Source of the DNA: a virus
IMG/VR virus record: IMGVR_UViG_3300025280_000107
Span: 1-31,579 of that record
Length of the DNA stretch: 31,579 nt
Direction: 5' to 3' (one strand)
Part shown: positions 1 to 31,579 of the stretch, one piece after another
Position numbering within the stretch: position 1 is the first letter of the stretch
Layout of the letters: every line of letters starts with the position of its first letter
The notes under the pieces: model-generated
What the model was told of the DNA's origin: nothing
Databases searched by the model: none
What the model saw: only the letters and a program-made list of their open reading frames with translations
Made by a program: the position numbers and the translations under genes

Positions 1-42
1 GTGCGCCCCCCCATACTTATCTTCTTACATCTTCTCTGTTAC

Positions 43-71
43 TTGACCCCCACCCCCCATTTTGCTATCTT
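43..71 (+). promoter_or_regulatory. candidate sigma70-type promoter upstream of the first gene
   Basis: TTGACC at 43-48 matches the -35 consensus at 5 of 6 positions. TATCTT at 66-71 matches the -10 consensus at 4 of 6, and the spacing is 17 bp. It lies about 65 nt upstream of the first credible start codon (137), in a C-rich non-coding stretch. Only sequence similarity supports it; the host sigma factor is unknown. Confidence 0.35.
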
Positions 72-112
72 CTGGATAGTTTCACAAAGGGGGCACCCCC
101 TAAAAATAAAAT

Positions 113-264
113 GGTACCATGTACCGAGGAGTTCACATGTTGAGAACAATTACAGCACTACTGTTTCTAGGTACCTTGTTGGTACCCCTATATGGGTACT
201 GTACTAATTTAGATACTAACTTAAAGCTTGTACCTAAGAGGGTACCTATGGTACCTAAGGTACC
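113..264. repeat. cluster of GGTACC palindromes
   Basis: The perfect palindrome GGTACC occurs at 113, 170, 181, 241, 250 and 259, and partial GTACC or GGTACT copies lie at 121, 195 and 230. The last three full copies are spaced exactly 9 bp apart and encode a Val-Pro-X tripeptide repeat in the gene at 137-517. The rest fall in other frames or upstream of the gene, so protein repetition alone does not explain the cluster. Confidence 0.6.
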
Positions 265-517
265 GAAGAGCGGCACAGAGTACATCACAATCGACTGCGA
301 CTACTCCCCACAGTTCCTCAAGAATTTAAAGCCCGCCTACGGTATGGACCCATTGTGGTGGGGCATGAACGAGTTCCAGAGTGTTCTCACCCTCCATCGC
401 AACCACAACACTGGTAATTGGGGATTGTTCGTCACTTTCCCATCTAGGGAAGTGTGTGCTATCAGTACGGGCATGGAGCAGGATCTCATCCTTCCCAACA
501 TTGGAATGGCCCATTGA
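137..517 (+). CDS. small exported hypothetical protein with VPK repeat
   Basis: This gene encodes 126 residues. The start at ATG 137 is favoured because GAGGAG (126-131) lies 5 nt upstream; an ATG at 119 has no such site. Residues 1-21 look like a Sec signal or membrane anchor: a basic MLR, then a hydrophobic stretch to about LYGYC, which is not a proper lipobox. A Val-Pro-Lys/Met repeat follows. The C-terminal half has a pattern G-x-W-x-L-x-V-T-x-P ... C-A-I-S-x-G, which recalls small secreted proteins I have seen in environmental phages and proteobacteria. No function is known. It is probably an accessory, possibly envelope-acting, protein. It is followed by a possible tiny ORF and the zinc-ribbon gene. 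Confidence 0.65.
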   Translation: MLRTITALLFLGTLLVPLYGYCTNLDTNLKLVPKRVPMVPKVPKSGTEYITIDCDYSPQFLKNLKPAYGMDPLWWGMNEFQSVLTLHRNHNTGNWGLFVTFPSREVCAISTGMEQDLILPNIGMAH

Positions 518-519
518 GG

Positions 520-639
520 GTGTATCGCCATTGGTTGTGGCACTCATCTTTGATGAGGTGGGTTGCGCGTAAGGTTGCAATGGCGGATGGTTGGTTGTGG
601 CGCAGGATGTGGAGCCGTTGCAGGGGAGGGAGATCGTGA
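520..639 (+). CDS. possible 39-residue Trp/Arg-rich peptide
   Basis: GTG at 520 (or TTG at 514, which overlaps the previous stop) opens a 39-codon frame rich in Trp and Arg, including MRWVARKV and DGWLWRRMW. Its TGA (637-639) overlaps the GTG start of the next gene in the GTGA arrangement typical of translational coupling. It fills the gap between two credible genes exactly. No good ribosome-binding site is visible, and I cannot assign a family. It could be a small amphipathic peptide or simply an open frame in a gap. Confidence 0.33.
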   Translation: MYRHWLWHSSLMRWVARKVAMADGWLWRRMWSRCRGGRS

Positions 640-848
640 ATTGCTGGCATTGTAAGACACAGTTGATATGGGGTGGAGATCACGATTGCGAGGAAGAAGA
701 CGGCATCGTTTACTTCATGGTCACCAACCTACACTGCCCAAATTGCGCATGTCAGGTGTTGGTGTATCTTCCCACTGACGAATCAGACCTACACCCAGAC
801 AATGGCGACGTTGGGGGAGTGGACATCAAGATAACCTCCATTCATTAG
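636..848 (+). CDS. zinc-ribbon hypothetical phage protein
   Basis: The protein has 70 residues if it starts at GTG 636, which is preceded by a strong GGGGAGGGA (623-631). A longer reading from 591 lacks this support. The protein opens with CWHC, continues with Q-L-I-W-G-G-D and an acidic stretch, and then has CPNC. That gives four cysteines in two CxxC knuckles, as expected for a small zinc ribbon. Similar C-W-H-C ... I-W-G-G-D proteins are frequent hypotheticals in environmental phages. Nucleic acid or protein binding is likely but not shown. It lies in the accessory block before the DUF6378 gene. Confidence 0.75.
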   Translation: MNCWHCKTQLIWGGDHDCEEEDGIVYFMVTNLHCPNCACQVLVYLPTDESDLHPDNGDVGGVDIKITSIH

Positions 849-849
849 A

Positions 850-1305
850 TTGCTCGCCAAATACATACCATCAGCCCACCGCGCGCACTATGAGGCGCAA
901 GGGTGGAAGATCGTTCAATACAATCACCATTTTTTAAAGGGCGTCCTCGCCCTCAAGGAGTGTCCCATGACCTACAACGAAGAAGCAGCCAAAAGGACTG
1001 AAGATCTATTACATAAACGCCAGACGACACACGGTGATCCCAGAGAGACCCTAGAGCTTGCAGGCAATCTCATCACTAATATTTTGATGATGAAGCATGA
1101 ACAACACCACGTTATTGAAGTGAGTGGAGAGTTTAAGGATTGCCACGTCCTCCCACATGAGGTCGCCATTATTAATATTCTTCATAAGATCGCGCGCATC
1201 CAGTGCGGAACCTTCACTCCCGATCATTGGGATGACATCTGTGGATATGCTCAATTAGGAAAAGAGCTTCACAAACAGTTGACAGACACCTGTCAAGAGG
1301 GGTAG
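850..1305 (+). CDS. DUF6378-like phage protein, possibly with N-terminal extension
   Basis: The frame opens at TTG 850, 1 nt after the previous stop. A much better start is ATG 967, which has AAGGAG (955-960) 6 nt upstream and gives a 112-residue protein of normal family size. From that start, THGD at residues 21-24, HKIARI at 73-78 and HWDDICGYA at 87-95 match the DUF6378 pattern of phage proteins (HGD near the start, K-x-A-R in the middle, D-x-x-D-x-x-G-Y-A near the end). Its biochemical role is unknown; a MazG-like nucleotide-binding fold is only a guess. The 39 residues encoded by 850-966 look coding (EAQGWKIV, HHFLKGVLALKE) and may be a fused small ORF. Confidence 0.75.
   Translation: MLAKYIPSAHRAHYEAQGWKIVQYNHHFLKGVLALKECPMTYNEEAAKRTEDLLHKRQTTHGDPRETLELAGNLITNILMMKHEQHHVIEVSGEFKDCHVLPHEVAIINILHKIARIQCGTFTPDHWDDICGYAQLGKELHKQLTDTCQEG
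1279..1296. promoter_or_regulatory. perfect 7-bp inverted repeat containing a consensus -35 box
   Basis: TTGACAG, a 4-nt spacer (ACAC) and CTGTCAA form a perfect inverted repeat at the 3' end of the DUF6378 gene. The left arm contains a perfect -35 hexamer TTGACA (1279-1284). A -10 match near 1303-1308 (TAGATA, 3 of 6) is poor. It may be an operator/promoter, an RNA hairpin, or a chance palindrome inside coding DNA. Confidence 0.3.
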
Positions 1306-1370
1306 ATATTGTACACTTCCCGTTAGTTGCGGCTAGATGTAGCTACGGTTTGTGATACTCCTCCCTGACT

Positions 1371-1432
1371 AGGCGGCTTCCGTAAGGTGAAAGGTGCCCA
1401 GAACCTCAACCCCACGGGAGCCGCCTCTTTTT
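1371..1432 (+). terminator. terminator-like hairpin with U-tract
   Basis: AGGCGGCTTCCGT (1371-1383) pairs with ACGGGAGCCGCCT (1414-1426) over 13 bp with a single G-U wobble. CTTTTTC follows directly. The 30-nt loop can fold further (AGGT 1392-1395 with ACCT 1403-1406). It lies 66 nt after the DUF6378 stop, so it would end the accessory transcript. It overlaps the upstream start codon option (1394) of the methyltransferase gene; the alternative start at 1448 lies clear of it. Confidence 0.55.
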
Positions 1433-1969
1433 CGGAGCAACGACAGTGTTGGTCAACTGAGAAAGCTAAACGACAACTACCCCACCCCGGTGAGTCTGGT
1501 GACTGAACTTGTTCATCGATGGGCGCTCCCCACTATGATGGTGTGGGAACCTTGCTCGGGGGATGGTATATTGAGTGACGCCCTAACCAAGAGAGGGTGC
1601 AAGGTTGTCGCTACCGACATCGCAAGGCTTCAGGACTTCTTCGACTACACCGACACTCTCGCGCCCACGATTATCACCAACCCACCCTTCAGGTACATCC
1701 GTCCATTCATCGATCACGCTTTCGACATCGGTGTTCAGAAGATGGCTCTGGTTTGTCCAGAAAGACTGTGGGCCTGCAAGAAGGGAAGAGATCAATTAAT
1801 GCGTCACCGCCCAAGTCGTTGGGCAAACATGGACTGGCGCGAAGATTATTTACAGAAGGGCGGCTCCCCAGATAGGGCACTCGCCGTGGCGATGTGGGAA
1901 AGACCTCATTCGGATAGCTGCCGTTACGAGGTTTGGACCCGAAGCCATGACGCCGATTTCTTGGTTTGA
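1394..1969 (+). CDS. SAM-dependent DNA methyltransferase-like protein
   Basis: The protein has 191 residues from GTG 1394. GTG 1448, with GGAG at 1434-1437, is an alternative start that avoids the hairpin at 1371-1432. It has the pattern N-D-x-Y-x-T-P before the SAM site, then EPCSGDG (52-58, motif I), an acidic residue ending strand 2 (D75 in ATDI) and the catalytic NPPF (96-99, motif IV). This is the layout of amino-group (N6-adenine/N4-cytosine) methyltransferases. The length suits a stand-alone phage enzyme without a target-recognition domain. It probably modifies phage DNA to evade restriction, or could act on another substrate. No restriction nuclease is nearby. It sits upstream of two tiny membrane ORFs and terL. 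Confidence 0.75.
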   Translation: MPRTSTPREPPLFRSNDSVGQLRKLNDNYPTPVSLVTELVHRWALPTMMVWEPCSGDGILSDALTKRGCKVVATDIARLQDFFDYTDTLAPTIITNPPFRYIRPFIDHAFDIGVQKMALVCPERLWACKKGRDQLMRHRPSRWANMDWREDYLQKGGSPDRALAVAMWERPHSDSCRYEVWTRSHDADFLV

Positions 1970-2030
1970 TGTGATGATCGCCGTTTTGGCAATTGTGGCA
2001 ATTAGCTTGAAGGTTTGGACATGGCTGTAA
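1947..2030 (+). CDS. 27-residue single-span membrane peptide
   Basis: ATG 1947 begins a 27-codon frame that overlaps the end of the methyltransferase gene by 23 nt and the next tiny ORF by 10 nt. After MTPISWFD the peptide is almost wholly hydrophobic (VMIAVLAIVAIS) and ends KVWTWL, the profile of one membrane helix. The ribosome-binding site is weak (GAAG). A role in lysis or membrane interference is possible but unproven. The continuous overlap chain up to terL is the main argument that it is real. Confidence 0.5.
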   Translation: MTPISWFDVMIAVLAIVAISLKVWTWL

Positions 2031-2110
2031 TATTCGAGTACCTCACAGATCACTACAAATGCATCATCGGCGGTTTCATCGTCGGCCTCGCGGTGGGGAT
2101 AATTATCTAG
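2021..2110 (+). CDS. 29-residue Gly-zipper membrane peptide
   Basis: ATG 2021 has GAAGG 7-8 nt upstream. The product is MAVIFEYLTDHYKC followed by a hydrophobic helix with G-G-x-x-x-G-x-x-x-G spacing, ending in III. Its stop (2108-2110) is one base before the terL start, so the two are probably translationally coupled. It is a single-span membrane protein of unknown role. Small membrane ORFs near terminase genes are seen in other phages, but I cannot name a family. Confidence 0.55.
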   Translation: MAVIFEYLTDHYKCIIGGFIVGLAVGIII

Positions 2111-2111
2111 A

Positions 2112-3608
2112 ATGCAACCCGCCGTCGCCCTGCACGATCAGATCGCGGCGCTCCCCCTCAATGAGCAGCGCGAGCTTCTCGATCTTGTCGATCAATACGA
2201 GAGTGCTCAGGCAAGAGAGAAGAGCCACGAGAGTTTTCTCACTTTCGTCAAGACGGTGTGGCCCCCTTTCATAGAGGGAAAACACCACGCCACGATGGCT
2301 GATGCCTTCGAGAGGGTGGCTGAGGGAAAGTTAAAGCGCCTCATTGTTAATATGCCTCCGAGGCACACCAAGTCTGAGTTCGCTTCTTATCTCCTACCGG
2401 CATGGTTCTTGGGGAAGTATCCACATAAAAAGGTCATCCAGACGGCTCACACCGCAGAGCTTGCGGTGGGCTTCGGAAGGAAGGTCCGTAACCTCTTCAA
2501 CGACAAGGAGTTCAAGGACATCTTCCCCGATTCGCGTTTGCAATCGGACAGCAAGGCTGCCGGAAGATGGAACACCAACAAGGGTGGTGAGTACTTCGCT
2601 ATCGGCGTTGGCGGCGCGGTCACGGGTAAGGGTGCTGATATTCTTATCATCGACGACCCCCACTCTGAGCAGGATGCAGCGCAGGGACAATACAACCCAG
2701 AGGTCTTCGATAGGGTGTATGAATGGTACACCTCTGGGCCTCGCCAAAGACTTCAGCCGGGAGGTGCCATCATCGTCGTGATGACGAGGTGGTCTAAGAG
2801 AGACCTCACCGGAAAGATTATCGACAACTCTGTCAAGAGGATGGGTTCTGACGAGTGGGAGGTTATAGAGCTTCCCGCCATCATGCCCTCTGGAAATCCC
2901 TTGTGGCCGGAGTATTGGGGCATTACAGAACTTGAAGCCCTTCGCTCTGAGTTGCCCCTCTCAAAGTGGTCCGCGCAATATCAGCAGGATCCAACCTCTG
3001 AGGAGGGCGCTCTCGTCAAAAGGGAGTGGTGGAAGGAGTGGAAGGAAAAGAAGCCTCCACACTGCGAGTTCGTCATACAGTCTTGGGACACGGCATTCCT
3101 CAAGACTGAGCGCTCAGACTATTCAGCGTGTACTACATGGGGCGTCTTCCTCAACGAGGACGAAGACAGGATGGACATCATCCTTGTCGATTCGTACAAG
3201 GAGAGGCTTGAGTTTCCAGAACTCAAGAAGCGCGCCTTCGAGATGTGGAAGGACACAGATCCAGATGCCTTCATCGTCGAGGGAAAGGCTTCTGGAATGC
3301 CCTTGGTGTTCGAGTTGAGGCAGATGGGTATACCCGTCTCAGAGTTCACTCCATCAAAGGGAAACGACAAGATAGCCCGCGTCAACGCCGTCGCAGACAT
3401 GTTCGCTTCTGGAATGGTGTGGGCACCCAACACGCGGTGGGCAGAAGAGGTCATCGAAGAGTTCGCGTCATTCCCCTCTGGGGATCACGACGACCTCGTA
3501 GATAGCTCGACGCAGGCGTTGTTGCGCTTCAGGCAGGGTGGTTTCATCCGCAACCCATCAGACGAGGATGACGAGTGGATGCCCCCAAGATACGCAGAAT
3601 TTTATTAA
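2112..3608 (+). CDS. terL: terminase large subunit
   Basis: The protein has 498 residues, typical of TerL. It is the ATP-driven motor and nuclease that packages DNA into the prohead through the portal. The Walker A-type motif MPPRHTKSE is at 81-89, Walker B ILIIDDP at 177-183 with the acidic pair DD, and the coupling motif TRW at 225-227. The RNase H-like nuclease part shows SWDTA (324-328), VEGKASG (389-395) and GDHDDLVDS (457-465), supplying the metal-binding acids. Both domains are intact. The start ATG 2112 is 1 nt after the upstream stop; the nearest purine-rich site is GGGGAT, a little far, so coupling with the upstream ORF is likely. No separate small terminase was recognised in the window. 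Confidence 0.95.
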   Translation: MQPAVALHDQIAALPLNEQRELLDLVDQYESAQAREKSHESFLTFVKTVWPPFIEGKHHATMADAFERVAEGKLKRLIVNMPPRHTKSEFASYLLPAWFLGKYPHKKVIQTAHTAELAVGFGRKVRNLFNDKEFKDIFPDSRLQSDSKAAGRWNTNKGGEYFAIGVGGAVTGKGADILIIDDPHSEQDAAQGQYNPEVFDRVYEWYTSGPRQRLQPGGAIIVVMTRWSKRDLTGKIIDNSVKRMGSDEWEVIELPAIMPSGNPLWPEYWGITELEALRSELPLSKWSAQYQQDPTSEEGALVKREWWKEWKEKKPPHCEFVIQSWDTAFLKTERSDYSACTTWGVFLNEDEDRMDIILVDSYKERLEFPELKKRAFEMWKDTDPDAFIVEGKASGMPLVFELRQMGIPVSEFTPSKGNDKIARVNAVADMFASGMVWAPNTRWAEEVIEEFASFPSGDHDDLVDSSTQALLRFRQGGFIRNPSDEDDEWMPPRYAEFY

Positions 3609-3617
3609 AGGATCGAC

Positions 3618-6083
3618 ATGGCGATTGACAGGGCACTTGAGGGAATTGGCGGGGACACCGAAGAAGCTATCGAGATAGCCGTCGTCAATCCAGAGGCCAT
3701 ATCCATCGAAACGCCAGACGGCGGCATGGTCATCGACTTCGATCCAGAGAGCGAGGCAAGCGAGGCAGTTTCCCACGACGCCAATCTCGCGGAGCACATC
3801 GAAGAGGACGAACTATCGCATGTTCGTTCTGAGTTGATGGGGGCTTTCGAGGCAGACAGAAATTCGCGTAGCGACTGGGAGGAAACCTACATCAAGGGTC
3901 TTGACCTCCTCGGTCTCAAGATCGAAGAGAGGACCATCCCTTGGCCGGGTGCGTGCGGCGTTTTCCATCCCGTCCTGTCTGAGGCCGTGATACGTTTTCA
4001 GGCTCAGTCCATCATGGAGACGTTCCCCGCGAAGGGTCCGGTGAAGACGCAGATCCTCGGAGAACTAAACGACGACAAGGAAAAGCAGGCCCTCCGCGTT
4101 CAGGAGGAAATGAACTACCAGCTTACCGAAGGGATGCCTGACTACCGCAGCGAGCACGAGAACATGTTGTTCGCGTTGCCGTTGGCGGGTAGCGCCTTCA
4201 AGAAGATCTATTACGACATAGACATGGGAAGGCCCACCGCAGCCTTTGTTCCGGCAGAGGATCTCGTGGTGTCTTATGGGGCTGCCGATTTGATGAGTTG
4301 CGCGCGCTACACCCATGTCATGAAGAAGACCAAGAATGAGGTGCGTAAACTTCAGGTAGCTGGCTTCTATCGAGACATCGATCTCGGGGAACCCGCCCCC
4401 GACTACACCAAGATACAGGAGCAATACAATAGCTTGCAGGGAGAGAGACCCGCCTTCGAGTATGACGACAGGTTCACTCTTCTCGAATGTCACGCCGACT
4501 TGGACCTCGCTGATTTCGAGGACACTAAGGATGGCGAGCCTACGGGCATCGCGTTGCCCTATGTGGTGACTATAGACAAGTCCTCTGGGAAGGTTCTGTC
4601 GGTCTACAGGAATTGGCTGGAAGACGACCCACTCAAAAAGAAGATGCTTCACTTCGTTCACTATAAGTACTTGCCATCATTGGGTTTTTACGGATACGGG
4701 TTGATCCACTGCATCGGCGGCCTGACTAAATCTGCGACCTCAATACTACGTCAGCTTGTGGATGCCGGGACGCTCTCCAATCTTCCCGCCGGTCTCAAGT
4801 CTAGGGGGCTTAGGATCAAGGGAGACGAAACCCCCATCATGCCGGGAGAGTTCAGGGATGTGGATGTTCCCGGTGGCGCGATAAGGGACAACATAACCTT
4901 CCTTCCCTACAAGGAGCCTAGCTCTGTTCTCTACCAGTTGCTGGGGAACATTGTGGAGGAAGGGAGGCGCTTCGCTTCGCTGGCCGACATGAAGGTCAGC
5001 GACATGAACAATGAAGCCCCTGTCGGAACGACCCTCGCGATTATAGAACGCGGCATGAAGGTGATGTCTGCTGTGCAGGCGAGACTTCACGCATCCATGC
5101 GCAAGGAGTTCTCCATCCTCGCGGCATTGATAAAGGAATATCTTCCTGAGGCTTACGACTACGAAGTGGGCGGTATCAGGGCTGAGGACTTCGACGACCG
5201 CATAGACATCATTCCGGTGTCCGATCCAAACGCCACCACGATGGCGCAGAGGGTGATGCAGTATCAGGCCGCCCTACAGTTGGCTGCGCAGGCTCCTCAG
5301 ATGTACGACCTCCCTGAATTGCACCGCCAGATGCTCGAAACGATGGGCCTCAAGGATGTCGACAAGATCGTTCCAGACAAGGACGACATCAAGGCCATCG
5401 ACCCCGTTACCGAGAACGAGAACATCATCAATGGAAAGCCCGTCAAGGCTTTCTCGTATCAGGATCAGAAGGCTCACATCACCGTCCACATGACGGCCCT
5501 TCAGGATCCCAAGATCCTCTCGCTTGTGAGGCAGTCTCCTATGGCTCCTTCCATACAGGCGGCAGCCGAGTCGCACATCCGTCAGCACTTGGCGTTCCTC
5601 TACAGGGACGAGATCGAAGAACAGTTCGGCGCTCCCCTCCCGCCAGAGGGAGAACCTCTCCCGCGCGACGTTGAGAAGCAACTCGCAGGATTGCTTGCGC
5701 AAGCGTCAGAGAAGCTCTTGCAGAAGGACATCGCTGAGGCGCGTCAGGCAGAAGCACAGCGTATGGCAGAGGATCCCATCGTGCAGCAGCAGCAGCGCGA
5801 GCTTGAGATCCGCGAGATGGACGTTCAGAGGAAAGCCAAGGCAGACAAGCTCAAGGCAGATGTCGAGCTTGAGAAGGCAGCCATGACTGATGCCCGCGAG
5901 CGCGAACGCATCGAATCCACCGAGAGGGTTGTTGGTGCTCAGATCGGCGCGAAGATCGCTGGAGATGTTCTTGAGGGAGAAATCAAGGGCGTCGAGCTTG
6001 CCGAAAAGGAAAAGATGGAAGGGGCGCGTCTCGGTGTCGAGATCGCCAAGGCTCTCATAGACACCAAAGGAAAGGGTGAGTAA
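3618..6083 (+). CDS. portal protein, P22-like
   Basis: The 821-residue protein directly follows terL, with AGGAT just upstream of the ATG. It forms the dodecameric channel at the capsid vertex through which DNA enters and leaves. Length and pattern match the P22-type portal family: an acidic N terminus, a W-x-x-x-Y-x-x-G-L-D-L-L-G-L region near residue 85, the P-W-P-G-A-C motif about residue 109, and a long helical C terminus. The last 130 residues are rich in Gln, Glu, Lys and Ala and are probably a coiled coil or barrel-forming helix. The stop overlaps the start of the next ORF (TAATG). The gene looks complete. Confidence 0.92.
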   Translation: MAIDRALEGIGGDTEEAIEIAVVNPEAISIETPDGGMVIDFDPESEASEAVSHDANLAEHIEEDELSHVRSELMGAFEADRNSRSDWEETYIKGLDLLGLKIEERTIPWPGACGVFHPVLSEAVIRFQAQSIMETFPAKGPVKTQILGELNDDKEKQALRVQEEMNYQLTEGMPDYRSEHENMLFALPLAGSAFKKIYYDIDMGRPTAAFVPAEDLVVSYGAADLMSCARYTHVMKKTKNEVRKLQVAGFYRDIDLGEPAPDYTKIQEQYNSLQGERPAFEYDDRFTLLECHADLDLADFEDTKDGEPTGIALPYVVTIDKSSGKVLSVYRNWLEDDPLKKKMLHFVHYKYLPSLGFYGYGLIHCIGGLTKSATSILRQLVDAGTLSNLPAGLKSRGLRIKGDETPIMPGEFRDVDVPGGAIRDNITFLPYKEPSSVLYQLLGNIVEEGRRFASLADMKVSDMNNEAPVGTTLAIIERGMKVMSAVQARLHASMRKEFSILAALIKEYLPEAYDYEVGGIRAEDFDDRIDIIPVSDPNATTMAQRVMQYQAALQLAAQAPQMYDLPELHRQMLETMGLKDVDKIVPDKDDIKAIDPVTENENIINGKPVKAFSYQDQKAHITVHMTALQDPKILSLVRQSPMAPSIQAAAESHIRQHLAFLYRDEIEEQFGAPLPPEGEPLPRDVEKQLAGLLAQASEKLLQKDIAEARQAEAQRMAEDPIVQQQQRELEIREMDVQRKAKADKLKADVELEKAAMTDARERERIESTERVVGAQIGAKIAGDVLEGEIKGVELAEKEKMEGARLGVEIAKALIDTKGKGE

Positions 6084-6274
6084 TGGCAAGGAAGTCTATC
6101 AAGCAGAGTATTTCTATAGGGGGTGTGTCGGCTAAGGCCAACAAACCTCAAAAGAGGGCTGCCAAGAAAGCCAAGAAAGCTGCGGTCATTCCGCTGGTCA
6201 CCTTGGATGGCGACAGGATGTACCCAGCCCAAGCTAAAGAATACTGGGCAAACATCAAACGCACAGCGTCTTGA
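6083..6274 (+). CDS. small lysine-rich basic protein
   Basis: The protein has 63 residues and begins in the portal stop (TAATG overlap), with GGGTGAG just upstream. The middle carries a run of Lys, Arg and Ala (KRAAKKAKKAA). The C terminus reads V-T-L-D-G-D-R-M-Y-P-A-Q-A-K-E-Y-W, as in hypotheticals placed after phage portal genes. The strong positive charge suggests nucleic acid binding, but no domain is recognisable and no function is claimed. It is translationally coupled on both sides. Confidence 0.75.
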   Translation: MARKSIKQSISIGGVSAKANKPQKRAAKKAKKAAVIPLVTLDGDRMYPAQAKEYWANIKRTAS

Positions 6275-6471
6275 TGGACCAACCTGATCTCGCAGCTTTG
6301 TTGCAGAAGCGTCTTCGTGAGTTTATGAACGAAGGTGCCGATCACCTCGCAACGGGAGGCGCAAAGGATTACGCCGAATACCAGCGCATGGTAGGGCGCA
6401 TCGATGGCATAGCCCTCGCAGAACGTGAACTCCTCGATCTCGTAAAGGATGAAGACGAAGACGAGGAATAG
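6274..6471 (+). CDS. conserved small phage head-module protein
   Basis: The protein has 65 residues; ATG 6274 overlaps the preceding TGA (TGATG). TTG 6271 is a less likely start. The sequence is predicted to be mostly helical: QKRLREFMNEGADHLA, then D-Y-A-E-Y-Q-R-M-V-G, then A-L-A-E-R-E-L-L-D-L and a highly acidic tail (DEDEDEE). I know this pattern as a frequent hypothetical between the portal and scaffold genes of environmental phages. A minor head or assembly role is inferred from position only. Confidence 0.75.
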   Translation: MDQPDLAALLQKRLREFMNEGADHLATGGAKDYAEYQRMVGRIDGIALAERELLDLVKDEDEDEE

Positions 6472-6521
6472 CGCAAGGGAACCGTTGCCCCTTTATGAAG
6501 CAACGCATGATGAGGTAAGTG

Positions 6522-6890
6522 ATGGCAAAAGTGGTTGATTTCCAAGAGGAAAAAGCGGCCAAGCAATTGCCGCAGCCTTCTGGTTACAGATTGCTGATCG
6601 CCCTTCCAGAGGTCGACGAGAAGACTGAGGGAGGTATCTTCAAGACGGACAATGCGATGGAAACGGAAGCGGTGTCGAGTGTTGTGGGTTTCGTTCTAAA
6701 AATGGGGCCTGATGCTTACAGTGACACCAAGAGGTTCCCATCGGGACCGTGGTGCAAGGAAGGGGACTTTGTTCTCTTCAGGGCTTTCCAAGGTACCCGT
6801 CTCAAGATCCACGGCAAGGAGTTTCGTTTTATAAACGACGACAGTGTCGAGGGTGTGGTTGATGATCCCAGAGGATATGCGAGGGCATGA
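6522..6890 (+). CDS. groES: GroES-like co-chaperonin
   Basis: The protein has 122 residues from ATG 6522, with GAGG (6512-6515) 6 nt upstream. It follows the GroES pattern: P-x-G-Y-R-L-L-I near residues 19-26, a mobile-loop region at about 30-46 (EVDEKTEGGIFK, compare the GGI of bacterial GroES), V-V-G-F-V-L-K-M-G-P at 54-63, and G-D-F-V-L-F-R at 81-87. Family proteins cap GroEL-type chaperonins. Phage T4 gp31 is a functional example needed for folding of the major capsid protein. This gene lies upstream of the scaffold and capsid genes, which suggests the same task. The motif WCKEGD and the C-terminal D-P-R-G-Y are features I associate with phage versions. Confidence 0.82.
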   Translation: MAKVVDFQEEKAAKQLPQPSGYRLLIALPEVDEKTEGGIFKTDNAMETEAVSSVVGFVLKMGPDAYSDTKRFPSGPWCKEGDFVLFRAFQGTRLKIHGKEFRFINDDSVEGVVDDPRGYARA

Positions 6891-7804
6891 TGGCTGAACA
6901 ACAGGAAGTTGAATTTGAGGAAGAAGACGGCATTGAGGTTGAGGTCGTGGACGACACCCCTGCCGACGACAGGGTGTCTGCGCGCGACAGGGAAGCGGCA
7001 GCCGACTTCGATATCTCTGAAGACGAGATAGGGCAATATTCTGATCGCGTTCAGAAGCGCATCAAGCGTTTGAAGTATGAGTTCCACGAGCAGCGCCGTG
7101 CAAAGGAGACGGCAGAGCGCCAGAATACAGAGGCTCTCGCTCACGCTCAACGCATGGTGTCAGAGAACAATGATCTCAAGAACCTTTTGAAGCGAGGCAA
7201 CGAGGCTCTCTACAAGGCCACCGAGGCCAAGACTGATACAGAGCTATCGGTTGCCGAGAAGGAATTTCGTGAAGCCTACGACGCCGGTGATAGTGACCGC
7301 ATCGTCGAGGCTCAGAAGATGGTTAATGAAGCCTATTACACCAAGCGGAGCGTCGAAGACATGCGTCCGCCTGCACAGGAAGCGCCACCCGGTAACGGGC
7401 AAGACAGCCCCGCTCCGCAACAAGACTATGTAGCGCCTCCTGACCCCCGTGCCATCCAATGGTTACGCGACAACCCTTGGTTCGGGCAAGACAAGGAAAT
7501 GACTTCTTTCGCCTACGGCCTGCACGACAAGCTGGTGGTTGACGAGCGGATTGATCCCCGTTCAGAAGATTACTACCTCAGGGTCGACAAGCGCGTAAGG
7601 GAGGTCTTTCCTGAACGCTTCGAGGAAGAGCCTGCGCGTGAGGGGACTCCTCGCAAATCCGTGGTTGCTCCTGCGACAAGAGGAAGCAAGCCGCCACGCA
7701 AAGTAACACTCACCGGCACCCAGATTGATCTCGCCAAGAAACTGGGGATTACGCCCGAACAATATGCGAAGCAAGTCGCGAAGGAGATGGCGCATGGAAG
7801 ATGA
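6890..7804 (+). CDS. capsid scaffolding protein
   Basis: The protein has 304 residues from ATG 6890, whose first base is the last base of the co-chaperonin stop; ATG 6887 is also possible. The N-terminal 50 residues are strongly acidic. Residues about 60-160 form a long charged helix with coiled-coil character (RVQKRIKRLKYEFHEQRRAKE). A Pro/Gln-rich linker follows. The C-terminal half contains N-P-W-F-G-Q-D-K-E-M-T and D-Y-Y-L-R-V-D-K-R-V, as in scaffold proteins of related podovirus-like phages. Scaffolds guide capsid assembly and leave or are degraded before maturation. The position between portal and major capsid genes fits this. The basic C-terminal tail may contact the capsid protein. 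Confidence 0.8.
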   Translation: MAEQQEVEFEEEDGIEVEVVDDTPADDRVSARDREAAADFDISEDEIGQYSDRVQKRIKRLKYEFHEQRRAKETAERQNTEALAHAQRMVSENNDLKNLLKRGNEALYKATEAKTDTELSVAEKEFREAYDAGDSDRIVEAQKMVNEAYYTKRSVEDMRPPAQEAPPGNGQDSPAPQQDYVAPPDPRAIQWLRDNPWFGQDKEMTSFAYGLHDKLVVDERIDPRSEDYYLRVDKRVREVFPERFEEEPAREGTPRKSVVAPATRGSKPPRKVTLTGTQIDLAKKLGITPEQYAKQVAKEMAHGR

Positions 7805-8258
7805 CGCTCGTACACCGAGACACCACGAAACCCGTGAAAAGGAATCACGCACCGAGACACAGTGGGTACCCCCATCACTACTACCCGACCCCGACCCGCA
7901 GGAGGGATGGGTTTTCAGGTGGGTGCGCACTTCGATAATGGGCCACGCTGACAACACCAATGTGTCCAAGATGTTCAGAGGCGGTTGGGTGCCCTGCCGG
8001 GCAGAAGACCATCCTGAACTTTGCATCCAGTCTGATGTAGGTTCGCGTTTTGGATCCGATGGAAACATCGAGGTTGGCGGTCTTCTTTTGTGCAAGATGC
8101 CGCACGAGAAGCACCAGAAAAGGGCTGAACATTATCGGGACAAGGCGGAACAACAGATGGATGCCGTCGAGTCGAATTACATGCGGGCGAACGATCCTCG
8201 TATGCCGCTTCTTAAATCAGAGCGGAAGACGCGGGTAGACTTTGGCAAAGGAGGGTAG
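7794..8258 (+). CDS. conserved head-module hypothetical protein
   Basis: The protein has 154 residues. ATG 7794 is chosen because AAGGAG (7781-7786) lies 7 nt upstream; the gene overlaps the scaffold end by 11 nt. The pattern G-W-V-F-R-W-V-R, then F-R-G-G-W-V-P-C, then G-G-L-L-L-C-K-M-P, then a charged helical stretch and a final R-V-D-F-G-K-G-G is one I recognise from proteins between scaffold and capsid genes in environmental phages. The function is unknown, and a part in capsid assembly is inferred from position. A GGAGGG/CCCTCC hairpin spans its stop codon. Confidence 0.75.
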   Translation: MEDDARTPRHHETREKESRTETQWVPPSLLPDPDPQEGWVFRWVRTSIMGHADNTNVSKMFRGGWVPCRAEDHPELCIQSDVGSRFGSDGNIEVGGLLLCKMPHEKHQKRAEHYRDKAEQQMDAVESNYMRANDPRMPLLKSERKTRVDFGKGG

Positions 8259-8267
8259 TTGCCCTCC
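8250..8267 (+). other. GC-rich hairpin spanning a stop codon
   Basis: GGAGGG (8250-8255) and CCCTCC (8262-8267) form a 6-bp stem with the TAG stop inside the 6-nt loop. No U-tract follows, so it is not an intrinsic terminator. It lies 21 nt before the capsid-associated protein gene and could affect processing or stability of the capsid message. Confidence 0.35.
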
Positions 8268-8288
8268 ATAACATGAGGACATTGAATC

Positions 8289-8903
8289 ATGGCTGGTTCA
8301 GTACAAGCTCCTTATGGGATGATCCAAGTTGGCGTTCTTGGTGATAGTTACAATACGGGTGGTGCCACTCAATATCCGCTCGGATCGAATAACACCAACG
8401 CGATTTTTGCGGGGCAACCCGTATGTTTCTCGGATGGTGTTACCGTTCCGATCACGGCCACCCCGACTACCACCTATGGCGCTACGACCACTCCCATAGG
8501 CGTCGCTTCTGGCTTCCGTTATATCGACGGAAGCACGGGGCAATTGACGTTCTCCAACAATCTTGTTGCGAGTTCGATGACCTCTTCAGGTCATTCTGCC
8601 GTACAGGTGTATGTGTGGGATAACCCGAGGGCGGTTTTTAAGGTCCAAGCAGATGGCGCTATGGTCGCCACGGATCAAGGGAAGAACTCTGCTCTTACGA
8701 ATGTTACTGATGTTAATACGCTTGACCTCAGTAAGCAGAGCAAACTTACCGTTGATGCGGATGCTGCAACGACCGCAACTCTAGCTGTTCGTGTTGTTGG
8801 GCTGTTTGAAGCTCCCAATAACAACTGGACTGATACATATCCAGACGTTCTCGTTACATGGAACTTCGGTGTGCATCAGTACCAGACGAGCACCTTGGCA
8901 TAG
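8289..8903 (+). CDS. capsid-associated structural protein
   Basis: The protein has 204 residues; ATG 8289 follows ATGAGGACA. It is rich in Thr, Ser, Val and Ala, with predicted beta structure. It has the pattern P-Y-G-M-I-Q-V-G near the start, Q-Y-P-L-G, an F-A-G-Q-P-V turn, G-V-A-S-G-F-R-Y in the middle, and Y-V-W-D-N-P-R-A-V-F-K-V-Q-A-D-G-A. I recognise this as a protein found directly before the major capsid gene in many podovirus-like environmental phages. It is probably a capsid decoration or minor head protein; which of these cannot be read from sequence. It has a 9-nt gap to the capsid gene. Confidence 0.75.
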   Translation: MAGSVQAPYGMIQVGVLGDSYNTGGATQYPLGSNNTNAIFAGQPVCFSDGVTVPITATPTTTYGATTTPIGVASGFRYIDGSTGQLTFSNNLVASSMTSSGHSAVQVYVWDNPRAVFKVQADGAMVATDQGKNSALTNVTDVNTLDLSKQSKLTVDADAATTATLAVRVVGLFEAPNNNWTDTYPDVLVTWNFGVHQYQTSTLA

Positions 8904-8912
8904 GAGGCTGGC

Positions 8913-9830
8913 ATGGCTATTTCAAGAGCACAAATGCTGAAGGAGCTACTGCCCGGTCTCAATGCTTTGTTCGGCTTGACTTACGAAACCTACGAGAACG
9001 AGAGCGAGCAGATTTACGAGACAGAGACTTCTGACCGTTCGTTTGAAGAGGAGGTTAAGCTGACGGGCTTCGGACAGGCTCCTGTTAAAGCGGAAGGTGA
9101 AGCGATCAATTACGACACGGCAAGTGAGAGCTTCTCTGTTCGCTATAACAACGAGACCATCGCAATGGGCTTTGCGATTACCGAGGAAGCGATGGAAGAC
9201 AACCTGTATGACTCGCTGTCTGCGCGTTATACAAAAGCACTTGCGAGAGCGATGGCTTACACCAAGCAGGTGAAGGCCGCTGTTCCGCTCAACCAAGGTC
9301 TTCCGACTACCGACAACTTCGATTCGGGTGACGGCGTTTCGCTGTTTAATACGGCTCACCCAACCGTTGCCGGTGGCACCAATGCCAACACTCCCACCAC
9401 CCAGACCGATCTCAATGAGACCAGTCTTGAAGCGGCTGTTATTTCTATCGCCGCGTTCGTGGATGAGAAGGGTTTGTTGATTGCTGCCAAACCTCGGAAG
9501 CTTATTGTTCCGCCAAACAACATGTTCGTGGCTACCCGGATCCTCGATTCGGAAGGCCGCACGGGAACGGCGGACAATGACATCAACGCCATCAACCACA
9601 ACGGTACGATCCCCGAGGGGTATGCTGTGAACCACTATCTCACGGATACCGACTCGTGGTACATCGTCACCGATGTGCCCAATGGCATGAAACACTTTAC
9701 TCGTGTTCCGCTCCAGACATCGATGGACGGCGACTTCGATACGGGTAACGTGCGTTACAAGGCACGCGAACGCTATGTGTTCGGTGTCTCAGATCCCCTC
9801 GGAATGTTCGGTTGCGAGGGAGCATCCTAA
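8913..9830 (+). CDS. major capsid protein
   Basis: The 305-residue protein starts at ATG 8913 with GGAGG just upstream. It lies after the scaffold in the normal head-gene order and is closed by a strong terminator, as expected for the most expressed gene. Its pattern resembles the Mu gpT-like/HK97-fold capsid group: F-E-E-E-V-K-L-T-G-F-G near residue 45, L-F-N-T-A-H-P near 145, K-L-I-V-P-P-N-N-M-F-V-A near 200, and A-R-E-R-Y-V-F-G-V-S-D-P-L-G at the end. It would form the icosahedral shell. There is no sign of a fused protease or a frameshift extension. Confidence 0.88.
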   Translation: MAISRAQMLKELLPGLNALFGLTYETYENESEQIYETETSDRSFEEEVKLTGFGQAPVKAEGEAINYDTASESFSVRYNNETIAMGFAITEEAMEDNLYDSLSARYTKALARAMAYTKQVKAAVPLNQGLPTTDNFDSGDGVSLFNTAHPTVAGGTNANTPTTQTDLNETSLEAAVISIAAFVDEKGLLIAAKPRKLIVPPNNMFVATRILDSEGRTGTADNDINAINHNGTIPEGYAVNHYLTDTDSWYIVTDVPNGMKHFTRVPLQTSMDGDFDTGNVRYKARERYVFGVSDPLGMFGCEGAS

Positions 9831-9835
9831 AGGCG

Positions 9836-9867
9836 AGCGGGGGCTTCGTGCCCCCGCTTTCTTTTTT
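9836..9867 (+). terminator. strong intrinsic terminator after the capsid gene
   Basis: AGCGGGGGC (9836-9844), a 5-nt loop TTCGT and GCCCCCGCT (9850-9858) form a perfect 9-bp GC-rich stem, followed by TTTCTTTTTT. It starts 6 nt after the major capsid stop codon. It is the best intrinsic terminator in the window and marks the end of the head operon. Confidence 0.92.
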
Positions 9868-9886
9868 GGCTTGTATGGTGGTTATG

Positions 9887-9915
9887 TTGGGATAGCGACC
9901 CAGCGCTAGTATAAG
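9887..9915 (+). promoter_or_regulatory. candidate promoter for the downstream structural operon
   Basis: TTGGGA (9887-9892, 4 of 6 to -35) and TATAAG (9910-9915, 5 of 6 to -10) are separated by 17 bp. It lies 20 nt after the capsid terminator and about 145 nt before the next start codon. A promoter is expected here if the long structural operon beyond the terminator is to be expressed. Host-factor specificity is unknown. Confidence 0.45.
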
Positions 9916-9956
9916 CAAGCTATAGAGTGGAGCTTACGGGCGCGCTGTTATAGTAA

Positions 9957-10012
9957 GGGGGATCGCAGGCCCCCACCTTTTCTGGGATCAATGGCCCTTG
10001 GGACTGACCCAG
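9957..10012 (+). other. leader region with two hairpins
   Basis: GGGGG (9957-9961) can pair with CCCCC (9970-9974), followed by ACCTTTT. CTGGGATCA (9982-9990) can pair with TGACCCAG (10005-10012) with one bulged A. Both lie between the candidate promoter and the gene at 10062. They may be a structured 5' leader or a weak second terminator. No known riboswitch was recognised in this 194-nt gap. Confidence 0.35.
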
Positions 10013-10061
10013 CAGACGCTATGAAGACACTGGGGCCTTTCTCTCATAGGAGAACTTGGTT

Positions 10062-10511
10062 ATGGGTACGACAACTTTTTCTGGGCCAGTCAAGGCTGGC
10101 ACGATCAACAACACTACCGGCACTACGGTAGGCACTGACATGAAGAATATTGGTTTTGTTGTAATGGCGCAGTCTGAGGCCATTACCGAAGCTGCCACTT
10201 CAGCCAGCACCGACATGATCATTCCCGCCAACAGTCAGATCATAGACATCAAATGTCTTGTCACAACGGTGTGGGACGGCGGCACTAACACCCTCGATGT
10301 CGGAGACGGCACCACTACCGACCTGTATGTCAACGGCATGGTAACGTCGGCGGCTGGTCTGGTGAACATGACGGCGGCGACCACCGGCACAGGAGCCAAC
10401 TGGCGCGATGTCGGGACGACCGATGTAAGGATTTCAGTCGACTCTGTGGCAACCGGAAGCGGCGTTGGTGTTTTGACTGTCTGGTATATCCAGAACATCA
10501 ACCTGACATAG
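10062..10511 (+). CDS. predicted virion structural (decoration-like) protein
   Basis: The protein has 149 residues. ATG 10062 is preferred because AGGAGA (10048-10053) is 8 nt upstream; TTG 10056 is the alternative. It is Thr/Gly/Val-rich with predicted beta strands and starts M-G-T-T-T-F-S-G-P-V-K-A-G, a pattern I recognise from genes placed just after the capsid gene in environmental phages. The middle has D-M-I-I-P-A-N-S-Q-I-I-D and T-L-D-V-G-D-G-T-T-T. It is probably a capsid decoration or head-fiber type protein. It is the first gene after the capsid terminator and candidate promoter. Confidence 0.7.
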   Translation: MGTTTFSGPVKAGTINNTTGTTVGTDMKNIGFVVMAQSEAITEAATSASTDMIIPANSQIIDIKCLVTTVWDGGTNTLDVGDGTTTDLYVNGMVTSAAGLVNMTAATTGTGANWRDVGTTDVRISVDSVATGSGVGVLTVWYIQNINLT

Positions 10512-10520
10512 GAGGGTACC

Positions 10521-11498
10521 ATGACCGATCTAAGGTCTTTTACCTACACCTATTCTGGTACCGCTGAAAGCACGAGCAACCCTGCGGCGGACGTTGACGC
10601 CTGCGGGGATGCTGCTGCTTTAACCGATGACGAGTACTACATGCTCCTCGACGGCGGCATGGCGACTGCTGGGGATGGTGATGGTGTTTGTACGTCCCAG
10701 AGCGTCAATGGTCAGTTGGCGATTGATGGAGCCGATTCAGAAGAGAAGAACGGTATCCGTAGGGTCAACTATGGAAGGGCCGCGCCGCGCCGTGTGTCAT
10801 TCGCTTCTGCGAGTGACAATTCTTCGGTGACGTTGACTGTCAAAGGAAAGGACGGGAGCGGCATTCCGGTAACGGAAGAGGTGACTGGGCCTAACGCGGC
10901 AAGCGTTTACTCATCTAATCTCTACTCGGTTATCGATCTCATCTATAGCGATTCGGCGACGACCTCGTTGACGGTGGGCGATAATGCCGGTTATGTGAAC
11001 TTGGGAGAACTATGTCGTACCGTCAACATCACCTCGGATGGTAACTCTACCGCCATCACCTACAGCGTGGTGGGCTTGGATGTTTACGGCAATGTTCAGA
11101 CTGAGAGCATTACCGGACCAAGTTCTGGGACGGCAACAGGCTCAAGCTACTTCCGTTTCATTTCTTCCATTAAGGCCAGCGGCTCCGACAGTAACAGTGT
11201 GAGTGCGGGGGTGGTGGCTGGTATCCGAATTATGATCAATAATCAGGATACCCGTCTGAAGAACTGGTATCTGGTTGAGGGGGCTAATGCTGCTGGCGAG
11301 ACAATCGACATTGAAGACGGCGCTACGTCTTCCGCTTCGGGTACGGCTCGCCTCACTTTCAATCCCGGCGAGACAGACGGTAGCGTCAATTATCCCAACA
11401 TCGGTGGTACGGGTATTCGTTTTGCCACCGCTATGAGTATGGATATGCCTGTGGATACAGACCTTCTGTCCTCCGTCACCTTCATGTTCGACGGGTAG
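10521..11498 (+). CDS. virion structural protein with internal beta repeat
   Basis: The protein has 325 residues; the start ATG 10521 is preceded by AGGAGG. An internal duplication is visible: V-T-L-T-V-K-G-K-D ... E-E-V-T-G-P-N-A ... L-Y-S-V-I-D-L-I-Y is matched by I-T-Y-S-V-V-G-L-D ... E-S-I-T-G-P-S-S ... Y-F-R-F-I-S-S-I-K. Both copies are followed by a serine/threonine-rich segment and a glycine. This looks like two beta-sandwich modules of about 80 residues. The last 100 residues contain D-T-R-L-K-N-W-Y-L-V and end in V-T-F-M-F-D-G. It is probably a capsid-surface or head-fiber protein; function is inferred from position and repeats only. Confidence 0.72.
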   Translation: MTDLRSFTYTYSGTAESTSNPAADVDACGDAAALTDDEYYMLLDGGMATAGDGDGVCTSQSVNGQLAIDGADSEEKNGIRRVNYGRAAPRRVSFASASDNSSVTLTVKGKDGSGIPVTEEVTGPNAASVYSSNLYSVIDLIYSDSATTSLTVGDNAGYVNLGELCRTVNITSDGNSTAITYSVVGLDVYGNVQTESITGPSSGTATGSSYFRFISSIKASGSDSNSVSAGVVAGIRIMINNQDTRLKNWYLVEGANAAGETIDIEDGATSSASGTARLTFNPGETDGSVNYPNIGGTGIRFATAMSMDMPVDTDLLSSVTFMFDG

Positions 11499-11502
11499 TG
11501 TC

Positions 11503-11679
11503 ATGGCATCGGTGGCGGAGCGGGACGTTGCCGCTGAACTGATGGCGCACGAGCGCGAGTGTGCTGTGCGCTGGGAGTCGGTTGAACGTAGGCTGGTTCG
11601 TTTAGAGCGGGTGATTTGGGTATCAAACGTGGCTATCGTGTCGGCTTTGATATCCATTGTCGTGCGGGGAATCCAGTGA
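11503..11679 (+). CDS. small coiled-coil/TM protein
   Basis: The 58-residue frame starts at ATG 11503, 4 nt after the previous stop, and ends in TGA (11677-11679), which overlaps the next GTG start. Residues 1-37 are charged and helical (AHERECAVRWESVERRLVRL). Residues 38-54 are hydrophobic (VIWVSNVAIVSALISIVV), and the tail is RGIQ. A short coiled coil followed by one C-terminal membrane span resembles XhlA-type phage lysis accessory proteins, but no family was confirmed. It could also anchor another factor at the membrane. Confidence 0.65.
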   Translation: MASVAERDVAAELMAHERECAVRWESVERRLVRLERVIWVSNVAIVSALISIVVRGIQ

Positions 11680-12038
11680 CGACGAGGGACGACAAGATCG
11701 CCATCGTCATGGGCGAGTTCAAACGCGGGACTCTCAAGAGTAGTTCCGGCAAGAAGGTTACCAATCGCAAACAGGCATTGGCGATTGCCAACAGTGAAGG
11801 GAACAGGGTTATGCGTAAGAAAGGAAAGACGACCAAGAAACCTACGAAGGGTAAGGGAAAGTTCGGCTCCCGCCTTAAAATGTCCTTGGGGGAGCGCCAT
11901 CGCGGCACCAAGGGCAATCTGGCCGCACGCGCAAAGGAAAGCAAGGGCGAGGAGAAGGCGCTTGGGCGAAGGGCCTATGCTGCTGTCAAGACGATGGACA
12001 AGGGCAAGAAAAAGAAAGCCAAGAAAAGGAAAGCATGA
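11676..12038 (+). CDS. DUF6496-like, very lysine-rich protein
   Basis: The protein has 120 residues from GTG 11676, which overlaps the previous stop (GTGA) and follows GGGGA 5 nt upstream. The N-terminal 45 residues match the pattern V-M-x-E-F-K-x-G-x-L-x-S-S-S-G-K-K-V-x-x-R-K-Q-A-L-A-I-A that I associate with DUF6496. The remainder is dominated by Lys, Arg, Gly and Ala, like a histone tail. Binding to DNA, perhaps inside the capsid, is a plausible inference, not shown. It is the first of four adjacent small genes, most of them basic. Confidence 0.75.
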   Translation: MTTRDDKIAIVMGEFKRGTLKSSSGKKVTNRKQALAIANSEGNRVMRKKGKTTKKPTKGKGKFGSRLKMSLGERHRGTKGNLAARAKESKGEEKALGRRAYAAVKTMDKGKKKKAKKRKA

Positions 12039-12241
12039 TGCCGACATTGAACCCAAAAACGGCGGCTCTCAACAAGGTCAAGACCGACGAAGCGTATGGC
12101 AGTATGCCTGTTGAGGTCGATGGAACAGGCGGCGACGTAGGAGAAGCCAAGAAGAGGCGTGTCGCGGCTTATGGCAACAACAAGGGCGGTAAGGTGATCA
12201 GGCAGACTAAGGGTCTTTTCACCTACGGGCCGATGGCTTAG
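12035..12241 (+). CDS. small basic hypothetical protein
   Basis: The protein has 68 residues; ATG 12035 overlaps the previous stop and follows AAAGGAAA (ATG 12038 is also possible). It contains V-K-T-D-E-A-Y-G-S-M-P-V-E-V-D-G-T-G-G-D, then KKRRVAAYGNNKGGK. No domain is recognised. It belongs to the tightly spaced small-gene run between the decoration-like proteins and the neck proteins. Confidence 0.7.
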   Translation: MMPTLNPKTAALNKVKTDEAYGSMPVEVDGTGGDVGEAKKRRVAAYGNNKGGKVIRQTKGLFTYGPMA

Positions 12242-12250
12242 GAGTCGATT

Positions 12251-12538
12251 ATGGCGAAGAGAGATTCTCGTGACGGTTACGCGATAGGCGGACTCACCCG
12301 GCTTCCGCGTGAGGACGATAGTGCTGTCCTTATGCAGGCTGGCGGTTACCTCGGTGGTCTCACGGAGACGGGGCGTGGGACGATGGCGGGTGAGTTGGGC
12401 CGTCGTGGTGCCCTTCCCGTGCGTGAGGCAGGCGAGACCATGTTCGAGCGTGACAAGCGTCTTGGGCGTCGGAGTGGTTTTGAAGGAGGCGGTGCGGCCA
12501 GTTCATACAATCGGCGCTATAACAACCAGAACAGGTGA
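12251..12538 (+). CDS. Gly/Arg-rich hypothetical protein with GGLxxLP motif
   Basis: The protein has 95 residues. ATG 12251 has AGGAG just upstream. The N terminus holds A-I-G-G-L-T-R-L-P-R-E-D-D, a motif that recurs in the ejection-module gene at 24359-26473 as AGGLQSLP and EGGIGSLP. The rest is rich in Gly, Arg and Glu (MAGELGRRGALP, ERDKRLGRRSGFEGGG) and ends with an Asn/Arg tail. It is probably disordered. The function is unknown; a minor virion component is possible. Confidence 0.65.
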   Translation: MAKRDSRDGYAIGGLTRLPREDDSAVLMQAGGYLGGLTETGRGTMAGELGRRGALPVREAGETMFERDKRLGRRSGFEGGGAASSYNRRYNNQNR

Positions 12539-12545
12539 GGGCGTT

Positions 12546-12737
12546 ATGGCTACGAAAAAGAACTGGATAAAGGACGCGACCAAGAACAAGGGCGCGCTGC
12601 GCAAGGAACTGGGAGCTAAGAAGGGCAAGCCTATCCCCAAGAAGAAACTTCGGGCAGCCGCTAAGAAGGGCGGCAAGGAAGGACAGAGGGCGCGCCTCGC
12701 TGTGACTCTTGGCAAGCTTCGTAAGAAAAAGGCGTAG
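12546..12737 (+). CDS. small basic conserved phage protein
   Basis: The protein has 63 residues from ATG 12546, with GAGGG at 12537-12541 upstream. The sequence W-I-K-D-A-T-K-N-K-G-A-L-R-K-E-L-G followed by I-P-K-K-K-L-R-A-A-A-K-K and G-Q-R-A-R-L-A-V-T-L matches a family of short basic proteins that I have seen in many phage structural regions. About a third of residues are Lys or Arg. DNA binding or a minor virion role is inferred. It precedes the gp4-like gene. Confidence 0.78.
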   Translation: MATKKNWIKDATKNKGALRKELGAKKGKPIPKKKLRAAAKKGGKEGQRARLAVTLGKLRKKKA

Positions 12738-12743
12738 GCTTTC

Positions 12744-13445
12744 ATGGCTGTAGAGACGACTGCCACATTCAACCTCGATATAAACGAGATAGCCGAGGAA
12801 GCGTTCGAGCGCGCAGGGCTTGAGATGCGCAGCGGTTACGATCTAAAGACGGCTCGCCGCAGCCTCAACCTGATGGGCCTTGAGTGGCAGAACCGTGGGC
12901 TTAATCTGTGGTGTATCGAAGAGGGCTACTTTGCTTTCACGGAGGGAACCGCGTCCTATAGCCTGCCGGATGATACCGTTGACATCATAGAGGCCGTGGT
13001 GAGGACAGACCCATCCAATGCCACCCTTCAAATTGACTCGTCCATCTCGCGCGTATCACCCGTTACCTACGCAACTATCCCTGACAAGTTGGAGAAGGGG
13101 CGTCCCAACCAGTACTGGGTTGACCGTCAGCGCACAGCCCCCACCATTTATATATACCCCACCGCCAGTTCAACCTTCACCACTGCCCAGTTTGTCTACT
13201 GGCGCGTCAGGCGAATGACGGATACGGGAACCAAGGGTTCAAATAATTACGACATCCCTGCTCTTTTCCTTCCTGCGATGGTGGCAGGTCTTGCTTATTA
13301 CATCGCCATCAAGAAGCCAGAAGCGGCACCACGGGTGCCTATGTTGAAGCAGGAATACGAGGAACAGTTCAGATTGGCTGCCGAAGAGAACAGGGTCAAG
13401 GCTCCCTTTAGGTTGATCCCACTTGCTGAGTACTATTCGGCATGA
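12744..13445 (+). CDS. P22 gp4-like tail accessory/head-completion protein
   Basis: The protein has 233 residues. It shows the pattern L-N-L-M-G-L-E-W-Q-N-R-G-L-N-L-W near residue 45, Y-S-L-P-D-D-T-V-D near 75, Y-A-T-I-P-D-K-x-x-x-G-R-P-N-Q-Y-W-V-D-R near 110-130, Y-I-Y-P near 137, and A-M-V-A-G-L-A-Y-Y-I-A-I-K near 180-195. P22 gp4-type proteins attach below the portal and extend the DNA channel after packaging, and this pattern is the one seen in their environmental-phage relatives. Position upstream of the second adaptor supports this. The stop overlaps the next start (ATGA). Confidence 0.78.
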   Translation: MAVETTATFNLDINEIAEEAFERAGLEMRSGYDLKTARRSLNLMGLEWQNRGLNLWCIEEGYFAFTEGTASYSLPDDTVDIIEAVVRTDPSNATLQIDSSISRVSPVTYATIPDKLEKGRPNQYWVDRQRTAPTIYIYPTASSTFTTAQFVYWRVRRMTDTGTKGSNNYDIPALFLPAMVAGLAYYIAIKKPEAAPRVPMLKQEYEEQFRLAAEENRVKAPFRLIPLAEYYSA

Positions 13446-13795
13446 GCTATCCCTATGCGCGCGGCAAGTATGCTTATGGGTATTGTGACAAGACGGGCTT
13501 CCGTTATCCCTTGAGCCAACTGGTTTATGAAGTTCAGAGGGGAATGCGTACAGGGCTGAGGGTGGGTCAGGATGTGTTCGATCCCGATCAACCACAGAAC
13601 TGGGTGGGTGCTATTCCCATTGTCGATCCTCAGGCTTTGTTCGATCCCCGTCCCAATGGAGGGACTGCTGGTCGTGGGCTGTTTGCGTGGGATCCCGTGG
13701 GGGATGGCAACAGTGCCGAGGTCTTGGGGACTCAGGGACTGGAGACGATGCAGATCAATTCCGCTATTGGCACTGTAACGATTACAACGAGTTGA
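13442..13795 (+). CDS. neck-region phage protein
   Basis: The protein has 117 residues; ATG 13442 overlaps the previous TGA. It begins M-S-Y-P-Y-A-R-G-K-Y-A-Y-G-Y-C-D-K-T-G-F-R-Y-P, followed by L-V-Y-E and G-L-R-V-G, a pattern seen in small proteins that follow gp4-like genes in phages (C-D-x-x-G near the start). The C-terminal ten residues AIGTVTITTS are almost the same as the end of the gene at 24054-24350. It is probably a minor virion or neck component; there is no direct evidence of function. Confidence 0.7.
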   Translation: MSYPYARGKYAYGYCDKTGFRYPLSQLVYEVQRGMRTGLRVGQDVFDPDQPQNWVGAIPIVDPQALFDPRPNGGTAGRGLFAWDPVGDGNSAEVLGTQGLETMQINSAIGTVTITTS

Positions 13796-13799
13796 TGAG

Positions 13800-14441
13800 A
13801 TGGCGCTTACTTACTCGACACTGGTGCAGGCGATCAAAGATTACACGGACAATACCGAAACGGTCTTCGTATCGCAGATAGACCAGTTCATTTCTAATGC
13901 CGAACAGAGGATCCTGTTCGAGGTTCAGTTGCCCGTGTTCAGGAAAAACACGCAGGGAACGCTGACCTCTGCGAACAAGTATCTGGCGCTGCCTAACGAT
14001 TTTCTGGCACCCTTCTCGCTGTCGGTGGTGTCGTCCAATACCTACTACTTCCTCCTCAACAAGGACGTGAACTTTCTTCAGGAGTCCTACCCCGACACCA
14101 CAGAGACGGGACGGCCTCTTTATTATTCCATCTTTGACGATACCAATCTCTTGGTTGCTCCTGTACCGGATGCCGATTACACGATGGAGTTCCATTATGT
14201 TTATAAGCCAGATGGACTTTCTTCGAGCAACACTACAACGTGGCTCGGCACCAATGCTTACGACGCATTGCTCTACGCTTCGTTGATCGAAGCCTATATC
14301 TTTATGAAGGGCGATGCAGAGTTGTTGACCTATTATCAGACGCGCTATCAAGAGACCTTGCCGAGGGTTAAGAACCTCGGTGAGGGAAGGGATCGCAAGG
14401 ATGTCTTCCGGTCAGGTCAGCTTCGCATTGCGGTGACCTGA
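13800..14441 (+). CDS. adaptor protein, phage SU10-type
   Basis: The protein has 213 residues. The N-terminal helix Y-S-T-L-V-Q-A-I-K-D-Y-T, then I-D-Q-F-I-S-N-A-E-Q-R-I, a strand L-A-L-P-N-D-F near residue 60, the G-R-P-L-Y-Y-S-I-F-D-D region near 105, Y-T-M-E-F-H-Y-V-Y-K-P near 125-135 and L-L-Y-A-S-L-I-E-A-Y near 160-170 match the adaptor family known from phage SU10 and many environmental podoviruses. Such adaptors form a ring between portal and nozzle. Placement after the gp4-like and neck proteins supports this. The stop overlaps the next start (TGATG). Confidence 0.78.
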   Translation: MALTYSTLVQAIKDYTDNTETVFVSQIDQFISNAEQRILFEVQLPVFRKNTQGTLTSANKYLALPNDFLAPFSLSVVSSNTYYFLLNKDVNFLQESYPDTTETGRPLYYSIFDDTNLLVAPVPDADYTMEFHYVYKPDGLSSSNTTTWLGTNAYDALLYASLIEAYIFMKGDAELLTYYQTRYQETLPRVKNLGEGRDRKDVFRSGQLRIAVT

Positions 14442-14731
14442 TGGAAGGATCGGTAGGCACCGGGGAGATCGGTGCGGTTAAAGTGTTCACGACGACTGAT
14501 CGAGGACACTCCCCCGAAGAGATAGCCGAGATGGCTGTCAATAAGATTTGTTTTATTTCGCAGGATGCACCGCCTCATGTGCGTGAGCAGGCTCTCGCCT
14601 TCCGTGAGAAGGTCAAGGCGGTCATTACGGAGTACATGAAGAGAGCTATCGCTAGTGACCGTACCACGCTGTGGAATGTTCTGAAGAAGGAAGGGTTCCA
14701 CGAGGAAGCAGAGATCATAAGGAGACTTTAG
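14441..14731 (+). CDS. conserved small helical phage protein
   Basis: The protein has 96 residues; ATG 14441 overlaps the adaptor stop. The pattern V-K-V-F-T-T-T-D-R-G-H-S-P-E-E-I-A-E-M-A, then I-S-Q-D-A-P-P-H-V-R-E-Q-A, then Y-M-K-R-A-I-A-S-D-R-T-T and a final I-I-R-R-L is one I know from many phage structural modules. Most of the protein is predicted helical. The function is unknown; it may be an assembly factor. The next gene has AAGGAGA inside the end of this one. Confidence 0.78.
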   Translation: MEGSVGTGEIGAVKVFTTTDRGHSPEEIAEMAVNKICFISQDAPPHVREQALAFREKVKAVITEYMKRAIASDRTTLWNVLKKEGFHEEAEIIRRL

Positions 14732-15241
14732 ATGGCAATTAACCAAGCGATGTGTGGTTCCTATAAGGAACAGATAACGGCTGGCATCCACTTTTGGATG
14801 TCCCATTCCCGCACCGGGGCCAGTGTGATTGCGGCTGACACTTTCAAGATCGCAATGTTCACGTCGAGCAAGACCGATGCGAATGAAGACCTGACCGGGT
14901 ATACGGCGACCAACGAGGTTACAGGAACAGCCTATTCGGCTGGCGGGGAGGCGCTTGGAAGCGTTACTCTTGGGCTGTCTGACAACAGCAGTTCCGTACC
15001 CACGGCGTTTCTCGACTTCGCTGATACGACGTGGGCTTCGTCCACTATCTCAAATGCCCGATGTGCCGTGATCTACAACTCCACTCTCAGCACCGCTGGG
15101 ACTGGCGGAGATGTCACCCATGACGCCGATCCATCGGTAGCTGTGCTCGACTTTGGCGGAGACAAGTCGTCTTCAGCGGGTGACTTCACCATCCAGTATC
15201 CCGCCAACGACGCGAACAACGCCATCATTCGTCTAGCGTAA
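14732..15241 (+). CDS. predicted virion structural protein
   Basis: The protein has 169 residues, with AAGGAGA 8 nt upstream of ATG 14732. It shows D-T-F-K-I-A-M-F-T-S near residue 37, Y-T-A-T-N-E-V-T-G-T-A-Y-S-A-G-G near 55-70, F-L-D-F-A-D-T-T-W-A-S-S-T-I near 90-103 and a final A-I-I-R-L-A. This is the signature of a beta-rich protein found across podovirus- and siphovirus-like environmental phages, usually annotated as a structural protein. It probably belongs to the neck/tail or fiber base. The following gene starts 4 nt after the stop. Confidence 0.72.
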   Translation: MAINQAMCGSYKEQITAGIHFWMSHSRTGASVIAADTFKIAMFTSSKTDANEDLTGYTATNEVTGTAYSAGGEALGSVTLGLSDNSSSVPTAFLDFADTTWASSTISNARCAVIYNSTLSTAGTGGDVTHDADPSVAVLDFGGDKSSSAGDFTIQYPANDANNAIIRLA

Positions 15242-15245
15242 AGTC

Positions 15246-15842
15246 ATGGCTGCCGTCACCATTATCTTTGGAACCGGCTGGGGAAGATCCGGCTGGAACG
15301 AGGGGGCGTGGAACACAGGCGGTCTGGCTACTCTTACCTTTGCTTCGGGTATCGGCACGACGACCGTTGTCGAGGGTGCGGGGGTTACGGTTACTGCGAC
15401 AGGTGTTCAGGCTCAGTATTCGTTTGGCACCTATACGGTAGGTGAAGGAACCGGCGTTACCATTGTCGAGAGCGGCGTCGAAGGAGCGTTCGCTACCGGC
15501 ACTGAAAGCGTTAGTGGGGATGTTCTTGTTACGGCTACTGGTGAAGAGATCTCTGCCGCTATTGGTAGCTCTACCGTGGCTGGGGGAACCGACATTGCGG
15601 TTACCGGGGTGTCGGCTGCGGGGGCGACGGGCAGTGAGACGGTGGTTGAAGGCGGCGGTGTGGTTGTACAGCCTACGGGTGTGGAGGCTGCGGGTGCTAT
15701 AGGAACGGTTACCGCCCCCGGATTTATCTTCAGCGTGACGGGGGTCGAGGCAACCCACACTCTTAATTACCCGGTGATTTGGGAGCCGATTGTGCCCAGT
15801 CAGACACCAGACTGGATTGAAATAGGAAGCAGAGCAGCGTGA
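15246..15842 (+). CDS. repeat-built beta-rich virion protein
   Basis: The protein has 198 residues. After an N-terminal W-G-R-S-G-W-N-E-G-A-W segment it consists of about six tandem units of 20-24 residues. Each has a core V-T-x-T-G-V-x-A followed by a small-residue strand and G-T-x-T-V-x-x-G. Copies start near residues 46, 70, 92, 116, 138 and 159. The unit is close in size to one beta-turn of a stacked fold. The G-W-G-R-S-G-W-N-E-G-A-W head piece is common in phage tail-region proteins. No ligand is known. It lies just before the fiber genes, so it may be a fiber or baseplate part. Confidence 0.7.
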   Translation: MAAVTIIFGTGWGRSGWNEGAWNTGGLATLTFASGIGTTTVVEGAGVTVTATGVQAQYSFGTYTVGEGTGVTIVESGVEGAFATGTESVSGDVLVTATGEEISAAIGSSTVAGGTDIAVTGVSAAGATGSETVVEGGGVVVQPTGVEAAGAIGTVTAPGFIFSVTGVEATHTLNYPVIWEPIVPSQTPDWIEIGSRAA

Positions 15843-15849
15843 GGTAAAA

Positions 15850-17088
15850 ATGGCAAGTTCATACACGACCAACTTAGGCATTGAGGAAATGGGGAGTGGC
15901 GACCAAGCTGGCACTTGGGGAACCACCTCCAATTACAACTGGGACATCATAGATCGGATCGCTGCGTATTCTCCAGTGACGGTGTCCAGCACATCCCACA
16001 CTCTTACTGTGCGCGAGGCTTCGCCGGGCAGCGGTACATCCAATGTTCAAGCTGGGATGTTTCGTGTTCTCAAGTTCGCGGATTCGGGGGATATTGGAGG
16101 AAATTGCACTGTCACCATCGAACCCAATACGACGACGGCGTGGTTTATTATGGAGAACGCCCTCTCTGCCAGCCGCACCATAGACGTATCTCAGGGGGCT
16201 GGAGCCAACGTCACTATCCAGAATGGCAAGAATGTAGCCGTATACTGCGACGGTGCAGGTGCTGGGGCTGCGGTTTTGGATGCCTTGGCCGATCTTCAGA
16301 TAGCCACTCTTGAATGCACCGGAGCGGCTGCCATTGACGGGGCAGCTACCCTAGGGAGTACGCTGGCTGTTACCAGTGGGGCAACTCTTAGCTCGACGCT
16401 GGGCGTCACGGCAGCGACGACATTGAGTTCTACCCTTGCCGTTACCAGTGGCATCACGGGAAGCGCCGGGGCTGTTTTGAGTAAAGAGGATTCTGGCACC
16501 ACTACCGTCCTCAATCCCCTCACCTTGACACGCACCAGTAGTGGATCGCCCGCTGCCGGTATCGGTGTGGGCATGGATTTCATCACCGAGACTGGTGCTG
16601 GTAATAACGAGACGGGGGGCGTCATTCAGTCGCTGACGACCGACGTAACGTCTACGGCAGAAGACTTCGACATGGTCTTTAAAACCATGAAAGGGGGAGC
16701 CACTGCCGCCGAAGTCATGCGCATCGTATCCAGTGGTAAGGTGGCCTTTGCCAATAGCGCTTATGCAAGTGTGTTTGTTGATGCCACCACTACAGGCGCT
16801 ACGACACTCGACTTCGATACCTACCAGAACTTCTATTTGACGGCCACCGGCAACGTGACGCTGTCTAACCCAACGACGGAAAGCATCGGGCAATCGGGGG
16901 TGATCATCTTCGAGCAGGATGGATCGGGATCGAGAACGCTTTCTATTGGTACTCAGTTTTATGCTCCCGGTGCCAGTCTTACGATCTCAACAGCGGCATC
17001 GGCAATCGATGTCATCCCCTACTTCTGCTGGGCTGCTGACAAGATAGCTCTCGGCACTCCACAGTTAGCGTTAGCGAATGTGACCTAA
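15850..17088 (+). CDS. tail fiber-like protein
   Basis: The protein has 412 residues and GAGGT upstream of ATG 15850. The N terminus Y-T-T-N-L-G-I-E-E-M-G-S-G-D-Q-A-G-T-W-G-T-T-x-N-x-N-W-D is a known phage tail-fiber N-terminal pattern, likely the virion attachment end. Residues 161-201 carry a repeat of S-T-L-A-V-T-S-G and S-S-T-L-G-V-T-A type, as in beta-helical or fibrous shafts. The C-terminal part has D-F-D-T-Y-Q-N-F-Y-L-T-A-T-G-N-V-T-L and S-I-G-T-Q-F-Y, typical of fiber tips. A receptor-contacting or structural fiber role is likely. Confidence 0.75.
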   Translation: MASSYTTNLGIEEMGSGDQAGTWGTTSNYNWDIIDRIAAYSPVTVSSTSHTLTVREASPGSGTSNVQAGMFRVLKFADSGDIGGNCTVTIEPNTTTAWFIMENALSASRTIDVSQGAGANVTIQNGKNVAVYCDGAGAGAAVLDALADLQIATLECTGAAAIDGAATLGSTLAVTSGATLSSTLGVTAATTLSSTLAVTSGITGSAGAVLSKEDSGTTTVLNPLTLTRTSSGSPAAGIGVGMDFITETGAGNNETGGVIQSLTTDVTSTAEDFDMVFKTMKGGATAAEVMRIVSSGKVAFANSAYASVFVDATTTGATTLDFDTYQNFYLTATGNVTLSNPTTESIGQSGVIIFEQDGSGSRTLSIGTQFYAPGASLTISTAASAIDVIPYFCWAADKIALGTPQLALANVT

Positions 17089-17089
17089 A

Positions 17090-20000
17090 ATGTCTGGACC
17101 TTTTGGATCAAGCAGCTTCTTTAGCGGCACTACTGTTGCTGCTGCCTATACGATTGATAACTCAGTATGGTATGACGGTACTAACGACGTTATGACTTAT
17201 ACGCCGGGGAGTTCAGCAGATAATTTAAAGGTGTTTACTTTTTCAACGTGGATGAAGTTGGGATCGGACTTCACCAATGAAGGTAATTTTTATATTGCCG
17301 GAACTTCAGGGAATGATTTTGAACGTCTTTCTTTTAGAGCCGTGAGTTCTGCTTTACGGTTTGCGTGGGATGTAACTGTTGGGAGTGTAGAAAAAGGTAA
17401 AATATATTGTACCGCAATTCAACGAGATCCAACTGCTTGGTCACATTACATGGTGACGAAAGATGCGGCTAATACCAGAGTAAGGTTTTATATAAATGGA
17501 ATTGTGCAGACAGCCACAACAGTTGATGTAGCTGTTGCCGATGTTAATGGTTACATTAATTCTAGTGCCGTGCTTCAAGGAGTACCGGGAAATACAACAC
17601 TAACAGATGCTTTTTTTGATGGGTACATGGCTGAGACAGTAATGCTTGATGGCGTGGAAGCGTCTCCTAGTGATTTTGGGGAATTTAATTCGGATGGAGT
17701 TTGGATACCAGTTAATCCTACAGATTTAACATTTGGTACAAATGGTTTCTGGTTGGATTTTGAAGACAGTTCCGATTTAGGTAACGACGTATCTGGTAAT
17801 GATAACGACTTTACAACAACTAGTATGTCTGCATCAAACCAAACCCTCGACAGTCCCACCGATAGCGGCACGACGATTGGGAATTATAGTACAGGGTCTT
17901 CTATTTACACCGCTCCTGGTGGTTATGCTTCTGAAGTGACTTGGAGTGAGGGGAATACTAAAGTAGTAATAGCTATAGCCAGTGGCGATGTTTTTATACC
18001 GCTTACTACAACACCTATACTTACTGGGAAATGGCACATAGAATTTGTTATGACAACTCTTGGTGGTAGTGGTCATCATAGACTTGGACTAACACCCACT
18101 CTCAGTACCTTCAATCCAAGTGCTAGTGGCTACTGGAACTGGTTCATGAAGCCTTCTTCAGGTGATGGAATGACGCAGTTGGGAGGTGTAGAGCAAAGTG
18201 GCAGTTTGACGGTAGTAACTGCTGGACAGCGGGTGGCGGTGGATATAGATCTTGATAACGGAACTATTGCAGGATCTTTCGATGGTTCAAATATATTCAC
18301 TGATTCTGGCATGACATTAGCCACCGGGCCGTACACTCTCTATTTTACTAATAATGGCACTACAATATCGAATATTAACGCCGGACAATTTGGGTTTGAC
18401 GATACTCCAGCTACAGACCATCTTCCTATATGCACGGCTAACCTTGCAGCCCCAACCATAACCAAACCCACAGATCAGTTCCTCCCCATACTCTATGAAG
18501 GCAACGGCGCTGGTCAGCGTGTAGGTAACTTCATACCCTTCACCGATACGTTTGCTGTTGGTGCTTCTTGTAGGTTTGATAGTGGTGACAGTGATTTTTT
18601 AAGCCGGACCTTTGATGCTAGTGATAGAAAAACGTGGACGTTCTCAACTTGGGTAAAACGAGGGAAAGTTGATGTTAACGGACACATATTTGGGACACAA
18701 CCAGCTTCTGGTGCAACCACAGCTAATTCTGGTGTTCTTATATTTGGAAGTGCTAATACACTTCAATTTAATGCTGGAGGTACTACTTATCTCGCCACAG
18801 ACCGATTATTTTTAGATACAAGTTCATGGCACAATATCGTGCTGACATGGGATACTACCGATGCCACAGCAGGTGACAGAGTTCGGATATATTATGATGG
18901 GGTGGAACTTACCAATTTTTCAACGGATACGAATCCAGCATTAAATTTTGAGGGTGGCGTACAAACCAATGTTGAACACGGAATAGGTCAACGAGAACCA
19001 GCGGGGGATATACCCTATGATGGATATTTAGCTGAAACTGTTTTTATTGATGGAACGGCTTACGCTGCTTCCAGCTTTGGTGAGACTGATACTTCAACAG
19101 GTCGTTGGATACCAAAGGATGTTTCAGGTCTAACCTTTGGAACCAACGGCACTTACCTTGCCTATGCTTCTGAAAATAATTTAGGTGATGATACCTCCGG
19201 TGAAGGTAATGATTGGGCCGAAACTAATCTGGACAGCACCAACGGCAGCAACCAGATGTACGACACGCCGTCACAGAACTTTAATGTAATGGATGGTGGT
19301 TGGGATAGTACCGGCATATCATGGATACAACCTCTAGCAGCGGGATTAACGCAGGGAAACTTAACATATACGCAATCATCGGGTAATCCTTCTGGCCCTG
19401 CTTTTATGGGTGCTTCTACCGGAAAATGGTATGTTGAAATTGGAATAGATACGATGGTGGTTGGCGCTAATACAATGGCATTTGGAATTATTGATCTTAA
19501 CAATCTAATTGCGGATAATAGTATTTATGGCGAAAATGCATTTGGATACAGAAATTATGATAGTGCTGGTGGTACTACATCAGGGTCTACAGGGCAAAAA
19601 AATGTGAGGGGTGACTTTACAACTTTCGGAACGGGTTATGTATCTGGAGATGTGTTTCAAATCGCAATGGATTTAGATGCGGGACATATGTGGTTTGCAA
19701 AAAATGATACGTGGATGGGTAGCGGTGATCCTAGTGCTGGCACAAACCCTGCCATAACGGGAATATTCGGAGGTCCGAATATATCGAAATGGGCTATAGA
19801 GTTGCTTTTTAATGCTAGTCATACCTGTACTTTTAATTTCGGTCAGTGGCGTTATTTCGATGGGGCGACAACGACACTAGATGCTACTGCCGGTGGGTAT
19901 TTCAGATATACACCACCAACAGATTTTTTAGCTTTCCAACAGGACAACCTACCAGCCAACACCGCTGGCATCACCGGCTTCTCTTGGATCAAGAACCGGG

Positions 20001-20905
20001 ATGCTACTGATAATCATATCCTTCAGACGAGGGTAACTGGAATTTATAATTATGTAGAAAGTAATACTACTGACGGTCAAGATACCGATACTAATTCTGT
20101 ACAACGATTCCTTCAGCAGGGTGTACAGATAGGAAACATGGATGCAGTTAATACGTCTGCCGAAAGTTATGTTCTGTGGCAATGGGCGAATGATGGTGCG
20201 GAAACCAGTAACGGGGATGGTGCCATTACGACTACGATCAGGGCAAATACCGCTGCCGGATTTTCGATGGGTACTTATACAGGTGATAATGCCGCTGTCT
20301 CTTCTACGATAGGTCACGGACTTGGGGTTACCCCTGAATTGGTTATAGTGAAACCTCTTGAGAGGTCTAGTTCGTGGACTCTTTGGCATACTTCATTATC
20401 CGCTAATAAGATCCTGCAAATAGATCATAATGGTGCCGAAGTAACTCCAAATGCTGGGTATATAAGTGCAGTATCTTCAACAACGATAACTCTTGCAAAA
20501 AATTTAAATAATAATGCTGTTAATTTAGTTGAAGAATATGTCTTCTATGCGTGGTTTCCCGTTGAAGGATATTCCTCTTTCGGAAGCTATGTCGGTAATG
20601 GTGATGCGGACGGTCCGTTTGTCTGTACGGGGTTTCGTCCTAGTTATTTGTTTCAGAAAAAGTTTAGTGCTGTTGGTAGTTATACCTTAGTAGATAATAA
20701 GAGAGATCCATTTAACCCACTTGATGATTTTTTAGTTGTTGATGATACTGATGGAACAAATACAGGTGCAACGCAGGATTTCTTAGCAAATGGATTCAAA
20801 CTCCGCAGTACATTCCAAAATACAGACACTGCTGATTATATCTACATTGCCTTTGCGGAAAATCCGTTTGGAGGTTCAGGAGTTGCACAGGCAAGAGCGA
20901 GGTAG
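17090..20905 (+). CDS. large tail fiber with two LamG-SPRY units and DUF7483-like end
   Basis: The protein has 1271 residues. A LamG/ConA-like module lies at about 26-230 (FTFSTWMK ... DGYMAETVMLDG ... LTFGTNGFWL), and a SPRY-like module at about 312-440 (GKWHIEFV). A second LamG follows at about 493-710 (WTFSTWVK ... DGYLAETVFIDG ... LTFGTNGTYL), then a second SPRY at about 777-930 (GKWYVEIG). Residues about 960-1271 carry W-I-K-N-R-D, I-G-H-G-L-G-V-T-P-E-L-V-I-V-K and F-V-C-T-G-F-R-P-S-Y-L-F-Q-K-K, matching DUF7483-type C termini. Such fibers are expected to bind surface sugars. Base composition is mosaic: AT-rich domains, GC-richer linkers. The gene starts 1 nt after the previous stop. Confidence 0.82.
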   Translation: MSGPFGSSSFFSGTTVAAAYTIDNSVWYDGTNDVMTYTPGSSADNLKVFTFSTWMKLGSDFTNEGNFYIAGTSGNDFERLSFRAVSSALRFAWDVTVGSVEKGKIYCTAIQRDPTAWSHYMVTKDAANTRVRFYINGIVQTATTVDVAVADVNGYINSSAVLQGVPGNTTLTDAFFDGYMAETVMLDGVEASPSDFGEFNSDGVWIPVNPTDLTFGTNGFWLDFEDSSDLGNDVSGNDNDFTTTSMSASNQTLDSPTDSGTTIGNYSTGSSIYTAPGGYASEVTWSEGNTKVVIAIASGDVFIPLTTTPILTGKWHIEFVMTTLGGSGHHRLGLTPTLSTFNPSASGYWNWFMKPSSGDGMTQLGGVEQSGSLTVVTAGQRVAVDIDLDNGTIAGSFDGSNIFTDSGMTLATGPYTLYFTNNGTTISNINAGQFGFDDTPATDHLPICTANLAAPTITKPTDQFLPILYEGNGAGQRVGNFIPFTDTFAVGASCRFDSGDSDFLSRTFDASDRKTWTFSTWVKRGKVDVNGHIFGTQPASGATTANSGVLIFGSANTLQFNAGGTTYLATDRLFLDTSSWHNIVLTWDTTDATAGDRVRIYYDGVELTNFSTDTNPALNFEGGVQTNVEHGIGQREPAGDIPYDGYLAETVFIDGTAYAASSFGETDTSTGRWIPKDVSGLTFGTNGTYLAYASENNLGDDTSGEGNDWAETNLDSTNGSNQMYDTPSQNFNVMDGGWDSTGISWIQPLAAGLTQGNLTYTQSSGNPSGPAFMGASTGKWYVEIGIDTMVVGANTMAFGIIDLNNLIADNSIYGENAFGYRNYDSAGGTTSGSTGQKNVRGDFTTFGTGYVSGDVFQIAMDLDAGHMWFAKNDTWMGSGDPSAGTNPAITGIFGGPNISKWAIELLFNASHTCTFNFGQWRYFDGATTTLDATAGGYFRYTPPTDFLAFQQDNLPANTAGITGFSWIKNRDATDNHILQTRVTGIYNYVESNTTDGQDTDTNSVQRFLQQGVQIGNMDAVNTSAESYVLWQWANDGAETSNGDGAITTTIRANTAAGFSMGTYTGDNAAVSSTIGHGLGVTPELVIVKPLERSSSWTLWHTSLSANKILQIDHNGAEVTPNAGYISAVSSTTITLAKNLNNNAVNLVEEYVFYAWFPVEGYSSFGSYVGNGDADGPFVCTGFRPSYLFQKKFSAVGSYTLVDNKRDPFNPLDDFLVVDDTDGTNTGATQDFLANGFKLRSTFQNTDTADYIYIAFAENPFGGSGVAQARAR

Positions 20906-20907
20906 AG

Positions 20908-21219
20908 ATGGAGCTTACAACCTCTAATCTCATATCCCTCGCAGCGATGGTGGCGGCGATAATAGGATCGGCGGCGATTGCCAAATACAAGATCAACGGT
21001 CTGCTGGAAAGAGTGGAGGTGTTGTTCAAGAGCAAAACAGAGTTGGATAATCGTCTCGACTCAATCGAACAGTCCAATGGATTGTTTAAGCACAGGCTGG
21101 ATATAGTGAGCAGCATCCTCAGTCCCGAGAAGTTGGAGAAGGATACCAGAGAACTAGCCACGCTCAGGAGCGAGATAGAGCATCTGAAAAAGGTAGTTGT
21201 AAAGGCAAACAAGACGTAG
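20908..21219 (+). CDS. TM/coiled-coil protein, possible lysis or spanin-like
   Basis: The protein has 103 residues, with GAGG just upstream of ATG 20908. Residues 8-25 form one hydrophobic span (ISLAAMVAAIIGSAAIA), followed by charged residues and a heptad-like helix to the end (LLERVEVLF, LDNRLDSIEQ, LRSEIEHLKKVV). A single N-terminal TM with a long coiled coil is the layout of Rz-type inner-membrane spanins, but no partner lipoprotein is visible. It could instead be a holin accessory or an unrelated virion membrane protein. Confidence 0.65.
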   Translation: MELTTSNLISLAAMVAAIIGSAAIAKYKINGLLERVEVLFKSKTELDNRLDSIEQSNGLFKHRLDIVSSILSPEKLEKDTRELATLRSEIEHLKKVVVKANKT

Positions 21220-21230
21220 CGAGGTGAGTT

Positions 21231-21752
21231 ATGTGGTGTGTGCGTAAGGGTAATCAGGTCATCAAAATCATCAATGGCGCTCAAGCCATCACCATTGATG
21301 AGATACAGCACCCGGCGGCGATCTTCCGTGCATGGGACAAACACCAGCTTGCCAACATCGGCGTCTTCCCGTTGGAGATCCAGCATCAAGACAGCGAGTT
21401 CTACACTTACAGGGGAGAGCGCTACGACATCCAATCCGAGAAGGTGGTGCGTGTGTGGGACAACGTCACGCCTAAGCCGATGGATGAGTTGAGGAAAAAA
21501 CACACGGAGCGTACAGCGCAGAGTGCTCTGAGCTTATTGAAGTCTACTGACTGGTACGTCATTAGGCAGACAGAGACAGAGGAAGCGATCCCCGATGACG
21601 TGGCGACATATCGTGCTGCGGTGAGGGCGGTGGAGAAGAAGATCACCAAGGCCATTGCCGCAAAGAAGACAGTCACTGGGCTGAAGAATATGTTTGTCGC
21701 GCCTGATGACGGCAACGCTCCCATGCACGACTGGCCCGATCCACTGGACTGA
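21231..21752 (+). CDS. tail assembly-like phage protein
   Basis: The protein has 173 residues; GAGGTG lies 4 nt upstream of ATG 21231. The C-terminal half has A-L-S-L-L-K-S-T-D-W-Y-V-I-R-Q-T-E, I-P-D-D-V-A-T-Y-R-A-A-V-R, a pattern shared with phage tail-fiber assembly and tail-associated proteins, where S-T-D-W-Y precedes a helical R-A-x-V-R. The N-terminal half is beta-rich and not recognised. Adjacent fibers and hub fit a chaperone or assembly role for the fiber, but this is inferred from context and weak pattern. Confidence 0.6.
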   Translation: MWCVRKGNQVIKIINGAQAITIDEIQHPAAIFRAWDKHQLANIGVFPLEIQHQDSEFYTYRGERYDIQSEKVVRVWDNVTPKPMDELRKKHTERTAQSALSLLKSTDWYVIRQTETEEAIPDDVATYRAAVRAVEKKITKAIAAKKTVTGLKNMFVAPDDGNAPMHDWPDPLD

Positions 21753-21756
21753 TTTA

Positions 21757-24057
21757 ATGCCCTTGCAGAACATCACCCTCCGCCCCGGTATCGTGACGGA
21801 GACGACTTCCTATGCCAACGAGGGAGGGTGGTTTGATGGGGATATGGTTCGCTTTCGTTTCGGCCTGCCGGAAAAATTTGGTGGTTGGCAGAAGGTTTCT
21901 TCTTCAACCTTCCAAGGGGCGTGCCGTTCTTTGCACAATTGGGTTGCCAATGATGGCTCTGATTTCTTAGGGGTGGGGACGAACCTCAAGCTCTATATTC
22001 AAGAGGGTGTTTCGTTTTACGACATTACTCCTATTCGACGGACGGCGTCATTGACGGCAGCGGCGTTGGCTACAGTTGACACGGAGACGACGGTAACGGT
22101 TACGGATTCAGGACATGGTGCTATACAGAATGACTTTGTGACGTTTACCGGACTTAGTGCGGTCAACGGAATCCTTGCTGCCGACCTTAACACGGAGCAC
22201 CAGATAACAAGTGTTACCGATGCCAATATTTACACCATTACCGTGGGGAGTGCCGCAACCTCGACCGGAACTGGTTCGGGAGGAGATGCGTTCACAGCGA
22301 CGTATCAGATCAATACTGGCCCTGCTTCGACCGCTGGCGGTACTGGTTGGAGTGCTGGCTTGTGGGGCGGTGCTGTTACTGGTGCTGTTTCCACCACATT
22401 AAACGGCGCGATATCAAGTCCAACGTCCACGTCGAATATTGCCCTGACGAGCGCTACTGACTTTGCTGCGGGTAGCACCACCTTGAGTGACGGTATAACG
22501 GATGCCGACACGTCGTTTACAGTGGCTAGCTCGACAGGCTTTGCGGCAGCCGGAACGGTATCGATTAACACAGAGATTATCGGCTACAAAACCCTGTCTG
22601 GTAATGTATTCAGTGACTTAACTCGGGGCGCTTTTGGTACGACTGCTGCTCCTCACACGGCTTCTGATGCTGTTACTTATCTCGGGGTGATCCTCGTAGA
22701 TAATGAACTGATCACTTATACGGGTGTTTCGACTAATGATCTCACTGGAATAACCCGGGGCACTAGGGGGACAACGGGAGCTACTCATGCCGATGCCGCA
22801 CCTGTACAGGATGCGAGGGCCTTTATTGGCTGGGGAGATCCTGCGGAGATCGCCGTGAGAACTGAGCTACCTCTGTGGTCGCAGGATAACTATGGCGAAG
22901 ACCTTCTTGCTAACGTGAGGGATAGCGCTATTTATGTCTGGGAAAGGGACAACGGTCTGCTCACTGCGGCTGTTGATTTGGCGACTGAGACGGACGCCAG
23001 CAACGTGCCCACCGTTGCCAAGCAGATACTGACCTCGGATAGGGACGGCCACATTATTGCTTTTGGTTGCAATGCCGTGGGTTCTTCTGCTCAAGATCCC
23101 CTTCTTGTCCGTTGGTCCGATCAGGACAGCAGGATTAATTGGGATATTGACGAGACCACTACTGCCGGTGATTTGGTTCTTGGATCGGGTTCTACTTTCG
23201 TCAAGGCCGTTGAAACCAAAAGAGAAATATTGATATGGACTGACACCTCCCTTCATTCGATGACGTTTCTCGGACCTCCCGATACGTTTGGTCTGGCCCA
23301 GATTTCGGGGGCCATTACGATTATTGGTCCCAATGCCGTAGCCAGTGTCGACGACCTCATCTTCTGGATGGGCAGGGATACCTTCTATCGTTACGATGGG
23401 CGCGTTCAGGCGCTCCCGTGTGCGGTGCGCTTCAAGGTCTTCGGCAACCTTAATGCTAATCTCTTGCGGACCATCTATGCGGGGGTCAATTCAGAGTTTA
23501 CGGAGGTTATATGGTTTTATCCGTCGTCCACGGCGACTGAAAACGATTCGTATGTTGTCTATAACTATGGGGAAAACCTGTGGTATTATGGGTCGTTAGC
23601 TAGAACAGCGTGGATCGACAGGGGCATCAGAACCTACCCTCAGGCAACGGGGACGACTGCTTCGCCTTATCTTTATAACCACGAGAATGGGAATGACGAC
23701 GATGGCTCCGCTATTGATTCTTATATTGAAAGCTCTCAGTTTGATATAGGGCAGGGGGATAGCTTCAGTTTCGTGGACCGCGTCCTTCCTGACCTCACGT
23801 TCGATGGGTCGACATCTATGGACCCCACGGCGACGTTCACCATCAAGGCGCGTAACTATCCCGGTGCTGCCTACGATGAATCTCAGGATGAGACGGCCAC
23901 CCGTACTGCTACCACCCCTGTGGAGCAGTTCACCAACCAGTTGCACGTCCGCATTAGAGGGCGCGGCGTTGCTCTCAGGGTATCGAGCACCGAGATTGGC
24001 GTGCAATGGAGGCTGGGAGTACCGCGCCTTAACATAAGGCCGGATGGCAGGAGATGA
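21757..24057 (+). CDS. tail hub/stabilisation protein, P22 gp10-like
   Basis: The protein has 766 residues from ATG 21757; a start at 21694 would overlap the previous gene by 59 nt. The N terminus has L-R-P-G-I-V-T-E-T-T-S-Y-A-N-E-G-G-W, D-M-V-R-F-R-F-G-L-P-E-K-F-G-G-W and W-S-Q-D-N-Y-G-E-D-L-L-A about residue 370, then D-P-L-L-V-R-W-S-D-Q-D, W-M-G-R-D-T-F-Y-R-Y-D-G and V-I-W-F-Y-P-S. This matches the large tail proteins of podovirus-like phages related to P22 gp10. Residues about 242-355 are an extra repeat insert with L-T-R-G-A-F-G-T-T and I-T-R-G-T-R-G-T-T. The role is structural, closing and stabilising the tail hub. Confidence 0.78.
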   Translation: MPLQNITLRPGIVTETTSYANEGGWFDGDMVRFRFGLPEKFGGWQKVSSSTFQGACRSLHNWVANDGSDFLGVGTNLKLYIQEGVSFYDITPIRRTASLTAAALATVDTETTVTVTDSGHGAIQNDFVTFTGLSAVNGILAADLNTEHQITSVTDANIYTITVGSAATSTGTGSGGDAFTATYQINTGPASTAGGTGWSAGLWGGAVTGAVSTTLNGAISSPTSTSNIALTSATDFAAGSTTLSDGITDADTSFTVASSTGFAAAGTVSINTEIIGYKTLSGNVFSDLTRGAFGTTAAPHTASDAVTYLGVILVDNELITYTGVSTNDLTGITRGTRGTTGATHADAAPVQDARAFIGWGDPAEIAVRTELPLWSQDNYGEDLLANVRDSAIYVWERDNGLLTAAVDLATETDASNVPTVAKQILTSDRDGHIIAFGCNAVGSSAQDPLLVRWSDQDSRINWDIDETTTAGDLVLGSGSTFVKAVETKREILIWTDTSLHSMTFLGPPDTFGLAQISGAITIIGPNAVASVDDLIFWMGRDTFYRYDGRVQALPCAVRFKVFGNLNANLLRTIYAGVNSEFTEVIWFYPSSTATENDSYVVYNYGENLWYYGSLARTAWIDRGIRTYPQATGTTASPYLYNHENGNDDDGSAIDSYIESSQFDIGQGDSFSFVDRVLPDLTFDGSTSMDPTATFTIKARNYPGAAYDESQDETATRTATTPVEQFTNQLHVRIRGRGVALRVSSTEIGVQWRLGVPRLNIRPDGRR

Positions 24058-24350
24058 ACTTCAAGGGCGGCCTGCCGGTCTTCCCTTCCCCGCCAGAAGG
24101 GTATGAGAGGGCATATGCCGATGATCTGGTGAGGACGCTTAATGCGTTCGTGCAACAGGTAGCCAACCCGGGGGCCTTGCGCGGCACTACGTTGGTGCTG
24201 ACGGACTTGCCCACGAGTGGCTTTCAGTTGGCGACAGGTTCTGTTTTTAACGACAGTGGCACATTGAAGATCGTGCTTGTTAATGTAGGATACTCAGGTT
24301 CCGTTTCGGCAGCTAGTGCAATTGGAACCGTAACGGTTACAACAAGTTAG
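24054..24350 (+). CDS. small tail-region protein
   Basis: The protein has 98 residues; ATG 24054 overlaps the hub stop (ATGA). It contains Y-A-D-D-L-V-R-T-L-N-A-F-V-Q-Q-V near residue 21 and L-T-D-L-P-T-S-G-F-Q-L-A-T-G-S-V-F-N-D-S-G-T-L-K-I-V, a pattern seen in small phage proteins that follow large tail genes. The C-terminal residues AIGTVTVTTS repeat the end of the gene at 13442-13795. It is likely a minor tail or fiber component, function not known. Confidence 0.7.
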   Translation: MNFKGGLPVFPSPPEGYERAYADDLVRTLNAFVQQVANPGALRGTTLVLTDLPTSGFQLATGSVFNDSGTLKIVLVNVGYSGSVSAASAIGTVTVTTS

Positions 24351-24358
24351 GAAATACA

Positions 24359-26473
24359 ATGCCAGAAGATATCGGCGGCGCTGGAACAGATTGGGACGGC
24401 ATTGATGTTGGTGGCGGGGGTGGGTTTGCTCCTGCTGATATTGGTGCTGATTATGGTGGGCCGGAAGGCTGGGGCGTCGACTATGGTGGCGGCGGTGGTG
24501 GTGGTACAGGGGGACTCTCTTCAGAAGGGGTAGGGGATATTATTGAGGCAGCTACTGCTGCTAGGCTTCAAGGTGCGGGTCGTCCTTTCTCTCTACCTAT
24601 TGCTCAAGCGGAACTTGAGGAGGAGAGTTGGCTCGGAGGGCTTGGGAATTTTTTTGGATTCGGTCCATATAGGGCGGAGAATGATCCTCAGTTTGGTTTT
24701 AAAGAGCGTCGTGGTGTAGGCGATCCATATGCGGAGACGGCTGTCGCACAATTGGGATTGCAAACGCCACCGCAAGACTTTGGGGGTCGAGATGATGAAC
24801 CTCTCCCACCTCAACTACGGCGTCCTCCACCTCTGCCTGCCTTGGAAGAGGCGGCTACCTACCGTGATCCTTATGGGCCACAGGTTTTTAACCCGCAGCC
24901 GTATGAGGGTTATGATTTTACTACAGCGGGCTTTAGGGGGTTGCCTAGTGATTTATTTTATCGGCCCCAAGTGGCACAAGGAGGCGGTTTGATGGGGCTA
25001 CGCAACCAAGCCAAACAGGTGGCGCGCCAAGGACGTGGCGGCGACACCATGCTCATGCATATGCGCCCCGATGAAGTGGCGGGACTTGCTTCTCTGGGGG
25101 GAGTCACTAGGAACCCTGATACTGGATTGCCTGAGAATTTCTTGGGGCCGTTGTTAGGGGGTATGTTGGGTGCATCCTTGGGGCCTGCTGGGTGGTTAGG
25201 AGGGGCTTTAGCAACGGGGGCTGGTGCAGGGCTTGGACAAGCTGCACAGAGTTATATGCTGGGAGAAGAAGATCCTCTCAAAAAGGGGCTACTAGCAGGA
25301 TTAGGGACGGCAGTAACTGCTGGTCTTTTCAGAGGAGGTGCGGAATTTTTAGGTGGCGCACCAACGGGATATGAGCCAATTAAAGCTGGTAGCCTTCAAG
25401 CAGGTCAAGTTGTGGGTGAGGGGGGTCTTGGAGCCAGTCAGCAATTTCTTCCAATAGAAGAAATGGTTGCTCAGGGAACAGATCCCTTGACTGGGTCATA
25501 TAATCTCGCTGACTATCAAAGGACTTTTGGTGCTCCCCAGTTTGCTGGGGGTTCGGGGCTATCTGGCATTCAAAGTGGCGCTCAAAAAATGACTGCGTCT
25601 ATGTTGGATAATCCGTTTACCGCTGCTGGGGCGTTTAGTGGACTGGGTGGGATGGCTGCCGAACAGGCTATGCTACCTAAGTATACTGGCCCTCTGCCTA
25701 CGTCAGGTACAGGTGGAACCTATCGCGATCCCAGACTTGTGCCCGACACCCGTCGGCCCACACAATTAGCTCAGACTGCTGACTTGACCCAGTATGGCTA
25801 CGGTCCCGAGGGACGCTTCTTCTATCCTAATATCATGGACCCCCATCGTTTGGGTTACACGCAATACGCTCAAGCTGGCGGCCTTCAGTCTCTCCCCATT
25901 GATGACGAGGTTGAAGAGACCGAAACAGTTGAAGAGGTCGAGGGCAGCATAACCGATCTCCCGGTAGAAGCGCCTACGGAGCTTGCTGAAGGCGGCATTG
26001 GTTCCCTTCCCATAGCGGGAGGCGCTGAGGCTTTGATTGAAGATGTCACTCAACAGGCTATCGCGGCCATAAAAGGTGACCATCCAGAGCCTGAAATAGC
26101 TATCACCCGCTTTGCCGAGGTCTTTGGTCCCGGTGCTTTCGAGGGACTGCGCCGTATAATTATACAGGAAGAGCGCGCAAGGGGGTTGGGTCGTGCGCAC
26201 GAGGGCCTTGTTCGTGGTGCAGACGGTGGCCGTGACGACTTGCGGCGAGGTAACATCGACGGCAGGGAGGCGATTAATGTGAGCAGCGGTGAACACATCT
26301 GGTCTGCCGATGATGTGGCATTGGCCGGTGACGGCAATACCGAGGCAGGAGCTAGGCGGTTGGATGCGGCGCGCAATAAGCTAAGGATGATGGCACATGG
26401 AACTATCAAGCGCCCCAACTACATAGGCGAGGAAGGGGTTGAGGAAGTCTTTGAAGAAGTAGGGGTTGCGTGA
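24359..26473 (+). CDS. Gly-rich internal virion protein
   Basis: The protein has 704 residues, with AGGAAA upstream of ATG 24359. The N-terminal 60 residues are very Gly-rich and probably disordered. Around 226-260 it has R-G-G-D-T-M-L-M-H-M-R-P-D-E-V-A-G-L and T-R-N-P-D-T-G-L-P-E, a conserved stretch in such phage proteins. A hydrophobic Gly/Ala segment follows (LLGGMLGASLGPAGWLGG, about 264-281) that may insert in membranes. The motifs AGGLQSLP and EGGIGSLP are near 506 and 544. The C terminus has I-N-V-S-S-G-E-H-I-W-S-A-D-D-V-A-L-A-G-D-G-N, the 'S-x-G-E-x-x-x-x-A-D' ending of many phage ejection proteins. It is predicted to be carried in the virion and ejected with DNA. Confidence 0.75.
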   Translation: MPEDIGGAGTDWDGIDVGGGGGFAPADIGADYGGPEGWGVDYGGGGGGGTGGLSSEGVGDIIEAATAARLQGAGRPFSLPIAQAELEEESWLGGLGNFFGFGPYRAENDPQFGFKERRGVGDPYAETAVAQLGLQTPPQDFGGRDDEPLPPQLRRPPPLPALEEAATYRDPYGPQVFNPQPYEGYDFTTAGFRGLPSDLFYRPQVAQGGGLMGLRNQAKQVARQGRGGDTMLMHMRPDEVAGLASLGGVTRNPDTGLPENFLGPLLGGMLGASLGPAGWLGGALATGAGAGLGQAAQSYMLGEEDPLKKGLLAGLGTAVTAGLFRGGAEFLGGAPTGYEPIKAGSLQAGQVVGEGGLGASQQFLPIEEMVAQGTDPLTGSYNLADYQRTFGAPQFAGGSGLSGIQSGAQKMTASMLDNPFTAAGAFSGLGGMAAEQAMLPKYTGPLPTSGTGGTYRDPRLVPDTRRPTQLAQTADLTQYGYGPEGRFFYPNIMDPHRLGYTQYAQAGGLQSLPIDDEVEETETVEEVEGSITDLPVEAPTELAEGGIGSLPIAGGAEALIEDVTQQAIAAIKGDHPEPEIAITRFAEVFGPGAFEGLRRIIIQEERARGLGRAHEGLVRGADGGRDDLRRGNIDGREAINVSSGEHIWSADDVALAGDGNTEAGARRLDAARNKLRMMAHGTIKRPNYIGEEGVEEVFEEVGVA

Positions 26474-26883
26474 AGGTTTCCATTGTCCCCTACGATAGGG
26501 TGGCGGAGTGTTGGGATGAAGTCGCTCCGTTGCTCAAGCCTGCTGTGGAGCAGTCCTTAGGAAGGTTCACTCTTGAGGATGTGTACCATTTGGTAGTCAC
26601 ACAAGAGAGCCACCTGTGGGTGGTGTTGGATGAGGACGAGATTATCGCAACATGTACCACCACATTCACGCAGTACCCGCGCAAGAGAATGCTGACGGGC
26701 CAGTTTCTGGGTGGCACCCGTTTAATGGAATGGATGGGGGATCTTGATGAGATGCTGCAAAGGTGGGGTATGGATCATGGTTGCGCAGGCATTGAACTGA
26801 CGGGACGCAGGGGATGGGTTCGCGCATTGAGAGACATCGGATGGAACGCGACGTTCTTTATTACGGAGAAAGGCTATGAGTAA
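26470..26883 (+). CDS. GNAT-like (acetyltransferase-fold) virion-module protein
   Basis: The protein has 137 residues; GTG 26470 overlaps the previous stop (GTGA). It follows the GNAT plan: an N-terminal helix, L-W-V-V-L-D-E-D-E-I-I-A-T-C near 50-63 as the central beta strands, then a helix L-M-E-W-M-G-D-L-D-E-M-L-Q-R-W-G near 85-100, and G-C-A-G-I-E-L-T-G-R-R-G-W-V-R-A-L near 104-120. T7 gp13-like virion proteins and related phage genes use this fold near ejection proteins. The usual acetyl-CoA loop is not obvious, so catalysis is uncertain. A structural role in the ejection module is as likely. Confidence 0.65.
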   Translation: MKVSIVPYDRVAECWDEVAPLLKPAVEQSLGRFTLEDVYHLVVTQESHLWVVLDEDEIIATCTTTFTQYPRKRMLTGQFLGGTRLMEWMGDLDEMLQRWGMDHGCAGIELTGRRGWVRALRDIGWNATFFITEKGYE

Positions 26884-27958
26884 AGGTGGAGGTGGCGGGG
26901 GTGTCAACCCTACGCCCACTAAGAGCACGGTTACACAGACTAGTCTTCCCGAATACGCACAGCCTTACTACGAGCGTCTTTTAACGCGAGGCGAAACGGT
27001 TACCGATCAGCCCTATTTGGGTTACCCGGGACCACGCATTGCCCCATTTGCACCGGAGCAGAGCCTAGGATTTGGGTTGCAGACACAGGCAGGCGCAACC
27101 GCTCCTCAGGGAATGTACGCTGCGCAGGACTATTACTCCAATATTCTTAACCGTCCGTATGCTCCCCCACCCCCTGCTGGTGAGGTGGGGGCGCCTCCTC
27201 AGGCTCCTGTAGGGGGTGCTGAGGGGCCTTCTCCTGCTGCCGGGTTCGGACCACGCCCATTTCAAGCACAGGGCTACAGCGGGCTTATAGGGGAATACAG
27301 GCCATCTTATGATTATAAGGACTATTTTGATCCCTATTTGGAGGATGTTCTTGGTGGGCAGCGGAGGAGTGCTGAAACGCAGTTTGGGTTACAGGCCCAG
27401 CAAAGGGAAGCTGCCCGTGTGGGGCGTGGAACGCGCACGGGAAGCCGTGCTGCCGTGGAAGAATCATTGGCACGCGGTCAATTCGAGGAGCGTATGGGCG
27501 ATCTTGAAAGCCGTCAACGCTCGGAGGGATTTCGTTTAGCTCAACAGCAGGCAATGGATCAGTTCCAGCGGGATCGTGCTGCTCGCGTACAGGCTGCTCA
27601 ACTTGGGGGAGCAGAGAGGTTGCAGGAGGCGCAGTATGGATTACAGGCTGCGGCTGCCGCCGCTGGAATGGACCCTCAAATATTACAGCAACAGCTTTCT
27701 CAAGCTGGGGCGTTGCAGGGAGTGGGGGCTGCTTATCAGAAAATGGATCAGGCCAACCTTGATTTGGCCTATCAGGACTTCCTTAATCAGCGGGACTTTG
27801 AGCGTAGGCAGCTTCAGTTCTTGGCTGGCCTATTACAGGGAGTGCCCGTTACACCTCAGTCCGAGGTTTACCAATACCAAGCACCGGGATCATTTACGGG
27901 TCAGTTGGCTGGTGCTGGCCTTGGTGCTCTTGGTGCTTACAAAACCCTTACTGGATAG
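26876..27958 (+). CDS. Gln/Ala-rich internal virion protein
   Basis: The protein has 360 residues. ATG 26876 overlaps the previous gene by 8 nt, with GGAGAAAGG upstream. It begins M-S-K-G-G-G-G-G-G and then L-P-E-Y-A-Q-P-Y-Y-E-R-L-L-T-R-G and Y-P-G-P-R-I-A-P-F-A-P-E-Q, a start seen in many phage ejection-region proteins. The middle is Pro/Gly-rich (PPPPAGEVGAPPQAPVGG). The C-terminal half is a long Gln, Arg and Ala-rich helix (FRLAQQQAMDQFQRDRAARV). The end is a short hydrophobic GQLAGAGLGALGAY. It is likely an internal core or DNA-ejection protein. Confidence 0.75.
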   Translation: MSKGGGGGGVNPTPTKSTVTQTSLPEYAQPYYERLLTRGETVTDQPYLGYPGPRIAPFAPEQSLGFGLQTQAGATAPQGMYAAQDYYSNILNRPYAPPPPAGEVGAPPQAPVGGAEGPSPAAGFGPRPFQAQGYSGLIGEYRPSYDYKDYFDPYLEDVLGGQRRSAETQFGLQAQQREAARVGRGTRTGSRAAVEESLARGQFEERMGDLESRQRSEGFRLAQQQAMDQFQRDRAARVQAAQLGGAERLQEAQYGLQAAAAAAGMDPQILQQQLSQAGALQGVGAAYQKMDQANLDLAYQDFLNQRDFERRQLQFLAGLLQGVPVTPQSEVYQYQAPGSFTGQLAGAGLGALGAYKTLTG

Positions 27959-27962
27959 CGCT

Positions 27963-30437
27963 ATGACCAATATCTTACAGATAACAGAGATTCTGAAGGG
28001 TCTTTCTAAGGAAGTTTTGCTACAGCAAGTACAGAACCCCGGGGCTGTTGATACATATTTAATCATTAGTGAGTTGGATCGCCGTAAGCGTATGGAAGAC
28101 GCCTATAGGGCTGATGTAGAGGAAGCGGAGACTACGGTTGCTGATGATGTTATTAGTGGCGCATCACCACAGCAGCCCCGTCCTCTAATGGGGCCGCAGG
28201 CTATGATGCAGGGCCGTCCACCTCAGATGATGCAGGGCCGTCCTCCACCTCAAATGATGCAGGGGCCTCCTCCTCAGATGATGCAGGGACGTATGCCCCC
28301 GCAAGCCCAGCAGGGTATCAGGGCGCTACCCCAACGGCAGATGTCACCGGGTGTTCCTCCTCAGATGCAGGCTCTTGCCAGAGCAGTGCCTCCACCAATG
28401 GCCCGTCAGGCTGTTCCCCCCATGATGATGGAGCAAGGTGGTGTTGTGAGGATGGCTAAGGGAGGTAGGGTTAAGTCTATTGAGGAGGTGATTGAGAGCC
28501 TAACTGATGAAGATAAAGACAGAATTGCGAGGGTTGTTGATCAGGAAACTGGGGATGATGTAAAGGGCATATTTGCAGTAACGGCAGTAATTATAAATCG
28601 TCTCAGAGATGGCAAATGGGGGGATAGTGTTAAGGAAGTTCTTGAAGCAAAACAACAATTTGAGCCAGTGGGGAAGGCAGGACATGATGTAGACAAGCTT
28701 TTACCAGCAAGCGGCTGGACGAGATACTTCGTGTCGGGGGCGCTCTTTGATGGGCGGTCGTTCAATGCGGCGAATCCTGTTGGTGGCTCGCTCAATTTTG
28801 AGAACCCCACCTTAACTGCCAAACGAGGGACTATTAGCAAGAGTCTTAAAGATTTCTATGATTCTCAAGGCAACCTCACAACGCCCTTGACACCTGATAA
28901 GGTGGATATTGGCGGGAATGTTTTCTTTACTGCCGGGGATAAACCGCTAACAGAAGAAGAGGCTGCTATTTCTGCGGTGCCTACAGCACAGCCTCCAGTA
29001 CAGCTTGCTGAACAACCTATTGTGTCACCTGATGAAACGCTGATGGCCGTGGATTGGTTAAATCGAATTGAGGAAGCAGTTCCCTTATCTGGGACATGGC
29101 TTCCGCCGCAGTTCATGTCTGGAGCTACAACTGGAGCTACAGGTGGACTGCCACAGGTAGCAGCATCTGGCACAAGCATAGGTCAGGCGGGTGGCATAGG
29201 TGAAAAAGTGCTACAAGGCGCAATTGATTTAGGGGGCGCGGGTAGGCGGTTAGTGGGGCGGCTTGGGCTGCCGGTTCCTGAACGCTTCAAGGAAGAGACT
29301 GTGCTTTCTGGTTCGCCTGATGCTCCGCCATCAACAGTACAGCCTCTAGTCCCAGAGCTTGCAGGTATTCAGACTGGTCGTTTTTCTGAAGCAGCCCCGA
29401 TTAACGATGTGATATACAGAAAAAACATGGAGCAGCAACGTGCTGCGGATAAAGAAGCATTTAAGAGGATTTATGCTGAGAAAGTTGGGGGATTGCCCTT
29501 TGTCGGGGGTTATAAAATTGCTGATCCTATTCCTGATCCACCTAACTTGCAGTTAGCTCTGAGTCAGAGTGAGAGGCCGTTAGTAGCGGCATCTACTCCG
29601 CCGGGTTTTGCTCCTCCTGATATGGGTGAAGCTTATGCGAGGACCGTTGCTTTCGGGGGGCCGGGAAGTTGGAGGCAGGGTGCTCTCAGGAATATGGCTG
29701 CTGGGAAGCCGGGTGCACTTGATGACGCTACTGTTGATGATGCTGCGGGAATACCCTCTGCTGCGAGTGCTCTCTTGGCGGGCCAAAAAGAAAGAGACCA
29801 ACAGAATCTATGGGAATTTTTAGCGCGCGCTGGATTTGGGACGGCGGCGGCAGCGCAACTGCCCGGAGCAACTGCCCTTGGTTCATTGGGACGAGGTGGC
29901 TTGGAGGGCATGAAGGGATTAGCTGCCTCCAGAGCGGCGGGTGCTAAAGAGGACTTGGCACGGGCTACATTGGAATTACAGGCGGCGGCTCTTAAGAGAA
30001 AACCAGACGCCTATCAGAGATTTGAAGAAGATATATTAGCAAGCCACAAGGAAAGTCCTCATTGGAAAAGGTGGTTTGAGGATGTCGATGGTAAACCCGG
30101 TAACCCCCTCCCCGGGGCAAGAGAAGCAATAAGAAAGGCTTGGGGCGCTGGCAGTGCTCAATCTCCTTATGCTGCATCAAAGGCTTCCCTTCAAACTTAT
30201 CATCAGTGGGTACGGAGCCTCGCAGGAAAACGGGTTGAACGTAGGCTAAAGGATCTGTATGGAGATGATCCTGATAAGGTGAAGAAAGAGCTATTAAAGG
30301 AATATAAAAAGGAACTAGAACAAATCAGAGCGGCTACTGGTGTCGCTCCACAGACGGCAGCAGGTGTTCACACGACTATTCGTGATCCTAACAGTGGCGA
30401 CATTGTTGCCGCGCCACGACAAGTCTATCCATTCTAG
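27963..30437 (+). CDS. large ejection protein with SleB-type murein hydrolase domain
   Basis: The protein has 824 residues from ATG 27963; the frame is open farther upstream but overlaps the previous gene and has no better start. After a helical N-terminal part (LQITEILKGLSKEVLLQQ) comes a Pro/Met/Gln repeat (MMQGRPP, four copies) and M-M-M-E-Q-G-G-V-V-R-M-A-K-G-G. About residues 185-270 look like a Hydrolase_2/SleB domain: R-V-V-D-Q-E-T-G-D-D-V-K-G-I-F-A-V-T-A-V-I-I-N-R and K-Q-Q-F, with the catalytic-type Glu in Q-E-T. This suggests cutting of host peptidoglycan at DNA entry. The C-terminal 550 residues are partly helical and include L-P-G-A-T-A-L-G-S-L-G-R-G-G near 640. It is predicted to be virion-borne. 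Confidence 0.78.
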   Translation: MTNILQITEILKGLSKEVLLQQVQNPGAVDTYLIISELDRRKRMEDAYRADVEEAETTVADDVISGASPQQPRPLMGPQAMMQGRPPQMMQGRPPPQMMQGPPPQMMQGRMPPQAQQGIRALPQRQMSPGVPPQMQALARAVPPPMARQAVPPMMMEQGGVVRMAKGGRVKSIEEVIESLTDEDKDRIARVVDQETGDDVKGIFAVTAVIINRLRDGKWGDSVKEVLEAKQQFEPVGKAGHDVDKLLPASGWTRYFVSGALFDGRSFNAANPVGGSLNFENPTLTAKRGTISKSLKDFYDSQGNLTTPLTPDKVDIGGNVFFTAGDKPLTEEEAAISAVPTAQPPVQLAEQPIVSPDETLMAVDWLNRIEEAVPLSGTWLPPQFMSGATTGATGGLPQVAASGTSIGQAGGIGEKVLQGAIDLGGAGRRLVGRLGLPVPERFKEETVLSGSPDAPPSTVQPLVPELAGIQTGRFSEAAPINDVIYRKNMEQQRAADKEAFKRIYAEKVGGLPFVGGYKIADPIPDPPNLQLALSQSERPLVAASTPPGFAPPDMGEAYARTVAFGGPGSWRQGALRNMAAGKPGALDDATVDDAAGIPSAASALLAGQKERDQQNLWEFLARAGFGTAAAAQLPGATALGSLGRGGLEGMKGLAASRAAGAKEDLARATLELQAAALKRKPDAYQRFEEDILASHKESPHWKRWFEDVDGKPGNPLPGAREAIRKAWGAGSAQSPYAASKASLQTYHQWVRSLAGKRVERRLKDLYGDDPDKVKKELLKEYKKELEQIRAATGVAPQTAAGVHTTIRDPNSGDIVAAPRQVYPF
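28203..28288. repeat. tandem ATGATGCAGGG repeat coding MMQGRPP
   Basis: ATGATGCAGGG occurs at 28203, 28227, 28254 and 28278, spaced 24, 27 and 24 bp, all in frame. The spacing is a multiple of 3, and the units encode M-M-Q-G-(R/P)-P-P with small changes. Such repeats often grow or shrink by slippage. The segment lies between the N-terminal helix and the murein hydrolase domain of the ejection protein and is probably a flexible linker. Confidence 0.75.
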
Positions 30438-30454
30438 ATGTGATGAGTTGCTGA

Positions 30455-31579
30455 ATGGCACAGCTTTATGAATTTGAAGGGCAGCAGTTCTCGTTTCCTG
30501 ATGACGCTACGCAAGATGAAGCTCTAGCGTACATCAATCAACAATTCCCCTACGAAGCTCCCCCTCCTCAGCCTAGCGAATCGGGGTTTGGTGAACAATT
30601 CGCTGGCTCATTTTGGGGCACTCTTACCCAAGAGAACCCACGTTTGGCTGGGCGCGCCATCGAAGGGCTGGGTCGTTTCTTTGGCTCAGATACAGTCACT
30701 GACTGGGGTTCTGAGATCGTCAGTGACTTTGAAGCAGAGCCTGATAAAGAAGCTTTTGTTGCTCGCGTCCCCTCCCTCACTCAAATCAAAGACCTTGATA
30801 CTTTTCTGGATTACGTCGGTCAAGGATTAGGGCAAGGCGTTGCTTCCTTAGGTGTGCCATTGGCTGGTGCTGTTGCTGGTGGGATAGCAGGGGCACCCGG
30901 TGGCCCTATCGGCGTAGGGGTAGGGATGCGTGTTGGGGCTGGTACGGGATCTTTCCTCCAGAACTATGGCGATACTTATGATTATCTGGTTGAGCAGGAA
31001 AAGGTAGATCCTGACACGGCGGCTAGCATAGCTTTGGGTCCGGGTGTGGCGATGGCCGCTTTGGATATGGCCGGTCTCTCTGCCCTCACTGCTCCCTTCA
31101 GGAAAAAAACCAAAGAAAAAATCGCACACTCAGTTGCCAAGCGGATGCTCCAGTTCGGCAAGAAGGGCCTCACTGTAGAGGCGCTTACCGAAGGTGCGCA
31201 GCAGATCATTCAGGAGACGACGGGTGAATACACCGAGGCTACGGGCGCTTCCCCGGAAGACATCCAGTTGGCACAGCGGGTGGAGAATATTGCTAATGCC
31301 ATTGCTATTGGTGGCCTTACTGGTGGGTTTGTTGGTAGCGTGGGTGGCCCCTTTGCTCGCCCCACACCGGATCCAGTACCCCCACCCGACCCCACTGAAG
31401 GACTCCCCGAAGAATTTGAAACGGTAGCAGAAGAGGGGCCGCCGCTCGCGCCGCCCGCGATCCTTGAAGAAACGGCTGAAGCGATACCTCTTGAGCCTAT
31501 TCCACAGCCTCCTATTCTGGATGAGACTGCGGCAGCTATCCCGACTACCCGCCTCCCCGAACCCCCCATCATAGAAGAA
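30455..31579 (+). CDS. large ejection/polyvalent-type phage protein, cut by window end
   Basis: ATG 30455 starts a frame open to the window end, 375 codons, so the C terminus is missing. The N terminus M-A-Q-L-Y-E-F-E-G-Q-Q-F-S-F-P-D-D-A-T-Q-D-E-A-L is a pattern at the start of large phage internal proteins. Residues about 125-160 are Gly/Ala zipper-like (GQGLGQGVASLGVPLAGAV, GGIAGAPGGPIGVGVG), able to insert in membranes. The next part, D-P-D-T-A-A-S-I-A-L-G-P-G and L-T-E-G-A-Q-Q-I-I-Q-E-T-T-G-E-Y, recalls large polyvalent or T7 gp16-like DNA-ejection proteins. The end in view is Pro/Glu-rich linker. Catalytic domains, if any, lie beyond the window. Confidence 0.72.
   Translation, partial: MAQLYEFEGQQFSFPDDATQDEALAYINQQFPYEAPPPQPSESGFGEQFAGSFWGTLTQENPRLAGRAIEGLGRFFGSDTVTDWGSEIVSDFEAEPDKEAFVARVPSLTQIKDLDTFLDYVGQGLGQGVASLGVPLAGAVAGGIAGAPGGPIGVGVGMRVGAGTGSFLQNYGDTYDYLVEQEKVDPDTAASIALGPGVAMAALDMAGLSALTAPFRKKTKEKIAHSVAKRMLQFGKKGLTVEALTEGAQQIIQETTGEYTEATGASPEDIQLAQRVENIANAIAIGGLTGGFVGSVGGPFARPTPDPVPPPDPTEGLPEEFETVAEEGPPLAPPAILEETAEAIPLEPIPQPPILDETAAAIPTTRLPEPPIIEE

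Follow-up and report, generated by a model that had tools for sequence, protein, structure and literature searches.

Modules of a putative host-binding fibre appear to be exchanged at conserved connectors among uncultured marine phages

In the distal tail fibre of T-even phages (gp37/gp38), recombination at short conserved motifs swaps the specificity of the adhesin. The locus described here resembles that system in its apparent exchange at short conserved motifs within an adhesin, a change of specificity being the outcome in T-even phages, but fold and gene differ and up to five internal slots are exchangeable here, on both sides. More generally, phage proteins, and receptor-binding ones in particular, are domain mosaics whose fragments are shuffled between phages, in some cases recently (PMC10684548, Nat Commun 2023). 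That survey uses protein profiles and, as it states itself, homologous domains that are swapped horizontally escape its domain-based measure. Our case shares with it the shuffling of fragments between phages in host-recognition proteins, but concerns swaps of homologous domains, with borders placed to the nucleotide in near-isogenic contigs. In the host-recognition module of Alteromonas phages, a tail fibre locus is likewise common to distantly related marine phages, although it comprises the whole fibre and a chaperone (PMC10579305), whereas single domains within the fibre are concerned here as well. Fibre loci of Pectobacterium tailocins are also exchanged by homologous recombination, there across a genus, but at the level of the locus and on bacterial chromosomes (PMC13195805). 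Finally, relaxed recombination by Rad52-like annealing proteins leaves mosaics with traces of homology at their borders (PMC3945230), similar to those seen here; that system was shown in coliphages, whereas our link to a Sak protein is drawn from gene content. While adhesin domain exchange is already known, both this fibre family and the GC3 signature it carries appear to be new.

The window, i.e., the whole stretch of DNA analysed, comprises 31,579 nt from an uncultured marine phage (IMGVR_UViG_3300025280_000107) and is contained in a 61-kb record (IMGVR_UViG_3300025305_000017). Relatives of its portal protein infect Pelagibacter, Roseobacter, Caulobacter and Planktothrix, among others. Three observations suggest that the fibre gene probably encodes a host-binding adhesin, namely the predicted folds, the tail fibre annotation of a PHROG that matches DUF7483, and the proximity of a fibre-assembly-like gene (Table 1). 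The Pfam scan of the fibre returned DUF7483 (PF24299) at residues 964-1259 (E 3.6e-78, 263 bits against a cut-off of 27), a weak SPRY match at residues 828-877, and no LamG match. In an AlphaFold model of residues 1-490 (pLDDT 77), LamG1 matched laminin/neurexin LG domains by Foldseek (E 3e-10) and SPRY1 matched the SPRY domain of ASH2L (E 2e-8 to 6e-8, target TM up to 0.81); the two are predicted to adopt a laminin-G jelly-roll and a SPRY/B30.2 fold, respectively. The LamG and SPRY names used in the preliminary description are borne out by these matches for the first pair, while SPRY2 owes its name to its position and the weak Pfam match only. DUF7483 was modelled as all-beta (pLDDT 84), and a PDB match was not found for it. 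The two LamG-SPRY halves are 32% identical across 298 aligned positions and stem, on the strength of this alignment, from an ancient tandem duplication. In the isolate collection, many relatives match over a shorter stretch, the length of which suggests one LamG-SPRY pair followed by DUF7483.

Table 1. Features of the fibre locus (positions in the window).
Feature	Coordinates	Strand	Remarks
Upstream gene (g15850), 3' part	16486..17088	+	left edge of transferred locus; ~77-86% nt identity with L163, 60% for the gene's 5' part
Putative fibre/adhesin ORF, 1271 aa, LamG1-SPRY1-LamG2-SPRY2-DUF7483	17090..20905	+	GC3 0.318 throughout
N-terminal segment, conserved	17090..17170	+	common to L089/L185 up to ~17164
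Slot 1, LamG1	17171..17674	+	replaced in L089, L185 and L163 (43-46% nt identity where measured)
Connector 1, LamG1 to SPRY1	17675..17887	+	79-89% nt identity among variants
Slot 2, SPRY1	17888..18446	+	39% nt identity in variants
Connector A, SPRY1 to LamG2	18447..18555	+	contains GC-rich line 18481-18540
Slot 3, LamG2	18556..19075	+	stretch replaced in L002 is 18554-19238
Connector 2, LamG2 to SPRY2	19076..19324	+	~78-83% nt identity
Slot 4, SPRY2	19325..19894	+	named by position and weak Pfam SPRY match (E 0.72)
Connector 3 and DUF7483 start	19895..20209	+	83% with L163, 71% with L167
Slot 5, DUF7483 core	20210..20839	+	all-beta model; 51% nt identity in L163
C-terminal tail, conserved	20840..20905	+	81% with L163
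Small gene after fibre	20908..21219	+	right edge of transferred locus; L163 87% nt/89% aa, next gene 54% nt
Tail-fibre-assembly-like gene	21231..21752	+	phrog_4912, E 1.2e-9

Towards the right end of the window, a 24/51-nt tandem repeat (MQGRPP-type) lies at 28203-28315 within ORF 27576-30437, and the last ORF (30455-31579) is open-ended. It appears to start a giant protein extending past the window, presumably of ~4,070 aa once two pieces are joined (L265/L178), with an LPD38 (large-polyvalent-protein domain) in the scanned part. The 61-kb record (L265, L178) additionally encodes a DUF2201/VWA-type metallopeptidase-like protein, an AAA ATPase and a primase-helicase.

We interpret the fibre as a multi-slot adhesin whose modules, and sometimes the whole locus (~16486-21328), are exchanged between phages by homologous recombination within the connectors, a reading to which we give a probability of about 0.82. 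Replacement of modules is observed between near-identical phages. Contig L002 equals the window from 19401 to at least 31384 (nearly 12 kb at 100%) and shows 7 mismatches over 12,341 nt downstream of 19239, whereas 299 of 685 nt are mismatched at 18554-19238, LamG2 being the sole module that differs; its connector A carries 3 mismatches in 169 nt. Similarly, the backbone of L089 is 98.4% identical to that of the window (114 mismatches in 7,053 nt), but its LamG1 and SPRY1 are unrelated modules (43% and 39% nt identity) set between connectors that are 84-96% identical, and the same two slots are replaced in L185. The nearest relative found for LamG2 of the window belongs to another phage, L106 (46% aa identity), and not to L002 (38.5%). 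Once modules and connectors are compared separately, the connectors match same-lineage phages and the modules do not (L002, L089). The preliminary description had named such a contrast as support for its proposal of whole-domain transfer between phages at conserved linkers, which is better supported by these swaps and connector matches than by the GC cue on which it relied. The comparisons point to a domain mosaic formed by homologous recombination, with whole-domain replacement between near-identical genomes, L002 and L089 being one metagenome contig each. A donor search with LamG1 and SPRY1 of the window yielded contigs of the identical phage and one match at 28% aa identity, and no near-identical copy; for SPRY1, no relative was found beyond the identical-phage contigs. 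Isolate-phage DNA searched with the fibre and with connector A gave no match.

Parts of the locus are also shared with a distant phage, L163. Nucleotide identity to the window is 48-63% in its MCP, g12744, g13800, g14732, 5' part of g15850, g21231 and g21769 (63% for the capsid gene), yet it rises to 81-89% in the connectors, 94% in SPRY2 and 87% in the small gene that follows the fibre, which indicates that the locus moved between distant phages. LamG1, SPRY1, LamG2 and the DUF7483 core differ from those of the window. A backbone identity of 76-80%, also considered for this phage, is true of the fibre-nearest stretch only. SPRY2 is 44% identical in L167. This phage, L170 and L171 (genome GC 37-39%) have a connector A that is 61-79% identical to the window at the nucleotide level, and their other genes are mostly 25-39% identical at the amino-acid level (55% for the L171 MCP).

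Exact matches of at least 23 nt between the window and the variant fibres lie in connectors, with the exceptions of the SPRY2 shared with L163 and of runs of 22-27 nt at the N-terminus. The ends of these runs coincide between phages that carry different modules (17886-17887, 18447 and 18553-18555). The final 32-41 nt of connector 1, ending at 17886-17887, are identical in L089, L185 and L163; the region of connector A (18422-18553) is 86-98% identical in L002, L089 and L163, with exact runs of 25-87 nt, and connector 2 contains exact runs of 51 nt (from 19225) and 132 nt (from 19268). Red-beta is reported to need 23-27 nt as a minimum for pairing, and divergence is tolerated by Rad52-like phage recombinases (PMC3945230). 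Connector runs of 25-132 nt exceed this minimum and are long enough to recombine, and the pattern suggests that connectors are the crossover points for domain swapping. The 61-kb record encodes an annealing recombinase of its own, a Sak/Rad52-like protein (PF06378, 5.6e-45), along with a PD-(D/E)XK exonuclease and a RusA-like resolvase; Sak was not found in six other records, most of which are fragments. Phages meeting in one cell would trade modules, and sometimes the entire locus, by homologous recombination inside the connectors. Judging from gene content, this could be the work of the phage's own Sak-like, exonuclease and RusA-like proteins, or of host enzymes.

A similar pattern might arise without exchange if diversifying selection drove rapid divergence of the module surfaces and purifying selection held the connectors. 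Amino-acid conservation is indeed higher in connectors than in modules (0.56 vs 0.37), and an ordered structure is predicted for connector 1. However, gradual change can produce neither 299 differences in 685 nt of one module beside 7 in 12,341 nt of flank (L002) nor a SPRY2 at 94% beside other genes at 48-63% (L163), and the remaining slots show opposite behaviour in these two pairs. The figures strongly contradict such divergence, which we regard as very improbable. Swaps seen in single contigs could also be assembly chimeras joined at common connector sequence, since several contigs end inside connectors (18385, 18537, 18582 and 19238), places prone to assembler mis-joins, and the 100% identity of L002 over nearly 12 kb would suit this explanation. 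Nevertheless, the mosaic of the window is present in three other contigs and that of L163 was seen again in contigs from three metagenomes, which makes chimeras unlikely for these two. In addition, private differences of L002 flank its module on either side (18472, 18520, 18523, 19267 and 19400), and the L089 connectors differ from those of the window by 11-16%; altogether, we consider chimerism improbable. Sharp borders and changes limited to host-recognition modules would equally be expected of a dedicated variation device, either a diversity-generating retroelement or a site-specific invertase. This is contradicted by the family searches, as neither the 61-kb record nor the six others have a match to reverse transcriptase, serine recombinase or tyrosine integrase families; the lack of PF00078 (reverse transcriptase) in the 61-kb record argues against a retroelement and that of PF00239 (serine recombinase/invertase) against inversion of the fibre gene. 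Moreover, entire modules change rather than adenine sites in one variable repeat, and we attach almost no likelihood to such a device.

Base composition had provided the initial cue. Recounting the five hand GC counts reproduced them all exactly (36.7% at 17221-17280, 26.7% at 20461-20520, 53.3% at 18481-18540, 50.0% at 19921-19980 and 53.3% at 9301-9360 in the major capsid gene). Their assignment to domains was partly correct: the AT-rich line at 17221-17280 is within LamG1, but that at 20461-20520 is within DUF7483, neither LamG nor SPRY, and the GC-rich lines do fall in connectors, though in the SPRY1-LamG2 and SPRY2-DUF7483 ones rather than between LamG and SPRY. The fibre ORF is AT-shifted along its whole length (GC 42.9%, GC3 31.8%) compared with the other window genes (GC 48-59%, GC3 42-70%) and its two neighbours (GC3 58% and 64%), so that the biggest composition step is at the gene ends and not inside. 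Elsewhere in the window, three long genes at 24359-30437 have lower GC3 (0.42-0.48) and high GC1 (0.64-0.70), unlike most earlier structural genes. The claimed unevenness of total GC inside the fibre gene did not withstand a codon shuffle, which gave the same variance (p 0.43-0.59); the 60-bp contrast is by itself not beyond chance, and total GC was ruled out as a signal. The codon-level profile, on the contrary, is not smooth, GC3 being uneven at windows of 20-66 codons (p 0.000-0.026; p 0.076 at 100 codons) and higher in connectors (0.41) than in modules (0.29; circular-shift p 0.010).

This GC3 contrast is observed across related fibre ORFs from the loci compared. In 51 of 56 fibres, connectors surpass modules in amino-acid-corrected GC3, and they do so in 23 of 25 weakly related fibres (p 2.6e-6), the set left after removing those in which over 50% of the connector third positions are identical; the p-values overstate independence because the fibres are homologous. 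With connector labels shifted into modules as a placebo, the difference is about zero. The excess follows location and not residue conservation, a cause that we rejected because conserved module residues lack the excess, as do most conserved sites in seven other window genes; it is present at variable connector residues. In GC-rich phages, GC3 amounts to 0.545 in the backbone, 0.482 in connectors and 0.345 in modules, the latter being below the backbone in 10/10. These values fit AT-rich modules coming from outside, which may derive from a pool dominated by AT-rich phages, and the earlier picture of AT-rich modules with genome-like linkers applies to this group only. In AT-rich phages (backbone 0.169, connectors 0.198, modules 0.159), connectors are slightly GC-richer than the genome (p 0.01). 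This counts against our reading insofar as transfer alone does not predict it: the elevation is not purely a transfer scar and needs another cause, e.g., GC-biased conversion or connector exchange with GC-richer phages. In three fibres of the same type (L142, L148 and L118), the connectors are very rich in GC (GC3 0.60-0.83) and the modules have a GC3 of 0.45-0.58; the backbone around the L142 fibre is at 0.26, which inverts the relation seen in the window.

The GC3 pattern might even be no transfer signal, and result instead from local codon selection (translation speed at domain boundaries, mRNA structure) or from GC-biased conversion at often-recombining connectors. Connectors exceed modules in 25 of 32 AT-rich-backbone fibres, and exceed the backbone there too, and the excess at variable connector residues, absent from conserved module ones, points the same way. 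For GC-rich phages, nevertheless, rare-codon selection predicts a difference of opposite sign, yet connectors are higher there as well, and the position of all ten sets of modules below the backbone is expected of foreign DNA; we view this explanation as possible but doubtful. A more speculative and rather unlikely extension is that connectors are recombination hot spots in which repeated strand exchange raises their own GC3 through GC-biased conversion, marking the crossover points of adhesins across many lineages. It would account for the mark in AT-rich genomes, which transfer from an AT-rich pool cannot explain.

To summarise, module exchange at connectors that are kept alike could shift receptor specificity without breaking the protein, the modules themselves possibly binding host surface sugars. 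With this locus, the exchange of adhesin domains among uncultured marine phages can be followed at the nucleotide level, and near-isogenic variants make the process directly testable. Besides, amino-acid-corrected connector GC3 may serve to locate module borders in a single genome. Such exchange would also help explain why the same fibre architecture is found in phages of very different GC content.
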